Made by a program: the position numbers and the translations under genes. The notes under the pieces are model-generated. The model ran no database searches. It saw only the letters and a program-made list of their open reading frames with translations, and was not told where the DNA came from. 64,000 nucleotides of DNA from an uncultured Clostridia bacterium (lineage in GTDB: Bacteria; Bacillota; Clostridia; Christensenellales; Pumilibacteraceae), in assembly GCA_944362615.1 (NCBI GenBank), contig CALVTM010000001.1:62001-126000 (forward strand), in the 5' to 3' direction. This document shows positions 1-64,000 of the stretch, one piece after another (position 1 is the stretch's first letter; the number at the start of each line of letters is the position of its first letter).

Positions 1-2009
1 ATATTCCCAAGAAGGAGATCAAGAGCGCCGTTTATGCAGCGTATGAGGAAGACAAGAAGTTTAAGAACGACATACATAAAATGGGTGAGGAAGTTGTCGC
101 TATGCTCGACAAGGAAGGTAAAGACGGCATAGTACTTGCCGGCAGACCTTATCACCTCGATCCTGAAGTAAACCACGGCATACCCGAAATGATAAACGCT
201 TACGGATTTGCCGTACTTACGGAGGACAGCATAGCGCATCTGAGTAAAGCACCCCGCCCGCTCCGCGTACTTGATCAGTGGATGTACCATTCACGTTTGT
301 ATGCGGCGGCAAATTATGTGCGCGGAAAGGACAATCTCGAACTCGTTCAGCTGAACTCGTTCGGCTGCGGCTGCGATGCCGTTACCACAGACCAGGTTCA
401 GGAACTTATGCTCGCCGCGAATAAACTTTACACTGTACTTAAAATCGATGAGGTCAACAACCTCGGCGCGGCGCGCATACGTATACGTTCGCTTATGGCG
501 GTCATGGAGGAGCGCAGAGAACGCAACATTCATCACGAACAGCCAAAGGATCATATATGGTTCAAAGAGTTTACCAAGGAAATGAAAGAAGAGGGCTACA
601 CTATCATAGCTCCCAACCTGTCCCCTTTCCATATGCGCTTCTATAAACCGGGTCTTAAACCCCTCGGCTATAATGTGGAAGTCGTAAAAGATACAAAAAC
701 GGCTATTGACGTCGGACTTAAATATGTAAATAACGATGCATGTTATCCGACTATCATAACCGTAGGCGGTCTTATCGAAGAGCTGCTCTCCGGCAAACAT
801 GATCCGAATAAAACGGCTCTGATCATTACGCAGACCGGCGGTCCCTGCCGAGCATCCAACTATATCACGCTTATACGAAAAGCGCTTAAGGCTATCAATA
901 TGGAGCAGGTACCCGTCATATCTCTTAACTTTGTCGGGCTGGAAAAACACAAGGGCTTCCCTGTCGATCTCAAGCTGATGCTGCAGTTCATTTATTCAAC
1001 GCTTTACGCCGACCTGACCATGCGCCTGCTCTACCGCGTCCGCCCTTACGAAAAAGTAAAAGGCAGCGCAAACGAGCTTTACGAAAAGTGGGCGGGCATC
1101 ATTGCGGATGATCTTTCCAAGAACATTCACTCTACGTTTGCAAAGAACTGCAAACAAATGATCAAAGAGTTCGAGGAATTACCCGTGTATGACGTCGTAA
1201 AGCCGCGTGTGGGTATCGTCGGAGAAATACTCGTCAAGTATCATTTCGGCGCAAATAACCACGTTGTAGAGCTCATAGAGGCAGAAGGCGGCGAAGCCGT
1301 TTGCCCCGACATGCTGGACTTCTTTATGTTCGGCTTCTACAACTCCACAGTCAAGCACGACTATCTCGACGGCAAACTGACGCATAAAGTAGTAAACAGC
1401 TTCCTAATCGATCTCGTCGAACGTTTCCGTAAGCCTATGATCAAGGCGCTTGAGGGTACAAAGTTCGGTCATCCTACGAATATCCGTGTAATGGCACAAA
1501 AGGCAAGTAAAGTCGTTTCGCTTTGCAACCTTGCCGGAGAGGGCTGGTTCCTTACGGCTGAAATGCTTGACCTGTTCGATGAAGGCGTTAACAATATCAT
1601 ATGTATGCAGCCTTTTGCCTGCCTTCCCAACCACGTTACGGGCAAAGGCGTAATGAAAGCTCTTAAGGAGCTCAACCCGTCTGCGAATATAGTCGCCGTA
1701 GACTATGACCCGGGAGCAAGTGAAGTAAACCAGATCAACCGTATCAAACTTATGATGTCCGTTGCATTCCGCAATATGCGCGAAGCGGCTGAAAAGGAAA
1801 AAGGCACTGACCACGCAAAGATAATGCGCGAGGATATAGATGCTAATCTGGAAAAGCTTGAGGAGAGCAAGGCATCCGCTCCCGACTCCTGTTCCCCGTC
1901 GTCCTGCGACTCATGTTCGATCGCCGGTTCATGCACATACCGTACCGTCATTAACGAATCGGATGACGATGAAGATCAGATAGATTCATGCAACGGATGC
2001 GGAAGATAA
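1..2009 (+). CDS. 2-hydroxyacyl-CoA dehydratase/activase-related protein, C-terminal part (5' end outside window)
   Basis: The frame is open from base 3 through the first in-frame ATG at 81 to the TAA at 2007-2009, so this is the C-terminal ~670 residues of a longer protein. It resembles the large clostridial proteins (about 1,400 aa in relatives) that join a BadF/HgdC-type ATPase activator to a DUF2229/HgdB-like region; only the latter is visible. Landmarks are GRPYHLDPEVNHGIP, the Cys pair in FGCGCDAVTTDQ and PFACLPNHVTGKG. The tail is Cys-rich (SCSPSSCDSCSIAGSC, CNGCGR) after an acidic stretch and could bind metal or a cluster; that is inference. True dehydratases form (R)-2-hydroxyacyl-CoA-derived enoyl-CoA in amino acid fermentation, but the substrate of this fused subgroup is not established. 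Confidence 0.8.
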   Translation, partial: IPKKEIKSAVYAAYEEDKKFKNDIHKMGEEVVAMLDKEGKDGIVLAGRPYHLDPEVNHGIPEMINAYGFAVLTEDSIAHLSKAPRPLRVLDQWMYHSRLYAAANYVRGKDNLELVQLNSFGCGCDAVTTDQVQELMLAANKLYTVLKIDEVNNLGAARIRIRSLMAVMEERRERNIHHEQPKDHIWFKEFTKEMKEEGYTIIAPNLSPFHMRFYKPGLKPLGYNVEVVKDTKTAIDVGLKYVNNDACYPTIITVGGLIEELLSGKHDPNKTALIITQTGGPCRASNYITLIRKALKAINMEQVPVISLNFVGLEKHKGFPVDLKLMLQFIYSTLYADLTMRLLYRVRPYEKVKGSANELYEKWAGIIADDLSKNIHSTFAKNCKQMIKEFEELPVYDVVKPRVGIVGEILVKYHFGANNHVVELIEAEGGEAVCPDMLDFFMFGFYNSTVKHDYLDGKLTHKVVNSFLIDLVERFRKPMIKALEGTKFGHPTNIRVMAQKASKVVSLCNLAGEGWFLTAEMLDLFDEGVNNIICMQPFACLPNHVTGKGVMKALKELNPSANIVAVDYDPGASEVNQINRIKLMMSVAFRNMREAAEKEKGTDHAKIMREDIDANLEKLEESKASAPDSCSPSSCDSCSIAGSCTYRTVINESDDDEDQIDSCNGCGR

Positions 2010-2047
2010 CAAGTAATATACGATCGGTAAAAAGTAAGTATAAAATG

Positions 2048-2079
2048 AAAAATCACGCGAAACTTCGCGTGATTTTTTT
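2048..2079. terminator. Bidirectional intrinsic terminator
   Basis: Ten-base-pair stem (2051-2060 with 2065-2074, loop AACT) with A-rich sequence before and a T7 run after it. It ends the plus-strand gene at 2009 and can also stop the minus-strand gene at 2187. Confidence 0.85.
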
Positions 2080-2186
2080 GCCTTACGATATATCCGGTTA
2101 ACTCAGCGTACATAAACGGGCGAACGATCGTCAGGCCAAGAATATCAGTTGATTTCTTGATTTACGCACTGGCGCCCCGTTATCGT

Positions 2187-2891
2187 TTATGCGTCACATA
2201 TCTCCACAAGTTTATTGCCTATAAGATCACAACTGGTCAGATAATAAGGTATATCATTAAGTATCAGTTTTTTTCGCATTCTGCCTACGTTGCCATGCAA
2301 ATGCCCGTAAACAACTGCGTCCGGAGAATATTCGGCTATTGCTTCCGTATATACGGTAGGTCGAAATGTACTGTTGAACGGCGGATAATGTACCATGACG
2401 ATAAGTTTATCGCCCGCCTCGCGCATGCCTGCGGCGCGGTCAAGCGACATACGCAAGCGAAGTAATTCCCTGTCGTATATCGTCTTATCCGCCGGAAGCT
2501 GCTCCCTTCCCGGCTCCGGCGTAGTCCAGAGTCTTGTGCCGCATATCACACAATTATCAAGCCTGACGGCATCGTTCTGGACCGCATACATACCATCCGG
2601 AAGCATCGCGCGCACCGCGCTTATCGATTTCCACCAATAATCGTGATTACCGCGTATTATGACTTTTCTGCCCTTCATCCCGCCTATGTATGCTATGTCA
2701 GCAACGGCATCCTCAAGGAACATCGCCCATGACAGATCTCCGGATATGAGAACTATGTCTTCATCGGTGACCTTGTCGTTCCAATCGCGTTCTATCGTTT
2801 CAAGATATCCGTCCCAAACCGGTCCGAAGATATTCATAGGCTTAGGGTTGTTTATCGACAGATGAAAATCGCTTATCGCATATACCTTCAT
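2187..2891 (-). CDS. Calcineurin-like metallophosphoesterase
   Basis: 234-aa soluble metallophosphoesterase. The dinuclear-metal motifs appear in order: DFHLS (D-x-H) near residue 8, GDLSW, GNHDYWW, HYPPF and GHLHG. The substrate cannot be told from sequence; relatives hydrolyse phosphodiesters or phosphoproteins. The gene is monocistronic, with a promoter whose -10 box ends 6 nt before the ATG and no Shine-Dalgarno, so the mRNA is probably leaderless. The start is fixed by MKVYAISDFHLS, which puts the first metal motif at the usual distance from the N-terminus. Confidence 0.85.
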   Translation of the reverse strand: MKVYAISDFHLSINNPKPMNIFGPVWDGYLETIERDWNDKVTDEDIVLISGDLSWAMFLEDAVADIAYIGGMKGRKVIIRGNHDYWWKSISAVRAMLPDGMYAVQNDAVRLDNCVICGTRLWTTPEPGREQLPADKTIYDRELLRLRMSLDRAAGMREAGDKLIVMVHYPPFNSTFRPTVYTEAIAEYSPDAVVYGHLHGNVGRMRKKLILNDIPYYLTSCDLIGNKLVEICDA

Positions 2892-2897
2892 GTGTTC

Positions 2898-2926
2898 ATT
2901 ATAACAAAATATAATGCAAAAAGCAA
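2898..2926 (-). promoter_or_regulatory. Sigma-A promoter of the metallophosphoesterase gene (leaderless type)
   Basis: On the minus strand: -35 TTGCTT (2926-2921), 17-bp spacer, -10 TATAAT (2903-2898), then GAACAC and ATG at 2891. Transcription should begin at or next to the A of the start codon. Confidence 0.75.
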
Positions 2927-2967
2927 GTCAAATACCCGATGCTTATCAAACGGCGTTTATGACGTTA

Positions 2968-3504
2968 TTACTGCAATTCACGACAGACGGCATTCTCTGT
3001 CTCGTCGGCATCCGGCAGACTTATATCCCCGGATGAACAGATCACAACATCGCAAGGTACAAGGATGATCAGCTTGAGCCGCCTGCAAGCCGTCACACTC
3101 ACGCCCGTCGGCGTTATACTTCCTATCACGGACGCGAACTCGACGGATGCTGAAAGTTCGTATTTACCATCCGGCAATGTGATCAGTATATCAGCCGAAT
3201 CAGTCATGCGCACAGTCGCATATCCCGTATTCCCAAATGCGTCTTTAAAAGTAACGATTACATTATATTCAAACGTAATGCTTACACGGGATTTTCCTCC
3301 ATCAGTCGACGGCGTGATGTTTACTGACGTGATCTCAGCGTTTCCCGTTCCGCGTGCCGAAACATATGTAAGCGGTTCCGTATAACATGTACGGCAAAAA
3401 CATAACTGGTCCGACGAAAACGATCCGCGCGTCAACAACGACGCACCGTTATATATCCGCTGTATCCGCACTGCTATTTTACCTTGATTATTGCTGCATG
3501 GCAT
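2968..3504 (-). CDS. Conserved-looking protein of unknown function, Cys-containing beta-rich, 178 aa
   Basis: I do not recognise this protein. The start is ATG 3504 (MPCSNNQGK), because GGAGG lies 7 nt upstream; an earlier in-frame start would overlap ysxC. It has no signal peptide or membrane segment. Residues 30-45 carry a Cys cluster (CFCRTCYT). The rest alternates beta-type stretches (RVSITFEYNVIVTF, ILITLPDGKYEL) and ends in SVTACRRLKLIILVPCDVVIC. That ending faintly recalls SPOCS/DUF3794-type spore-coat domains, but the match is too weak for a name. It follows ysxC after a hairpin that carries its ribosome binding site. Confidence 0.6.
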   Translation of the reverse strand: MPCSNNQGKIAVRIQRIYNGASLLTRGSFSSDQLCFCRTCYTEPLTYVSARGTGNAEITSVNITPSTDGGKSRVSITFEYNVIVTFKDAFGNTGYATVRMTDSADILITLPDGKYELSASVEFASVIGSITPTGVSVTACRRLKLIILVPCDVVICSSGDISLPDADETENAVCRELQ

Positions 3505-3505
3505 G

Positions 3506-3545
3506 AAAAAACCTCCGAATACTTTTATTACATAGTATTCGAAGG
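3506..3545 (-). promoter_or_regulatory. Terminator-like hairpin that sequesters a Shine-Dalgarno
   Basis: In minus-strand RNA, ACCUUCGAAUACU (3545-3533) pairs with AGUAUUCGGAGGU (3523-3511), 13 bp with one U-G, followed by U5, C and AUG. The 3' arm contains the GGAGG used by the 178-aa gene. The element looks at once like the ysxC terminator and a cover over the next gene's ribosome binding site. Confidence 0.75.
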
Positions 3546-3557
3546 TTTGTCGTTCTG

Positions 3558-4160
3558 TCACTGTAACGGATCTTCACTCACGGAAAGTACGGAATTTATC
3601 CTGTTCCATACGGCATCTCTGCCTTGCCCGCTGCTCGCAGACGTCACAATTATATCGTCCACTCCTATCTTCAGTGCGGATGCAATCATGGATTTCGCCC
3701 GTGCACACGCCGCGCGTGACAGCTTATCTGCTTTTGTCGCAATGACCGTAAACGGCTTTCCGCTGTCGTAAAGATATGATATCATACGTTTGTCAAGCTC
3801 GCTCGGCTCATGCCGTATATCCACAAGCGCTAGCGTATGTACAAGTCTTGAAGTATGGCTGAAATATCCGTCTGTAAGCATGCTCCACTTACGGATCTCA
3901 CTCTTGGACGCTTTTGCATAACCGTACCCGGGTAAATCGACAAGTATGAACTCGCCGAACGAAAACAGATTGAGCAGCCTTGTTCTTCCGGGCGTCGACG
4001 ATGTCTTTGCAAGATTCTTACGCTCGGCTATCATATTTATGAATGAAGATTTCCCTACGTTTGATCTGCCCGCAACCGCTATCTCCGGTTTTCCGAGCCG
4101 CTCGCTTTCATTGTCATATACGCCGAGATCGGCTATCGATTTTATAAATTCAGCATTCAT
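3558..4160 (-). CDS. ysxC: Ribosome biogenesis GTPase YsxC/EngB
   Basis: 200-aa TrmE-Era-EngA-EngB-Septin family GTPase for late 50S subunit assembly. Visible motifs: G1 GRSNVGKSS (about residues 33-41), the switch I/G2 region KTSSTPGRTR, G3 DLPGYG, G4 TKADK and G5-like TSASSGQG. Length is normal for the family. The ATG lies one base past the lon TGA, so lon and ysxC are translated from one message, an arrangement common in Firmicutes. Confidence 0.95.
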   Translation of the reverse strand: MNAEFIKSIADLGVYDNESERLGKPEIAVAGRSNVGKSSFINMIAERKNLAKTSSTPGRTRLLNLFSFGEFILVDLPGYGYAKASKSEIRKWSMLTDGYFSHTSRLVHTLALVDIRHEPSELDKRMISYLYDSGKPFTVIATKADKLSRAACARAKSMIASALKIGVDDIIVTSASSGQGRDAVWNRINSVLSVSEDPLQ

Positions 4161-4161
4161 A

Positions 4162-6483
4162 TCATATCAGAGCAGCTGAGAACACTTCATGTATATCCGT
4201 TACCGGTATTATACGCATATTGTCCTTCACTTCCGCAGGTATTTCATCCAAATCCTTTAAGTTAGCTTTAGGTATGATAAGACGGCGTTTGCCCAGCCTG
4301 AGTGCGGCAAGCGATTTCTCCTTAAGACCGCCTATCGCAAGCACCTTTCCTCTTAACGTTATCTCGCCCGTCATTGCAACGTCATGCGCGACCTTTTTAC
4401 CAGACATAGCACTCGCAATGGCTGTCGCCATTGTAACGCCCGCGCTCGGTCCGTCCTTCGGCACTGCGCCTTCCGGAACATGCACGTGTATGTCACACTC
4501 CGTGAATACCGAATGATCTATGCCGAGCTCATCCGCCTGCTCACGCACAAGCGTAAGCGCCGTCTGCGCGGATTCCTTCATTACGTCGCCGAGATTACCG
4601 GTAAGCCGCACTTCGCCTTTTCCGCCCGCAAGTACAGCCGCTTCAACGTCCAGCGATGTTCCGCCCGTACTCGTCCATGCAAGTCCGGTGACTACACCTA
4701 CCTCATCGGAGGCAACGGCTTCATCATCCGGATATTTGATCTTTCCGAGATAATCCTCAATATTCTTTTCAGTAATTCTGAACGAACGGTGTGCCGGGTT
4801 TTCCAGCAATTTAACTGCTATCTTACGCAGCACCGCACCTATTTCACGCTGCAAGTTACGCACTCCGCTTTCACGCGTATAGTGATTGATTATTGCAAGC
4901 AACGCTTCATCCGTAAACTTTACTTTGCTCTCAGGCACTCCGTTTGCGTCGCACTCACGCGGCACAAGATAGCGCTTTGCTATCTGCAGCTTTTCATTGA
5001 ACGTATATCCGCTCAGTTCAATGATCTCCATTCTGTCCAGCAGCGGCGGATCTATGGTTTCAACCGTATTCGCAGTCGTCACGAACATTACCTTTGAGAG
5101 ATCGTACGGCATATCAAGGAAATGATCTTTGAATCTGTCGTTCTGATTTGCGTCAAGCACCTCAAGCAATGCACTCGACGGATCTCCGCGGAAATCGGAT
5201 GACATCTTATCTATTTCATCCAAAAGGAATACGGGATCACATACTCCGGCATCCTCCATTCCGGAAATTATTCTGCCCGGCATAGAACCTATATAAGTGC
5301 GACGGTGTCCGCGTATTTCCGCCTCATCGCGCACTCCGCCGAGCGATACGGACACGAACTTACGTTTTGCCGCGCGTGCTATCGAACGAACTATGCTCGT
5401 CTTACCTACGCCCGGAGGCCCGACAAAACAGAGTATCGGCGCTTTCATGTCCTTTTTAAGCGCACTTACGGCAAGATATTCCACAATACGCTCTTTGATC
5501 TTTTCGAGTCCGTAGTGATCAGCTTCAAGCACATCCCTTGCATAGTTTATATCCGTTTCCTGTGCGTCGCCTTCATTCCAGGGTAACGCAAGAATGGTCT
5601 CGATATATCCGCGGGATACAGCGCTTTCAGGCGACATCGGGGACATGCGGCTCATCTTGCTTACCTCTTTCAGAGCTTTTTCTTTTGCATATTCAGGCAT
5701 ATTTTTTGCCTCTATGCGTTCGCGAAGTTCGTCCGGTTCATTGCCGTCATCGCCAAGCTCGGTATGCAGGACTTTTATCTGCTCGCGAAGATAGTACTCG
5801 CGGTGACTTTTATCCATGCTGTTTCTGACTTTATTCTCTATATCTTTCTGAAGAGACGCTATGCTGCAGTAGCGTTCGATATGAGCATAGATATCCTCAA
5901 GCTGCGAATATTTAGAATGCATGGAAAGAAGCTGCTGACGCTCATCATTATCGTTATAATATGCCGACGCCATCTCGCCTATGAATTCATCCATATCATC
6001 CATGGACGGCTCTGTATCAAAAAGTTTGGGAGACAACTGCATCGAACGGAGCAATGCGGTTCTGAGTACGTTACGCATCGCTATCATCAGCACCTCGTCT
6101 TCCTGCTTTTCCTCAAACTCCGTAAGCGTGACGCGCGTCAATGGTGAAGCCGATACGAATTCCTTTATCTCCATGCGGCGCACACCCGAAGCAATTATGC
6201 TCAATCCGCCCTTGGAGTTGCGGATCAGCTGCTTTACGCGGGACAACGTGCCTACTTTAGACACGGATTCCGGCGTGACTTCACCGGAAGGAACATATGT
6301 GAAAAAGACCTCGCTGCTTGTCTCGACTGCTTTCATCAGCGCGTTGACGGAGGTCGTTTTACCAACGTTGAATGATGATAAATGACCGGGAAATACTACA
6401 GCATTTTCCACACCCACAAGTATATATGCGGGTTCCGGTTCAGGCATGATCGTTTCATTGTTTTCACTTATATTTTCATTCAT
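4162..6483 (-). CDS. lon: ATP-dependent protease La (Lon)
   Basis: 773-aa LonA protease that degrades misfolded and regulatory proteins in the cytoplasm. The N-terminal substrate-binding domain is followed by a coiled region, an AAA+ module (Walker A GPPGVGKTS, Walker B VFLLDEIDK) and a C-terminal protease domain. Its Ser-Lys dyad is Ser680 in DGPSAGVTM and Lys723 in GGLKEKS. I chose ATG 6483; a TTG six codons upstream is possible but falls on the promoter -10 box. No Shine-Dalgarno precedes ATG 6483. Lon sits downstream of tig-clpP-clpX behind a strong terminator and has its own promoter, so the proteostasis genes cluster but are transcribed separately. Confidence 0.95.
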   Translation of the reverse strand: MNENISENNETIMPEPEPAYILVGVENAVVFPGHLSSFNVGKTTSVNALMKAVETSSEVFFTYVPSGEVTPESVSKVGTLSRVKQLIRNSKGGLSIIASGVRRMEIKEFVSASPLTRVTLTEFEEKQEDEVLMIAMRNVLRTALLRSMQLSPKLFDTEPSMDDMDEFIGEMASAYYNDNDERQQLLSMHSKYSQLEDIYAHIERYCSIASLQKDIENKVRNSMDKSHREYYLREQIKVLHTELGDDGNEPDELRERIEAKNMPEYAKEKALKEVSKMSRMSPMSPESAVSRGYIETILALPWNEGDAQETDINYARDVLEADHYGLEKIKERIVEYLAVSALKKDMKAPILCFVGPPGVGKTSIVRSIARAAKRKFVSVSLGGVRDEAEIRGHRRTYIGSMPGRIISGMEDAGVCDPVFLLDEIDKMSSDFRGDPSSALLEVLDANQNDRFKDHFLDMPYDLSKVMFVTTANTVETIDPPLLDRMEIIELSGYTFNEKLQIAKRYLVPRECDANGVPESKVKFTDEALLAIINHYTRESGVRNLQREIGAVLRKIAVKLLENPAHRSFRITEKNIEDYLGKIKYPDDEAVASDEVGVVTGLAWTSTGGTSLDVEAAVLAGGKGEVRLTGNLGDVMKESAQTALTLVREQADELGIDHSVFTECDIHVHVPEGAVPKDGPSAGVTMATAIASAMSGKKVAHDVAMTGEITLRGKVLAIGGLKEKSLAALRLGKRRLIIPKANLKDLDEIPAEVKDNMRIIPVTDIHEVFSAALI

Positions 6484-6489
6484 AGCGGT

Positions 6490-6518
6490 ATTATAACACA
6501 ACGATATTAAAATTGCAA
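6490..6518 (-). promoter_or_regulatory. Sigma-A promoter of lon (leaderless type)
   Basis: -35 TTGCAA (6518-6513), 17-bp spacer, perfect -10 TATAAT (6495-6490), then ACCGCT and ATG 6483. The predicted +1 coincides with the start codon. No CIRCE or CtsR-like operator is evident. Confidence 0.8.
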
Positions 6519-6520
6519 TA

Positions 6521-6553
6521 AAAAAAGGAACGCGAGCGACAGGCTCGCGTTCC
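6521..6553 (-). terminator. Intrinsic terminator of the tig-clpP-clpX operon
   Basis: Perfect 11-bp GC-rich stem (6527-6537 with 6543-6553) with a 5-nt loop; on the minus strand it is followed by a T6-T7 run. It abuts the -35 box of the lon promoter. Confidence 0.92.
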
Positions 6554-6567
6554 CAATTTCTTTCAGT

Positions 6568-7830
6568 TTACGCCGCTTTATTGCGGGATATTACAGGATC
6601 TGCCTTATTTTTTATAACATCAGCAGTAATCGTCACCTGATCTATATCTTTCTGATCGGGTGCGGCATACATAAGATCCATCATTGCGTTTTCTATTATT
6701 GTACGCAACCCGCGCGCACCGGTATCCAGCTCGATCGCCTTATCTGCAATCGCCTCGACGGCTTCTTTTTCAAATACAAGCTTTATACCGTCCATTTCAA
6801 ACAGCTTTTCATACTGCTTTATAAGCGCGTCTTTAGGTTCGGTCAGTATGGAAACGAGCGCGTTACGGTCAAGCGCATTAAGACTTACCGTGACCGGTAC
6901 TCTTCCCACAAACTCGGGTATCAGACCGTACTTGATCAGATCCTGAGGCTGCACTTCATGGAATGCTTCACTAACGCTTACTTCATGCTTGGATTTGACC
7001 GTTCCGCCGAATCCCATTGAGCTGCCTTCCTTACGCTGCTCTATGATCTTTTCAAGACCTACGAATGCACCGCCGAATATAAACAGAATGTTCGTCGTGT
7101 CTATCTGCAGGCATTCCTGCTGCGGGTGCTTTCTTCCACCCTGCGGAGGCACGTTCGCAACAGTACTCTCAATGATCTTAAGCAGCGCCTGCTGCACACC
7201 CTCTCCCGATACGTCACGAGTGATCGAGGTATTCTCGCTCTTTCTGGATATCTTATCTATCTCATCGATATACACGATACCTATTTCAGCTTTGGGTATG
7301 TCAAAGTCGGCATTCTGTATAAGCTTAAGCAATATGTTCTCAACGTCCTCGCCCACATATCCGGCTTCCGTCAGCGTTGTAGCATCAGCGACTGCAAACG
7401 GCACGTTAAGTATGCGGGAAAGCGTCTGTGCAAGCAAAGTTTTTCCGCAACCGGTCGGACCAAGCATAAGGATGTTGCTTTTCTTAAGCTCTATATCCTC
7501 TTTTGTCTTATCGTCACCGTGCGTAGAATTATAGTTGATACGCTTATAATGATTGTACACGGCGACAGAAAGCGCTTTCTTCGCTTCATCCTGACCGACT
7601 ATATATTCGTCCAGCTTGTTCTTTATCTCGACGGGCGTGGGAAGAACGGGCAGCACCGGCTTACCGGTTTTATCCGACTTATCTTCCGTTTCGTTGTACA
7701 GCAGATCAGAGCATATTTCCACACAACCGTCGCATATGCAAACACCGCTGGGCGCACTTATCAGTCTGCCCACTTCGTCTTCACTGCGACCGCAGAATTC
7801 GCAATGTCTGTTTTTATCGAAAATATCCAC
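6568..7830 (-). CDS. clpX: ClpX, ATPase and specificity subunit of ClpXP
   Basis: 420-aa AAA+ unfoldase that feeds substrates to ClpP. The N-terminal C4 zinc-binding domain ([12 protein letters not shown]...[10 protein letters not shown]) comes first, then Walker A GPTGCGKT (around residue 125), Walker [10 protein letters not shown] and the RGLR sensor-2 region. The IGF-type loop for ClpP docking is recognisable as SSMGFGGTV, a divergent version. It lies 7 bp downstream of clpP and ends at a strong terminator. Confidence 0.97.
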
Positions 7831-7837
7831 CTGTCTC

Positions 7838-8431
7838 TCAGCCTCTCTTTTCGTATATCTTGTCGATCAGACCGTACTCGAGAGCTTCCTGCGCGCTCAT
7901 ATAGTAATCGCGCTCTACATCGTTAGCAACCTGCTCGAATGGCTTTCCGGTATTCTCGGCAAGTATGGACGTCATCTTTTTCTTGATCTTATTGATATGC
8001 TCAGCCTGAATGACTATATCCGTTGCCTGACCCTGCGCTCCACCAAGCGGCTGATGTATCATGATCTCGCTGTTCGGAAGACTTATGCGTTTTCCTTTCG
8101 CACCTGCAGCAAGCAGGAATGCGCCCATACTTGCCGCCATACCTACGCATATCGTAGATACATCGGGACGAATGAAGTTCATCGTGTCATAAATACCCAT
8201 ACCTGCAGATACAGAACCGCCAGGCGAGTTTATATAAAGACTGATGTCTTTATCCGGATCCTTCGCTTCAAGGTATATCAACTGCGCTATCACTATATTT
8301 GCACTGACGTCATTAACCTCTCCGTTAAGGAACACTATTCGATCTTCGAGCATGCGCGAATAAAGATCATAAGATCTTTCACCGCGGTTGGTCTGCTCTA
8401 CGACCATGGGTACTAATTCGTTTCTTATCAT
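7838..8431 (-). CDS. clpP: ClpP, proteolytic subunit of Clp protease
   Basis: 197-aa serine peptidase that forms the tetradecameric chamber of ClpXP and ClpCP. The catalytic Ser is in [11 protein letters not shown] and the His in [10 protein letters not shown]; the Asp lies in the [11 protein letters not shown] region. The N-terminal [21 protein letters not shown] is typical, with only a short propeptide. It sits between tig and clpX in one operon. Confidence 0.97.
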
Positions 8432-8451
8432 TTACTTACCTCTTGTCGTTA

Positions 8452-9741
8452 TTATTCGGTAACGGCAGAAGAAACAAGCATTTCAAGCAGCTTATCCATC
8501 ACTATCTCATTCTTGAGATATGCGAGTTCACGCTCGTCCGGCTTACGTTTTTCTCCGCCGTCGACAGGCTCAGGCATGGAATCAGCGTACTTCTTTTCCG
8601 CCTCTTCGTCCGTTGCCACTATTTTCTCACGTTTTACCATTTCCTCAAGGCAAAGACGGGTGAGAGCTCCGCGTACTGCCTTATCATGGTTCTCTTTACG
8701 ATACGCTTCTTCAGTCGTACCAAGATACTTGAAGTAATCTTCAATGGAAATTCCCTGATAGTAAAGCCTCATTCCGAGATCACGCAGCATATCGTCAAGA
8801 TAAGACTGCACCATTACCTCCGGAATGTCTGCTTCGGACGCATCGACTACCGCATTTACTACGGCGTTTTCTTTTTCGGTGCGCTCACGACGCTCGTTGC
8901 TTTCCTTCATGCGCTTTTCTATGCTTGCGCGGTAATCGGCAAGATTATCGAACTCGGAAACTTCCTTTGCCCATTCATCGCTGGGTTCGGGTACGACCTT
9001 CTTGCTTACCTTATTGATTTTGCACTCAAATACGGCTTCTTTACCTGCAAGGTTATCCGCATGATAGTTCTCAGGGAAAGTTACCTTTACAGCGCGCTCC
9101 TCACCTGCTTTTGCGCCCACAAGCTGATCCTCAAACCCGGGAATAAACGTATTGCTTCCGAGAGTAAGATCGTACTTCTCCGCCGTGCCGCCGTCAAATG
9201 CAACGCCGTCAACACTGCCCTTGTAATCGATATTCACAATATCTCCGTTTTCAGCCGCGCCGTCCTTCTCTTCTATCTTGGCTCCGCGCTCAGCTATGCG
9301 GCGAAGTTCGTCTTCAACGTCCTTATCGGATACATTATACTCAATTTTGGGAATTTTAATACCTTTATATTCGCCAAGCTTGACTTCAGGCTGTACGGGG
9401 AACTTAAGCGTGAACTTAACTACGCCGTCTTCCATGGACTGTATTGCCGCCGAGGGTCTGTCAATGGGAATAATAGCGTCTTCGCCCTTATCCTTGCCGT
9501 CGTCCAGGAATTTTTCCCAGCCGCTCTGCACGAGAATATCAAGCGCGTCATCAGCAAATACGCCTGCGCCGTAATACTGCTCTATCATATGCCTGGGGGC
9601 ATGTCCCTTACGAAATCCGGGCACACTGTATTTGCCCCTGGTCTGTACAAATGCTTTTGCTTCAGCATCTTTCCATTCGTCCGCGGTCGATTCGAACGAA
9701 AGGGTAACTTCACTCTTTTCTTTGCTTACGGTGTAATTCAT
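8452..9741 (-). CDS. tig: Trigger factor (ribosome-associated chaperone)
   Basis: 429-aa trigger factor. The start is ATG 9741 (MNYTVSKEKSEVTL), preceded by AAGGAG with 6-nt spacing; an in-frame start 22 codons upstream overlaps the promoter region. Order: N-terminal ribosome-binding domain with the signature VPGFRKGHAPRHMIEQ, FKBP-type peptidyl-prolyl isomerase domain (NGDIVNIDYKGSVDG, FIPGFEDQLVG) around residues 150-245, and an alpha-helical C-terminal chaperone domain. It is first gene of tig-clpP-clpX. Confidence 0.95.
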   Translation of the reverse strand: MNYTVSKEKSEVTLSFESTADEWKDAEAKAFVQTRGKYSVPGFRKGHAPRHMIEQYYGAGVFADDALDILVQSGWEKFLDDGKDKGEDAIIPIDRPSAAIQSMEDGVVKFTLKFPVQPEVKLGEYKGIKIPKIEYNVSDKDVEDELRRIAERGAKIEEKDGAAENGDIVNIDYKGSVDGVAFDGGTAEKYDLTLGSNTFIPGFEDQLVGAKAGEERAVKVTFPENYHADNLAGKEAVFECKINKVSKKVVPEPSDEWAKEVSEFDNLADYRASIEKRMKESNERRERTEKENAVVNAVVDASEADIPEVMVQSYLDDMLRDLGMRLYYQGISIEDYFKYLGTTEEAYRKENHDKAVRGALTRLCLEEMVKREKIVATDEEAEKKYADSMPEPVDGGEKRKPDERELAYLKNEIVMDKLLEMLVSSAVTE

Positions 9742-9791
9742 TACAGCTCCTTGCCTACTGTTGATTTTATATCTTTCGATTATGCTTAAAT

Positions 9792-9820
9792 ATGTTATCA
9801 CAAACAAAAAAGTATGTCAA
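9792..9820 (-). promoter_or_regulatory. Promoter of tig-clpP-clpX
   Basis: -35 TTGACA (9820-9815), 17-bp spacer, -10 TAACAT (9797-9792). The leader before ATG 9741 is about 45 nt and carries a normal Shine-Dalgarno. Confidence 0.75.
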
Positions 9821-9826
9821 ATCATA

Positions 9827-9855
9827 TTTACTTTTTTTTGCATTTATATTAAAAT
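9827..9855 (+). promoter_or_regulatory. Probable promoter of rqcH
   Basis: -35-like TTTACT (9827-9832), 17-bp T-rich spacer, -10 TAAAAT (9850-9855). It diverges from the tig promoter with only 6 bp between the -35 boxes. Confidence 0.6.
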
Positions 9856-9881
9856 AGAGTCTGAATGCAAAGGAGGTCATT

Positions 9882-11531
9882 ATGCCTGCAGACGCCATCA
9901 ACTACGGCAAGCTTGCCGTTGAACTGAACGAATGCCTTTCAGACGGACGTATAGATAAGATCATCATGAGCGATAAAACTACCCTCGTTCTCAATATCAG
10001 AGCGCGCGGAAAAAACAACCCGCTTATTATCACAGCCGCGGCTTCGCCCCGCTGTTTTATCACGTCGGATAAAATCAAAAGCACGGATATTCCCCTGGCG
10101 TTCTGTCTTCATCTCCGGCGGCATATTGCAGGCGGCATGATCAACTCAGTAAACACGCTGCCTTTTGAGCGCATTATTGAAATAAAGATCACCGCGCGCG
10201 GAGACCTCGGAGAGCTGAAACCTTACACTATGTTCATCGAGATCATGGGAAAATATTCAAACGTCGTGCTGACGGATGAAAATGGGAAAATCACTGATTC
10301 GCTCAAGCACGTAGGATTTGAAGAAAGTCACCCGGTCATGCCGGGGCTGATATTTACTCCGCCCCGCGACGAAACGAGATATGACCCCGTGGACGAACGT
10401 GCGGATGCACTTGCATTCAGCTGCGACAAGGAAGAGCTACCTGCCGTTATGATCAAGAAACTGCGCGGACTGTCCGCCGCAACAGCTGCTGAAATAGCGT
10501 ATACGGCGGCTTCGTGCGGCTGCGGACTGTCGGAAGCGTGCTCCCGTCTGCTTGCGCGCCCTACTCAGGCAGTCGTTTACTACCGCGATAATAAACCGGT
10601 CGATTTTTCTTTCTGTGATTACGGTTCGGCAAGCGGTGAGCGGAAAATATTTCCGTCAATATGCGAAGCTATGGACGAGTATTATTCCGCTACCTGCAAA
10701 CAGGACGAATTGTCCGTTGTTTCGGCAACGGCTAAAAAGGCCATATCTTCAGCTCTAACCAAACAGAAAAAGAAGCTTGCCGGCTTTGAACATGATCTAA
10801 TATCAGCCGCTGATTACGAAAAGGAAAGAATCTTAGGAGAACTTATAACCGCAAATATTTATAAAATAAAAAAAGGCGACGACTGTGTGATCGCAGACAA
10901 CTGGTACGAAGGCGGTCAAACCGTTATCAAACTTACGGAAAACTCTCCTCAGGAAGACGCGCAAAAACATTTCAAAAAATATCAGAAAAAAAAGCGTACT
11001 GTCTCATTTTTAAATGAACAGAAAGCAGATGCAGAGCGCACGATCGACTACCTTGAAAGCGTTGATGCCGCATTGTCATGTGCAAGAACCGTTTCCGATG
11101 TGGAAGCTATCATTGAAGAGCTTGAAGATGAAGGCTATATCCGTAATACAAACAAACGCGGTAAAAAGACAGTCAGCGAGCCGCGTAAATATGATATAGA
11201 CGGGTTTACAGTTCTGGTCGGGAAAAGCAATATCCAGAATGACCGCATCACCAAAGAGGCGCGCGGAGACGACATATGGCTTCATACACAGGGTTTTCAC
11301 GGCAGTCATGTGATAATCAGAACTCACGGGAAAGATGTACCGCACGACGTACTTCTTCGGGCGGCTTCTCTCGCCGCATTCTTTTCCAAGGCGCGTTTAT
11401 CAGAAAACGTACCGGTTGATTATACGCGAGTCAAAGACGTTCACAAAAAACGCGGAGCCGCTCCCGGAAAGGTGGACTATTTCGGGGCAAAAACCATTTA
11501 TGTCACACCGGAGGCTCCGAACGCCGAATAA
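9882..11531 (+). CDS. rqcH: NFACT-family protein RqcH (ribosome-associated quality control; FbpA homologue)
   Basis: 549-aa protein. The NFACT-N domain spans about residues 1-200, a charged coiled-coil region with long helices about 280-420, and the NFACT-R domain (DIWLHTQGFHGSHVII) about 450-540. In Bacillus, RqcH binds stalled 50S subunits and recruits tRNA-Ala to add alanine tails; older annotations call these proteins fibronectin-binding. ATG 9882 has a strong AAAGGAGGT. It is divergent from tig, so two nascent-chain quality systems share one intergenic region. Confidence 0.9.
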   Translation: MPADAINYGKLAVELNECLSDGRIDKIIMSDKTTLVLNIRARGKNNPLIITAAASPRCFITSDKIKSTDIPLAFCLHLRRHIAGGMINSVNTLPFERIIEIKITARGDLGELKPYTMFIEIMGKYSNVVLTDENGKITDSLKHVGFEESHPVMPGLIFTPPRDETRYDPVDERADALAFSCDKEELPAVMIKKLRGLSAATAAEIAYTAASCGCGLSEACSRLLARPTQAVVYYRDNKPVDFSFCDYGSASGERKIFPSICEAMDEYYSATCKQDELSVVSATAKKAISSALTKQKKKLAGFEHDLISAADYEKERILGELITANIYKIKKGDDCVIADNWYEGGQTVIKLTENSPQEDAQKHFKKYQKKKRTVSFLNEQKADAERTIDYLESVDAALSCARTVSDVEAIIEELEDEGYIRNTNKRGKKTVSEPRKYDIDGFTVLVGKSNIQNDRITKEARGDDIWLHTQGFHGSHVIIRTHGKDVPHDVLLRAASLAAFFSKARLSENVPVDYTRVKDVHKKRGAAPGKVDYFGAKTIYVTPEAPNAE

Positions 11532-11657
11532 ATCAGTACGCACTCTGTATTCGCTGCAAATTAACCCGCCGTGGGAGCACGCGGAAACGGAGTCTACGCA
11601 GTCAGAAGCTGATCGTTGAATACATATTGCCGGAATATCTATTTTCATGACCTTGTA

Positions 11658-11693
11658 AAGAGACTGCTGCATTTACGTATGCAGCAGTCTCTT
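11658..11693. terminator. Long hairpin, probable bidirectional terminator
   Basis: Perfect 15-bp stem (11658-11672 with 11679-11693), 6-nt loop. T-rich sequence follows on the plus strand; the minus side has only a short T run. It lies between rqcH and the convergent end of the pyr operon. The rest of 11532-11817 holds a small GGACGG/CCGTCC hairpin near 11755 and no convincing gene. Confidence 0.7.
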
Positions 11694-11817
11694 CTTATCA
11701 TAATTTTATTTTGCCGTACCATGCAGCTTTCTTATCGTGCATATCTGAGGCGGACGGATTTCCGTCCGGAAGACCCGTAAGTTCATATCAAGCGCACGAC
11801 AACATACCGCTGACCTG

Positions 11818-12129
11818 TCAGAACAGGAACATGCTCTTACCTACTATCCCAAGCACGGAAAGCGCGAATACTACAGTCATCGCTATCGCTATTATCAGTG
11901 AGTTGCGGAACTCGGGCGTGCCTTTTGACGATGCCATCAGCATGACTATACGTCTCACTGCGGTTATTGCCGATCCGAGAGCGAACATGGAAAATCCTAC
12001 TATCCCTACTACAGGCGGTTCCACAAATAGCCCTACTATCAGCACAATCGTCGCTGCCACGAAAATTATGTCGCATAACTGCGCCAACCCGAAACGGGAA
12101 AAGTAACCGCTTCCCTTTTTTTCCTTCAT
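11818..12129 (-). CDS. Small membrane protein of unknown function
   Basis: 103 aa with three hydrophobic segments: about residues 17-39 (LCDIIFVAATIVLIVGLFV), 43-63 and 78-101. The N-terminus is basic (MKEKKGSGYFSRFG). ATG 12129 has GGAGG 4 nt upstream. It is the last gene of the yggS-to-pyrE operon. I recognise no family, and nothing links it directly to pyrimidines beyond position. Confidence 0.7.
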   Translation of the reverse strand: MKEKKGSGYFSRFGLAQLCDIIFVAATIVLIVGLFVEPPVVGIVGFSMFALGSAITAVRRIVMLMASSKGTPEFRNSLIIAIAMTVVFALSVLGIVGKSMFLF

Positions 12130-12143
12130 AACGCCTCCGACGT

Positions 12144-12722
12144 TTATTTTACCCCTCTGCTGCCCGGCTTATACGGCGCAGGCGCTCCAGCCTTGCACAA
12201 AGGACATTCGTCCGGCTCCCAGCTCGTAACTTCCATGGAAAGAAGCGGAACGTAAGGAACATCAAATTCCACTTTGCCGTTGGATCTGTCCACTACGCTC
12301 GCACATGCGACGACTTCAGCACCGCAGGCTCTGCAAAGCGCAATAACCTCCTTAACGCTGCCGCCCGTCGTTACAACGTCTTCGGCAACCACTACGCGGC
12401 TGCCTTTAGCAAGCTCAAAACCGCGGCGGAACGTCATCTCTCCGTTCTCTCGCTCGGCGAAAATATCCATGACGCCCATAGCGCGGGCAAGCTCGTAACC
12501 GAGTATTATTCCGCCTACCGCAGGCGATACGATCATATCGGGTTTATAAGGAGCAAGCTTTTCCGCAAGCGCAGCAGCTATTTTCTCAGCCTCTTTGGGA
12601 TGAACAAACAGCTTCGCACTCTGCATATAAGTGTCCGAATGTCTGCCGCTCGTAAGCAGAAAGTGTCCTTTGAGAACTCCGCCAGTTCTTTCGTATGCGT
12701 TAAGCACTTCTTTGTCTGTCAT
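12144..12722 (-). CDS. pyrE: Orotate phosphoribosyltransferase
   Basis: 192-aa PRTase that converts orotate and PRPP to OMP. The PRPP-binding motif is VVVAEDVVTTGGSV (about residues 107-120). The C-terminus has CPLCKAG, as in several clostridial PyrE proteins. Last enzyme gene of pyrBCFKDE; AGGAG precedes the ATG. Confidence 0.95.
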   Translation of the reverse strand: MTDKEVLNAYERTGGVLKGHFLLTSGRHSDTYMQSAKLFVHPKEAEKIAAALAEKLAPYKPDMIVSPAVGGIILGYELARAMGVMDIFAERENGEMTFRRGFELAKGSRVVVAEDVVTTGGSVKEVIALCRACGAEVVACASVVDRSNGKVEFDVPYVPLLSMEVTSWEPDECPLCKAGAPAPYKPGSRGVK

Positions 12723-12742
12723 AGTATATATATCTCCTTTGA

Positions 12743-13648
12743 TCAGTCTTGCAATGCGCCCCTGAGCTCATTGATATCTTCAATGCCGCATTTTTTCATT
12801 TCGGCTTCCAATCCCTCGACGATCTTCAATGCCGCCATAGGATCGCATATGTTGGCTGTTCCCACCTGTACTGCCACAGCGCCGCAAAGAATAAATTCAA
12901 GTGCATCTTTTGCCGTCATGATACCGCCTATTCCTATAACGGGAACGGATACCGTCTTACACACCTGACGCACCATACGGAGTGCGACCGGTTTTACGCA
13001 CGGTCCGCTCATTCCGCCCGTGACGTTTCCGAGTATGGGGCGGCGGCTGTATAAGTCAACAGCCATACCGGTTATCGTGTTTATCAGCGAAATTGCATCC
13101 GCTCCGCCCTGCTCGGCGGCGCGGGCATTGTCGGTTATATCCGCGACGTTCGGACTAAGTTTTATGATCAGCGGCTTTTTACAATGCTTTTTTGCCGCAG
13201 CTGTCACTTCTTCCACGCTCTTCGGCAACACTCCGAACGCCATGCCGCCGCTCTTTACGTTTGGGCAGCTGATATTCAGCTCTATCATGTCCACGTCGGT
13301 TTCGCTCAGACGCTCAGCCATACGCTCATAATCGGAGATAACAGAGCCTGCCGCATTCGCTATAACCGCGCATCCGAGTTTGCGCATAAACGGCAGTTCA
13401 TCTTTTATAAAAGCCTCGACGCCCGGATTCTGAAGTCCGACACAGTTGAGTATTCCACTGCTCGTTTCCGCTATGCGCACTCCGTCATTGCCCTCTCTCG
13501 GTTCGAGGGTCAGACCTTTGCCCACTATACCGCCCAGTTTACCGACATCATAGAATTCGTTGTATTCTCTGCCGAAGCCGAATGTACCGGACGCGGTCAG
13601 AACCGGATTTTTAAGCGAAACTCCGCATAATTCCACTTTAGTATTCAC
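12743..13648 (-). CDS. pyrD: Dihydroorotate dehydrogenase B, catalytic subunit
   Basis: 301-aa class 1B DHODH, the FMN subunit that oxidises dihydroorotate to orotate. The start is GTG 13648 (VNTKVELCGVSLKNP): GGAGG lies 8 nt upstream and the GTGA overlaps the pyrK stop; an ATG 14 codons upstream falls inside pyrK. The active-site base is the Cys in IELNISCPNVKSGG, as in type 1B; the C-terminal GVGGI-like FMN phosphate site is VPVIGIGGI. It works with PyrK so that NAD is the electron acceptor. Confidence 0.95.
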   Translation of the reverse strand: MNTKVELCGVSLKNPVLTASGTFGFGREYNEFYDVGKLGGIVGKGLTLEPREGNDGVRIAETSSGILNCVGLQNPGVEAFIKDELPFMRKLGCAVIANAAGSVISDYERMAERLSETDVDMIELNISCPNVKSGGMAFGVLPKSVEEVTAAAKKHCKKPLIIKLSPNVADITDNARAAEQGGADAISLINTITGMAVDLYSRRPILGNVTGGMSGPCVKPVALRMVRQVCKTVSVPVIGIGGIMTAKDALEFILCGAVAVQVGTANICDPMAALKIVEGLEAEMKKCGIEDINELRGALQD

Positions 13649-14394
13649 GGCTGCACCTCCGTTGAAAGGAATACCGGACCGTCTTTGCATACGCGCTTAT
13701 TGTGACCGTCCACCTTACACGTACATGTAAGACATGCGCCGACTCCGCAGCCCATGCGCTGCTCAAGCGACAGATATGTGGTTATGCCCCGACTTTCGCC
13801 CAGCTTTTTAACGGCGCGCATCAGAGGCGCAGGTCCGCAGCACATGATGACATCAGGAGCGAAACCGTCGTTCATATCCGACTCCAATGCCGCGAACGGA
13901 AAGCCGTGATAGCCGGCACTGCCGTCGTCGGTACATACGGTCAGAGTGCCGTACTCAGCAAAAAGTCCTGAGAGCATTTCACGTTCAACTGAAGCGAAGC
14001 CGTTATAAATGCGCACTTCTGCTCCTGCAGCTTTGCACGACTTGGCAACGGAAAGAAGCGGCGCAACGCCGAAGCCTCCGCCCACAACGGCTACTTTACC
14101 GGACGATAACGGAAAACCGTTTCCGAGAGGCATCATTACTTTCAAGGCATCGCCGTAACGAAGATGCGTAAGCGCTTCCGTACCCTCGCCTTTTACCTGA
14201 TATATGAAAGCGCATGAACGGTCATCGGCATCCACTATACCGAAAGGACGACGGAGTATGCGCTCTCCGAGCGGCGTTTCAACCATTGCGAACTGCCCGG
14301 GTCTGAAAGGCGGCATATCGCCTTCCACCGTCATGATATACGCTCCGTCATAGAGCTTCTCGTTCGCTGTCACTCTTACGGCAATATCTTTCAT
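13645..14394 (-). CDS. pyrK: Dihydroorotate dehydrogenase B, electron-transfer subunit
   Basis: 249-aa flavoprotein with a ferredoxin-reductase FAD domain (RRPFGIVDAD), an NAD-binding region (GGGFGVAPLL) and a C-terminal [2Fe-2S] cluster with CGVGACLTCTC and a later Cys in RVCKDGPVF. It passes electrons from PyrD to NAD. ATGA overlap with pyrF upstream and GTGA overlap with pyrD downstream. Confidence 0.95.
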   Translation of the reverse strand: MKDIAVRVTANEKLYDGAYIMTVEGDMPPFRPGQFAMVETPLGERILRRPFGIVDADDRSCAFIYQVKGEGTEALTHLRYGDALKVMMPLGNGFPLSSGKVAVVGGGFGVAPLLSVAKSCKAAGAEVRIYNGFASVEREMLSGLFAEYGTLTVCTDDGSAGYHGFPFAALESDMNDGFAPDVIMCCGPAPLMRAVKKLGESRGITTYLSLEQRMGCGVGACLTCTCKVDGHNKRVCKDGPVFLSTEVQP

Positions 14395-15275
14395 AAAGCC
14401 CCTTTCCTTTTAAGAGCGCCTGTAAGATCCTCGCGCATGTCGACGCAGGCAGCATATGCCGCTTCGTCGAACTTCATACCCTTGTACTTTTCCTGTTTGT
14501 ATGCACAGATTATACCGCGGCTGGAATTGACGATACCGCCGTTACCGTTGTTGTCAAAGCCTGCCACAGCGCCATCAGCTCCTCCTCCCTGAGCACCATA
14601 ACCCGGGATAAGAAAGAACGTATGCGGCAGCATAGCACGCAGGCGCACTGCCTGTTCGGGATATGTCGCTCCCACTACCGCGCCTACATTGGAATAACCG
14701 CATTCGCCTATATACTGCTCTCCCCACTTACCGACCAGACCTGCCATCTGTTCGTAAACCGTGAGACCGCTTTCAAGTTTAACGTCCTGAAGCTCACCGC
14801 CGGACGGATTGGACGTCTTTACGAGAGCAAAAATGCCTTTGTCATTATCTCCCAGAAAAGGCGATATTCCGTCTGAACCGAGATAGCCGTTTACCGTTAA
14901 AAAGTCGCAATCAAAATCTCCGCCGCCGAAGAATGCGGATGCGTATTGTCTGGCAGTCGCACCTATATCGTTACGCTTTGCATCAGCTATCACAACCAGT
15001 CCTGCGCTACGCGCGGCTTTACACGTATCGGAAAAAGCCTGCATTCCCGCTACGCCCATTGCTTCATAGTACGCTATCTGCACTTTTACGGCAGGTACTA
15101 TATCCTTTATCCTGTCTATGATGGCAAGGTTGAAGTTCGTTACTGCCGCCGCTGCTGCAACACTATTGCCCTTATATTTATCTGCATCCGGCAGATAATC
15201 GGGAGCGGTGTCCAGACCTATAACAGACGGATTACCCGTCTTCTTGATTTTTTTGCTGAGTACGTCTATGATCAT
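14391..15275 (-). CDS. pyrF: Orotidine 5'-phosphate decarboxylase, type 2
   Basis: 294-aa OMP decarboxylase of the longer type 2 subfamily. The catalytic Asp-Lys region is DAKRNDIGAT. The start is ATG 15275 (MIIDVLSKK), which overlaps the pyrC stop as ATGA and has GGAGG 7 nt upstream; a start six codons earlier is unlikely. Confidence 0.94.
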   Translation of the reverse strand: MIIDVLSKKIKKTGNPSVIGLDTAPDYLPDADKYKGNSVAAAAAVTNFNLAIIDRIKDIVPAVKVQIAYYEAMGVAGMQAFSDTCKAARSAGLVVIADAKRNDIGATARQYASAFFGGGDFDCDFLTVNGYLGSDGISPFLGDNDKGIFALVKTSNPSGGELQDVKLESGLTVYEQMAGLVGKWGEQYIGECGYSNVGAVVGATYPEQAVRLRAMLPHTFFLIPGYGAQGGGADGAVAGFDNNGNGGIVNSSRGIICAYKQEKYKGMKFDEAAYAACVDMREDLTGALKRKGAL

Positions 15276-16549
15276 ACCATGCCCTCCAGACATTTGATTT
15301 CTCCTCCGACTATAGTGCCCGTGACTTTGCCTTTGAGCATCCAGCCGTCATACAGACAGTTCTTTCCCTTGCCGGATAATGCGCTCGCTTTTACCGTCCA
15401 CTCTCTGGCAGGATCGAATATTACCAGATCAGCCATAGCTCCCGGTTTCATGTATACAACGGGAAGCCCGAGAAGTTTTGCAGGATTATGACTCATGAGC
15501 TTTACAAGTCGCGACATATCTATGTTACCCGAATCCACAAGATAGGTATACGCAAGGGAAAGCGCAGTCTCGAATCCAACGGTACCAAAAGGCGCAAGAT
15601 CGAATTCTCTGTTCTTTTCGTCAGCCGAATGCGGAGCGTGATCCGTCGCTATGACGTCTATCGTGCCGTCGCGTATGCCGTCTATTATCGCATCGCAGTC
15701 AGACTGCTCTCTGAGCGGAGGATTGATCTTGGCATTGGTGTTATAAGAAAGAATCTCTTCATCAGTCGCGCTGAAATAGTGCGGGCAGGTCTCGCACGTG
15801 ACTTTTACATTACGTTCCTTTGCCTCGCGTATCAGTTCCACGCCGCCGGCAGTGGATACGTGCGCTATATGCACTTTAGCGCCAAGTGATTCCGCAAGAA
15901 TGATATCGCGTGCGATCATGATCTCTTCGGCGGCACGGTTTATTCCGCGCAGTCCGGCTATAGTGGCATTTGCCCCTTCATTAACGACTCCGTCGCCGCT
16001 TATTGCCTTGTCTTCAGCATGATCGATTATAAGCATATTAAAGGTTTTCGCATACTCTAACGCATTGCGCATTACTCCGCTGTCCGATACAGGACGACCG
16101 TCATCGCTGAACGCTACGGCTCCCGCTCTTTTGAGCGCAGCCATTTCCGTGAGCTCTTCGCCTTTCATACCTTTGGTAATACACGCTATCGGGTACACTC
16201 TGGCATAACCGGATTCCGCACCCCTCATGGTAACGTATCTCACAAGCGCAGTGTTATCGATGACCGGATCGGTATTCGGCATACATGCTATAGAGGTAAA
16301 TCCTCCCATGACCGCCGAACGCGCACCCGTATCTATGGTCTCTTTATGCTCAAAGCCAGGTTCGCGCAGATGACAGTGCATATCGACAAGCCCGGGCATT
16401 ACGAATTTGCCGCTTGCGTCAATGACCGTATCCGCTTCAATGTCAGAGCAATTTCCTACGCGCGCTATTCTGCCGCCCTCGATATAAACATCCGCTTTTA
16501 CTTCGGACGTATCGACTAAAGTACCGTTTTTGATAAGTATACTGCTCAT
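15272..16549 (-). CDS. pyrC: Dihydroorotase
   Basis: 425-aa type I dihydroorotase, a zinc amidohydrolase that cyclises carbamoyl aspartate. Metal ligands: DMHCHLREPG (HxH) near residue 60, IIDHAED, HIAHVST and TDHAPHS. The ATG overlaps the pyrB stop as TAATG, with GGAGG upstream. Confidence 0.96.
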   Translation of the reverse strand: MSSILIKNGTLVDTSEVKADVYIEGGRIARVGNCSDIEADTVIDASGKFVMPGLVDMHCHLREPGFEHKETIDTGARSAVMGGFTSIACMPNTDPVIDNTALVRYVTMRGAESGYARVYPIACITKGMKGEELTEMAALKRAGAVAFSDDGRPVSDSGVMRNALEYAKTFNMLIIDHAEDKAISGDGVVNEGANATIAGLRGINRAAEEIMIARDIILAESLGAKVHIAHVSTAGGVELIREAKERNVKVTCETCPHYFSATDEEILSYNTNAKINPPLREQSDCDAIIDGIRDGTIDVIATDHAPHSADEKNREFDLAPFGTVGFETALSLAYTYLVDSGNIDMSRLVKLMSHNPAKLLGLPVVYMKPGAMADLVIFDPAREWTVKASALSGKGKNCLYDGWMLKGKVTGTIVGGEIKCLEGMV

Positions 16550-17463
16550 TATCTCCCTCCGACAAGCATATCCATAACTGCCATACGCACGGCGACACCG
16601 TTTGTCACCTGTTCATTTATCACACTGTTTCCGCTGTCCGCAACCTCACTGGTCAGCTCTACCCCGCGGTTTACCGGACCGGGGTGCATTACTATCGCAT
16701 TTTCACAAATACCGTACAATCTTTCAGATGTGATACCGAATTCAGCATTGTATTCGGCTATGGACGGGAACAAACCGGCTTTCTGTCTTTCGCGCTGTAT
16801 GCGCAACCCCATGACTACGTTAGCGCCTATCAGCGCCTCTTCTATATCGCATAACACTTCACAGCCAAGCTCTTCTATACCTTTGGGTATCAGCGTGTAA
16901 GGAGCTACGACTACGGTTTCCGCACCGAGCTTAGTCAATGCCCATATATTGCTGCGCGCCACCCGCGAATGCTTGACATCCCCGACAAAAACCACCTTGA
17001 GCCCTTTTATCGAACCGAACTTTTCACGCATCGTATAAAGGTCAAGCAAACTTTGCGTCGGATGCTCGTTCATTCCGTCACCGGCATTGATCACAGACGC
17101 TCTGACGTTCGCGGCAAGCAGATCCGGAGCTCCCGCCATCGAATGACGGATAACTATCGCATCCGTACGAAGAGCATCCAATGTCTTTCCTGTATCTATC
17201 AGCGACTCGCCTTTTTGCACGGAAGACGTCGCTACGGCAACGGACATTGTCCTCGCACCGAGAAAACGCGCCGCCGTCTCAAAAGAGTTTCTGGTGCGCG
17301 TGCTGTTCTCGTAAAACAACGTCGTTACACACTTGCCTGAAAGTGAATTAAGCTGTCTGCCCTCAACAAATGCCTCTTTCATGCCTTTGGCATGGTCGAG
17401 TATGCCGATTATCTCTTCAGCAGCCATGTCCTTAAGTCCGAGAAGATCTTTCTTTTTATACAT
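16549..17463 (-). CDS. pyrB: Aspartate carbamoyltransferase catalytic subunit
   Basis: 304-aa ATCase. The start is ATG 17463 (MYKKKDLLGL), which overlaps the last codons of rluD with AAGGA upstream. Carbamoyl-phosphate motif STRTRNSFE, HPTQSLLDLY and the C-terminal HPGPVNRG are present. No pyrI regulatory subunit follows. Confidence 0.96.
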   Translation of the reverse strand: MYKKKDLLGLKDMAAEEIIGILDHAKGMKEAFVEGRQLNSLSGKCVTTLFYENSTRTRNSFETAARFLGARTMSVAVATSSVQKGESLIDTGKTLDALRTDAIVIRHSMAGAPDLLAANVRASVINAGDGMNEHPTQSLLDLYTMREKFGSIKGLKVVFVGDVKHSRVARSNIWALTKLGAETVVVAPYTLIPKGIEELGCEVLCDIEEALIGANVVMGLRIQRERQKAGLFPSIAEYNAEFGITSERLYGICENAIVMHPGPVNRGVELTSEVADSGNSVINEQVTNGVAVRMAVMDMLVGGR

Positions 17464-18364
17464 CGTTACCGTCCTTGATGCGTAATACGCCGAGTACTTT
17501 TTCAAAAATTGCGGGAAGCGGTGCGGTAAAAGTCATTTCGTTTCCTGTCGTCGGATGAGAAAATGTCAGCGACGATGAATGCAATAACTGCCCTGACGTG
17601 CCGTATACCTGCCCCCTGCCGTATTGCTCGTCACCCGTTACCGGATGACCGATATATTTTGCATGTACGCGTATCTGATGCGTACGTCCAGTAAGAATAT
17701 GGAATTTTACAAGATCATGTTTATCCAACCGTTCGATAACGGAATATTCCGTCACGGCATACCGCCCGTCCGGAACTACAGCCATAAGTTTACGATCGCG
17801 CGGGCTGCGGCCTATGGGCGCATCGATTCGTCCTTCGCTCTCTTTCAGATGCCCGTCCACTATCGCCGTATATATCTTTGTCACCGCTCTGTCCGCTATC
17901 TGTCTGGATAATGACAAATGCGCTTTGTCGTTCTTGGCTACGACCATAACGCCGCTCGTATTCTTATCCAGCCTATGCACAATCCCGGGACGCAAAGCAC
18001 CGTTGATAGCCGATAAACTGCTAAGACGCGCAAGCAATGCGTTGACTAGCGTATCATTATAATTTCCGGGCGCGGGATGCACCGTCAGTCCCTGGGGCTT
18101 GTTTATTACGGCTATATCGTCATCTTCATAAATTATATCGACAGGTATATCCGGATTGGGCGTCGCGGCTATAAACGGCTCCGGAGGATCAAGATCTATT
18201 ACGTCCCCCGTCTTCACTATAATGCCGCCTTTGGGCTTTTCACCGTTCAGCAGTACCCTGCCGCCGTCTATAAGCTGTTTTATATACGACCGCGTGTACT
18301 CCGTTTCATCGGCAAGGTACACGTCAAGCCTGATTTTATCTCCCGGTTCGGCAAACAACTTCAC
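17456..18364 (-). CDS. rluD: 23S rRNA pseudouridine synthase, RluD family
   Basis: 302 aa: N-terminal S4 RNA-binding domain (RLDVYLADETEYTRSYIKQ) and a catalytic RluA/RluD domain with the Asp in VHRLDKNTSGVMV. It starts with GTG 18364, overlapping the lspA stop as GTGA. The position between lspA and the pyr genes is the classical Firmicute order (ylyB in Bacillus). Confidence 0.92.
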   Translation of the reverse strand: MKLFAEPGDKIRLDVYLADETEYTRSYIKQLIDGGRVLLNGEKPKGGIIVKTGDVIDLDPPEPFIAATPNPDIPVDIIYEDDDIAVINKPQGLTVHPAPGNYNDTLVNALLARLSSLSAINGALRPGIVHRLDKNTSGVMVVAKNDKAHLSLSRQIADRAVTKIYTAIVDGHLKESEGRIDAPIGRSPRDRKLMAVVPDGRYAVTEYSVIERLDKHDLVKFHILTGRTHQIRVHAKYIGHPVTGDEQYGRGQVYGTSGQLLHSSSLTFSHPTTGNEMTFTAPLPAIFEKVLGVLRIKDGNDV

Positions 18365-18939
18365 TTATCGCCGTCCTCAGGCTTGTCGTCTTTACCGGAC
18401 CCGTCGTCCGTCTGCGTGCCTTTCGTTTTCTTTGCGGCTAATTCTGTCACTACAAAATTCCAGATGATATATACCACAAGCATTATTGTGCCGGCCACTA
18501 ACGCTATATCTGCAACATTGAAAACCGGAAATTTTATAAGATCAATGCTTAAAAAGTCACGCACATAGCCGTATGCAAGCCTGTCTACCAGATTGCCGAG
18601 CGCTCCGCTTCCGAGAAGCGACAGCGTGACTATCAGAAACATATTTTTCCGCTTGTCCGGCCAGAACATTACGACAAGCACCGCGGCAATGAATACAAAA
18701 GTAAACGCTTTTATAACGTTCATCATAACCGGATTGTCACCAAAAAGCGACCACGCTCCTCCGGTGTTGTGCTTTGATACCAGCGAAAATACGCCTTCTA
18801 TCACCCACACTCTGCTCATCCCTTCCGTCACTTGCTTGGTCACAAGATCGACCACAACCACCACGGCAAAAATCACGATGCCGACAACCGACTGAAGTAT
18901 GAACGTTCCGAGAGGAGGCTTATTTTTTATCCATTTCAT
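18361..18939 (-). CDS. lspA: Lipoprotein signal peptidase (signal peptidase II)
   Basis: 192-aa membrane aspartyl peptidase that removes lipoprotein signal peptides after Lgt modification. Four hydrophobic segments; the catalytic Asp pair is in GNLVDRL and FNVADIAL; NTGGAWSLF is the conserved loop. A hydrophilic acidic tail of about 20 residues (DDGSGKDDKPEDGDK) extends past the usual end. The first 20 bases overlap sepF. Confidence 0.94.
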   Translation of the reverse strand: MKWIKNKPPLGTFILQSVVGIVIFAVVVVVDLVTKQVTEGMSRVWVIEGVFSLVSKHNTGGAWSLFGDNPVMMNVIKAFTFVFIAAVLVVMFWPDKRKNMFLIVTLSLLGSGALGNLVDRLAYGYVRDFLSIDLIKFPVFNVADIALVAGTIMLVVYIIWNFVVTELAAKKTKGTQTDDGSGKDDKPEDGDK

Positions 18940-19309
18940 GCGGTACTGTTACCCCTACGCCCTCGGGAGAGAGCAGAAATATATTTCCGGATATGCGGAG
19001 AACACTGCCGTTCAGTGCGTACATGGCGCCGGCAGCAAAGTCAAGTATACGCTGAGCCGTTGACGGATCGGTTCCGTCCAGATTGATTATCGCGGGTTCC
19101 TTACGCTTAAGATAGTCTATCAGCGTCTGAACGTCGCTGCACTTTTTCGGCTCGTACACGAGTACGTTACGGTAATCTCTCGGAGAAGAGGATGATTCAA
19201 ACCTTATCTGCGACATATGCGCCGACTGCGTGCGGGGACGCTCGCTTTTGTAATCCGACTCGTGCGCATCTTCAAAATACGGAAAATCGTTTACGTCGTT
19301 TCTGTCCAT
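18920..19309 (-). CDS. sepF: Cell division protein SepF
   Basis: 129-aa protein with a variable N-terminal linker (residues 1-45) and a C-terminal SepF/YlmF domain (NVLVYEPKKCSDVQ, DFAAGAMYALNGSV, FLLSPEGV). SepF ties FtsZ filaments to the membrane. The start is ATG 19309 with AAGGAG 5 nt upstream; a GTG two codons earlier is possible. The N-terminus is acidic (MDRNDVNDFPYFED) and does not look like the usual amphipathic membrane anchor. Confidence 0.88.
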   Translation of the reverse strand: MDRNDVNDFPYFEDAHESDYKSERPRTQSAHMSQIRFESSSSPRDYRNVLVYEPKKCSDVQTLIDYLKRKEPAIINLDGTDPSTAQRILDFAAGAMYALNGSVLRISGNIFLLSPEGVGVTVPHEMDKK

Positions 19310-19311
19310 GT

Positions 19312-19971
19312 TCACTCCTTCGTCCGTACCGGGTATACGCGCTCTCCGAAGAGCAGGCTGCCCGGTCTTATCATGTTTGCGCCGTGCATTACGGCTTTTT
19401 CATAATCTCCGCTCATACCGACTGACAGATATTCCGCCGTGGGGTATTTCGCGGCAAGTCTGTCGTACAGCAGCTTCATACCGTCGTAGAGCTCGTCCGC
19501 CGCGTCTATCGGGAGTACGCTCATGAGCCCTTTTATCCTGAGATGCTGCATTCCGCTTATTTTGTCCGCCAGCTCCATATAAGTCTCGGGCGGGCAACCG
19601 CTTTTGCTTTCCTCACCGCCTATATTGACTTCTATGAGTATGTCCATAATCTTGCCGAGTGCGGCACACCGCTTCTCTATCTCACGCGCAAGCTCCTCAC
19701 GGTCCACCGACTGGATCATACAAACTTTGTCGGCTATATATTTGACCTTATTTGTCTGAAGCGCTCCGATAAAATGGATCTCCTTCAGCTTTAAACCGTC
19801 ATATTTGGAAAGAAGTTCCTGCACTCTGTTTTCGCCCATGGCAGTTATGCCGTAGGCTTCCAGCTCGTTAATTTCATCCGCACTGCGCGTTTTCGTCGCC
19901 GCAACTATCTTTACCGGATGCGGCGCATTCTTAACAAAATCAAGCAGCTTTTTAACATTTTCTTTTATCAT
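19312..19971 (-). CDS. yggS: YggS/PLPBP family pyridoxal phosphate homeostasis protein
   Basis: 219-aa PLP-binding TIM barrel of the YggS/YlmE/PROSC family. The PLP lysine is in KIVAATKTR; GENRVQEL and HFIGALQTNK are family signatures. First gene of the operon that continues through sepF, lspA and rluD into pyrB. Confidence 0.93.
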   Translation of the reverse strand: MIKENVKKLLDFVKNAPHPVKIVAATKTRSADEINELEAYGITAMGENRVQELLSKYDGLKLKEIHFIGALQTNKVKYIADKVCMIQSVDREELAREIEKRCAALGKIMDILIEVNIGGEESKSGCPPETYMELADKISGMQHLRIKGLMSVLPIDAADELYDGMKLLYDRLAAKYPTAEYLSVGMSGDYEKAVMHGANMIRPGSLLFGERVYPVRTKE

Positions 19972-20000
19972 ACGAAAGTTATACCTCGCCGATATAAATC

Positions 20001-20029
20001 ATTATACACTATAATAACGACGTTTGCAA
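20001..20029 (-). promoter_or_regulatory. Promoter of the yggS-sepF-lspA-rluD-pyr operon
   Basis: -35 TTGCAA (20029-20024), 17-bp spacer, -10 TATAAT (20006-20001). The leader is only about 25-30 nt, so there is no room for a PyrR attenuator at the operon start, and none is visible in the gene junctions. Confidence 0.75.
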
Positions 20030-20050
20030 GAGTTTAACGGAAATCGGTAT

Positions 20051-20080
20051 AAAAATAATCCCGGTCATCTGACCGGGATC
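20051..20080 (-). terminator. Intrinsic terminator of the acetyltransferase-malY-DUF1893 operon
   Basis: GC-rich stem (20058-20067 with 20070-20079; inner pair probably open) followed on the minus strand by TTATTTTTAT. Confidence 0.85.
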
Positions 20081-20082
20081 GT

Positions 20083-20508
20083 TTATCCGTTCATCGGTAA
20101 TTCATCAAGTTTTGCTCTCAATGCCTGTATACATTCATCAGTATCGGTAACGCCGTGAATTGCTTCCTCCATAGGACACATGCCCGTTCCCTGACGGTTG
20201 ATTATACGTTCGGTAAGAACGCCGTATCCGACTGTAATGCAATTATCGCGCAATGCCGCCAGTGCGTCTTTAGTTATTACGGAAGCGTATACTCCGGCAA
20301 CGCCCAAGCGGATATACAGCGCTGCCGCCGCTCTGCCGACTATTTTATCGGCAGCCTGCCAGCCCCGCACGTTTTTACCGCCGTCAAGCAGTTCCATAAG
20401 CGGTCTGATGCCTCTCCTGCTATCTGTAATGATTTCTGCCCCGTCGGACAATGCCAGTGTATAGCCGTCCGTTTCTACGAGACTTCTGAGCTTGTCCGTA
20501 ACGTTCAT
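20083..20508 (-). CDS. DUF1893 family protein
   Basis: 141 aa. The DUF1893 pattern is seen in GYTLALSDG, the GIRPLMELL segment, DKIVGRAAAALYI and TDECIQALRAKL. The fold is thought to be cytidine deaminase-like; activity is unknown. It overlaps the malY-type stop as ATGA, so expression is coupled. Confidence 0.8.
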   Translation of the reverse strand: MNVTDKLRSLVETDGYTLALSDGAEIITDSRRGIRPLMELLDGGKNVRGWQAADKIVGRAAAALYIRLGVAGVYASVITKDALAALRDNCITVGYGVLTERIINRQGTGMCPMEEAIHGVTDTDECIQALRAKLDELPMNG

Positions 20509-21674
20509 AATGCGTCTCCGTAAGAGCCGATACCCCGCCTGAGCAGTTCAAGCCCTCTTTCCAAAACTGACCTGGGACATGCGACATTCATGCGCAAAAA
20601 GCTTTTGCCGTTACCGCGGTACTGCCCTCCGGAAGAAAGATAGAGCCCGGTAGCATTACGAATATATGATGCAAGCTCGTCCGAATCTTCGGTTATCTTC
20701 GTTACATCCAGCCATAAAAGATATGTTGCATGCGACATAACGCAGTGTACCTCCGGTATATAACATCGGATATACTCTTCCGCATACCGCTTATTTTCCG
20801 TGAGATATCCGCGCAGTTCATCCAGCCAATCACCGCACTTGCCGAACGCCGTTGCGGTAGCTATCGCCGCAAACGTATTTGGCTCTGCAAGCTCATCGCT
20901 GTTAAGTCCGCGGACCGCTATTTCAAAAAGCTTTTTATTTCGGGAGTATACAGCCGCCGACTGCAGACCCGCTATATTGAATGCCTTACTGGCGGATATA
21001 CATGTTACGCTTATATTTGCGCAAGTGTCGCTTACGGATGCAAACGGAGTATAACCATAACCCGGATCGGTAAGATCACAATGGATCTCATCCGATATGA
21101 CCGTTACACCGTTATTGGAACACATTTCACCTACAGCTGCCAGCTGCTCCGCCGTCCATATATTTCCGGTGGGGTTATGCGGATTGCATAGTATCAGAAG
21201 TGTGGACTGAGGATGCGAAAGTTTCTCTTCCAGATCGGCAAAGTCGATCTCATACTTTTTACCGTCATACCCGAGAGGACTTTCATAAACCTGTCTGCCG
21301 GCGTTTTCTATTGAATGATAGAATATATCATAAGCCGGTGTCATAACTACTACCCTGTCACCGTGATTGGTGTAGCGTTTGACAAGGCAGGATATCGCCG
21401 GTACTACTCCGGTACAAAAGCACAGCCTGTCCGCTTCCATCTCAAAACCGTGCCTGTCCTTCCACCACCTGACAATAGACGGCGCCCATTCCTCGGGAAG
21501 GACATTATATCCGAAAACGCCGTGCGTCACACGGTCTTTCAGCGCGCTGATTATATCCGGCGCCGTGGGAAAATCCATATCCGCGACCCACATCGGCAGC
21601 TCGTTATCACTTACATCCCACTTCAGCGACGATGTGCCGCGTCGGTCGGTTATTCTGTCAAAATCATACTTCAT
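20505..21674 (-). CDS. MalY/PatB-type aminotransferase (cystathionine beta-lyase-like)
   Basis: 389-aa fold-type I PLP enzyme. The start is taken at [16 protein letters not shown], typical of MalY/PatB; in-frame ATG 21686 and GTG 21692 are alternatives. The PLP lysine is in [15 protein letters not shown]; the Asp and Tyr of the cofactor pocket lie in CNPHNPTGN and [10 protein letters not shown]. Relatives cleave cystathionine or cysteine. It overlaps the upstream acetyltransferase, suggesting a cysteine-linked operon; the substrate is inference. Confidence 0.88.
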
Positions 21675-22245
21675 CTTTTTTATCATATGCACTGCCTATT
21701 ATCCGCGCAGGTACTCCCGCCACGATCGCGCCTTGCGGCACGTTCTTTGTCACGACCGCGCCCATGGCTATGATCGCATCGTCGCCTATTGTCACTCCGG
21801 GCAGCAGACGTGCACCGGCTCCTATCCACACCCTGTTGCCTATTTTTACCGGCGACGGCAGCATGTCTCTCCTCTTATCCGGATCTGCGACATGATTAAG
21901 CGTAGCAATGTATACGCCGTGACCGATAAGCACATCATCTCCTATTTCTATTCCTCCATGGTCCTGAAAACAGCAACACATATTAATGAATACTCTGTCG
22001 CCTACCGTTATGTTCTTACCGCACTCGGTGTAAAAAGGAGGGAAAAGAGAAAAACCTTCACGTTCCGGTTTTCCGATCAGTTCGAAAAACAATGACGCTA
22101 TTTTACGGGGGTCTGTTTCAGAATTAAGTTCAGTCGTGATTTTTCTGGCTTCAACGGATAACTTATGCATATAAAGATGTACGGGTGATCCCGCCTGAAT
22201 GTAGCTCTTATCTTTCATATAGCGTCTGAATGACTCGATATCCAT
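21664..22245 (-). CDS. Maltose/galactoside O-acetyltransferase family (hexapeptide repeat)
   Basis: 193-aa left-handed beta-helix acetyltransferase. N-terminal Mac domain (about residues 5-55), then hexapeptide repeats with the catalytic His in [10 protein letters not shown] and the closing [16 protein letters not shown]. It could also be a serine acetyltransferase-like enzyme given the MalY neighbour, but the architecture is LacA/Maa. AAAGGAG precedes the ATG. Confidence 0.88.
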
Positions 22246-22266
22246 ACTTACCCTCTCCTTTCACAT

Positions 22267-22296
22267 ATTATAATATCCGCTCCGCTCCTTTGTCAA
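22267..22296 (-). promoter_or_regulatory. Promoter of the acetyltransferase operon
   Basis: -35 TTGACA (22296-22291), 18-bp spacer, -10 TATAAT (22272-22267). It diverges from the lysR promoter; a 10-bp palindrome GCCTGCAGGC (22323-22332) lies between them and is a candidate regulator site. Confidence 0.78.
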
Positions 22297-22374
22297 ATAC
22301 TTTATTTTTACACGTACCCATAGCCTGCAGGCATAGTCATATTACTAAAATAAATACTTAAAGGCTGAACATGC

Positions 22375-22404
22375 TTGACGACTATGAAAGACCGATGCTA
22401 TAAT
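22375..22404 (+). promoter_or_regulatory. Promoter of the lysR gene (leaderless type)
   Basis: -35 TTGACG (22375-22380), 18-bp spacer, -10 TATAAT (22399-22404), then CAAAGT and ATG 22411. No Shine-Dalgarno. Confidence 0.78.
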
Positions 22405-22410
22405 CAAAGT

Positions 22411-23289
22411 ATGGATATACAGCAGATGAAATATTTTCTTGCCATTGCAAAAGAAAGCAACATTTCAAAAGCAGCCGAGTTGTTATACATGACTCAGCCC
22501 AGTTTGACGCGCCAAGTGCAAAATATGGAAAGAGAGATAGGAAAGCCGCTGCTCATACGCGGAGGCAAACGTCTGAAGCTGACAGAAACCGGTGAATTAC
22601 TGAAAAAGCGTGCGGAGGAAATAGTTGAACTTTTCGGAAAAGCCGAGCTTGAACTTATGAGCCTGAACAGCAATATCGGCGGAGATATCTATATCGGCGG
22701 AGGCGAGACCAGGGCAATGAAAATACTGACGGATATTGCCGCAAAAGTTCATAACGATCATCCGGAGATACGTTTTCATTTGCACAGCGGAGATATTGCC
22801 GACGTCTGCGAAAAGCTTGACAAAGGGCTGATAGATTTCGGGCTTATGATCGAACCCGCTCATCTTGCAGAATACAAACACCTGACGCTGCCGTTTTTTG
22901 ACGAATGGGGCATAATCCTCCCCTCTTCTCATCCGCTGGCGCAAAAACAATCGATCTCTCCGGAAGATCTTGCCGGAGTACCTCTGCTTCGTTCAAAGCA
23001 CGCCGCCGACAGATCGTCTATAAGCGAATGGATCAGCCGCATACCCGATCAGAAACTTATTGCCACATATAATCTGCTTTATAATGCTTCGCTTATGGCT
23101 GAAGCCGGTATGGGATGCGTACTGTGCATTGACGGCATTATAAATCTTAAAGGCAATGATGCCCTCTGCTTCAGACCGCTTGAGCCCGCAATTCATTCGG
23201 GAATAAGCGTTGCATGGAAACAGGATCAGTTGCTGAGCAAAGCCGCTTCGCTGTTCCTTGAGTACATGAAAAAAGAATTTAATTCCTGA
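22411..23289 (+). CDS. LysR family transcriptional regulator
   Basis: 292 aa. The start is ATG 22411 (MDIQQMKYFLAIAKESN), the normal LysR N-terminus; the longer frame begins on the promoter itself. Winged HTH about residues 1-60 (ISKAAELLYMTQPSLTRQV), then a LysR substrate-binding domain. It is divergent from the acetyltransferase-malY operon and probably regulates it, as LysR proteins often control divergent genes; the inducer is unknown. Confidence 0.92.
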   Translation: MDIQQMKYFLAIAKESNISKAAELLYMTQPSLTRQVQNMEREIGKPLLIRGGKRLKLTETGELLKKRAEEIVELFGKAELELMSLNSNIGGDIYIGGGETRAMKILTDIAAKVHNDHPEIRFHLHSGDIADVCEKLDKGLIDFGLMIEPAHLAEYKHLTLPFFDEWGIILPSSHPLAQKQSISPEDLAGVPLLRSKHAADRSSISEWISRIPDQKLIATYNLLYNASLMAEAGMGCVLCIDGIINLKGNDALCFRPLEPAIHSGISVAWKQDQLLSKAASLFLEYMKKEFNS

Positions 23290-23334
23290 TCTGATCAACA
23301 CGGATACGAAAATTTATTTTTATTATTCCATATT

Positions 23335-23413
23335 AAAAACGGAAGCCGTTTTGAAGTGAACCCCAAAAGTTGGACAGCTTTTGGGGTGCACTTCATTTCA
23401 GGCTCCCGTTTTT
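23335..23413. terminator. Bidirectional terminator split by a palindrome
   Basis: Outer arms AAAAACGGAAGCC (23335-23347) and GGCTCCCGTTTTT (23401-23413) pair with one G-U and give T5 runs on both strands. They serve the convergent lysR and DUF3737 genes. The space between the arms is filled by the palindrome at 23353-23394. Confidence 0.75.
23353..23394. repeat. Palindrome resembling two abutted IS3-type terminal repeats
   Basis: Arms 23353-23369 and 23378-23394 match at 16 of 17 positions. Each arm read outward-in begins GAAGTG(A/C)ACCCCAAAAG, close to the CCCCAAAAGTT-type ends common in IS3-family elements of Firmicutes. No transposase lies between them. It may be a minimal remnant or just a hairpin. 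Confidence 0.5.
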
Positions 23414-24261
23414 CCATCGTCTGTTATTATTTTTATTTTTGCCGGATTTATCCGCTGAGGGTCAAGCGTAAGTTCGCCTATACTCCCCGCTCTTATGACT
23501 CCGGCGGACGGATTGAATACACTGTCCACCTTTCCTGCTATCTCCACGTCTACTGTTGAATATTCAAACGCCAATGTCGTATTCAGCGTGCGACAGTTTT
23601 TCATCACGAGTCCGTCTATATAACATAACCCCTGAAGACTTTCTATCGTGCAGTTGATAAGCGTAAGGTTCTTTGCGTTCCAACCGAGATACTCACCGGA
23701 TATGAATGAATCGATAACCGTAACGTTTTTGCTGTTCCAGAAAGCGTCCTTGGTTATCATTTTCGAATTCCGGATAGTAATGTTTTCAGCTCCGTCAAAA
23801 CCGTAATCGCCGACAAGATCTAAGTCATCCACTTCCGTATCGCAGACATTCATTGCAAAATAGTCACCTTTTGCGCAAACGGATCGCAGTTTAATGTCCG
23901 TACAATTCCACAGAGTTTCGGACGCATTCGGCATGAATACGTTCTCCAGCGTTATGCCGGATGACCTGCGGAAATTTTTCGGCGCATGTATGATACCGTT
24001 TGAGAACGATATGTCCTCGGTGTACCATACCCCGGCTCTCGCCATTTCAAAAAATGTACACCCGTTGAGCCTTACGTTTTTGCAGTACCAAAGCGGATAT
24101 TTCCACTGGAACAAGCTGTCGGTTATTTCAAGATCGGCACTTTCTTTCAGCGGTGATTCACCGTCCGCAAAAGTGCAGCGCCTTACAATAAGATCGTGCG
24201 AAGAAAATAAGGCACGCTCACCGGTCAGGATTTTATCGGATATTATATTTGTTCCTCTCAT
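23398..24261 (-). CDS. DUF3737 family protein, right-handed beta-helix
   Basis: 287 aa built of pectate-lyase-like coils: short repeats such as NVRLNGCTFF, NITIRNSKM, NVTVIDSFI, NLTLINCTI. No signal peptide. DUF3737 proteins are common in gut bacteria and have no proven activity. Its last codons form one arm of the downstream terminator. It begins 22 bp after nfnB and is probably co-transcribed. Confidence 0.82.
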   Translation of the reverse strand: MRGTNIISDKILTGERALFSSHDLIVRRCTFADGESPLKESADLEITDSLFQWKYPLWYCKNVRLNGCTFFEMARAGVWYTEDISFSNGIIHAPKNFRRSSGITLENVFMPNASETLWNCTDIKLRSVCAKGDYFAMNVCDTEVDDLDLVGDYGFDGAENITIRNSKMITKDAFWNSKNVTVIDSFISGEYLGWNAKNLTLINCTIESLQGLCYIDGLVMKNCRTLNTTLAFEYSTVDVEIAGKVDSVFNPSAGVIRAGSIGELTLDPQRINPAKIKIITDDGKTGA

Positions 24262-24283
24262 CCGTCTTTTACCGCACTATAGT

Positions 24284-25699
24284 TCAGTTATTTTTCGATC
24301 TGATGTATTCGTCGATCGCTTTTGCCGCTACCTTGCCCGCACCCATTGCACTTATAACGGTAGATGCGCCCGTAACGGCGTCACCGCCCGCATAGATGCC
24401 TTCGCGGGATGAAAGTCCGTCCTCGTTTACGATTATACCGCCGTGCGAATTGACTTCCAGTCCTTTGACCGTCGACTTTATCAGAGGGTTGGGCGACGTT
24501 CCGATACTCATTATAACGGCATCCACATCCAGCTCAAACTCACTGCCGCTGACCGGAACGGGTCTGCGGCGACCGCGTTCGTCCGGCTCGCCCAGTTCCA
24601 TTCTTATACACCTGATACCAGTTACAAAACCGTTTTTCGGATCACGTCTGTCATCAGGATTATGATAACCGAGTATTTCTACGGGGTTACAGAGCAGTCT
24701 GAAATCGATTCCCTCTTCCTCTGCGTGTTCCACTTCTTCCCGACGTGCAGGCAGCTCCGTTCTGGAGCGGCGATATACTATATACACCTTTTCCGCACCC
24801 AGACGAAGCGCTGTACGTGCCGCATCCATAGCGACGTTACCGCCGCCGACTACCGCCACTTTACCACCCTTCATGATAGGCGTATCCGAATGCTCACGGT
24901 ATGCCTTCATAAGATTACTGCGGGTAAGGAATTCGTTTGCGGAATATACGCCTTTAAGGCTTTCACCCGGGATGTTCATGAAGTTGGGAAGCCCTGCACC
25001 AGAACCGATGAATACAGCCTCATAGCCCATTTCAAACAGCTCGTCCACCGTAAGCGTCTTACCTATCACAACGTCTGTTTCTATATCTACGCCAATACGT
25101 TTGAGACCGTCCACTTCTCTCGCGACGATCGATTTGGGAAGTCGGAACTCAGGAATGCCGTATACAAGCACGCCGCCTGCCGTATGAAGCGCCTCATATA
25201 CGGTCACGGCGTATCCTCTGCGCGCAAGATCTCCCGCGCACGTAAGACCGCTGGGACCTGACCCGACAATCGCAACCTTATGTCCGTTTGGCTGAGGGCG
25301 CAGCGCGTTATCACATACGTTTTCATTATGCCTGTCCGCAACGTACCGCTCAAGTCTGCCTATTCCGACCGGCTCGAACTTTATTCCGAGCGTGCATTTA
25401 GCTTCGCACTGGGTCTCCTGAGGGCAGACACGTCCGCATACCGCGGGCAGAGACGAATATCCGGATATCACGTTATACGCCCCTTCAAAATCCTTTTCTT
25501 TGATCTTTTCTATAAATGCAGGGATATCTATTCCTACCGGACAGCCGCTTACGCAAGGCTTGTTCTTGCAGTTAAGGCATCTCTGCGCTTCTGCCAATGC
25601 TATTTCTTCGGTATAGCCGGTTGCAACTTCATTAAAGTTATGCGCTCTTACCTTCGGATCCTGAGAAGGCATCGGGTGCTTGTTGGGTATTATAGGCAT
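24284..25699 (-). CDS. nfnB: NfnB-type NADPH-dependent glutamate synthase small-chain-like subunit
   Basis: 471 aa. N-terminal cluster-binding domain (CLNCKNKPCVSGCPVGIDIP and CGRVCPQETQCEAKCTLG), then two dinucleotide-binding folds (VAIVGSGPSGLTCAG and VAVVGGGNVAMDAAR) and the C-terminal FAD site GIYAGGDAVTGASTV. With NfnA it forms NADH-dependent reduced ferredoxin:NADP oxidoreductase, a flavin-based bifurcating enzyme of anaerobes. The start lies one base after the nfnA stop. A glutamate synthase small subunit (GltD) is the alternative, but no GltB is near and the NfnA-like partner favours Nfn. Confidence 0.88.
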   Translation of the reverse strand: MPIIPNKHPMPSQDPKVRAHNFNEVATGYTEEIALAEAQRCLNCKNKPCVSGCPVGIDIPAFIEKIKEKDFEGAYNVISGYSSLPAVCGRVCPQETQCEAKCTLGIKFEPVGIGRLERYVADRHNENVCDNALRPQPNGHKVAIVGSGPSGLTCAGDLARRGYAVTVYEALHTAGGVLVYGIPEFRLPKSIVAREVDGLKRIGVDIETDVVIGKTLTVDELFEMGYEAVFIGSGAGLPNFMNIPGESLKGVYSANEFLTRSNLMKAYREHSDTPIMKGGKVAVVGGGNVAMDAARTALRLGAEKVYIVYRRSRTELPARREEVEHAEEEGIDFRLLCNPVEILGYHNPDDRRDPKNGFVTGIRCIRMELGEPDERGRRRPVPVSGSEFELDVDAVIMSIGTSPNPLIKSTVKGLEVNSHGGIIVNEDGLSSREGIYAGGDAVTGASTVISAMGAGKVAAKAIDEYIRSKNN

Positions 25700-25700
25700 A

Positions 25701-26558
25701 TCATTTTACCTCCGCTTTAAACAGGTTGCACGTCTCTTCACGAGCGTGTCTTTCGAACTCGGCGTACATAGTGCTGCGCATCATAGCTTCGTCAAAGTCA
25801 ACAGTAAACGCATCAAAGTCAGGACCGTCAACACACGCAAACTTCGTCTGCTTTTTACCGTCAGCACCGGTTACCGTAAGACGGCAGCAGCCGCACATTC
25901 CGGTACCGTCTATCATGATCGGGTTCATTGAAATGATAGTCTTCTGATCGTACTTCCTGGTTTCAAGAGTAACAAACTTCATCATGATAACAGGACCTAT
26001 CGCTATCACAACATCAAATCTTTCGCCGTTCTCAAGCAGTTCATGGAGCGGTGCGGTCACCAGACCTTTTTCTCCCCAGCTGCCGTCATCTGACATACGG
26101 TAGAATCTGTCGGATACCTTGTCAAACTCGTCTTCAAGTATTACAAGATCTCTGCTTCTGAAACCGGCTATAGTCGTTACTTCACAGCCGAGATCGTGTA
26201 ATTCTTTTGCAACGGGATAAGCTATCGCGCACCCTACGCCGCCACCGACTATGCACGCTTTTTTTACTCCGTCTACTTCAGTCGGATTACCGAGCGGACC
26301 TACAAAGTCGCATATGTTTTCGCCCTGCTTCTTTGCATTGAGCTTCATTGTCGTTGCGCCTACTATCTGAAAGATGATATCTACGCTGCCCTTTTCTCTG
26401 TCATAACCCGCAACGGTGAGCGGTATGCGTTCACCCTCCTCGTCCACGCGCAGAATTATAAACTGCCCAGGCTTGGCTTTACGAGCAACAAGCGGTGCGT
26501 CTATCGACATAAACGTAACCGTCGGATTGAGTTCTCTTTTTTCGAGTATTCTGTACAT
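25701..26558 (-). CDS. nfnA: NfnA-type ferredoxin-NADP reductase subunit
   Basis: 285 aa, related to PyrK: FAD domain (PGQFIILRVDEEGERIPLT), NAD site (CIVGGGVGCAIAYP) and C-terminal [2Fe-2S] Cys cluster (GTGMCGCCRLTV, CVDGPDFD). The start is ATG 26558 (MYRILEKREL) with GAGAGG upstream; a start 16 codons earlier lacks one. First gene of nfnAB. Confidence 0.9.
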   Translation of the reverse strand: MYRILEKRELNPTVTFMSIDAPLVARKAKPGQFIILRVDEEGERIPLTVAGYDREKGSVDIIFQIVGATTMKLNAKKQGENICDFVGPLGNPTEVDGVKKACIVGGGVGCAIAYPVAKELHDLGCEVTTIAGFRSRDLVILEDEFDKVSDRFYRMSDDGSWGEKGLVTAPLHELLENGERFDVVIAIGPVIMMKFVTLETRKYDQKTIISMNPIMIDGTGMCGCCRLTVTGADGKKQTKFACVDGPDFDAFTVDFDEAMMRSTMYAEFERHAREETCNLFKAEVK

Positions 26559-26611
26559 AAGTGCCTCTCGGTTGATATATTTCTGTGAACGTATGCTCCG
26601 CATCACGTAAA

Positions 26612-27247
26612 TTAATTATAATACAATCGGCAGCTCTTTGTCAACAGTTGAAAGTCGTATGCCATGCTTTCGTCCTCACGTGCCGATGCCGTTACGGCAA
26701 TAAATGCGGATGCGTGACGTACATTGCCCGCTACGGTATATTCACCTTCTGTCGCATCGTGCATTACCGCCGCGGCAAGTACATTCCCCTGCGCTCCGTA
26801 AGCCGCAAGATCTTCGGCAAGACCGGTCAGACAGTATGATGCGTAACTTGCGCTTGCCTCACCGGTTTCCAGTGCGCGCCATAGCTGTTCGGTATCAGTT
26901 ACAGCGTCTGAAACTGCCCTTGAAAATTCATCGGTAATTCTTATTCGTATATCCAACAGCTCAAACTCTTCCGAAGCTACAGCTTCCGCGTCGGTGCGCT
27001 CCGAATATACCGCATAGATCACAAAATCACCGTCCGCAAGTACTCCGGCGCCTCCCTGCGCTCTTACGTAACGTACTTGTTCGGATGCGTTTTCCGTCCG
27101 CGTCCCGACTGCATAAAAAACTTCCTCGGTTCCGCCCAGGGTAAGACCTTTGAGCGCTATTACCGCGCCGCATATAAGCGCGGTCACCGCACATATGACG
27201 GTGACCGCTGCTCCGAGTATAAATAATGTTTTTCCGGTGCCGCTCAT
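26612..27247 (-). CDS. Membrane-anchored protein of unknown function
   Basis: 211 aa with one N-terminal membrane segment (residues 8-32, LFILGAAVTVICAVTALICG) and a long extracytoplasmic alpha/beta part rich in Ala, Glu and Asp. The segment AQGGAGVLADGDFVIYAVYSERTDAEAV looks like a SPOR-type ferredoxin fold, which would bind denuded peptidoglycan; this is a weak impression. No Shine-Dalgarno is seen before ATG 27247. A CGGAAT/ATTCCG inverted pair (27250-27286) lies just upstream. Confidence 0.65.
   Translation of the reverse strand: MSGTGKTLFILGAAVTVICAVTALICGAVIALKGLTLGGTEEVFYAVGTRTENASEQVRYVRAQGGAGVLADGDFVIYAVYSERTDAEAVASEEFELLDIRIRITDEFSRAVSDAVTDTEQLWRALETGEASASYASYCLTGLAEDLAAYGAQGNVLAAAVMHDATEGEYTVAGNVRHASAFIAVTASAREDESMAYDFQLLTKSCRLYYN
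26615..26644 (-). promoter_or_regulatory. Promoter of nfnAB
   Basis: -35 TTGACA (26644-26639), 18-bp spacer, -10 TATAAT (26620-26615). It overlaps the last codons of the upstream gene and gives a leader of about 50 nt. Confidence 0.75.
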
Positions 27248-27290
27248 ATTCGGATAATATGACGCCGCGTCCGGTTATATTCCGAATGAA

Positions 27291-27962
27291 CTACCACGCC
27301 TTTACGGCTTCTCCCTGCTTTACCGCAGGTATACCCAGTCTGCTCAGTACCGGTCCGGCATCATAAACAGGGCTGAAGTGTATAGCTACGATACGTACGC
27401 CCGCCTTTTCTGAAAGCTCCGCGCCTTGCTCAGCCGTCATATGAGGAGTGCCGGCGGGGAAACTGCAGTCCGTAAGAATAAGTTCGCTTCCGCGGCAGAA
27501 ATCAATCAGCTTATCCGAAAGCATAGCATCCGCCGTATACACAAAACTCTTTTCGTTTTCCGTCACACGGATAGCGTAGGTCTCTACGGGATGAATGGTT
27601 TTCGAAAATTCAAAACGTATCTTCCCGACAGTCACAACAGCGCCTTCGTTTATAACGCGAACATCATGCGACGCCGATCCTTTGAGAAGTGTAAAACAAT
27701 CGGAAGGAGTCGCCGGACAATATATTATGTGCTTACCGGGATAATATGCCAACGGCAAAGCATCACAAAAATGATCGTAATGAAGATGAGATAATATAAA
27801 TGCATCAACTTCAGATAAATTGATATATTTCTGAAGCATTGACAATGAACCGCTGCCCATATCAAGCACTACTGTCGCACTCTCGCCTTTTACCAAATAA
27901 CAAGCCGATGCGCAACCGGGCGCAGGATATGCTCCGTAAATGCCTACCGGGATTATTTCCAT
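27291..27962 (-). CDS. MBL-fold metallo-hydrolase
   Basis: 223 aa. The metal-binding signature HLHYDHF lies near residue 60, later ligands in HPVETYA, TADAMLSD and IAIHFSP. The fold is that of RNase Z/ElaC-like or glyoxalase II-like hydrolases; the substrate is unknown. GGAGGAG precedes ATG 27962. Confidence 0.85.
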   Translation of the reverse strand: MEIIPVGIYGAYPAPGCASACYLVKGESATVVLDMGSGSLSMLQKYINLSEVDAFILSHLHYDHFCDALPLAYYPGKHIIYCPATPSDCFTLLKGSASHDVRVINEGAVVTVGKIRFEFSKTIHPVETYAIRVTENEKSFVYTADAMLSDKLIDFCRGSELILTDCSFPAGTPHMTAEQGAELSEKAGVRIVAIHFSPVYDAGPVLSRLGIPAVKQGEAVKAW

Positions 27963-27997
27963 ATTTCTCCTCCAGTCCGTTTATACTGCTAATTTGT

Positions 27998-28026
27998 ACG
28001 CTAACATAATTTTATACATTTGTCAA
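27998..28026 (-). promoter_or_regulatory. Weak candidate promoter of the MBL hydrolase gene
   Basis: -35 TTGACA (28026-28021) is perfect, but the -10 at 17-bp spacing (TAGCGT) is poor. Confidence 0.4.
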
Positions 28027-28070
28027 TATGTTTTTATAAATTTTTTTATAATAAATTTTTATTAAGGGTA

Positions 28071-28099
28071 TTGATTATATCGTAATAATAGTATATACT
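28071..28099 (+). promoter_or_regulatory. Promoter of the structured RNA
   Basis: -35 TTGATT (28071-28076), 17-bp spacer, -10 TATACT (28094-28099); predicted start near 28106. No coding gene follows on this strand before the terminator. Confidence 0.72.
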
Positions 28100-28105
28100 T
28101 ATATT

Positions 28106-28359
28106 GTAATTAATCAATATGCCTGCGGCTCACGTTAGTTGCATATATTTAACCTCAACTATTAAAAGGGCTTATGGCACGTTCTTATGCATTATGTCAG
28201 GCCTCGGTAACCGACTGCAAGACTACGACTTGCACTCGCAGTGGAAGACAGACGGCATAGACTGCCTGCCCACCTGCCATTGGCGGGTTAGTATCGGCAA
28301 TACGACGGTCCTCGCGGGTCAAATGTTTGGCGCCTTTGCTTTACGCAAAGGCGCTTTTT
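28106..28359 (+). ncRNA. ssrS: Structured non-coding RNA, probable 6S RNA
   Basis: A promoter and an intrinsic terminator frame about 250 nt with no supported reading frame. The ends can fold into an interrupted rod: CCTGCGG (28122-28128) with TCGCGGG (28313-28319), CGT (28133-28135) with ACG (28303-28305), GTTGC (28138-28142) with GCAAT (28298-28302). An apical hairpin GCAAG/CTTGC sits in the middle, and an AT-rich unpaired stretch (near 28143-28165, with TTTAACCTC) could be the open-promoter bubble. 5' CCTGCGG, TATTTAACCTC and GGAAGACAG resemble Firmicute 6S RNA as I remember it. The rest of 27963-28421 holds only promoters and terminators. Confidence 0.6.
28329..28359 (+). terminator. Intrinsic terminator of the structured RNA
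   Basis: Stem 28330-28339 with 28345-28354, 5-nt loop, T5 run at 28355-28359. Confidence 0.9.
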
Positions 28360-28386
28360 GTAACGATATCATCATTTCGCATAATG

Positions 28387-28414
28387 TAAAAGCGACCGCT
28401 CTTTTGCGGTCGCT
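28387..28414 (-). terminator. Intrinsic terminator after dapL
   Basis: Nine-base-pair stem (28391-28399 with 28406-28414); the minus strand continues TTTTACATTA. Confidence 0.8.
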
Positions 28415-28421
28415 TCTGTCA

Positions 28422-29591
28422 TTAAAGTATTTTTCTGATGCGCTTGAGCGCTTCTGCCGTATTCTCATACGTATTGAACGCCGTAAGTCTGAAGAAACCT
28501 TCTCCGTTCTTTCCGAAACCGGATCCGGGCGTTCCTACTACGTTTGCTTCATGGAGCAGCCTGTCAAAGAACGTCCAGCTGTCAGTTCCGCACTTGAGCC
28601 ATATGTACGGCGAATTCTTACCGCCCGTATGATATATGCCCATTTCCGTAAGCGCATCGGATATAAGCTCGGCATTCTTTCTGTAAGCCGCTATGTTTTC
28701 CATGTTCTGGCGGATGCCTTCGTCCGAATATGCCGCTTCAGCCATACGCTGCTGTATGTAACTCGTACCGTTGAATTTAGTCGACTGACGTCTTGCCCAC
28801 ATATTTGCGAACTTTCCTCCGCAAAGTTCATCGGGAACGATAGTGTAACCGCAACGAACACCTGTGAAGCCCGCCGTCTTGGAGAAAGAGCAAAGCTCTA
28901 CCGCGCACTCTCTTGCACCGTCTATCGCGAATATGCTGCGGGGTACTGCGGGATCGGTCACAAACGCCTCGTATGCCGCATCGTATATTATTATCGCACC
29001 CTGCTTCTGCGCATAGTCTACCCACGCCTTGAGACCCTCTCGGGTAAACGCCGAACCTGTCGGATTGTTCGGAGAGCAAAGGTAAATTATATCGCACTTT
29101 ACGTTATTGTCGGGGACAGGCGCAAAGTCGTTCTCTTCCGTCGCGTTACAATATATGATCTTTCTTCCGCTCATTATATTGCTGTCAACATATACGGGAT
29201 ATACCGGATCAGGGATCAGCACGGTGTTGTCGGTATCAAACATATCGACTATATTTCCGCAATCGCTCTTTGCTCCGTCGGATACATGTACCTCATGAGG
29301 AGATACCTTTACGCCGAAACGAGCATAGTATGCGCTGATACGCTCCCTGAGGAAGTCATATCCCTGGGAATCCGGGCTGTAGCCCCTGAACGTCTCTGCT
29401 CTGCCCATTTCTTCCATCGCCTTCATACCGGCGGCGACGACGCAAGGTGCAAGCGGTCTGGTAACATCGCCTATTCCCATTCTTATTATTTTTGCAGACG
29501 GGTTCTCTGCGGTATATGCAGATACTCGCTTTGCTATCTCGACAAAAAGATAACTGTCTTTTACTTTATCGTAATTGGTATTGAGATTCAT
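28422..29591 (-). CDS. dapL: LL-diaminopimelate aminotransferase
   Basis: 389-aa fold-type I aminotransferase that makes LL-2,6-diaminopimelate directly from tetrahydrodipicolinate and glutamate, bypassing succinylated or acetylated steps. Signatures: [22 protein letters not shown] and the PLP lysine in [15 protein letters not shown]. It is the last gene of a long operon, overlaps pyrG as ATGA, and lies one gene downstream of the DapF domain that uses its product. Confidence 0.93.
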
Positions 29592-31219
29592 TTTTTTCCT
29601 GCCTTTTTACTTCTTGCCTCTTTTTGCTCAAGCGCCGCCGCAACAAACGCTTTGAATATAGGCTGAGGACGGTGCGGTCTGCTCTTGAATTCAGGATGAT
29701 ATTGCACGCCGATATAGAACGGATGATTGGGTAGCTCCACAGACTCCACCAGGTCGTTCTGCGGGTTGCGTCCGCCGATCACAAGTCCGAGTTCCGTAAA
29801 TTTTTCGCGGTACGCATTATTGAACTCAAAACGGTGACGGTGGCGTTCGTACACGGTAGTCGCACCGTCATATATGCGCGAAAGCAGTGTTCCGGGCGCG
29901 ACTTCGCATTCATAAGCGCCCAGTCGCATAGTGCCGCCGGTATTCTCCATGCCGTGCTGACCTTCCATGAAGTCGATAACTTTATCAGGAGAGTAATGAT
30001 CAAACTCGCGGCTGTTTGCTTCAGGAAGCCCCGCAACATGCCTTGCAAATTCAATGACCGCTATCTGCATGCCGAGACATATTCCGAAATAAGGTATGCC
30101 GTTTCCCCTTGCGTACTGAGCGGCAACTATCATGCCTTCTATGCCTCTGTCGCCGAAACCTCCGGGAACGAGTATGCCGTCAGCATCAGCAAGACGCTCT
30201 GCACAATTTTCCTCATTGAGCTTTTCACTGTCTACCCAGTCGATATTGATCTTCGCGCCGTTGTGTATACCGCCGTGCGTCAACGCCTCGATTATTGACA
30301 GATAGGTATCGAACATATGCGTGTATTTACCGCATATCGCTATTGTAACTTCTTTATCGCGCACCCTTGCCTTTTCAAGCATGTTCATCCAATCGGTAAG
30401 GTCGGGTTTATTGTCCGGCAAACCGAGCAGACGGCTCACTACTTCGCATATCTTGCTCTCCTCGAGCATGAGCGGCGCTTCGTACAACAATTTGACGTTG
30501 CGGTTTTCTATGACACAATCGGGGAACACATTACATGTCAATGCAATCTTTCTCTTGATCGCGTCGTCAAGTTTTCCGTCACAACGACAAACAATAAGAT
30601 CAGGCTGTATTCCGAGGCTTTGAAGTTCCTTTACGGAATGCTGTGTCGGTTTTGACTTCACTTCGCCGCTCGATTTTATCACGGGAACAAGCGTTACATG
30701 GATATATATGCAATTTTCCCTGCCCACCTCGTTTCCTACCTGACGAATCGCCTCGAGGAACGGTAGACTTTCTATGTCGCCTATCGTGCCGCCTATCTCT
30801 GTTATAACAACATCAGCACCGTCTTTTTTTGCAACGGAATATACAAATCGCTTTATCTCATTTGTTATGTGCGGTATTACCTGTACGGTTTCTCCGTTGT
30901 ACACACCGTTACGCTCGTTATTCAGAACGTTCCAGTATACTTTACCCGTCGTAAGGTTGGAATACTTATTGAGGTTTTCATCAATAAAACGCTCGTAATG
31001 TCCGAGGTCAAGGTCGGTTTCAGCACCGTCTTCCGTTACGAATACCTCTCCGTGCTGATACGGACTCATCGTACCCGGATCTATATTGATGTAAGGATCC
31101 AGCTTCTGAGATACTACTTTCAGACCCTTTGCCTTCAGCAGCATTCCCAGACTTGCAGCCGTTATACCCTTTCCCAGACCGGATACAACTCCGCCCGTAA
31201 CGAAAATGTACTTCGTCAT
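29588..31219 (-). CDS. pyrG: CTP synthase (canonical copy)
   Basis: 543 aa. The N-terminal synthase domain ([49 protein letters not shown]) aminates UTP using ATP. The C-terminal glutaminase domain has an intact triad: Cys in GICLGMQ, His508 and Glu510 in YHPEF. A basic tail ([11 protein letters not shown]) follows. It overlaps carB-dapF and dapL as ATGA. A second, altered copy lies at 53671-55227. Confidence 0.97.
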
Positions 31220-34200
31220 AACCTCGCTACTCCTTTGTACACTTCTACGGCATCACCTGTAAGATATACGGTTTCACCCGTGTACTGTACGGTGAGCTCT
31301 CCTCCCTTAAGACGAACCGTCACCGAATCGCCGCACTTGAATTTGCCGAGCTTGGTAAGTGCAACTACGGCAGCACACGTTCCCGTTCCGCACGCATAAG
31401 TCTCGCCTGTTCCGCGCTCCCATACGCGCACTTTTACCGTGGCTTCATCCAGTACCTGTACAAACTCCACGTTCACGCGGTCCGGGAAAAGCGGATCGTT
31501 CTCTATCATAGGACCTATTTTTTCAATATCAACGTCATCAACATCGTCTACCGGGATCACGCAATGCGGGTTACCCATCGATACGCAGCTTATACGACGC
31601 TCTTCGCCCGCAAGCATAACGGGCATGTCTATCACTTCGCCGGAAAGCTTGACCGGTATTTTATCCGCGGAAAACTCGGGTGCGCCCATATCCACTTTCG
31701 CGCTGGATACTTCATTGTTACGCACGAACAACCAGAGTTTTTTGATACCGCTTCGCGTTTCTACAGTTATTTCCTTTCTGTTGACATGACCGGTATCGTA
31801 AATATACTTACCTACACACCGTATTGCATTTCCGCACATCATGCCTTCACTGCCGTCTGCATTGAACTCACGCATCTTGATATCCGCAACAGAAGACGAT
31901 TCTATGAATACAACGCCGTCACCGCCTACTCCGAAATGTCTGTCAGAAAGGTTGACCGCTATCGATTCCATGTTGGTTATTTTATGTTTGCGGCTGTCTA
32001 TATAAATATAATCGTTTCCGCAGCCCTGCATCTTGATGAAGGATATTTTCTGCTTTTCCGTACGCATACGGTTGATATCAACAAGCTCTATATTGCCCTG
32101 GCTGTACTTGGAACGAAGAGCACCCGCAAGCGCATTTGCAGTATCCAGGCTGGTAAGGCACGGAATTGCAAGCGCGACAGCTTCACGGCGTAAGCGTACG
32201 TCATCTTCCGACGGGATACGGCCTTTGGAAGACGTGCATATAAGCAGACTGACTTTACCGCCCGTAAGCAGATCAAACGTCGTCTCGCTGCCTCCGTCGC
32301 TTATCTTATTAACGACGGTCACCTTCATTCCCGCCTTTCTGATAACTTCTCCGGTACCCGCAGTCGCGTAAAGTTTATAGCCCAGCTCACTGTACTCCTT
32401 TGCAAGCGCGGCTATCTCCGGCTTATCAACGTCGCGTACAGTGATCAGCACTCCGCTGCGGTTCTTTCTGTCCATGTCGTAACCGGCGGCGCACAATCCC
32501 TTATAAAGAGCTTCGTCCAGACTCTTGCCTATTCCGAGCACTTCTCCCGTAGATTTCATTTCGGGACCAAGATGCGTATCCAGGTCGGCAAGCTTTTCAA
32601 AACTGAATATGGGAACTTTTACCGCGACATAAGGGCTACGTTTATACAGTCCGGTGCCGTAGCCGAGATCCGCAAGTTTTTTGCCGAGCATACACTCTGT
32701 TGCAAGCTGGATCATCGGAACGCCGGTAACTTTGCTTATATAAGGCACGGTACGGCTGGAACGGGGATTGACCTCGATAACGTAGATCTGATTGTTTTTG
32801 ACGATATACTGAATGTTTATCAGTCCCTTGGTCTCCAGTCCGAGAGCAAGCTGACGGGTGTTTTCAATAAGCTGCTCTATGATCTCGTCACCAAGGTGCT
32901 GAGCAGGATATATCGCTATCGAGTCACCGCTGTGTATACCCGTTCTTTCAACGTGTTCCATTATACCGGGTATCAGAATATCTTTTCCGTCGCATATTGC
33001 ATCGACTTCGACCTCTGTTCCGATAACGTATTTATCTATAAGTATAATGTTATTCGGATTCTCGGTGAGTATGACATTCATATATTCGCGAATGTCGCTC
33101 TCGCCCCATGCTATGATCATGTTCTGACCGCCAAGCACGTAACTGGGACGCATGAGTACCGGATATCCGAGCATTTCGCCTACCTTAAGCGCATCTTCCG
33201 TGTTTGTTACGGTATGACCTGCCGGACGACGTATGTGAAGCTTTTCGAGCAATTCGTCAAATCGCTCCCTGTCCTCTGCCGCGTCTATCATATCTGCGGA
33301 GGTTCCGAGTATGCGCACTCCGGACTCACTGAGATGCTTGGTAAGCTTGATCGCCGTCTGTCCGCCGAACGCAACTACTGCGCCGTAAGGCTTCTCTGTC
33401 GCTATCACGTTGTCTACATCTTCCGGAGTAAGAGGCTCGAAATACAGTCTGTCTGCAGTGTCAAAGTCGGTGGAAACGGTTTCGGGATTGTTGTTTACGA
33501 TCGCGACTTCACAGCCCGCTTCCTTGAGCGCCCAAACGCAATGAACGGACGCATAGTCGAACTCTATACCCTGTCCTATTCTGATAGGACCGGAACCGAA
33601 TACTATAACTCTGCGCTTCTTCTTGTCACCGCGCTCTTTAATGAACTCATCGGCTTCGTTCTCGTCATCGTACGTTGAGTAGAAGTACGGCGTTTCTGCT
33701 TTGAACTCCGCTCCGCATGTGTCGACCATTTTATACACAGCTCTGCGGTGAGCAGGCAGTTTATTGCCGCTTATGCTCTGAAGCACTTTGTCCGGATAAC
33801 CCAGTTTCTTTCCGCGGATGTACTCCTCTTTCGTGAGCTCTTTTCCGCGTATGGATTGCTCATAATCCACAAGGTTTGCTATCTTGGTAATAAACCACTT
33901 GTCTATCTTCGTTTCGTCGCATATCTCATCGACCGTACGCAGTTTACGCTTGAGGGCTTCATATATCATGAACAGCCTGTAGTCGGTCGCAGGCATGAGC
34001 GAGTTAACTACCTTTTCATCACTGTAATGATTATACTTAGAGTTATCAAGACTGAGACCTTCGCTTCCTCTTACCGCCTTCATAAGCGCGTTTTCAAAAG
34101 AAGGAGCAATCGACATAACTTCGCCCGTTGCTTTCATCTGAGTGCCGAGGTTGCGCTTTGCATAGACGAATTTGTCAAAAGGCCAGCGAGGAAGTTTGAC

Positions 34201-35262
34201 TACTATATAATCGACTGTAGGCTCGAAAGACGCCTTGGTCTTTCCGGTCACGACATTGGGAATCTCGTCAAGATTATATCCGAGAGCAATCAGCGTCGCT
34301 ACTTTTGCTATAGGGTAACCGGTCGCTTTCGACGCAAGTGCGGACGAACGGGATACACGAGGATTAACCTCTATAACAGCATATTCCATGCTGTCGGGCT
34401 TAAGAGCGAACTGACAGTTGCAGCCGCCCTCGATACCGAGCGCCGTTATTATATTGAGCGCCGCGCTGCGCAGCATCTGAAACTCACGATCGGCAAGCGT
34501 CACGCACGGAGCAACGACTATACTGTCACCCGTATGTACGCCTACCGGGTCAAAGTTCTCCATCGAACATACGGCAATTACATTACCTGCATGGTCTCTG
34601 ATGACCTCGAACTCTATTTCTTTCCAGCCGGATATACATTTTTCGATAAGTACCTGCGTTATCGGGGAAAGATACAGACCACCTGCCGCTATTTCACGAA
34701 GCTGTTCCTCATTGTCGGCAATACCGCCGCCTGCTCCGCCCAGTGTAAATGCAGGACGGACTATAACGGGATAGCCTATCTCTCCGGCGAAATCCACCGC
34801 AGACTGAACGTCGTTTACAACTTTGGAAGGGATAACCGGTTGTCCGATCTCTTCCATCGTATCCTTGAACTTCTGTCTGTCCTCCGCTTTGTCTATCGTC
34901 TCCGGATTCATTCCGAGCAGACGTACGTTGTTCTCCTTGAGGAACCCGCTCTTATCCAACTGCATGGAAAGCGTAAGACCCGTCTGTCCGCCCAGACTGG
35001 GAAGTATACCATCCGGCTTCTCTTCAAGTATTATACGCTTGAGCACAGGAAGAGTAAGAGGCTCGATGTATATCTGATCCGCCATGGCTTTATCCGTCAT
35101 TATCGTAGCGGGGTTGGAGTTTACAAGCACTACCTCTACTTTTTCATTCTTAAGCGTATGACAAGCCTGTGTGCCTGCATAATCAAACTCGGCTGCCTGT
35201 CCTATGGTTATCGGACCGGATCCTATGACCAGTACCTTTTTTATGTTCTTGTTCTTAGGCAT
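31216..35262 (-). CDS. carB-dapF: Carbamoyl-phosphate synthase large subunit fused to diaminopimelate epimerase
   Basis: 1348 aa in one uninterrupted frame. Residues 1-1065 are a complete CarB: two ATP-grasp halves (starting [19 protein letters not shown] and [19 protein letters not shown]) and the C-terminal MGS-type allosteric domain (about 935-1060). Residues 1066-1348 are a complete DapF with both catalytic cysteines, [12 protein letters not shown] and [11 protein letters not shown], plus GNPHCVIPV. There is essentially no linker (IELVDINRM then [14 protein letters not shown]). The internal ATG at 32067 has no Shine-Dalgarno, so separate translation of DapF is unlikely. CarB makes carbamoyl phosphate with CarA; DapF turns LL-DAP into meso-DAP. 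A missed stop in the assembly is the main alternative. Confidence 0.93.
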
Positions 35263-36328
35263 TGCGCTCCTCCGTCATGGCAATAAATCTGTCAAATAAA
35301 AACTCTGTATCAAGCGGTCCGCCATGTGCCTCGGGATGGAACTGTACCGTAAAGCACGGGCGTTTGAGATAATCTATTCCTTCACATGTTTTATCGTTCG
35401 CGTTTATCATGCGCACTTTGCCCACATCTTCCGGTATGGACTTATTGCGCACCGCATAACCGTGGTTCTGACTCGTAATGTACACCTTACCGGTAACAAG
35501 ATCTTTGACCGGCTGGTTCGCTCCGCGGTGACCGTATTTGAGTTTGTGCGTCTTGGCTCCAGACGCAAGCGCCATAAGCTGATGACCGAGGCATATTCCG
35601 AACGTAGGTATCTTATATTCGTTCAGCTTTTTGATCTGCTCCAGCTCGAACTTAGCGTCCATGGGATCGCCGCCGCCGTTGCTCAGCATTATACCCTGCG
35701 GCTTGTGCGACAGTATCTCTTCCGCGGTCATTGTGCAGGGCAGAACATGGACTTCACAGCCACGTGCCGCAAGCTCTCTCGGTATGTTGAGTTTTGCGCC
35801 GTAATCGATAAGGACGATACGGATGCCTTCACCAAGCACATACGGCTCTTTTACGGTCGTGTTCATCGGCGCATCTTTGACTCTGAACTTGCTTATCTCG
35901 TTCAGCTTATCCTTCATTCCGTCAAGAGAAGGCGTTATCATGCCGTTCATGACACCGTGCTCTCTTATCGTTCTTGTGAGTCTGCGGGTATCGATACCCT
36001 CGATGCCTACGACTTTCTGATCGATAAGCCAATCGTTGAGCTCACCGTCTTTGCGGAAATTACTGCCCATCCGGCAAAGCTCTCGTACGATGTAACCCTT
36101 GCAGTAAGCCTTGTCAGATTCATTGTCCGCCGGTATCGCTCCGTAATTGCCTATCAAAGGAAATGTCTGAGTGATGATCTGTCCGTAATAGGAAGGATCG
36201 GTCAGCGTCTCCATGTATGATCCCATGCCTGTCGTGAATACGACTTCACCGAGCGTTTCGCCCTCTGCGCCGATACCCGTTCCTTCGTAAACGTCTCCGT
36301 TTGCCAAAATCAAATACGCTTTTTTCAT
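35255..36328 (-). CDS. carA: Carbamoyl-phosphate synthase small subunit
   Basis: 357-aa class I glutamine amidotransferase that supplies ammonia to CarB. The start is taken as MKKAYLILANGDVYEG (36328); a longer frame reaches 36388 but overlaps purF and lacks signature. The triad Cys is in FGICLGHQLMAL and the His-Glu in QFHPEAHGG. It overlaps carB by 8 bp. Confidence 0.94.
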   Translation of the reverse strand: MKKAYLILANGDVYEGTGIGAEGETLGEVVFTTGMGSYMETLTDPSYYGQIITQTFPLIGNYGAIPADNESDKAYCKGYIVRELCRMGSNFRKDGELNDWLIDQKVVGIEGIDTRRLTRTIREHGVMNGMITPSLDGMKDKLNEISKFRVKDAPMNTTVKEPYVLGEGIRIVLIDYGAKLNIPRELAARGCEVHVLPCTMTAEEILSHKPQGIMLSNGGGDPMDAKFELEQIKKLNEYKIPTFGICLGHQLMALASGAKTHKLKYGHRGANQPVKDLVTGKVYITSQNHGYAVRNKSIPEDVGKVRMINANDKTCEGIDYLKRPCFTVQFHPEAHGGPLDTEFLFDRFIAMTEERNA

Positions 36329-36359
36329 AATCCGTTTATGTTCTCCGATTTGGTTTTTC

Positions 36360-37775
36360 TCAGTCAAATTTATCTTTTTTACCGGCACCGGATACGTCTA
36401 TCGGATATTTATCCGTAAAGCATCCCGTGCAGTATTCTATATCCGTTCCCTGCTTTATCTGAACCAGCCTGTCCACGTCCAGAAATACCAGGCTGTCCGC
36501 GCCTATCTTTTCACGTATCTCCTCTATGCTGCAGTTTGCCGCTATAAGGTTTTCCTTGCTGTCTATATCGGTACCGAAATAGCAGGGCGCTATAAACGGC
36601 GGCGCACTTATACGCATATGGATCTCTTTTGCGCCCGCATCCCGCAAAGATTTGATTATCCTTGCGCTCGTCGTACCGCGGACGATGGAGTCGTCCACAA
36701 GTATGACTCTCTTGCCTTCGATGGACGCACGAAGCGGGTTGAGTTTGAGACCGACGGCTCGCGATCGTCCCTTTTGCGTCGGTAATATAAAGCTGCGTCC
36801 CACATATCTGTTACGTACAAATGCCATTCCGTAGGGTACTCCCGATTCCATACTGTATCCATATGCAGCGTCAAATCCGCTCTCGGGTACGCCGCATACT
36901 ATATCGGCATCCGTCGGACACTGACGCGCAAGCGCTTTGCCCATCTCCAGCCGCGCCTTATAGACACTCATACCATCGATAAAGCTGTCCGGACGCGCAA
37001 AGTATATCAGCTCAAATACACAGAGAGAACGCTTACCCGGCTTGACAAAATAACTTTCGCATTTGCCCGAACGGCTGAAACAACATATCTCACCCGGTTT
37101 TACGTCTCTTTCGTACACAGCGCCTATACTGTCAAAAGCGCACGTTTCGCTCGCAGCCACAACGGAAGTCCCCAGCCTTCCTATGCAAAGCGGACGGAAT
37201 CCGTTGGGATCCCTGGCGACTATGAGCTTATCTTTCGTCATTATTATCAGCGAAAAAGCCCCCTGTATCGTTCCGAGCAGATCTATTACCGACTGCTCAA
37301 GACTTCCCGTCTTTATTATCCGGTCTACGATTATTTTACTGATGATCTCAGTATCGTTGGTAGTATAAAATACCGCGCCGCGCTCGTTGACCATATAGCT
37401 GCGCAGTTCATCCGCATTGGTTATGTTACCGTTATGACATACGGCAAAAGTCAATCTCGAATGGTGAGTGACAATCGGTTGTGTGTTCTCTACCGTATTT
37501 CCGCCCGTAGTTGAATATCTTACATGCCCGCACGCCATTTTTGTCATCGGCGCAGTTGCAAGAAAGTCATTGCCGAATACATCGGACACAAGTCCTACGT
37601 TTTTACGACACGCTATGCTGTCCACATTCTCAGAGTCGGTGAAATAAGCTATGCCTGCCCCTTCCTGTCCTCTGTGCTGAAGTGCAAGAAGCGCCGTTGC
37701 CGCAATATGCACACAAGGCTGATCCTGTTCGTCTATTATGCCGAATACGCCGCATTCTTCATTAATTTTTCTCAT
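36360..37775 (-). CDS. purF: Amidophosphoribosyltransferase
   Basis: 471-aa first enzyme of de novo purine synthesis. The N-terminal Ntn glutaminase nucleophile is Cys8 (EECGVFGIID), so a short propeptide must be removed as in Bacillus PurF. The PRPP loop is VILVDDSIVRGTTS. C-terminal Cys residues (C-terminal NCSIEEI and EYCTGCF) are where Bacillus-type enzymes hold a [4Fe-4S] cluster. It overlaps the ANTAR gene by 14 bp. No other pur genes of the IMP branch are present here. Confidence 0.95.
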   Translation of the reverse strand: MRKINEECGVFGIIDEQDQPCVHIAATALLALQHRGQEGAGIAYFTDSENVDSIACRKNVGLVSDVFGNDFLATAPMTKMACGHVRYSTTGGNTVENTQPIVTHHSRLTFAVCHNGNITNADELRSYMVNERGAVFYTTNDTEIISKIIVDRIIKTGSLEQSVIDLLGTIQGAFSLIIMTKDKLIVARDPNGFRPLCIGRLGTSVVAASETCAFDSIGAVYERDVKPGEICCFSRSGKCESYFVKPGKRSLCVFELIYFARPDSFIDGMSVYKARLEMGKALARQCPTDADIVCGVPESGFDAAYGYSMESGVPYGMAFVRNRYVGRSFILPTQKGRSRAVGLKLNPLRASIEGKRVILVDDSIVRGTTSARIIKSLRDAGAKEIHMRISAPPFIAPCYFGTDIDSKENLIAANCSIEEIREKIGADSLVFLDVDRLVQIKQGTDIEYCTGCFTDKYPIDVSGAGKKDKFD

Positions 37776-38328
37776 TACCGTCGATACCCTCGATGATCTC
37801 TTTTGCTATATCTTTTTTAGTACGCCGCTCACACATCGCCCTGCGCTCTATTTCCTTATGGGCTTGTTCCTCAGTCATTCCGCCAAACGCAAGAATACAT
37901 TTCGCTCTCGATATGATCCTGAGCGTCTCCAGCCTGTCTTTAAGATCGGCGTTCTCCCTCAGCAGTTTTTCATATCTGTAAGCTACGCCGAGGGCTGCCC
38001 TTAGCGCAACGTATACCGTCGCTTTAGTCAGCGGCCGCTCCGCTACGAGCACGCCCCGGTCGTATAATTCATATAATTCGTCACCGCCGCTCTTAGGCAA
38101 AAATGCCGTTCCTACGCAATTTTCAGCCAATATAAAGCAGACGTCACGGAAACCGATATCCATGCTGTCAGCATAGATGACCGCCGCTCCGAATACACAT
38201 TGCCCGATCAGCGTTTTTGCCTGCTGAATGTTATGCGCTCTTAACGCCCGGTGATTACCGCATACGGCAAGCAGCTGTAATACGACGGAATATACTTTAT
38301 CGGATGAAGAAAGTACCAATACGTTCAA
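37762..38328 (-). CDS. ANTAR-domain RNA-binding antiterminator
   Basis: 188 aa. Residues 1-115 look like a degenerate receiver (MNVLVLSSSDKVYSV, with no clear phosphoacceptor Asp). A coiled segment (ENADLKDRLETLRIISRAK) follows, then the ANTAR three-helix domain (AKCILAFGGMTEEQAHKEIERRAM). The start codon is TTG 38328 with GGGAGG 7 nt upstream. ANTAR proteins bind paired hexaloop hairpins and prevent termination; clostridial members such as NitR adjoin glutamine synthetase. Control of this operon by nitrogen status is inference. Confidence 0.85.
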   Translation of the reverse strand: MNVLVLSSSDKVYSVVLQLLAVCGNHRALRAHNIQQAKTLIGQCVFGAAVIYADSMDIGFRDVCFILAENCVGTAFLPKSGGDELYELYDRGVLVAERPLTKATVYVALRAALGVAYRYEKLLRENADLKDRLETLRIISRAKCILAFGGMTEEQAHKEIERRAMCERRTKKDIAKEIIEGIDGNEKN

Positions 38329-38364
38329 ATATTCCCTCCCGTTTGCTGCCGCCTGCCGCGCATT

Positions 38365-39552
38365 TTAATATCCTGCCGCTATTATATCTTCTCTGCCTGT
38401 TCTGCTTGCTAATCTGCGTTTATATGCAAAATATTTCTCAAGATACTCTGCCGGCAGATTCCGCCGTATGAAATCCGAATTCTCAGCCGTGTCAAGTGCT
38501 GCGCTCAGAGACGTCGGCATCGGAACAGACTCCGGCAGTTTCTTTCCCGTCATTCCCTCTTCGCCTGCCGCAAGTATAAGCGCAAGCGAAGTAAACGGAT
38601 TACATGCCGTGTCAGCGAACATTATTTCCACCTTACCGCCGCTCTGCACTCTTACCGCCGGCTTCCTATCGTCCGATCCGTTACCGCACGGAGTCGTCGG
38701 AAGCGCAAGTCTGTCATAAGAATTGCCTACGGGGTTTGTGAAAGCTGCAAGTTCACTCATGCGCGCTGTCACGCCTCTCGCAAACGCCTCCGCGTACTTT
38801 TCACCCGCCGGTTTACCATTATTATACAATGCCGCAACTATACGGAAATTGCTTCCGACTTCACCGTCTTTCGGGCATGGAGCAAACGACGCGTAAAGTC
38901 CGTTAGTATAAGCAATATTTCTTACGGCACTGCGGAACAGCATCGTGTTGACCGCGCTCATATACGGAACGCATTCACGGAATATTACCGCGTTCTGACC
39001 TCTGCCTTTTTCATGATGAGAGGATAGCGGCTGCATTCCCATGCTTTCGAGATTGAATACTATGTCACGGCGCAGATTTTCACATCTGTCACGCGGAGCC
39101 GCATCGAGATAACCCGCATTGTCCACAGGTATCAATGTCGGCTCGCCGCTCTCATCAGTGCGGAAAATGTAGAACTCACTTTCCGTCGTCATGCGCACAC
39201 CGCATCCCGTACTCTCCATAAAACGCTTGTCCGCAAGCTCAACTATGTCTCCGCAGTCACAGCCGAACGGCTTGCCATCCACTCTGCGGACCTTACACAT
39301 GACGCTGACCACGGCTCCTGACGACGGACGCCACGGCATAGTTGTGAATGTTTCCGGACGCGGTATCAGCAAAAGATCGCTATCCGCACCGAATACAACC
39401 GGATCGATTACAAACCCGTCCGCCGTTTCCGCAAAATGCGATGCATTGACAGATACGTTTCTGTGTCGTCCGAGCAAATCACTGAAAGATAACTTGACGA
39501 ACTTTACGCCGTTATCTTCAATGTATTCGTGTATTTCGCTGATGTTTCTCAT
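38365..39552 (-). CDS. Glutamine synthetase-like protein, short and partly degenerate
   Basis: 395 aa, about 50 shorter than GlnA. The beta-grasp N-terminus (VKFVKLSFSDLLGRHRNVSV) and the C-terminal ANPYLALAVLLAAG-like block (CNPFTSLALILAAG) mark the family. Some active-site parts remain: TESEFYIF, SHHEKGRGQ and an Arg in DDRKPAVRV. Others are altered: GSGMH is GSNFR, the DGSSIEGF metal and loop region is replaced by VIDPVVFGADSD, and the ELR near the end is VEIMF. It may be a glutamine sensor or use another substrate (gamma-glutamyl ligase) rather than make glutamine. CGGAG precedes ATG 39552. Confidence 0.75.
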   Translation of the reverse strand: MRNISEIHEYIEDNGVKFVKLSFSDLLGRHRNVSVNASHFAETADGFVIDPVVFGADSDLLLIPRPETFTTMPWRPSSGAVVSVMCKVRRVDGKPFGCDCGDIVELADKRFMESTGCGVRMTTESEFYIFRTDESGEPTLIPVDNAGYLDAAPRDRCENLRRDIVFNLESMGMQPLSSHHEKGRGQNAVIFRECVPYMSAVNTMLFRSAVRNIAYTNGLYASFAPCPKDGEVGSNFRIVAALYNNGKPAGEKYAEAFARGVTARMSELAAFTNPVGNSYDRLALPTTPCGNGSDDRKPAVRVQSGGKVEIMFADTACNPFTSLALILAAGEEGMTGKKLPESVPMPTSLSAALDTAENSDFIRRNLPAEYLEKYFAYKRRLASRTGREDIIAAGY

Positions 39553-39593
39553 GTCATCTCCGTTTTTTATGCCGTTTATGTCCGTTATTTTGA

Positions 39594-39615
39594 GAAAAAA
39601 TCACCTTACGGTGAC
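39594..39615 (-). terminator. Hairpin terminator between pgm and the glutamine synthetase-like gene
   Basis: On the minus strand, GTCACC-GTAA-GGTGAT followed by T5-T6 and CTC. The glutamine synthetase-like start is 42 nt further on, and I see no promoter in that gap. Confidence 0.75.
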
Positions 39616-39625
39616 TTTTCCCCAT

Positions 39626-41287
39626 TTATGCGAATATTCTGTCAATATCCGAAACAGCCGCAGCAAACAACGCTGCATTCTCCTCTTCGTTCTTAGCCGC
39701 CGTAATGTAGAATTTGATAAGAGGTTCCGTTCCGGACGGACGAACTATAACGGTAAGTCCGTTATCCGTTTCATAAAGCATAACGTCCGCTTTGGGAACG
39801 TCGTACTCCGTCTGGTCAAGGAAATCTACCGCATGCACGACTTTACCGCCGCCTATCTGCGTGATAGGATTTGTACGAAGTCCTTCCATCAGTCCTTTCA
39901 TTTTCTTATTTCCGGACGCGCCTTCGTATTTCTTGGAAATATTTTTGTGCTCATATTTTCCATACATGGAATAAATGCTATTAAGCTGATCAATGAGCGT
40001 TCTGTTTTCCGTCTTGTAATATGCTGCCATCTCGGCTATCATTATCGACGCTACGACCGCATCTTTGTCACGGCAATGCGTACCGATAAGGTATCCGTAA
40101 CTCTCTTCGAAACCGAGTACGAATCTGTCGGCATTGCCCCCGTTAGCACCCAGCTTGTTTATGACATTACCTATCCACTTGAAACCGGTAAGTACGGGAA
40201 CGACCTTGACTCCGAAATGAGCAGCTATTTTATCCACGAGCGACGTCGTTACGATAGTACGGACGACCGTTGCACCGTAAGGCAGACCCCAGCGCGCATA
40301 CTTGGTACCGAGCACATAATCGGTAAGAAGTACGCCTACTTCATTACCCGTAAGAAGTACGAACTCACCGTTATGCTTTACCGCTATACCTACGCGGTCA
40401 CAGTCGGGGTCCGTCGCAAGAACAAGATCCGCGCCCTCTTTCTCAGCCTTCTTGATCGCAAGCGCAAGCGCTTCCGGCTTCTCGGGATTGGGGAACGGGC
40501 AGGTCTTGAAATCACCGTCGGGATATCCCTGCTCTTCTACGACAGATACATCGTTGAATCCCCTGTCGCGCAACGCTTCAGGCACAAGATGGAATCCGGC
40601 GCCGTTGAGCGGAGTGTATACTATTCTGAGCGGCTTTGCGTCATTAAGAGACTGAGACTCGACCTCGCAAAGGAATGCGCTGTATACCCACTTATCAATA
40701 TATGAAATAAGTCCCTGCTTTTCGTAATACGCAAATGTGCGCGTCTTTACCTCAAACGGATCTACTTTTTCCACATAAGCTATGATTTCTTCCGCAGCAT
40801 CGTCCAGCACCTGGCAACCGGTATCGTCAAACAGTTTGTAACCGTTGTACTGCTTCGGATTATGGCTTGCCGTTACCATTACACCCATATCGCAGCCCAG
40901 ACGCCTTACAGCGAACGAAAGGAACGGCGTGGGCGACTCCTCTGGAACTATATGTACCCTTATACCGTGAGATGCAAATACCTCAGCCGCCGTCTTTGCA
41001 AATTTGTTGCTCATGTTACGGCTGTCATGGCTGATAGCGACCGACGTCTTACCTGCTGCAACCATTGCAAGAGATACGCCTTCGGTAACTTTACGGATGT
41101 TGTATATATTAAGGCAGTTGGTACCTACTCCGAGAATCCCTCTCATACCGCCCGTGCCGAATTCAAGATCTTTGTAAAAAGCATTCTCGATAGCAACAGG
41201 ATCATTTTCCATTTTTTCGAGCTGTTTGAGAAGGCTTTTATCAGTTACCTTCTGCTTCCACTCATTGAACTTTTCAATACTCTTCAT
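39626..41287 (-). CDS. pgm: Phosphoglucomutase/phosphomannomutase
   Basis: 553-aa alpha-D-phosphohexomutase. The start is ATG 41287 (MKSIEKFNEWKQ) with GGAGG 5 nt upstream; an ATG four codons earlier overlaps that site. The phosphoserine loop is VTASHNPKQYNGYK, the metal loop DPDCDRVG, the sugar loop GFEESYGYL, and the phosphate loop RPSGTEPLIKF. The long Firmicute-type PgcA layout favours glucose 1-/6-phosphate interconversion. Confidence 0.93.
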   Translation of the reverse strand: MKSIEKFNEWKQKVTDKSLLKQLEKMENDPVAIENAFYKDLEFGTGGMRGILGVGTNCLNIYNIRKVTEGVSLAMVAAGKTSVAISHDSRNMSNKFAKTAAEVFASHGIRVHIVPEESPTPFLSFAVRRLGCDMGVMVTASHNPKQYNGYKLFDDTGCQVLDDAAEEIIAYVEKVDPFEVKTRTFAYYEKQGLISYIDKWVYSAFLCEVESQSLNDAKPLRIVYTPLNGAGFHLVPEALRDRGFNDVSVVEEQGYPDGDFKTCPFPNPEKPEALALAIKKAEKEGADLVLATDPDCDRVGIAVKHNGEFVLLTGNEVGVLLTDYVLGTKYARWGLPYGATVVRTIVTTSLVDKIAAHFGVKVVPVLTGFKWIGNVINKLGANGGNADRFVLGFEESYGYLIGTHCRDKDAVVASIMIAEMAAYYKTENRTLIDQLNSIYSMYGKYEHKNISKKYEGASGNKKMKGLMEGLRTNPITQIGGGKVVHAVDFLDQTEYDVPKADVMLYETDNGLTVIVRPSGTEPLIKFYITAAKNEEENAALFAAAVSDIDRIFA

Positions 41288-41358
41288 TTTCGCCTCCATT
41301 TTTTAATGCCGATTTCACGACATAATATTTCCATCTTCCCCATGGATGTTCATTATAA

Positions 41359-41388
41359 ATAATACCATAAAGTCAAACTCTTTGTCAA
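41359..41388 (-). promoter_or_regulatory. Promoter of pgm
   Basis: -35 TTGACA (41388-41383), 18-bp spacer, -10 TATTAT (41364-41359); leader about 65 nt. Confidence 0.65.
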
Positions 41389-41437
41389 TTCATTATAGCG
41401 GAAAATTAATAGCGTCCGTTATAATTTGTGCAACCGG

Positions 41438-41466
41438 AAAAAGGGAAACGGTCGTTTCCGTTTCCC
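41438..41466 (-). terminator. Intrinsic terminator of the cca-to-divIVA-like operon
   Basis: Nine-base-pair stem (41443-41451 with 41458-41466), 6-nt loop, T5 run on the minus strand. Confidence 0.9.
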
Positions 41467-41473
41467 TTTCAGA

Positions 41474-42055
41474 TTATTTATTTTCGCCGTCAAACATAAG
41501 CCCGAGATCATGCAGTATTTTCTCCAGATCGTCATCCGGATGAGCCGCCGCATCGTAATCGAAACTCTCATCGTCTTCGGCACTTTCACCGGCAAGATGC
41601 TGCTCTATCATACCTACCGGGTCAAATCCCGCAGTACGCAGTTTGTCCGCCGGAACTTCATCTGATTCGCCAAGCAGTCTGACTATTTCCTCACCCAACT
41701 CTCCGGCATGTTCAAGAGTGTCGTCAAGCGGATACTTTTCAAGTATCCGCGCATAGTATCCCACCCAGCGACGATGGAACTTGCGTAACGATGCAAGTTC
41801 TTTGGCGACTTTTCGCCGGGTAAGCTTTTCTATTTCATCCGCCTTACCCAGTGCGGATTCTATCGCTTTACTTATCTGATCTTTTCTTTTTTCGTATTCC
41901 GCAAGCGCTGCTTCCGCTTTTGCCAGTTCATCTTTGAGTTCGAAAATCCTGTCTCGTTGAGAGAGCAACGTCTCATCATACGTCTCACGGACGCGTTTGA
42001 AATATTGCTCGACTTCTTCGGGATCGTACCCGTTCCTGACATTGCGGAATCTCAT
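41474..42055 (-). CDS. DivIVA-domain-like coiled-coil protein
   Basis: 193 aa. The N-terminus FRNVRNGYDPEEVEQYFKRV matches the DivIVA-type motif (xxGYDxxEVDxFL) without the usual hydrophobic start. Coiled coil about residues 25-80, then a basic helical part, and an acidic C-terminus (ESAEDDESFDYDAA). DivIVA-type proteins mark curved membrane at poles and septa; here the missing membrane-inserting residues make the role uncertain. It overlaps pncB by 4 bp. Confidence 0.72.
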   Translation of the reverse strand: MRFRNVRNGYDPEEVEQYFKRVRETYDETLLSQRDRIFELKDELAKAEAALAEYEKRKDQISKAIESALGKADEIEKLTRRKVAKELASLRKFHRRWVGYYARILEKYPLDDTLEHAGELGEEIVRLLGESDEVPADKLRTAGFDPVGMIEQHLAGESAEDDESFDYDAAAHPDDDLEKILHDLGLMFDGENK

Positions 42056-43485
42056 GCTCTGCCTCCCGTGTGTTCTGCGATCAGCCTGCTCTTAAGCTCG
42101 TAAAGCCCGTCCGAAAGATCCACCTTATATATCTCCGGATTTACATTACGCATATACTCATCCCAGAAAGACGCCTTCTCCCTCTCCGCGTATTTTGCGG
42201 ATTCGGAAAGCGCGGGAGGATCGTAAACGCGTTGTCCGTTTTTGTAGACCGGTACAAGAAGTTTTCTCATTGAGTACACGTCAAGCGTCGTGCTCTTCCA
42301 CCTCATCGTCGGATGAGTGAGCGTGAGCGGTTTCGTACCGTCATATATCTCGTCATCCAGAGATATAAGATCGGCAAACGCCTTGCCGTCTCCGTCATAA
42401 ACGCGGTACAGCGTTTTGAATCCCGGATTGGTTATCTTATCGTGAGTGTCACTTATTTTGATCTTGGGGATCCTTACTCCGTTTTCGGTAAGCTCCGCAA
42501 GTTTGTACACGCCTCCGAGTGAAGGCATACTTTCACTGGTTATCAGACGTGTGCCCACACCGTAAGCATCTATCCTCGCGCCCTGTTCATTAAGCGACGA
42601 TATTACATACTCGTCCAGGTCACATGACGCAAATATGATCGCATCCTTGTGCCCTGCGTCGTCCAGCATCTTTCTCGCCTTTTTGGAAAGATAAGCAAGG
42701 TCGCCGCTGTCAAGTCGTATTCCGACCGGCTTTTTACCTCTGCTCTTTAATTCATCAAATACCTTTATCGCATTCGGTACGCCGCTGCGAAGCGTGTCAT
42801 ATGTATCGACAAGGAGCAAAGTATTATCGGGATATATCTCCGCGAACTTGCGGAATGCCTCCAGCTCGCTGTCAAAACTCATTACCCAGCTATGCGCCAT
42901 AGTACCTTTTATCGGGATATCGAAAAGCTGACCGGCAAGCACGTTGCTGGTGCCTCCGCAGCCGCCGATTATGCTCGCTCTCGCGCCGTATATTCCCGCA
43001 TCCGGTCCCTGCGCTCTGCGTAATCCGAATTCGGATACGCTCGCATTTCCGGCGCTTTTCTTGACCCTGCTCGCTTTTGTCGCTATCAGCGTCTGGTGAT
43101 TGATGATATTGAGCAAAGCCGGTTCTATAAGCTGCGCCTGTGACAACGGCGCGCGCACTATGACTATCGGCTCATTCGGGAACACAAGCGTGCCTTCGGG
43201 TACGGCAAATATGTCGCCCGTGAATTTGAAAGAACGCAGTTCGGAAAGAAATTTATCGTTGAAACCTGCAGCTTCTTTAAGATATTTTATATCTTCTTCA
43301 TCAAAATGCAGATTATCTATATACTCAATCGCCTGCGCAAGTCCTGCGGCGACCGCATATGATATCTGACCTTGCTGGCGGAAGAACAAATCAAATACCG
43401 CCGTCTTTTCCGCGCTCCCGAGAACGGAATAACCGTTCATCATCGTAAGCTCGTAAAGGTCTGTCATCAGAGAGAGATTACGCAT
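42052..43485 (-). CDS. pncB: Nicotinate phosphoribosyltransferase
   Basis: 477 aa, Preiss-Handler pathway enzyme that makes NaMN from nicotinate and PRPP. Landmarks: LMTDLYELTMMNGY at the N-terminus, FGLRRAQGPDAG, GTMAHSWVMSF with the catalytic His, and GIRLDSGDLAYLSKKAR. GGAGG precedes the ATG. Confidence 0.95.
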   Translation of the reverse strand: MRNLSLMTDLYELTMMNGYSVLGSAEKTAVFDLFFRQQGQISYAVAAGLAQAIEYIDNLHFDEEDIKYLKEAAGFNDKFLSELRSFKFTGDIFAVPEGTLVFPNEPIVIVRAPLSQAQLIEPALLNIINHQTLIATKASRVKKSAGNASVSEFGLRRAQGPDAGIYGARASIIGGCGGTSNVLAGQLFDIPIKGTMAHSWVMSFDSELEAFRKFAEIYPDNTLLLVDTYDTLRSGVPNAIKVFDELKSRGKKPVGIRLDSGDLAYLSKKARKMLDDAGHKDAIIFASCDLDEYVISSLNEQGARIDAYGVGTRLITSESMPSLGGVYKLAELTENGVRIPKIKISDTHDKITNPGFKTLYRVYDGDGKAFADLISLDDEIYDGTKPLTLTHPTMRWKSTTLDVYSMRKLLVPVYKNGQRVYDPPALSESAKYAEREKASFWDEYMRNVNPEIYKVDLSDGLYELKSRLIAEHTGGRA

Positions 43486-43488
43486 TTC

Positions 43489-44019
43489 TCATTCCTCCGT
43501 AGTTCCGCGTACGGCAAGCGCAACATAAAGCGCCGCAAGTCCCGCAAACATTATCAGCGCGGGAATTATTATACGCATACCCACCAGACCGAAAGACATC
43601 AAAGAAAGCAATACGGCAGGCACGCCGAACAGTATTATAAGCCGAATATGAAATTTATACTCGCCGCTCAGGAACATTGTCGCCACTGACGCTATCGCCG
43701 GAGCAAGTATATACGTCGGCCACAGTTCAGCATAACCTACGGCAGAATAATGCGCGACAAAAGATACGGCTGAGCATACAAGAAAAAGTATTGACAGATA
43801 CATGGTTACCGTGTTGTACTGTATCACCGAACTTATAAACAGTATCAAACCGATCGCGGCAAGTATAACGGGAAGTATCAGCTTGCTCATATCTATATCC
43901 GTCGCCATGCCGAGCGCAAACAATACCGCACCGGTCGCTATGAGAACTACTGCCGCGGTTATGTTCGACGCAAGTTTTTTTGCGCGCGGTATCTCCTTAT
44001 ACGTCTCTTCATCCGTCAT
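43489..44019 (-). CDS. Six-helix membrane protein of unknown function
   Basis: 176 aa with six predicted membrane segments from residue 18 to 170 and a short charged N-terminus (MTDEETYKEIPRAKK). I recognise no family or catalytic motif. It overlaps the lgt end by 11 bp, has GGAGA upstream, and is followed 4 bp later by pncB. Confidence 0.7.
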   Translation of the reverse strand: MTDEETYKEIPRAKKLASNITAAVVLIATGAVLFALGMATDIDMSKLILPVILAAIGLILFISSVIQYNTVTMYLSILFLVCSAVSFVAHYSAVGYAELWPTYILAPAIASVATMFLSGEYKFHIRLIILFGVPAVLLSLMSFGLVGMRIIIPALIMFAGLAALYVALAVRGTTEE

Positions 44020-45163
44020 TTTCGTCTCCTTTCGTATCCGCGCTGACGTCCGGCGTCTTTATCGGATTGCCTTCTGCGTCAACATGAGGATGCGCGTATA
44101 TAGTTTTATTATATTCAAAATATTCGTCGTTCAGCTTATCTTTGTCAACGGCGATCATTATTTTCTTCCTGGCAAGTACGGCGCGTATTATATATTGAGC
44201 TATCCATATAACTCCTGCCGCTATCATCAGTATACTCGTGAACTGAGATACTCCGAAGCCGTCTCCGTGTCCGCCCATAAGTTGCAGCTTCTGATCGCCT
44301 TCACGGAATGCTTCCAGCGTACATCTGCCTATACCGTACCAGATACAGTATACCGATATGAAAAATCCGTTGAAACACTTTTTGTCAGACAGCCGAAGCG
44401 CAAGCAGAGGCACGAACATTATGAAGCACCATATGGACTCTATAAACGGATTGCCGAGATGATACGTCACTCCGTTATCATATGAATACGAGAACGGAAA
44501 CAACGCAAAGTCCACTTCTATGCCATAGCAGCAGTGAGCGAAATAGCAGCCGAAACGTCCTATGCACTGACCGAGAAGCACGAAAGGCGCAGCTATATCA
44601 AGTAACTGTGAAATACTTACTTTGGGGTGTTTCATCAGCTTCTGCCAGAACAGCATAGCTAAAACTATTCCTACCGCCGCTCCGAACAGACCGCCTATAA
44701 CAGCCAGCCCGCCGAACTTGCCAAGTATTTCATTGAAAGTAAGCTCACTTAAATTTTTCGTGCCTATTATATTACTGATACCATAATATAATATCGCACC
44801 GATAAATGCGCATGGAACAGCGAAAATCACATAGTCAAAAACCAGATCGCTGTAGTATCCCTGCTTAATAGCGGCAAACATTCCCAGCTCAACACACAGA
44901 ATTATAGCTACGGCTATGATATAACCGTACCAATTCATTTCGCCGCCGCCGTTATCGAACTTATTCATGTCTTCGGGAAACATATCGTTTATCGAAAGAC
45001 ATATAAGCACCAGCGTCATCAACGCTATAAGACATGCCGTTAAAAGAAATATGATAAGAAACCTTTCATTCAGCGAACGCTTATAAAAGGTGGCAAAAAA
45101 TCCTTTTTTCTCCGGTGTCGGCTTTTCCTTAGCAGGGTCAACATTGTTTTTTTCCGGTTCCAT
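44009..45163 (-). CDS. lgt: Prolipoprotein diacylglyceryl transferase
   Basis: 384 aa, longer than usual (about 260-300). The start is ATG 45163 (MEPEKNN) with GGAGGG 7 nt upstream. An N-terminal cytoplasmic extension and an extra membrane segment (FLIIFLLTACLIALM) precede the Lgt core: GGLFGAAVG, the signature GRFGCYFAHCCYG with its essential Arg, GNPFIESIW and RCTLEAFREGD. It adds diacylglycerol to lipoprotein Cys; LspA at 18361 acts next. Confidence 0.9.
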   Translation of the reverse strand: MEPEKNNVDPAKEKPTPEKKGFFATFYKRSLNERFLIIFLLTACLIALMTLVLICLSINDMFPEDMNKFDNGGGEMNWYGYIIAVAIILCVELGMFAAIKQGYYSDLVFDYVIFAVPCAFIGAILYYGISNIIGTKNLSELTFNEILGKFGGLAVIGGLFGAAVGIVLAMLFWQKLMKHPKVSISQLLDIAAPFVLLGQCIGRFGCYFAHCCYGIEVDFALFPFSYSYDNGVTYHLGNPFIESIWCFIMFVPLLALRLSDKKCFNGFFISVYCIWYGIGRCTLEAFREGDQKLQLMGGHGDGFGVSQFTSILMIAAGVIWIAQYIIRAVLARKKIMIAVDKDKLNDEYFEYNKTIYAHPHVDAEGNPIKTPDVSADTKGDENDG

Positions 45164-45281
45164 CGGAAACCCTCCGCCCAATCCAATTATAGTAAGCACG
45201 GTTCCGTGCATCGTATAAAATATAGTATATAATAATGCGGAATGATTGTCAATCCTTTTTTTCAGTCAGCCGCCGGCGTTG

Positions 45282-46511
45282 TTACGGTGCGATGGCTATC
45301 CTGCCCGCAGCCGCCGCATAACTGTCAGACCTTATGGCGTGCTCCTCCCGTCTGCCGTCCGGATATTCTATCACCAGATACCCGTTGCTGCGGACTGCAG
45401 GCGCACCTCCGCTTATGCGTACTTTCTCCCCGGATGCCATGCCTTCCGTATATGTGCGTTCCGTATCTACGAATTCTTTGTCTGCAGGCCGCTCCCCCAC
45501 ACTGACGGTCTCTGACCGCAACGACAGTTTATACGGCAGCTGTGACGAGTATATCTCCGCGACGGCAGTCCCGCCTTTGGCATACGTTCTTACGAATACC
45601 GGACCGTCGCCCGTATTGATGAACTTCAGATCGCTACCCGATCCGTTTACCATAGCGTCGAAAGACGGATCAACGTAAGTCGGGACCAACGTATGCCTGT
45701 TGACTGCCGTTATTCGCATACCCGCCATTAATGCAGCATTATAAACCGTTGTGGACGCCTGACACACACCGCCGCCCACTCCTTCCGTGTACTCTCCGTC
45801 CATGATTATTTTAGCGCTTTCAAAGCCGTTTGCTGTCGTACGTTTCCCGACTATATTGTTAAATGAAAACGTCTGCCCGGGCATGAGCGTCGTACCGTTT
45901 ATCTTAGACATTGCAAGAGCAATATTATGCGCACGGGAAGCTGTGGACGTCGAGTAGGAAGTCGTAAAGCGCGCCCGTAAACGTGTATATGCCGAAAGCT
46001 CTTCCGCCGTTACGGAAGGGAGTACGGCAACGGGAGATAATGCGACACGCTTTACGCCACGCCGCAATGCAAAATATATATCCGAGTAGACCCTGCTCTC
46101 TTCCAGGCGGTAACCGGGTACGCTCCTGCGTATTTCAAACATAGGCACGCTGTCCGGCATAAATCTTATCTCGCCGTCGACCGGTTCCAGGCGCACATCG
46201 GCAAGCGCTTTTTCCACAGTGCGTTCAAGCAGAGGAAAACAATACAGCAAAGCTTCTTTCGTATTGCTTCCGCCCGCAATAAGATCATCTACTATGCTCA
46301 TACGTTCGGATAATTTCCTGCCTATCCCCCGCTCCTGATAATCCTCAGCTATCGTAAAATCCGGCGGGGACGGGTATTCATCCGTATATTCATACGCGCT
46401 TTCACCGTATTCAAGAACTATAAGTGACGTATTCGGGGTGAGCGCGGGAACGGATGACGATATTATTACAGCGATCATCGCCGCCGCTGCAAACGATATT
46501 AACGGTCTCAT
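45282..46511 (-). CDS. VanW family protein with C-terminal G5-like domain
   Basis: 409 aa. N-terminal membrane anchor (residues 5-26), a variable region, the VanW domain about 200-330 (FSFNNIVGKRTTANGF, EGVGGGVCQASTTVYNAA, NRHTLVPTYVDPSFDA) and a G5-like segment at the end. It is extracytoplasmic. VanW-domain proteins are common at the clostridial cell surface; biochemical function is not established. The start codon lies inside a hairpin. The 118 bp to lgt show no clear signal. Confidence 0.85.
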   Translation of the reverse strand: MRPLISFAAAAMIAVIISSSVPALTPNTSLIVLEYGESAYEYTDEYPSPPDFTIAEDYQERGIGRKLSERMSIVDDLIAGGSNTKEALLYCFPLLERTVEKALADVRLEPVDGEIRFMPDSVPMFEIRRSVPGYRLEESRVYSDIYFALRRGVKRVALSPVAVLPSVTAEELSAYTRLRARFTTSYSTSTASRAHNIALAMSKINGTTLMPGQTFSFNNIVGKRTTANGFESAKIIMDGEYTEGVGGGVCQASTTVYNAALMAGMRITAVNRHTLVPTYVDPSFDAMVNGSGSDLKFINTGDGPVFVRTYAKGGTAVAEIYSSQLPYKLSLRSETVSVGERPADKEFVDTERTYTEGMASGEKVRISGGAPAVRSNGYLVIEYPDGRREEHAIRSDSYAAAAGRIAIAP

Positions 46512-46528
46512 ACCTATAATATGAGACC
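46504..46528 (-). promoter_or_regulatory. Hairpin enclosing the vanW-type start codon
   Basis: Perfect 9-bp inverted repeat GGTCTCATA / TATGAGACC (46504-46512 and 46520-46528). On the minus strand the ATG (46511-46509) sits in the 3' arm, so folding would hide the start codon. Confidence 0.7.
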
Positions 46529-46540
46529 GCCTGACCGCAA

Positions 46541-47908
46541 TTATTTATTATTTTCCGACATAATATTTCCCGATACCAGCCCTGCGTTTGCCAGTTTCAT
46601 CAGCTTTTTATGTTTATTCAGTTCGGGAGTGAGCACGCACATATCAAATAACTCGTTCAGTTTTTCGGATATACTGCTGCCTTCGTAACCTACCGCCATC
46701 AGATCGGCACCGTTTATTTTGAGCGCCCCGAGCGACATAGGTGCGCCCGTCTCCTTAAGTTTTTCACGGAAAGCCCTGAAACGTACAGGAGGAGAAACTT
46801 CATCAGTTCCCCTGCCCGCTCTGTCCGCTTCGATAAGCAAAGTGAGATCGTCCACAATGTCCGCATTATGTGCCGTAAATAACATCATTTTACCGCTGCG
46901 CGTTCTTGCGTCCTTGTCATACATGTGCCAGCGCACTAACCGTGCCGTCCTCTCTACGATCTTTGCCGGAAATTTCATTCCGCTTTCCCCGAGTATACGC
47001 CTCGTCATTTCCTCACCGTACACTTCGTGGTTTATCATGCGTCCAGTACGCCGTACCGCCTCACCCTTTCCTATGTCGTGCATGAGCGCGGCAAGACGCA
47101 GTTCGGGAGGACATGCGCGCACTACCCTGAATGTGTGCTCAAGTGCATCGTACTTATGATGCTCATTCGGCGGTGCAAGTTCGCCAAGCGCGGCAAGCTC
47201 GGGTATTATGTATTGCAGAAATCCGTACTCGCGCAGCAGTTTCAATCCTCTGTAATGAGCATCCTCTACTCCGTACGTAAGATCAGCGTTCAGTATTTTC
47301 ATCAGTTCGTCGCGTTTTCGCGTTCCAGTTATATCGCCAAGATATGCGGCGCGCCTGAACGCAGCATCCGCAGTGGTGCGTTCTATTCCGAAACCCGTTT
47401 CAGCCGCTATGCGCACCAGCCGCATGAGCCTTAACCCGTCTGATGAAAATATACGCTCGGGATCATAGGCACGCATGATACGGCGGTTTATATCCCGCAC
47501 TCCGTCAAAAGGATCTATTATCTCACGCTTCCTGATGTCATAGTAAATGCTGTTTACGGTAAAATCCCTGCGCTTCGCGTCCGATTCGAGATCCGTATCG
47601 AATTTGACCGATATGGGAGTGTGTCCGCCTCCCGGCGCATATTCCTCCGTGCGGAAAGGAGTGTACTCCAGTTCTATGTCACTTCGGTAACGGCACTTTA
47701 TAAGCGCTGTCCCCATTCGCCGGTATGTCGTGGCAAAGAAAAACCCCTTGGGGAGCTTAAGCTCGTTCGGAAGCGGCTTCCCCGCTATATCAATATCCGA
47801 CGGCGGCAGCCCTCCAAGAATATTACGGACATAACCTCCCACAATGTAGATTGGGAACTCGTTTACTTCGGCAAATTTTTCCAGCCATTCCGGCACATGT
47901 ATTTCCAT
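46541..47908 (-). CDS. cca: CCA tRNA nucleotidyltransferase with HD domain
   Basis: 455-aa class II nucleotidyltransferase. Head: YIVGGYVRNILGG and the SDIDIAG catalytic Asp pair; RRDFTVNSI and the RLMRLVRIAAETGF block follow. C-terminal HD phosphohydrolase motif (ALMHDIGKGEA). It repairs or adds tRNA 3'-CCA ends. First gene of the operon through vanW, lgt and pncB; the promoter lies directly before the ATG. Confidence 0.9.
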   Translation of the reverse strand: MEIHVPEWLEKFAEVNEFPIYIVGGYVRNILGGLPPSDIDIAGKPLPNELKLPKGFFFATTYRRMGTALIKCRYRSDIELEYTPFRTEEYAPGGGHTPISVKFDTDLESDAKRRDFTVNSIYYDIRKREIIDPFDGVRDINRRIMRAYDPERIFSSDGLRLMRLVRIAAETGFGIERTTADAAFRRAAYLGDITGTRKRDELMKILNADLTYGVEDAHYRGLKLLREYGFLQYIIPELAALGELAPPNEHHKYDALEHTFRVVRACPPELRLAALMHDIGKGEAVRRTGRMINHEVYGEEMTRRILGESGMKFPAKIVERTARLVRWHMYDKDARTRSGKMMLFTAHNADIVDDLTLLIEADRAGRGTDEVSPPVRFRAFREKLKETGAPMSLGALKINGADLMAVGYEGSSISEKLNELFDMCVLTPELNKHKKLMKLANAGLVSGNIMSENNK

Positions 47909-47916
47909 TAACGCAG

Positions 47917-47945
47917 ATTATATCACTATTTGAAAAAATTTTCAA
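47917..47945 (-). promoter_or_regulatory. Promoter of the cca operon (leaderless or nearly so)
   Basis: -35 TTGAAA (47945-47940), 17-bp spacer, -10 TATAAT (47922-47917), then 8 nt to ATG 47908. Predicted leader 0-2 nt; no Shine-Dalgarno. Confidence 0.75.
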
Positions 47946-47994
47946 ATATTTTTGAAGCAAGTATAAATATTGTAGCATTATCTGTCACATTCTG

Positions 47995-48023
47995 TTGATA
48001 ACATGTGAAAATAATGTTATAAT
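47995..48023 (+). promoter_or_regulatory. Promoter of dagK
   Basis: -35 TTGATA (47995-48000), 17-bp spacer, -10 TATAAT (48018-48023); leader about 48 nt. Confidence 0.8.
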
Positions 48024-48077
48024 GATTAAAAATATCAGCGCTCCGTACCCTGCTGATGCCGAAAGGATGATGATTCG

Positions 48078-48971
48078 ATGTACAATTTTATAGTAAACAA
48101 ACGCAGCGGAAAAAACAGAGGCGCAAATAACCTTAATGTTCTTACTAAATATTGTAACTCCAACGGTATCGACTATTCCGTATACGAAACCAACGCCCGC
48201 GGACACGCAATGAAACTTACGCAGATGCTTTGCGAAAACGGAGCGGATAATGTCATTGCCATAGGCGGCGACGGTACGTTTCATGAAGTGGTCAACGGCA
48301 TAACCGATTTCGAGAAAATCAAGATAGGATTTATCCCCTCCGGCAGAGGAAACGACTTCGCGCGAGCTGCCGACCTTCCGCTGAAACCGCTGGAAGCTTT
48401 CGCGGATATAATCGCCGGCGAGACCAAACGTATCGACTACATTGACGTCGGACCGCGCAGATGCCTTAATATCGCCGGAACCGGTATGGATGTCGACGTC
48501 CTTAACGCCGTTGCAAATAAACGTAACGCTTTTTCTTATTACGCATCACTTGTTCACTGCCTGATCAAATTCGATCCATACCATGTAGTCATACGCGCAA
48601 AGACTACAGACGGAGAGATCGAACTCGTCAAAGACTGCATCATGGTGGGCGTTTGTAACGGAACCGACTTCGGAGGCGGTATGCATATCGCTCCCACAGC
48701 AAAAATAAACGACGGTAAACTCGATCTTATGATCGCGGAGAAACTGAATCGCGGTCCGTTCGGTATACTGTCAAAATTTGTCAAAGGCAGACACGAGAAA
48801 CTGCCGGAAATCACCCATTATGAGATCACCGAACTTCAGGTGGACGGCGGAGGCTGCCCCGTTGAGCTTGACGGAGAAATATATACCGACTTCCCTCTTA
48901 ACTGCAAAGTCATTCATAACGGGCTCATCACTTTCAAAACCGCAAAAGAGCGCGCTTCCTGCCGTTCTTAA
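48078..48971 (+). CDS. dagK: Diacylglycerol/lipid kinase, DagK/YegS family
   Basis: 297 aa. Signature GGDGTFHEVVNGI near residue 62; the later IPSGRGNDFARA and GGGMHIAPTAKINDG match the family, which phosphorylates diacylglycerol or related lipids. AAAGGA lies 10 nt before ATG 48078. Monocistronic, with its own terminator. Confidence 0.92.
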   Translation: MYNFIVNKRSGKNRGANNLNVLTKYCNSNGIDYSVYETNARGHAMKLTQMLCENGADNVIAIGGDGTFHEVVNGITDFEKIKIGFIPSGRGNDFARAADLPLKPLEAFADIIAGETKRIDYIDVGPRRCLNIAGTGMDVDVLNAVANKRNAFSYYASLVHCLIKFDPYHVVIRAKTTDGEIELVKDCIMVGVCNGTDFGGGMHIAPTAKINDGKLDLMIAEKLNRGPFGILSKFVKGRHEKLPEITHYEITELQVDGGGCPVELDGEIYTDFPLNCKVIHNGLITFKTAKERASCRS

Positions 48972-48994
48972 ATCATCTGCAGACGAACAACAGG

Positions 48995-49026
48995 GCTGTT
49001 GCATCAAAAAAGCAACAGCGCTTTTT
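48995..49026 (+). terminator. Intrinsic terminator of dagK
   Basis: Eight-base-pair stem GCTGTTGC/GCAACAGC (48995-49002, 49012-49019), then GC and T5. Confidence 0.85.
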
Positions 49027-49157
49027 CTTATAGCTCCGTAACAAGCTGATCCGCCGTCACGCAAACAACAGTGATATTATAAGTTTTACGGCAGATTAGT
49101 GGCTGTTCGCAAATCTAATAATGTCATATACGCCGTTATAAAATAATAAATTATGCT

Positions 49158-50678
49158 ATGAACAAATTGGCAAAAGCGGTTTTCACACTGACAGCCTTTT
49201 CGGTCATTGACCGTGCTCTCGGCTTCGTGTTTAAAATATACCTGTCACGTGAAATGGGTGCAAGCGCTCTCGGAGTTTATCAGATCGCCCTCTCATTTTT
49301 CTTTGTGCTCGCAACGCTCACTACGAGCGGACTGCCGCTCATCACGGGCAAACACACGGCAAGTCTGATCGCAGAAGGAAAAGTGCACGACACAAGAGCA
49401 GTTGTCGGAGCGGGACTTGTAATAAACTGCGCAGTCTCTCTCATTCTCGGATGCATAGTACTTGCAATATCTCCGCTGCTGCCTGCGCTACTATCGGGAG
49501 AAGAAGCCGCTATGCTGCTTCTTCTCATGCTTCCGGCTCTTCTTCTCGGAGGAATTCAGGCGGCGTTCAGAGGCAACCTATGGGGACGGGAAAAATTTTT
49601 CGCCGTTTCGGCGATAGAACTGCTCGAACAGATCTTCAGGATCGCTATTTGCTTTGTCATGTTTTCGGCAGGAATGGGCAAAACCTTTGCCGCAATAATT
49701 TCCCTTGTGATCGCTATGGCGTTAAGCATGTCGCTTACCGTTATCGTATTCTTTGCAAGCGGCGGAAGAGTCGGTATGCCCGGAAGCCGGTTGAGACCTC
49801 TTTTCGCTCAATCAGCTCCTATCAGCGCGTTACGTGCATCCTCCTCACTGACCAGTGTGCTCATGGCAACTATAGTGCCTTTTTTATTCGCAACTTCAGG
49901 ATATACCCACGAGCAATCTCTTGCGATGTTCGGCGCAGGCGTCGGAATGGCAATGCCACTGCTGTTTCTTCCGATCACGGTAATAGGCTCTCTCAGTTAT
50001 GCGCTAATACCCGAACTGAGTAAAGCCGCCGCCGTAGGCAAGCATGACGAAGTGCGTTCCAGGACGGAGTCATCGATCAAGTTTTCAGTGATCATATCCG
50101 CCGCCTGCATACCTATGTTCTGGGGCGTGGGCGAAAGCGTCGGAGTGCTGCTGTACGATGACGCAGTAGCGGGCGAAGCTATCCGGCAAGGTACTTTTCT
50201 GCTTATCCCGATTGCACTTGAAAGCATAACTTCGTCAATGATGAATTCGCTGAATATGGAAAAGCAGGGCTTCGTAAACTACGTCATAGGCACTGCAGTG
50301 ACAGTGGGCGTCATGTTTTGTTTCTATGGACACTTCTCTATTAATGCAGTATGCGCGGCAATGTTTGCCGGACTTGTACTTTCCACACTGCTTGACGTGC
50401 TCTGTATCAAAAAACACACGGGCATATCTCTTTCTTTCGGATTTACGATACTGGGCTGCTGTTTGCTCGCCGTACCGTGTGCTCTGCTTTCGGAATGGAT
50501 AAACCGGCTGCTCTCTGCCCTTCCCGGCATAGTCGGGATACTTGCAGGTGCCGCCGCAGGTACTTTATCGATACTTGCGCTTATGTGGGCTTTCGGCCTG
50601 TATGACGGCTTCCTTATGCGCGGCAGAACTAAAAAACAAATGACGGTACGCCGAAAACACTTGCCAACAGACGCATAA
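49158..50678 (+). CDS. MATE/MOP-type flippase, SpoVB/MurJ-like polysaccharide exporter
   Basis: 506 aa with about 14 membrane segments. The N-terminus LAKAVFTLTAFSVIDRALGFVFKIYLSREMG is typical of SpoVB and related lipid II or polysaccharide flippases. SpoVB (spore cortex) and a vegetative lipid II flippase are both possible; no sporulation neighbours decide it. ATG 49158 has no Shine-Dalgarno, and the upstream 130 bp show no convincing promoter. Confidence 0.85.
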   Translation: MNKLAKAVFTLTAFSVIDRALGFVFKIYLSREMGASALGVYQIALSFFFVLATLTTSGLPLITGKHTASLIAEGKVHDTRAVVGAGLVINCAVSLILGCIVLAISPLLPALLSGEEAAMLLLLMLPALLLGGIQAAFRGNLWGREKFFAVSAIELLEQIFRIAICFVMFSAGMGKTFAAIISLVIAMALSMSLTVIVFFASGGRVGMPGSRLRPLFAQSAPISALRASSSLTSVLMATIVPFLFATSGYTHEQSLAMFGAGVGMAMPLLFLPITVIGSLSYALIPELSKAAAVGKHDEVRSRTESSIKFSVIISAACIPMFWGVGESVGVLLYDDAVAGEAIRQGTFLLIPIALESITSSMMNSLNMEKQGFVNYVIGTAVTVGVMFCFYGHFSINAVCAAMFAGLVLSTLLDVLCIKKHTGISLSFGFTILGCCLLAVPCALLSEWINRLLSALPGIVGILAGAAAGTLSILALMWAFGLYDGFLMRGRTKKQMTVRRKHLPTDA

Positions 50679-50689
50679 AAGTGTATACT
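50661..50689 (+). promoter_or_regulatory. Promoter of the FolT-like gene and purA
   Basis: -35 TTGCCA (50661-50666) inside the flippase C-terminus, 17-bp spacer, -10 TATACT (50684-50689). The leader of about 37 nt has no room for a riboswitch. Confidence 0.7.
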
Positions 50690-50731
50690 TTATAGGTAAA
50701 AATTTCATAAAAGCCCCAAGGAGGCCCGACA

Positions 50732-51712
50732 ATGAGTAATGACAACACTCAACAGGAAATTGCCTCTCAGGTCGAAGCGGAAAAAATTCAAGCAACACCC
50801 GAGAAGCGCGAAAAAAAGCGCGGAAGTTATTTCACCGCCTCACGCATAGCTTCGATAGCGACGTTTACCGCTATTGCGATCGTATGCAAACTGATCGGAA
50901 AAACGCTGATGCTCACACCGTCGTTTACCGTATCTTTCATTTACCTGCCCTGGCTGATAGCAGGTGCGTATCTCGGTCCGTTGGCCGGCATGACCGTTGG
51001 TCTTGTATCAGACGTACTCGGTAATATGGTATTCGGTACGGCGCTGAATCCGCTTACAATGGTATCAAATACGTTGTTTCCGCTTCCGATCGCTCTGATC
51101 TTCAAGTTCTTCAAGCGCGGAAACGTCTATATAAAAACAATATGCGGAGCGGTCATTTCCCTTTTTGTATGCACGCTCGGCATCGGTTCGCTGGCGCTGT
51201 ATCTGTATTACTACTCGGTGGATTATTCGTTCTTTGAGTATGTATATATTTACCGGTTGCCGCAGGTCGGCGTACTCGCCGTCAATATCGTGGCACTTTG
51301 TCTGCTGGTAAGTCCGCTGCAAAAAGCAAAGCTATACCCCGTTTCAGACAAATCAAAATATGACGCGCTTATCTTCGGACTGGGTCTGATCATAGCGTAT
51401 GCGCTGTTTGCAGCCGCGCTTATCACAGTCACGGTCAATAAACTGGGCAATATACCGACTTACATTATTCTTTCCGCCATATACGTATTACTGAACCTGT
51501 TCCTGGTCAGCTCACGCGTACACGGGAAAGTCAAAACGGTATTGATACTATGCGAACTGCTCGCAGTGATCGTCGCAGTCATAGCGGCGTTTGATGTGAG
51601 CATTACGGAGATCTGGCTTAAATACATTCTCTCTGCCGCAGCAGCGGCGATAACGTTAGCCCTCGGCATCATCGTTGTCGTACTGCGCACGCGGAGAGCA
51701 AGGAGAAAATAA
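50732..51712 (+). CDS. ECF transporter substrate-binding (S) component, FolT-like
   Basis: 326 aa. A cytoplasmic N-terminus of about 35 charged residues precedes the S-component core (SRIASIATFTAIAIVCKLIG, SFTVSFIYLPWLIAGAYLGP, GLVSDVLGNMVFG), then extra C-terminal hydrophobic segments, making it longer than usual (about 170-200 aa). The first-helix pattern matches folate-family S components; the vitamin is inference. GGAGG precedes the ATG. No EcfA or EcfT genes are near. Confidence 0.8.
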   Translation: MSNDNTQQEIASQVEAEKIQATPEKREKKRGSYFTASRIASIATFTAIAIVCKLIGKTLMLTPSFTVSFIYLPWLIAGAYLGPLAGMTVGLVSDVLGNMVFGTALNPLTMVSNTLFPLPIALIFKFFKRGNVYIKTICGAVISLFVCTLGIGSLALYLYYYSVDYSFFEYVYIYRLPQVGVLAVNIVALCLLVSPLQKAKLYPVSDKSKYDALIFGLGLIIAYALFAAALITVTVNKLGNIPTYIILSAIYVLLNLFLVSSRVHGKVKTVLILCELLAVIVAVIAAFDVSITEIWLKYILSAAAAAITLALGIIVVVLRTRRARRK

Positions 51713-51714
51713 AT

Positions 51715-53016
51715 ATGATAACCGCTCTTGCAGGCGCCCAGTGGGGCGACGAAGGCAAAGGAAAGATCATCGACATTATGGCGGCTAAAGCCGATGTTGT
51801 CGTACGCGCTACCGGCGGCAATAATGCCGGACATACCGTCGTAAGTAACGGTAAAACGTACAAGCTTCATCTCGTACCAAGCGGTATTTTATACGACGGT
51901 ACGATCTGCTGCATCGGACCAGGCTGTGTTGTTGACCCGCTTTCACTTCTCAAGGAAATGGATGAAGTACGCGCAAACGGTACGTCGCTTGACGGGCTGC
52001 GTATCGATTACCGCGCTCACATAGTTATGCCCTACCACCTCATTATCGATGAGCTTGCGGAACTTTCCAAAGGCGCCGGCGATATAGGCACAACAAAAAA
52101 AGGCATAGGTCCCTGCTATATGGATAAAGCCGAGCGTGTCGGTATCCGCTTCTATGACCTCATCCATCCGGACGTTTTTGCGGATAAACTGCGCATAATG
52201 CTTGAAAATAAAAAGAAATATATAACCGGCATGTTCGGTAAAGAGGCATATGAAAAACGCGCGGATCTACTGGACTACGACAAAGTTCTCGCGGCTTATA
52301 ATGATGCTGCGGACAAACTTAAAGGCTATGCGGCAGACACTACGGTTATCGCATATAACGCAAACAAAGAAGGTAAAAACGTTTTGTTTGAAGGTGCACA
52401 GGGAACTTTGCTCGATCTCGATATGGGTACCTATCCTTACGTTACGAGTTCTCACCCCGTAACCGGCGGCTTCTGCGTAAGCGCGGGCATAGGTCCTACG
52501 CTTATCGATGAATGCATAGGTATCGCAAAGTGCTATACCACAAGAGTCGGCAAAGGTCCTTTCCCTACTGAACTGTTTGACGAAACAGGTGATTTTATCC
52601 GTGAAGCCGGCGCTGAATACGGCGTTACGACCGGCCGCCCCCGCCGCTGCGGATGGCTGGACCTCGTTATACTTCGCTATGCGGTCAGAGTAAACGGACT
52701 CACCGGTATCGCTCTTAATAAACTGGATACGCTTACAGGGCTTAAAGAAATCAAAGTCTGCATAGGCTATGACAACAACGGTCAACTGATATCCGACTTC
52801 CCTGCCGATATACGTGAACTGGAAAAGTGTACACCCGTTTATAAGATCATGCCGGGCTGGACTGAGGACATAACAAAGGCGACCAAACTGGAAGATCTGC
52901 CGGAAGCTGCTATTGAATATCTTAAACTCATACAGAGTGAGATCGGATGCAAGATAGCTCTTGTCGGCGTCGGTCCGGACAGAATTCAGAGTTTCCCCGT
53001 CTCGATAAATATCTGA
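51715..53016 (+). CDS. purA: Adenylosuccinate synthetase
   Basis: 433 aa. GTP site GAQWGDEGKGKIID at the N-terminus, catalytic His in GGNNAGHTV, GIGPCYMDKAERVGIR, and the C-terminal VGVGPDR. It joins IMP and aspartate on the way to AMP. AAGGAG precedes ATG 51715, 2 bp after the FolT-like gene. Confidence 0.97.
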   Translation: MITALAGAQWGDEGKGKIIDIMAAKADVVVRATGGNNAGHTVVSNGKTYKLHLVPSGILYDGTICCIGPGCVVDPLSLLKEMDEVRANGTSLDGLRIDYRAHIVMPYHLIIDELAELSKGAGDIGTTKKGIGPCYMDKAERVGIRFYDLIHPDVFADKLRIMLENKKKYITGMFGKEAYEKRADLLDYDKVLAAYNDAADKLKGYAADTTVIAYNANKEGKNVLFEGAQGTLLDLDMGTYPYVTSSHPVTGGFCVSAGIGPTLIDECIGIAKCYTTRVGKGPFPTELFDETGDFIREAGAEYGVTTGRPRRCGWLDLVILRYAVRVNGLTGIALNKLDTLTGLKEIKVCIGYDNNGQLISDFPADIRELEKCTPVYKIMPGWTEDITKATKLEDLPEAAIEYLKLIQSEIGCKIALVGVGPDRIQSFPVSINI

Positions 53017-53059
53017 GCAGTCACCTGCTTATAGTCATATTAATGATCAGACAGATAAA

Positions 53060-53095
53060 ATATCCACGCGAACATAAACGCGTGGATATTTCTTT
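53060..53095 (+). terminator. First terminator after purA
   Basis: Ten-base-pair stem TATCCACGCG/CGCGTGGATA (53061-53070, 53079-53088), followed by TTTCTTT. Confidence 0.8.
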
Positions 53096-53116
53096 GCCGG
53101 TTCCGGAAAAATGAAT

Positions 53117-53152
53117 AAGGCATGGCTCAAGCGCCATGCCTTTATGTTTTTG
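53117..53152 (+). terminator. Second tandem terminator after purA
   Basis: Stem AAGGCATGGC/GCCATGCCTT (53117-53126, 53133-53142), followed by TATGTTTTTG. The remaining bases to 53262 hold only short AGCGG/CCGCT repeats. Confidence 0.78.
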
Positions 53153-53262
53153 TAATGATCGATCGGCTGCATTACGGTGATTTACGGCAGATTTGTTTTA
53201 ATGTAACACAAAACAGCGGCAAAATCTAAACCGCTTAATATTGCTATTAATAAAAACGCGCA

Positions 53263-53466
53263 TTATAGCAATCCAAGCAAATAATCCACAGTAACTCCAT
53301 AATAGCGCGCAATAGTAACAAGAAGCGAGATCGGTGGTTCTCTCTGCGACTTTTCGTAACGCAGATATGTAACCGTGCGAATGTTAAGATCGCTTGCAAG
53401 GCGCCGCTGTGTAAGTTTGCGTTCCGTTCTTAATTCTTTGAGTCTTTGTCCTAATGGTGTGTACAT
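53263..53466 (-). CDS. Small XRE-family HTH regulator
   Basis: 67 aa consisting only of a Cro/C1-type HTH (LGQRLKELRTERKLTQRRLASDL, recognition helix around RTVTYLRYEK) and a short C-terminal part (ARYYGVTVDYLLGLL). It stands alone, with a near-perfect promoter, an operator-like repeat at the predicted +1, a leader hairpin, and no Shine-Dalgarno. Autoregulation is likely. No phage or toxin partner lies in the same transcript. Confidence 0.85.
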   Translation of the reverse strand: MYTPLGQRLKELRTERKLTQRRLASDLNIRTVTYLRYEKSQREPPISLLVTIARYYGVTVDYLLGLL

Positions 53467-53473
53467 ACGGAAT

Positions 53474-53502
53474 GCGTGGCAAAAAGTAATTTGCGCCCAC
53501 GC
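53474..53502 (-). promoter_or_regulatory. Leader hairpin next to the XRE start codon
   Basis: Imperfect stem with GCGTG/CACGC and GCAAA/TTTGC pairs, ending 8 nt before ATG 53466. It may affect translation because no ribosome binding site is visible. Confidence 0.5.
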
Positions 53503-53522
53503 TTGCGTTATTTATTTTTGAA

Positions 53523-53542
53523 AACGGTATAATCTTTACCGT
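53523..53542 (-). promoter_or_regulatory. Operator-like inverted repeat
   Basis: ACGGTA-N8-TACCGT, placed from about +1 to +21 of the XRE transcript. Size and position fit a binding site for a dimeric XRE protein. Confidence 0.6.
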
Positions 53543-53549
53543 CTTTTTT

Positions 53550-53578
53550 ATTATAATCCTATAAGCTCCCCATGTCAA
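53550..53578 (-). promoter_or_regulatory. Strong sigma-A promoter of the XRE gene
   Basis: -35 TTGACA (53578-53573), 17-bp spacer, -10 TATAAT (53555-53550): full consensus. Confidence 0.88.
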
Positions 53579-53606
53579 GAAAATTCTGATGAGTTTATTT
53601 AATTGC

Positions 53607-53646
53607 AAAAGCAGCAAGTAACGTATCATGCGTTATTTGCTGCTTT
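53607..53646 (-). terminator. Intrinsic terminator after the second CTP synthase
   Basis: Long stem 53608-53623 with 53631-53646 (one mismatch), rich in AAAGCAGCAA/TTGCTGCTTT; the minus strand continues TTTTGC. Confidence 0.88.
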
Positions 53647-53670
53647 CTTTGCCATGTATCGGATAAATGC

Positions 53671-55227
53671 TTACAGACATTTGGAAACAAATAACCTGAT
53701 AAGCTTATCCGGATTACCTACTTTTGCGTTGAATTCCGGTTGGAAAGTGACTCCAACCCAGAATTTTTTATCCGGCAATTCAAATGCATCTATAAATCCG
53801 TCATCAGATCTGCCGCTAATAATAAGCCCGGACTTAACATATGCCGCTTCATACGCGGGATTAATTTCATAACGATGACGATGCCGCATTTTAATCGCCG
53901 CTTCTCCGTACGCATTATACAGTTCAGTGCCTGCTTCAACTTTGCTTATATGCGCTCCCTTCTTGAACAGAGTACGTCCCTCGCATACTACCGGTGATTT
54001 TGTGCTCTTACTGAACTCGCGGCTGTCAGCATCCGCAAGACCGATAACGTCGCGCGCGTAATCAACTATACCGGCATGTGCGCCGAGTCCGATCATAAGA
54101 CAAGGAATATTCTTAACTCTCGCATAATGCGCTGCGGCTATCTTGCCTGAAAATCCGCGTTCACCGAAACCGGCGGGAATGATCACACCGTCATAACCGG
54201 AAAGCTTTTTATCGACATTCTCACTGTTTATACTGTCCGAACTTACGCCGACCGCTTCACAGTCAGAGCTGAGATCGTAACCGGCATAACGCAAAGCCTC
54301 GTAAAGAGATACGTATGCGTCGTGCATTTCCACATACTTGCCTACTACCGCTATGCGCACCTTGCGCTGCTTTTCCTGTTTGTATGCCGCAGTCGCCGCC
54401 TTTTCCCACTTATTCAGGTCTGCCTTACGATCCTCAAGGCGCAGCTTACGCAGAACTGCCGACGCAAAACCCTCACGCTCAAGTTCAAGAGGTATTTCAA
54501 GAATGTTATCTGTCGTAAGATTTTCTATTATGCAGTCCTGTTTCACATTGCAAAACGCCGCCATCTTCTTTTTACTTCCCGCTTCAAGCGGATAATCAGA
54601 GCGGCATACGATAACGTCGGGCTGGATTCCCATGTTCGACAGTTCTTTAACGGAATGCTGAGTCGGCTTTGTCTTCTGCTCTCCGCTCATTTCAAGGAAA
54701 GGTACATAGGAAACGTGAACGTATGCTATATTGTCGTTTCCCGCAAGGACTCTGAGTTGCTTGAACGCTTCAAGAAACGGAGTACACTCTATGTCGCCGA
54801 CCGTTCCGCCGACGTCTACTATAACTATTGTGCCGTCATCCGGCGTAAGAAGCTGATTGCGTATTTCATCGGTAATGTGCGGTACTACCTGCACCGTGCT
54901 TCCGTCATACTTGCCCTCACGCTCATTTTCAATTACTTTCGCATATACCCTGCCGCTTGTGATGTCACTGCGTCCTGTCAGACATTCGTCTATAAAACGC
55001 TCATAATGACCGATGACCAGATCGGTCTCCGCACCATCATCCGTAACGAATATCTCACCGTGCTGATACGGCGAAAGATTGGACGAATCCACGTTGAAAT
55101 ACGGATCAAACTTCTGCAGCGTCACTTTGTAACCGCGAGCTTTGAGCAGTGCGCCCAGAGACGCAGCCGTTATTCCCTTTCCTATGCCGGAGACAACTCC
55201 TCCGGTTATGACTACATATTTTGTCAT
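53671..55227 (-). CDS. CTP synthase paralogue with inactivated glutaminase site
   Basis: 518 aa. The synthase half keeps the key parts: [43 protein letters not shown], and the metal-ligand Glu region as VDVGGTVGDIE (Glu to Asp). The glutaminase half keeps its fold and RHRHRYEIN, but the nucleophile GICLGMQ is MIGLGAH (Gly380, codon GGA at 54090-54088) and YHPEF is FQPEF (Gln496 for His; Glu498 kept). It should not use glutamine; it could use free ammonia, bind UTP/CTP as a sensor, or co-assemble with the normal enzyme. AGGAGG precedes the ATG, 15 bp after the HEPN gene. The canonical pyrG is at 29588-31219. Confidence 0.9.
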   Translation of the reverse strand: MTKYVVITGGVVSGIGKGITAASLGALLKARGYKVTLQKFDPYFNVDSSNLSPYQHGEIFVTDDGAETDLVIGHYERFIDECLTGRSDITSGRVYAKVIENEREGKYDGSTVQVVPHITDEIRNQLLTPDDGTIVIVDVGGTVGDIECTPFLEAFKQLRVLAGNDNIAYVHVSYVPFLEMSGEQKTKPTQHSVKELSNMGIQPDVIVCRSDYPLEAGSKKKMAAFCNVKQDCIIENLTTDNILEIPLELEREGFASAVLRKLRLEDRKADLNKWEKAATAAYKQEKQRKVRIAVVGKYVEMHDAYVSLYEALRYAGYDLSSDCEAVGVSSDSINSENVDKKLSGYDGVIIPAGFGERGFSGKIAAAHYARVKNIPCLMIGLGAHAGIVDYARDVIGLADADSREFSKSTKSPVVCEGRTLFKKGAHISKVEAGTELYNAYGEAAIKMRHRHRYEINPAYEAAYVKSGLIISGRSDDGFIDAFELPDKKFWVGVTFQPEFNAKVGNPDKLIRLFVSKCL

Positions 55228-55242
55228 TTTTCCTCCTGTCCG

Positions 55243-56445
55243 TCAGTCCTCTGCTATAGCAAAGCCTATCTCGCTGAGTTTTTTACAGTTGTATTCTATT
55301 ACGGAAAGCAGCTTCCCGAGTATCTTCTGAGCTTCCGCCTTGTCGGATATTCCGCGCGAACGACTGTCGGCAGCATTCTCTGAGTGTGTGTAGAAGTTCC
55401 GCGTCGCATAGTATTCCGTGTATAACGACGTCATAACTTCAGAATATACCACCGAGTTTATCCTCTTCAGATATCCTTTCTTCAGCATATATTTTCCGTC
55501 TTCATCCTTTTCATATGCTTGCCCTATCATTTTCACGTTTATCCCTTCCGCCTGCTGAAGGTCATATATGAGCTTTTCAAGAGCACGGTAAGGAGTAATC
55601 AGCAGTACGGAATAATCGGACAAGCGGGATATATTTGCAAAGTCAGTAAGACCGTTGCTGAGATCTATCCTGCTCGCTTCAGAGAGATATCTGAGCGAAA
55701 CAGACAAGTATTTGCGCAGCAATTTCATATCGCATTTGCTCGTAAGTCTGTCCCGCACAAGTTTGATCAGCGGACTCTTTTTCCCTGTAATGCAGACTGA
55801 CGTGCCTTCCATGCGAAGCTCTGCCGTGTTTTTATCCGCGTCCGTAAGCGTCCATGAGGCATTGCCGGTGTGCGCCGTTACTTTTATACCGTCTGAGGAC
55901 TTCATGTCTTTAAGAGCCCAATCAAGTCGTTTGCGGGTTATGCCCTTCAGCGTTTCGGTTTCTACAGCCGGTTTTTCGGGCTTGCGTCTGGTCTGCTTTT
56001 TAGTTTTCCCCTCGCCACTGTCGGGAACCTTTTTCTGCGGTTGCTTTTCCGGCTTCGACTTCACGGCTTTCGGCGTCTGTGATTGTCTGACCGTCTGCTT
56101 CTGTTTTGCAGGCTGTTTGGACTGTCCCGTAACCGCCGCCTGATTCGTTTGCTGAGCGGCAACCTGCTTTGCCGGTTTCTGTACGCCTTCCGGAAGTATA
56201 GGACGCAATGCCGTAAGTTGTTCCGCGGGCGCATCTATCGTAAGTATTTTCGCAACGGTATCATATACCACTGTGATTTTCTCGCCCGCCGGAGATTGAT
56301 ACTGATATATCTCCAGATGACTTACTTCTGACGTCGGGGTATACTTTTTGCGGACATATCCCGCGCCTTCCATTTTTATAAATGCCTTGCTGACGGAAAA
56401 TTCATCACATCCGTCTATTCGCAGACGTTCTATAACAGTACTCAT
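55243..56445 (-). CDS. RnlA-like HEPN ribonuclease protein
   Basis: 400 aa. Residues 1-90 form an alpha/beta domain; 95-165 are a low-complexity Gln/Lys/Pro linker; 168-240 are a second alpha/beta domain; 245-400 are helical. The helical part has RNFYTH (Arg349-x4-His354) and Glu290 59 residues before the Arg. E. coli RnlA (RNase LS toxin), as I recall it, has Glu258, Arg318 and His323 with the same spacing and a similar three-part layout. I infer a HEPN RNase. No RnlB-like antitoxin is next to it; the downstream partner is the altered CTP synthase. The ATG overlaps the DUF1667 stop (ATGA), so it is translated with a metabolic operon. Confidence 0.7.
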   Translation of the reverse strand: MSTVIERLRIDGCDEFSVSKAFIKMEGAGYVRKKYTPTSEVSHLEIYQYQSPAGEKITVVYDTVAKILTIDAPAEQLTALRPILPEGVQKPAKQVAAQQTNQAAVTGQSKQPAKQKQTVRQSQTPKAVKSKPEKQPQKKVPDSGEGKTKKQTRRKPEKPAVETETLKGITRKRLDWALKDMKSSDGIKVTAHTGNASWTLTDADKNTAELRMEGTSVCITGKKSPLIKLVRDRLTSKCDMKLLRKYLSVSLRYLSEASRIDLSNGLTDFANISRLSDYSVLLITPYRALEKLIYDLQQAEGINVKMIGQAYEKDEDGKYMLKKGYLKRINSVVYSEVMTSLYTEYYATRNFYTHSENAADSRSRGISDKAEAQKILGKLLSVIEYNCKKLSEIGFAIAED

Positions 56446-56798
56446 AATGCTTCCTTTTCGACCGCTGAGGTCGACACTATCCTTTCGCCGAGCAATGATG
56501 CAAAAAGCGTCTGTCCTTCCGCTACGGGCGCGTCAACGCTGAGTTTAAGCAGCAGCCTCGAAAGCGGAAGTATTTTTGTGACGGCTATCGGATATGCTGT
56601 CTTTGCGGAAACCACAGGAGAACTTCCGCCACGCACGCGCACATTGAATGTCACCTCCCGCGTGGGGTTTATATATTCGCCCAGCGCATATTCTTTCCCT
56701 CGCGGACACTTATTACCGGAAATCGTTATCTCATAAAGATCACTGTCCGCCCGCAGTGTGCAACCGCGCTCACATGCCGTACATTTGATTTCTTTCAT
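56442..56798 (-). CDS. DUF1667 family protein
   Basis: 118 aa. The start is ATG 56798 (MKEIKCTACERGC), which overlaps the upstream stop as ATGA with GGAG before it. The Cys motif CTACERGC and GNKCPRGKEYALGEYINPTR are family signatures and probably bind a metal or cluster. DUF1667 proteins normally accompany the two glycerol-3-phosphate or 2-hydroxyacid oxidoreductase flavoproteins, as here. Confidence 0.85.
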   Translation of the reverse strand: MKEIKCTACERGCTLRADSDLYEITISGNKCPRGKEYALGEYINPTREVTFNVRVRGGSSPVVSAKTAYPIAVTKILPLSRLLLKLSVDAPVAEGQTLFASLLGERIVSTSAVEKEAL

Positions 56799-58000
56799 TG
56801 TTTCTTCTCCGCGCTCACAGTCAGACATTCGCCTTCTCCGATCTCTTCGGAGCTGAGCCGCAAACGTATTTCTTTACCGGCGTTCAGCATGCGCGGTTCC
56901 GTCTGCTTAACTATATTACCTGACCCATCACGAAAAACCAATGTTCCGGAGTCCATTGTTTCCGTTACCCGTATGCTCACGTCCGCATACCTGCCCGCTG
57001 TTGCCCGTACAGGCAGGACATACGCTATACAGTTACCCTTTCTGATAAATTCACGGCGATCAGATATGACGCCATGCCTTGCGTATTCTGCTGCGGAATA
57101 ACCTGCCATTCCCCCTTCTGCGGCGGCACAGTCGCATAAGCCGCATGAATGCAATGCACCTCCGACTATAAATATCCCTGCGGTATCCGTCATGTAATGG
57201 GAGTCGACTTCTGCTATTCCGTTATCGTCACAACTGACGTAAGGTATCAATGAAGCGTCGGGCACTCTTCCCACAGCGCACACTACGGCATCGCAACGCA
57301 GAGAGAACTCTTTCTGCGGCGTACGCACCAATACCTCACGAACGCGTTTATCACCTTTCAGTCCCATTACTTCTGCAGAAACATAAACCGGGATGCGCAG
57401 ATCATCAAGGCACTCTTGTCTCATTCTTGCACTTGTGCTGAGGAACGGTCGCCTTTCTATAACACCGGTTACCATTGTTCCTTCAAGCGCAAGTCTGCGC
57501 GCCACAGTCAACGCATCGCTGCCCGCACCTATTATTACCGCGCGGTTTCCTATACGCCTGCCATACAGGCAATGAGCGGCAAGCGCATCGGAAGCGGAAT
57601 AAATTCCCTCAATACCGCTCGGACAGCGTATCCCGCATGCCGCAAACTGTCTGTCTTTACCACCGCTTGCTATAATAACCGCACCGGCTTTGAAAACGTT
57701 ATTACTTGCTCCAAGCGTTTCTATTTCACGATCACGGCTTACCGATATTACAGAGGAATGAATGATTTTTACGTTGCGCATGCCACTGAGCATTTTTTTA
57801 CAATGCGAAACAAATTCCGGTCCCGTCATCGTTTCGCCGAACATGCTTTCTCCGACACCGCCCTCTATGTGCGTCATCATTCTTCCGCCAAGTTCCGCCG
57901 CTTCCGCAAGCACAACATTAAGCCCGCTTGCTCCGGCTGAAGCAGCAGCAGCCATTCCCGCCGGTCCGCCGCCTATGATGAATACGTCCGTTGTACGCAT
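56795..58000 (-). CDS. FAD/NAD(P)-dependent oxidoreductase, GlpB-like position in a three-gene operon
   Basis: 401 aa with FAD site IIGGGPAGMAAAASAG, NAD site AVIIGAGSDALTVARR and FAD closing block GIFIVGGALHSCG. In relatives the region after the first fold reads GGILxQCIHxGFG; here it is GGRMMTHIEGGVG, so the usual Cys is absent. The C-terminal 90 residues look like an Ig-type or beta domain. The substrate is not known. TAATG junction with the gene before it and AAAGGAGG upstream. Confidence 0.82.
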   Translation of the reverse strand: MRTTDVFIIGGGPAGMAAAASAGASGLNVVLAEAAELGGRMMTHIEGGVGESMFGETMTGPEFVSHCKKMLSGMRNVKIIHSSVISVSRDREIETLGASNNVFKAGAVIIASGGKDRQFAACGIRCPSGIEGIYSASDALAAHCLYGRRIGNRAVIIGAGSDALTVARRLALEGTMVTGVIERRPFLSTSARMRQECLDDLRIPVYVSAEVMGLKGDKRVREVLVRTPQKEFSLRCDAVVCAVGRVPDASLIPYVSCDDNGIAEVDSHYMTDTAGIFIVGGALHSCGLCDCAAAEGGMAGYSAAEYARHGVISDRREFIRKGNCIAYVLPVRATAGRYADVSIRVTETMDSGTLVFRDGSGNIVKQTEPRMLNAGKEIRLRLSSEEIGEGECLTVSAEKKQ

Positions 58001-59301
58001 TACACCTCCTTTGCGAAAAAACCGCTGTCAGAGCAGTATCTTTCCATTGCCGCCGCAAGTCTTGCACCGCCGCTCTCCCCCACGTGAAGCAACCGGCGTT
58101 CCAGTCCGTCTATGGTATCGGCACCGCGCAAAACGGCGTCTCGCACTTCGCCTTCAGTGACCGGTGGGGATGCAAGCACTATCGACGAATATGCTTTATC
58201 TTTACGCACAAGGGCTGCACGCTCCGATGCGGACAACGCTGCCACATGTACCGGCTTCGTGCGGGTTGATATAAAATTACAACGCTTTTCAAGCGAATAT
58301 GAGCGGGCAACAGCCATAGCAAGTGCAGGAGCAAGGGTTATTCCCATGTCATCCATGCCTATAACGTGTCTTACTCCGTTCAGCTTACCCTTTCTGTCGA
58401 TAATATCTCCGCCGTGTGCATACGAGTACAACCTGGCGTACCTGAGTACGGGTTCAAAGGCAAGTTCAACCGGACCTTCAAAGCTAACGCCGTCGTAAGG
58501 AATAACTTCCGGCACCATACGTCGGCTACTTACCCTTTCGCACACGGCAGCTACAGAATCGCCCGGGCATGGCAGTACGGATCTGTTTCCGCAGAATACG
58601 GGAATGCGCGGCGGCTGCTTGCATTTACTGACAACACAGTTTACGGCGGCGTGCTCAAGGTATATCAGATCACCGAACGCACGCGCCACCGGACCGCCGT
58701 TATTTCCGGAACAGTTTATGACATGATGTGCCTGTATACTGCGCCCGTCCGCGGATATTACGGTCACGCCTTCACCGTCCGTCGCTTTTTCTGCCTCAAA
58801 TCCGAAATAAAAGTGCGTCCCGTTTATCTCCGCGTTTTCCCTTAACGCAAAAACAAATTCACATGCGTCTGTCAAACCCGCTTCCGGAAAATACAAATAC
58901 CGCTCTTTTTCATTGCGCATCATAAGGTGCGGTTCAATTCTGAGTGCTTCATCGTACGCAAGCGTTTTGCACGATATTCCAAGGCTATTGCATTTATCTG
59001 TGATACGCACTGCGTCAAAACTATCGTCACATACGTAAAGGCATCCGGTACGCCTATACGTAACGCCAAGTGCGGCAGAGTACGACCTGAACATCTTCTC
59101 ACCCGCCGCAGCGTATTTCACTGCTGAAGGACGATACGGAAAAAGCGCGCGTGCGGCACACACTACGCCGCCCGTACGAACTTCGGAAGAACACACGTCC
59201 TTTCCGGACTCCGCCACGGCTACACTTGCGTTGAATCTTGACAGCTCCCTCGCTATCGCGCAACCGATGACGCCTCCACCGATGATCAGGAAATCGTACA
59301 T
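58000..59301 (-). CDS. FAD-dependent oxidoreductase, GlpA/LhgO-like
   Basis: 433 aa, DAO fold: FAD site FLIIGGGVIGCAIARELSRF. Relatives (anaerobic glycerol-3-phosphate or 2-hydroxyglutarate dehydrogenase type, about 480-500 aa) have an NSGIVHAG-type motif after the FAD site and a C-terminal BFD-like [2Fe-2S] domain. Here the first reads RTGGVVCAARA. The BFD remnant VTEGEVRDAVLRGADTIDG persists, but CRC is replaced by LASPP and the later Cys pair by ESGGARL, so the cluster is probably lost. First gene of the operon that ends with the second CTP synthase; its promoter predicts a leaderless mRNA. Confidence 0.82.
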   Translation of the reverse strand: MYDFLIIGGGVIGCAIARELSRFNASVAVAESGKDVCSSEVRTGGVVCAARALFPYRPSAVKYAAAGEKMFRSYSAALGVTYRRTGCLYVCDDSFDAVRITDKCNSLGISCKTLAYDEALRIEPHLMMRNEKERYLYFPEAGLTDACEFVFALRENAEINGTHFYFGFEAEKATDGEGVTVISADGRSIQAHHVINCSGNNGGPVARAFGDLIYLEHAAVNCVVSKCKQPPRIPVFCGNRSVLPCPGDSVAAVCERVSSRRMVPEVIPYDGVSFEGPVELAFEPVLRYARLYSYAHGGDIIDRKGKLNGVRHVIGMDDMGITLAPALAMAVARSYSLEKRCNFISTRTKPVHVAALSASERAALVRKDKAYSSIVLASPPVTEGEVRDAVLRGADTIDGLERRLLHVGESGGARLAAAMERYCSDSGFFAKEV

Positions 59302-59307
59302 ATATTG

Positions 59308-59336
59308 ATTATACTACAAACAGTTTCTAATTTCAA
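59308..59336 (-). promoter_or_regulatory. Promoter of the flavoprotein-HEPN-CTP synthase operon (leaderless type)
   Basis: -35 TTGAAA (59336-59331), 17-bp spacer, -10 TATAAT (59313-59308), then CAATAT and ATG 59301. No Shine-Dalgarno. Confidence 0.78.
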
Positions 59337-59361
59337 TTGTTTTTACAAATATTGCACAAGT

Positions 59362-59400
59362 TAAAAGCGCGCATAAGCTTTTTGCCTATACGCGCTTTTT
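59362..59400 (-). terminator. Intrinsic terminator after the surface protein gene
   Basis: Stem 59366-59375 with 59387-59396 (one G-U), minus strand ends TTTTAAC; A5 precedes it. Confidence 0.78.
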
Positions 59401-59418
59401 GATTTATAAGGAATTAAC

Positions 59419-62400
59419 TTATCTCTTATTGGGCTTTCTTCTTCTGAATCTGATGAGGTAGATTACCACACCCGCAACAAGAAGTACGCCGACGATGATA
59501 AGCACTACCGCAAGAGTAGTTACCGCACCGGACGAAGGAGAGGTGCTTGAGCTGCTCGATACAACGATCGTATACTTAACTACCGTCGAGTTACCTGCAT
59601 CATCGGTTACCGTATATTCTACACGGTACTGGCCTGCAATACCAAGAGTATAAGAGCTGCCGTTGTTTGCAAGCGTACGGGAAGTAAGCGTTGCAATAAC
59701 AGAGTTATTGGGATCGATAAGTTCCTTCGTGTAGCTGAATCCGGTCGAAGGCTCGTTTACGGTGATGCTTGCGAAGTCGAACGTGTCGCCTACGTTAGCA
59801 GAAACAGTCGTTCCGGTAACGCGGGTTCCGTTGATCGAACCTACTGCAACATCAATGTTGGGAGCAACTACGTCGCCAACCTTAATCGTATATTCGTCAC
59901 TCGTAACAACGCGGTTGTTAAGGGTTGCGATGTAAGAGATCGTGTATACGCCGTCCTCGGTGGGTACGAACATAGCCATGTTGCCCTCAAACGTGATTCC
60001 CTTGTCTTCGCAGTATGCTTCGAACGCGCTTGCGTACGTGGAAGGAATGGTGTCTCCAGCCATGTATACAGCTGCGCTGTCGCCGTCTGCATCAACAACG
60101 TCTACTTCGATATCGGAAGCTGCGCCGTTGGTAGAGTAAGCTGAAAGGTTGGGAAGCACTACGAATACCTTATTGTCTTCAGCGTATTTCGTGCTGTATA
60201 CAGGCATCGTGCCCTGAAGCTCGAATACTGCGGTAGAAGAGTCGGTTGCGTTGACAGTCGTCGTGCTTACTGCAAGATTTGCAGAAGATATTCCCTTGTA
60301 GCTGTAATCGCCGTTTGCGGTGTTACCTGCTGCGTTGCCTACAACTTCAGAACCATCGTTTCTGTTGATGTATTCATAGCGAATCATCGACTGAAGAGCA
60401 TTGGATCCGGTGTAACCGTTATCAAGACTCTGCTCATATACATAGTCGGTGAACTCATAGTAACCGGTGGAGTATACGGTAACTTCATTTCCTACGACTG
60501 CAATCTTGCCGCCCTTTATGCTGCGTACGATACCGAACGTAGCGTCTTCAGACGTTCCGGGGATGCTGTCGGTGTTGACATTGTATTTGCTGTTGAGCTT
60601 GTAGGTCTGTCCTACCGAAAGCGTAGAAGGAAGATTGCTTGCTGCGGAAACTTCTATTCCGCCGCCGGAGTTACCGGTGATCTGTACGAACGCCATACGT
60701 ACGTCGCTCTGACCGAGAACGTTGTATGCGCGAACCACTACCATGTAAATACCTGCGTTGGACGGAGTGAATCTGATGTTATCAATGTAAGTGCGGTTTG
60801 CAAGCTGGCTGTAGCCGTCTGCGTTTGCATTTGCGCTGTACGTTTCGAATGCAACGTCTCCGAGAGGATTCTCGTCAACTGCCTCGTTATCTGCGTTTGC
60901 AACGCGCTGAACGTAAAGCTCAAAGCCGGTGTAATCGCGGAGGTAGTCGGAACCATAGCTGATTACTGCGGAGCCTACTACGATCTCCTCGCCTGCCTTG
61001 CCGCTTACGTCAAGAGCGCCGAAGCTGATGGAAGGAGCTGCGCTGAACGCATCGCTGTCAACTACTTCAATAGGAGTTACAAGGCTTTCAACATTGCCTA
61101 CGTCATCGGTTGCCTTTGCAATAACGTATACGGTAGAAGCCGTAACGGTTACGGTCACCTCATCGCCATCGGAGTTGATAACGGTAAGCTCGTTGCCGTT
61201 GCCTTCGTTGACAAGAGTGAGCGTGTTGGTGCCGAGTGCAGAAGGAAGCTCTACATAGCCGCCTTTGTCAGTAGCTGCGTCGTATTCGGTAAGATTGCCG
61301 AGTACGGTATCAAAATCAGGATTGGTTTCAGGGTCAACGGTGGACGCGAATACAAGGTAGTATTCAATGTCCAGTCTGGTGTCCTGGGTATCTATGATAG
61401 ATACATCGTCGATAGTTACATCCGACTCATACTCTCTGAATACAAGGTAATCAGGAGCATCGAAATCAATGGTCGGCGTGCCGACATCACTGAGCGTGCT
61501 GCTGAGATTTATCGAGAAGGTCTGAGATCTGCTGTTTCCTATCGTATCACGCGCGGTGTAGCTTACAGAGTAAGAACCAGTGGTAGCAGTGCCGCGTGCA
61601 AAGTTGAAGTTACCTACGTATTCCTTGGTATCGGGATCGTACTTAACAAGCACATATACATCTCCGCTGATGCCTTCGCCGGTGATCTTGAAGTCATCGC
61701 TTACGCTGTACTTGCCGGACTCCCAGTATCTGAAGAATGCATACGTCTTTCCGTTATCATAGTTGGAATTGGAGGACGTTACGGACGACGAATACTCGGT
61801 AGCATAAATGTTCGTGAACGAAAGCAGAGTGTTCTTATCAGGATCGCTCATCGTGAAGGAAACACGAAGATCCGAATCGTTATCGTTATTATCGATAAGC
61901 TCAGGCATCGGGAATGCAATATCGGTGGACTCAAGCTTAACTGCTTCGTCCGCATTTCCTTTGTCGCCGTGATTCACTGCATCGTATGCTCTCTCTACGC
62001 TGTTGAGTCCCCAGTTGGAAGGGATTATCATCGTATCGAATTCATCGAACTGAGGCGCAGTCGTATCGGAAACGTTGATGCGGTAAGGATGTGCAGCTGT
62101 CTCGTTTCCGGACGTATCCTTCGCCTGGTATACAACGTTGTAAATACCCGTCTCGGTAGGATAGAAGCTCATGAAGTTGTCGTTATCGAACGTAACTACT
62201 ACAGCCTCGGCAGGGTTCGTCGTGGTCTCACGCTTGCCTTCCGAATTATATGCGTATGCAGTATTGTCATCTGCAGCCGCTTTGTAGTAAAGTGCGTTTC
62301 CTTCACTGTCCTTCTTTGCATAACCGGTGTCAGCATCTATAACCGCAGCAACTACGTTACGCGCTTCGTTTTCACCCGCGTAAGTGTGCGTCACCGTGAT

Positions 62401-63300
62401 GCTTACCTGTACACGCTCATCATAGTTATCCGTAGCCGTTGCTGCGGGAAGCGTGATCTCAGTGCCTATAGACTCCGAAGAAGATATACCGGATACGTTA
62501 AGGCTGGGCGCGGTATCATCGGAGAACTGCGTCTGCGCCTGCATCGTGTACTCTTCAGACATTACGTTCTTTCCGCCTGCAAGCTGTGCATAGTAGGTAA
62601 AGAAGTATGTTCCCGCCTGTTCGGGCTTGACGGTTACTCCGCCTGCGGGCCATGCGGTCGCATCAGCGTCATCTGCGTCATACATGTTGTAAAGAGTCGT
62701 GCTTCCGTCAGGATAAGTAACTCTGCAGTATACTTCGCTGCTGTCCTCTTCCATGTTTACGGGGAACCACTCTTCATCCGTTTCATCGTAGTAGTAAAGC
62801 GTAGCTTCGGGGATAACTATTTCTTCAGCGTCAGTACCGGACTGTACGAAAGTAGGAATGGAAGCGCCATAACCGTCTACTATAAATTTATAGTCATAGT
62901 CGCTGTAGCATTCTACATTATAGAAATAGCTGCCGGTGTATTTGTTGGAACCGGAATTCTCGGTGGAAGTACGGGTGTACGTCACACGATATACTCCAAG
63001 CTCGTCCGCTTTTACGGTGTATCCGTTTACGCCGACACTGCCGAGTGCCGAACCTTCAAGCACTACTCCGCCCGGCGTCTTTACGCTTACGGTAACATTA
63101 TTACCGGGATCAGCAACCGTGAAGCTGCCGCCGTATTTGACTCTTTCGGTTATCTTGGTGTTTATAACCGTCTCTGCGCCGGCGCCATCCGCATTTGCGG
63201 TGTACGGTCCGACATAGGTCATGACCGTCGCGACAGCAAGAGCAAACGCAAGTACGAAAGCTATTATCATCGCAGCGGTTTTCTTTGTGATTCTTGACAT
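59419..63300 (-). CDS. Large surface protein with Ig-like repeats and C-terminal membrane anchor
   Basis: 1293 aa. Signal peptide: basic start (MSRITKKTAAM), hydrophobic core (IIAFVLAFALAVATVMTYVG), likely cleavage after ANA near residue 37. The body is a string of beta-sandwich domains, several with the HYR/Ig-like ending that reads YTVTDDAGNST, YQAKDTSGNET or YTARDTIGNSR. A Ser/Thr-rich stalk (SSSSTSPSS) precedes one membrane segment (about 1258-1282) and a basic tail (RFRRRKPNKR). There is no LPxTG or SLH motif. It is very acidic and nearly Cys-free. Probably a cell-surface adhesin or structural protein; the ligand is unknown. AAGGAG precedes the ATG. Confidence 0.85.
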   Translation of the reverse strand: MSRITKKTAAMIIAFVLAFALAVATVMTYVGPYTANADGAGAETVINTKITERVKYGGSFTVADPGNNVTVSVKTPGGVVLEGSALGSVGVNGYTVKADELGVYRVTYTRTSTENSGSNKYTGSYFYNVECYSDYDYKFIVDGYGASIPTFVQSGTDAEEIVIPEATLYYYDETDEEWFPVNMEEDSSEVYCRVTYPDGSTTLYNMYDADDADATAWPAGGVTVKPEQAGTYFFTYYAQLAGGKNVMSEEYTMQAQTQFSDDTAPSLNVSGISSSESIGTEITLPAATATDNYDERVQVSITVTHTYAGENEARNVVAAVIDADTGYAKKDSEGNALYYKAAADDNTAYAYNSEGKRETTTNPAEAVVVTFDNDNFMSFYPTETGIYNVVYQAKDTSGNETAAHPYRINVSDTTAPQFDEFDTMIIPSNWGLNSVERAYDAVNHGDKGNADEAVKLESTDIAFPMPELIDNNDNDSDLRVSFTMSDPDKNTLLSFTNIYATEYSSSVTSSNSNYDNGKTYAFFRYWESGKYSVSDDFKITGEGISGDVYVLVKYDPDTKEYVGNFNFARGTATTGSYSVSYTARDTIGNSRSQTFSINLSSTLSDVGTPTIDFDAPDYLVFREYESDVTIDDVSIIDTQDTRLDIEYYLVFASTVDPETNPDFDTVLGNLTEYDAATDKGGYVELPSALGTNTLTLVNEGNGNELTVINSDGDEVTVTVTASTVYVIAKATDDVGNVESLVTPIEVVDSDAFSAAPSISFGALDVSGKAGEEIVVGSAVISYGSDYLRDYTGFELYVQRVANADNEAVDENPLGDVAFETYSANANADGYSQLANRTYIDNIRFTPSNAGIYMVVVRAYNVLGQSDVRMAFVQITGNSGGGIEVSAASNLPSTLSVGQTYKLNSKYNVNTDSIPGTSEDATFGIVRSIKGGKIAVVGNEVTVYSTGYYEFTDYVYEQSLDNGYTGSNALQSMIRYEYINRNDGSEVVGNAAGNTANGDYSYKGISSANLAVSTTTVNATDSSTAVFELQGTMPVYSTKYAEDNKVFVVLPNLSAYSTNGAASDIEVDVVDADGDSAAVYMAGDTIPSTYASAFEAYCEDKGITFEGNMAMFVPTEDGVYTISYIATLNNRVVTSDEYTIKVGDVVAPNIDVAVGSINGTRVTGTTVSANVGDTFDFASITVNEPSTGFSYTKELIDPNNSVIATLTSRTLANNGSSYTLGIAGQYRVEYTVTDDAGNSTVVKYTIVVSSSSSTSPSSGAVTTLAVVLIIVGVLLVAGVVIYLIRFRRRKPNKR

Positions 63301-63318
63301 CAGATGTCTCCTTCGGTT

Positions 63319-63358
63319 TATACTTGTTACAATATACTTTAATATACTTGTTACAATA
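63319..63358. repeat. Two 16-bp direct repeats in the leader of the surface protein gene
   Basis: TATACTTGTTACAATA at 63319-63334 and 63343-63358, identical, 24 bp apart start to start, between the predicted +1 and the Shine-Dalgarno. Each contains the near-palindrome TTGTTACAA. Candidate operators or RNA-binding sites. Confidence 0.75.
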
Positions 63359-63366
63359 CTCCGTTT

Positions 63367-63396
63367 ATTATATTATAATGCCCGCGGAGTTGTCAA
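63367..63396 (-). promoter_or_regulatory. Promoter of the surface protein gene
   Basis: -35 TTGACA (63396-63391), 18-bp spacer, -10 TATAAT (63372-63367); predicted +1 near 63360, leader about 60 nt. Confidence 0.8.
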
Positions 63397-63440
63397 ACAA
63401 ATTTTCGTATATACGCGAATTTTAATTATATTTTCTGCAG

Positions 63441-64000
63441 TCATGCAAGCACTCTTATCAGACTTTCCACCTTATTGGTATCGTCCAGATCTTCTATGTC
63501 CTCTACTGCCGCCATTATATCGCTTTCACTCGCCGTATGAGTAAGAAATACGATCGCAGCACCGCTTCCGAACGATCTCTGAGAGACGCTTTCTATGCTG
63601 ACGCTGTGCCTTGCAAAAACACCGGTAACTGCTGCAAGTACGCCTGGTACGTCCTTGACGGATATCGACATATAATACTTGCTGCTGAAATCGCTCGCTA
63701 TTACTATATCATCCGCTTTCTGACCGTTGTTCTCAAAATCGGAATAAACCGGCCCGGATGCTTTCGCCGCATACACAATGTCGCTCACTATAGCGCTGCC
63801 CGTAGGACGCGCTCCGGCGCCTCTGCCGTAGAACATAAGGTCGTCCACATAATCGCCGTTCACATATACCGCATTGAACGATCCGCCTACACTCGCAAGA
63901 GGATGCGCGGCGGGAACAAATGTAGGGTGTACTCTGACTTCTATTTCATTGCCCTTCCGCTTTCCTATCGCAAGCAGCTTTATGCGATAACCCAGTTCAA
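63441..64000 (-). CDS. hom: Homoserine dehydrogenase, C-terminal part (5' end outside window)
   Basis: About 186 C-terminal residues. The frame stays open to the window edge (ELGYRIKLLAIGKRKG). HPTFVPAAHPLASVGGSFNAV, GRGAGARPTGSAIVSDI and the C-terminal ACT domain (KYYMSISVKDVPGVLAAV) identify the enzyme that reduces aspartate semialdehyde to homoserine; the ACT domain usually binds threonine or another feedback amino acid. A weak hairpin (63400-63425) lies between it and the surface gene promoter. Confidence 0.93.
   Translation of the reverse strand, partial: ELGYRIKLLAIGKRKGNEIEVRVHPTFVPAAHPLASVGGSFNAVYVNGDYVDDLMFYGRGAGARPTGSAIVSDIVYAAKASGPVYSDFENNGQKADDIVIASDFSSKYYMSISVKDVPGVLAAVTGVFARHSVSIESVSQRSFGSGAAIVFLTHTASESDIMAAVEDIEDLDDTNKVESLIRVLA

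What the first reader, a model, noticed from the sequence alone, without database searches (positions are those of the whole stretch)
53671..56445. Candidate two-gene system: RnlA-like HEPN RNase plus altered CTP synthase
The two genes are 15 bp apart on one transcript. HEPN RNases normally act as toxins or defence effectors with a partner that restrains or triggers them; here the partner slot is filled by a nucleotide-binding enzyme without glutaminase. A nucleotide-sensing defence or stress module (CTP/UTP pool controls RNA cleavage) would explain the pairing. I know of no described system of this kind.
Basis: inference. Interest (0 to 1): 0.85.

Follow-up and report, generated by a model that had tools for sequence, protein, structure and literature searches.

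The report
RnlA-type RNase beside glutaminase-dead CTP synthase
In one family of gut Clostridia (named members: Pumilibacter, Anaerocaecibacter, Protoclostridium), an RNA-cutting protein related to the E. coli toxin RnlA has become an ordinary inherited gene, usually in one operon with a spare CTP-making enzyme that can no longer use glutamine; the pairing is real and undescribed as far as searched, but it does not behave like a toxin-antitoxin or phage-defence unit.

Summary
Window 55243-56445(-) encodes a three-domain RnlA/LsoA-type HEPN protein; 15 bp downstream, 53671-55227(-) encodes a CTP synthase paralogue (CT2) whose glutaminase nucleophile Cys is Gly. A normal PyrG lies elsewhere in the same window (29633-31219). 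The pair recurs in 45 of 74 genomes of the same family (11 genera); the HEPN protein was found nowhere outside that family.

The defence/toxin-antitoxin reading is not supported. HEPN is a core, vertically inherited gene (65/74 genomes; none in viral contigs or plasmids). CT2 has been lost about eight to ten times while HEPN kept its active site (R-x4-H in 64/64) under purifying selection, so CT2 is not an obligatory antitoxin. CT2's UTP/ATP-site residues are essentially invariant; only its glutaminase is relaxed. Three relatives carry a Cys-less CTP synthase as the only one found, and the window's genome has a GATase-less GMP synthetase beside a normal one, so an active, ammonia-fed enzyme is the simplest reading. 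Best explanation: a domesticated RNase-LS-type RNase co-expressed with an optional ammonia-type CTP synthase that tunes pyrimidine supply; direct nucleotide-sensing control of the RNase remains possible and untested.

The parts
55243..56445 (-). RnlA/LsoA-type HEPN protein, 400 aa: TBP-like NTD (res 1-80), low-complexity linker, NRD (162-235), HEPN domain (240-392)
55270..55728 (-). HEPN catalytic domain: R287-x2-E290 (counterparts of RnlA R255/E258, E258 recalled from memory) and R349-x4-H354 (RnlA R318/H323, H323 recalled from memory)
   Evidence: R349, H354, E290 invariant in 49 aligned members; R-x4-H in 64/64 loci; R255A and R318A mutants are named in PDB titles
55228..55242 (-). 15-bp gap between HEPN stop and CT2 start; median gap in relatives 50 nt
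53671..55227 (-). CT2: CTP synthase paralogue, 518 aa, synthase site kept, glutaminase triad lost (C379G, H515Q), E140D in this genus
56442..56828 (-). DUF1667 protein gene overlapping the HEPN start by 4 nt (upstream part of the same gene run in Protoclostridium only)
56795..58000 (-). Pyr_redox FAD oxidoreductase gene, upstream in the same gene run
58000..59301 (-). DAO/GlpA-like FAD oxidoreductase gene, upstream in the same gene run
59419..63300 (-). large secreted/membrane-anchored Ig-like protein; its homologue lies upstream of HEPN in nearly all family loci with enough upstream sequence, with or without CT2
29633..31219 (-). canonical PyrG with intact C379/H515/E517; shows CT2 is an extra copy (48% identical)
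51715..53016 (+). purA, convergent neighbour; marks the far side of the CT2 slot (empty-site comparison G033/G034)

Best explanation
A domesticated RNase-LS/RnlA-type endoribonuclease, a core gene of this family, is co-transcribed with an accessory ammonia-type CTP synthase paralogue (CT2). SHOWN by sequence and structure comparison: RnlA homology with active-site residues kept; CT2 has lost glutaminase residues but kept the UTP/ATP/Mg site (E140 is D in this genus); CT2 sequences form one group, sit after HEPN, were found alongside a normal PyrG, and have been lost repeatedly with HEPN retained. INFERRED: the HEPN protein cleaves cellular RNA (by RnlA precedent mRNA, often 3' of pyrimidines) as a resident RNA-turnover or stress RNase, kept safe by its own control rather than by CT2; CT2 makes CTP from UTP, ATP and free NH3 (abundant in the gut) and is co-expressed so that pyrimidine triphosphate supply is adjusted when RNA turnover changes. 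CT2 is a helpful, dispensable accessory, not an antitoxin.
For: HEPN in 65/74 family genomes (42 of 43 good-quality ones); in a draw of 396 genomes of the order all 31 hits lie inside the family and none in the roughly 363 genomes of other families; none in viral contigs or plasmids; syntenic CoaX-HSD-surface protein-HEPN-(CT2)-purA block: a vertical core gene. HEPN-domain dN/dS 0.02-0.09 with CT2 and 0.01-0.07 in comparisons involving CT2-less genomes. CT2 losses: at least 8 changes forced on the HEPN tree; clean empty site G034 vs G033 with a 57-bp purA-HEPN gap. CT2: K18, K40, D72, H118, D147, E149, K187, K189, Q192, R211 kept in 45/45, K223 in 44/44 with sequence; C379 gone in 44/44 (28). 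CT2 identity among three genomes of the window's genus: synthase 0.84-0.90 vs PyrG 0.89-0.92, GATase 0.53-0.65 vs 0.83-0.88. Precedents: Cys-less CTP synthase as the only one found in G063, G072, G073; GATase-less GMP synthetases in several relatives and as a second copy beside the full one in the window's own genome.
Against: No activity is shown for either protein. E140D in this genus touches a metal ligand (from knowledge of E. coli CTPS) and could mean CT2 here is no longer an enzyme. The dead GATase domain is kept at full length under purifying selection (w 0.04-0.08), odd if it does nothing, and compatible with a regulatory role. CT2 was never found without HEPN apart from one contig-edge case (Fisher p=0.001, ignoring relatedness of the genomes), suggesting dependence, though single origin plus slow synteny would also give this. 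GATase-less GMPS may use a separate GATase subunit, so it is not proof of ammonia use. Coupling of RNA turnover to CTP supply is conjecture.
Confidence: 0.45

Rival explanations
1. Nucleotide-sensing RNase complex: CT2 tetramers bind UTP/ATP/CTP and dock on the HEPN protein, raising or lowering RNA cleavage with the CTP/UTP ratio; CT2 is a sensor subunit, not mainly an enzyme.
For: Operon-like short gap in 11 genera; nucleotide-site residues invariant while glutaminase is lost; E140D in this genus may weaken catalysis; dead GATase domain kept under selection; CT2 only found beside HEPN apart from one contig-edge case.
Against: HEPN keeps its active site and its constraint after CT2 loss; no binding evidence; synthase-domain constraint is equally explained by catalysis.
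Confidence: 0.22
2. The two genes share only a position: slow gene-order change in this family keeps a core RNase and a spare CTP synthase next to each other, with no functional tie.
For: The whole neighbourhood is syntenic; the surface-protein gene is an even steadier neighbour of HEPN than CT2; four loci have extra sequence or a gene between HEPN and CT2 (L082, L125, L113, L120); CT2 is lost freely.
Against: HEPN-CT2 spacing is operon-like (median 50 nt) and always co-directional, while a three-gene FAD-enzyme cassette came in on the other side of HEPN in this genus.
Confidence: 0.22
3. Toxin-antitoxin or anti-phage module with HEPN as toxin and CT2 as the restraining partner.
For: RnlA and LsoA are anti-T4 toxins in TA operons (PMC3710099, PMC7180214); active-site residues intact.
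Against: CT2 lost about eight to ten times with intact, constrained HEPN; near-universal vertical inheritance in the family, none in plasmids or viral contigs; no RnlB-family match in 74 genomes (31, though that search had no positive control); no convincing PADLOC match; housekeeping neighbours.
Confidence: 0.06

Closest known systems
RnlA / LsoA (RNase LS) toxins with RnlB / LsoB antitoxins, E. coli
   Same: Same three-domain layout NTD-NRD-HEPN in the predicted model; R-x-x-E and R-x4-H residues; best structural match of the model is RnlA (6y2p, 4i8o, 7aex), best sequence match LsoA (5hy3).
   Different: No RnlB-family neighbour or homologue found; long low-complexity linker between NTD and NRD, with AT-hook-like motifs in 18 of 64; core gene of one family; next to a CTP synthase paralogue or with no dedicated partner.
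CTP synthase PyrG
   Same: Full-length fold; UTP/ATP/Mg residues kept (E140 is D in this genus); about 46-52% identical to most other clostridial PyrG proteins.
   Different: Nucleophile Cys lost in 44/44, His515 changed in most; separate paralogue group; found alongside a normal PyrG; glutaminase domain evolving faster.
HepT-MntA (HEPN/MNT) toxin-antitoxin
   Same: HEPN RNase next to a nucleotide-using enzyme.
   Different: MntA is an adenylyltransferase that chemically modifies and blocks HepT (PMC7641770 abstract); CT2 is not a nucleotidyltransferase and is dispensable here.
TBP-like-domain RNase LS proteins (e.g. Geobacillus, PMC3710099)
   Same: RNase LS HEPN with an N-terminal TBP-like domain, proposed to target RNA in RNA-DNA hybrids.
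   Different: That survey lists only RnlB as operon partner of RNase LS and its main text does not contain a word starting with CTP.

Membership tests
RnlA/RNase LS family (protein) | HEPN (DBD) domain with R-x4-H and upstream R-x-x-E | tested here: met
   R-x-x-E was not matched by the search pattern in L123, L124 and truncated L114
RnlA/RNase LS family (protein) | NTD + NRD beta-alpha domains before HEPN | tested here: met
   model secondary structure E-H-EEEE-H twice; profile alignment covers NRD+HEPN of LsoA; RnlA top fold match
RnlA/RNase LS family (protein) | endoribonuclease activity | not testable with these tools
   residues only
RnlAB-type toxin-antitoxin system | RnlB antitoxin in the operon | tested here: not met
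   no RnlB-like neighbour among the genes annotated; no PF15933 match in 74 genomes, but that search rang in none of its 14 control genomes, so genome-wide absence is weaker
RnlAB-type toxin-antitoxin system | an obligatory partner that neutralises the toxin | tested here: not met
   for CT2 as that partner: lost repeatedly with active-site-intact HEPN; a distant unrecognised antitoxin elsewhere is not excluded
Anti-phage defence system | patchy distribution, mobile-element or defence-island context | tested here: not met
Glutamine-hydrolysing CTP synthase | Cys-His-Glu glutaminase triad | tested here: not met
   C379G, H515Q, E517 kept
CTP synthase (ammonia-dependent) | intact synthase site and activity with NH3 | tested here: inconclusive
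   ligand residues kept, E140D in this genus; activity not testable

The most novel reading that the evidence does not exclude
CT2 is a CTP/UTP-sensing regulatory subunit that sets the activity of an RnlA-type HEPN RNase, so RNA decay is gated directly by the pyrimidine nucleotide pool: a nucleotide-controlled HEPN RNase built from a repurposed biosynthetic enzyme.
Probability: 0.2. Interest if true: 0.82.

Novelty: new variant of a known kind. Interest (0 to 1): 0.5.

Why it matters
RnlA-type HEPN RNases are known as toxins leashed by an antitoxin. Here one has become a fixed gene of a whole bacterial family without an evident RnlB, which makes testable how a toxin-type RNase is domesticated and controlled. 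The repeated natural loss of its CTP synthase neighbour gives ready-made comparisons (e.g. sister species G033/G034), and the glutaminase-dead paralogue points to a wider use of free ammonia for nucleotide amination in gut Clostridia.

Tried and rejected
Toxin-antitoxin with CT2 as antitoxin: rejected as obligatory, because HEPN persists intact without CT2. Mobile or phage origin: no relatives in IMG/VR or PLSDB. RnlB elsewhere in the genome: no match, but the same search rang in none of the 14 control genomes, so it is weak. Structured RNA in the operon: none in Rfam at gathering score. CT2 outside the family: in 107 other genomes of the class only PyrG-like matches up to 560 bits were seen; of the 20 outside sequences fetched and aligned, all keep C379 and 19 keep H515. 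Co-occurrence of CT2 with GATase-less GMP synthetase: read by eye, no clear correlation, so it is used only as a precedent. Complex prediction of HEPN with CT2 was not possible (single-chain tool).

Full report
WHAT IS THERE. Two - strand genes at 55243-56445 and 53671-55227, 15 bp apart. The first (400 aa) hits Pfam RnlA-toxin_DBD weakly alone (E=4e-4), but the evidence becomes strong with its family: all 22 aligned relatives hit that model, the family profile matches LsoA 5hy3 over NRD+HEPN at 5e-10 and 3e-12, and the AlphaFold model (mean pLDDT 85) shows two E-H-EEEE-H domains and a mostly helical C-terminal domain; its nine Foldseek matches below 0.001 are all E. coli RnlA entries (best 4e-12). 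The whole-chain TM-scores are low (0.32-0.34), as expected when domains are joined by a flexible linker and pTM is 0.54. The catalytic residues align: R287-x2-E290 with the RAIE of LsoA, and R349-x4-H354 with its RHGLFH. The second gene is a complete CTP synthase with C379->G and H515->Q. The same window holds a canonical PyrG at 29633-31219, 48% identical. In this genus the pair is preceded by three overlapping genes of two FAD oxidoreductases and a DUF1667 protein, which clustering of neighbours found only in loci of this genus.

HOW WIDE. In 74 genomes of the same family, 65 have the HEPN protein (42 of 43 good-quality ones) and 45 have CT2 downstream of it on the same strand (43 within 380 nt, two with a gene between; 11 genera; median gap 50 nt). 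A GTDB scan gave 64 loci; those with informative titles are Pumilibacter, Anaerocaecibacter, Protoclostridium or unnamed Clostridia bins, with a few bins under other names (Christensenella, Roseburia) that are probably mislabelled. In a draw of 396 genomes of the order, all 31 hits lie inside the family. No relatives in viral contigs or plasmids.

CT2 IS OPTIONAL. On the HEPN-domain tree the presence/absence of CT2 needs 10 changes, at least 8 forced by well-supported branches; two CT2-less loci (L090, L115) end near a contig edge and could be wrong. CT2 sequences form one group against PyrG on a fully supported branch (quick tree, some long branches), and sit at one position, so one gain and many losses is the simplest history. 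In one genus, G033 has purA-CT2-HEPN while G034 has purA and HEPN 57 bp apart with nothing between. HEPN keeps R-x4-H in 64 of 64 loci, with and without CT2, and its dN/dS is 0.01-0.07 in comparisons involving CT2-less genomes against 0.02-0.09 with CT2 (synonymous sites near saturation in some pairs). An active toxin that needed CT2 for restraint would not be expected to survive this.

WHAT CT2 PROBABLY IS. Ten UTP/ATP-site residues are kept in 45/45 sequences and K223 in 44/44 with sequence there; E140 is E in 34 and D in 11, the window among the latter type; C379 is G in 43 and S in 1 of 44. The roles and numbers of these residues are from my knowledge of E. coli CTP synthase. Synthase-domain identity between genomes is close to PyrG's within the genus (0.84-0.90 vs 0.89-0.92) and lower than PyrG's across genera, while the GATase domain has diverged much faster but still under purifying selection. 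Independent glutaminase losses occur in the family: G063, G072 and G073 have a single CTP synthase match and it lacks the Cys, G071 and G067 have further Cys-less copies, and GATase-less GMP synthetases are common, including a second copy about 70 bp after a full-length one in the window's own genome. These genomes are incomplete and GMP synthetase can use a separate GATase subunit, so this is a precedent, not proof. It makes an ammonia-fed, active CT2 the simplest reading.

WHAT THE HEPN PROTEIN PROBABLY DOES. RnlA cleaves mRNA, often 3' of pyrimidines, and is stimulated by RNase HI (PMC7180214); an RNase HI gene is present here. TBP-like domains in this family were proposed to bind RNA-DNA hybrids (PMC3710099). 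AT-hook-like motifs in 18 of 64 linkers hint at DNA proximity in one sub-group. I infer a resident RNA-turnover or stress RNase. How its activity is kept safe is unknown. No RnlB-family match was found, but that search had no positive control.

CAUTION ON ADJACENCY. The whole block CoaX-homoserine dehydrogenase-surface protein-HEPN-(CT2)-purA is slow to rearrange, and the surface-protein gene is a steadier neighbour than CT2. Adjacency alone therefore says less than it seems; the short co-directional gap is the better sign of an operon.

VERDICT. Observation confirmed; interpretation partly supported. A new variant: an RnlA-type RNase without an evident RnlB, fixed in one bacterial family, usually next to a glutaminase-dead CTP synthase. 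Direct nucleotide control of the RNase is possible (about 0.2) and would be the notable outcome. One literature search for CTP synthase together with HEPN returned a single genome paper on an amoeba parasite; subscription papers are not covered.

Noticed in passing
window 59419-63300; homologues in L062-L125: A roughly 1000-1300 aa secreted/membrane-anchored Ig-like protein of unknown function lies upstream of the HEPN gene in nearly every family locus with enough upstream sequence, whether or not CT2 is present.
   Followed up: partly
G000:C2 near 241776-243101 (L203): The window's genome has a full-length GMP synthetase and, about 70 bp downstream, a second GMP synthetase without GATase domain (326 aa); similar short copies occur in many relatives.
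   Followed up: partly
L193 (G063), L195 (G072), L194 (G073), L192 (G071), L189 (G067): Other CTP synthases of the family that lost the glutaminase Cys outside the CT2 group, in three genomes the only CTP synthase found.
   Followed up: partly
L079, L081, L082, L084, L086-L088, L092, L093, L097, L098, L100, L101, L103-L105, L112, L121: HEPN proteins of the Anaerocaecibacter group carry one or two AT-hook-like RGRP motifs in the linker, suggesting DNA binding.
   Followed up: partly
L082:7038-8864, L125:6489-7976: Single genes (radical SAM/SPASM protein; tandem ABC ATPase) inserted between HEPN and CT2 without breaking their common direction.
   Followed up: no
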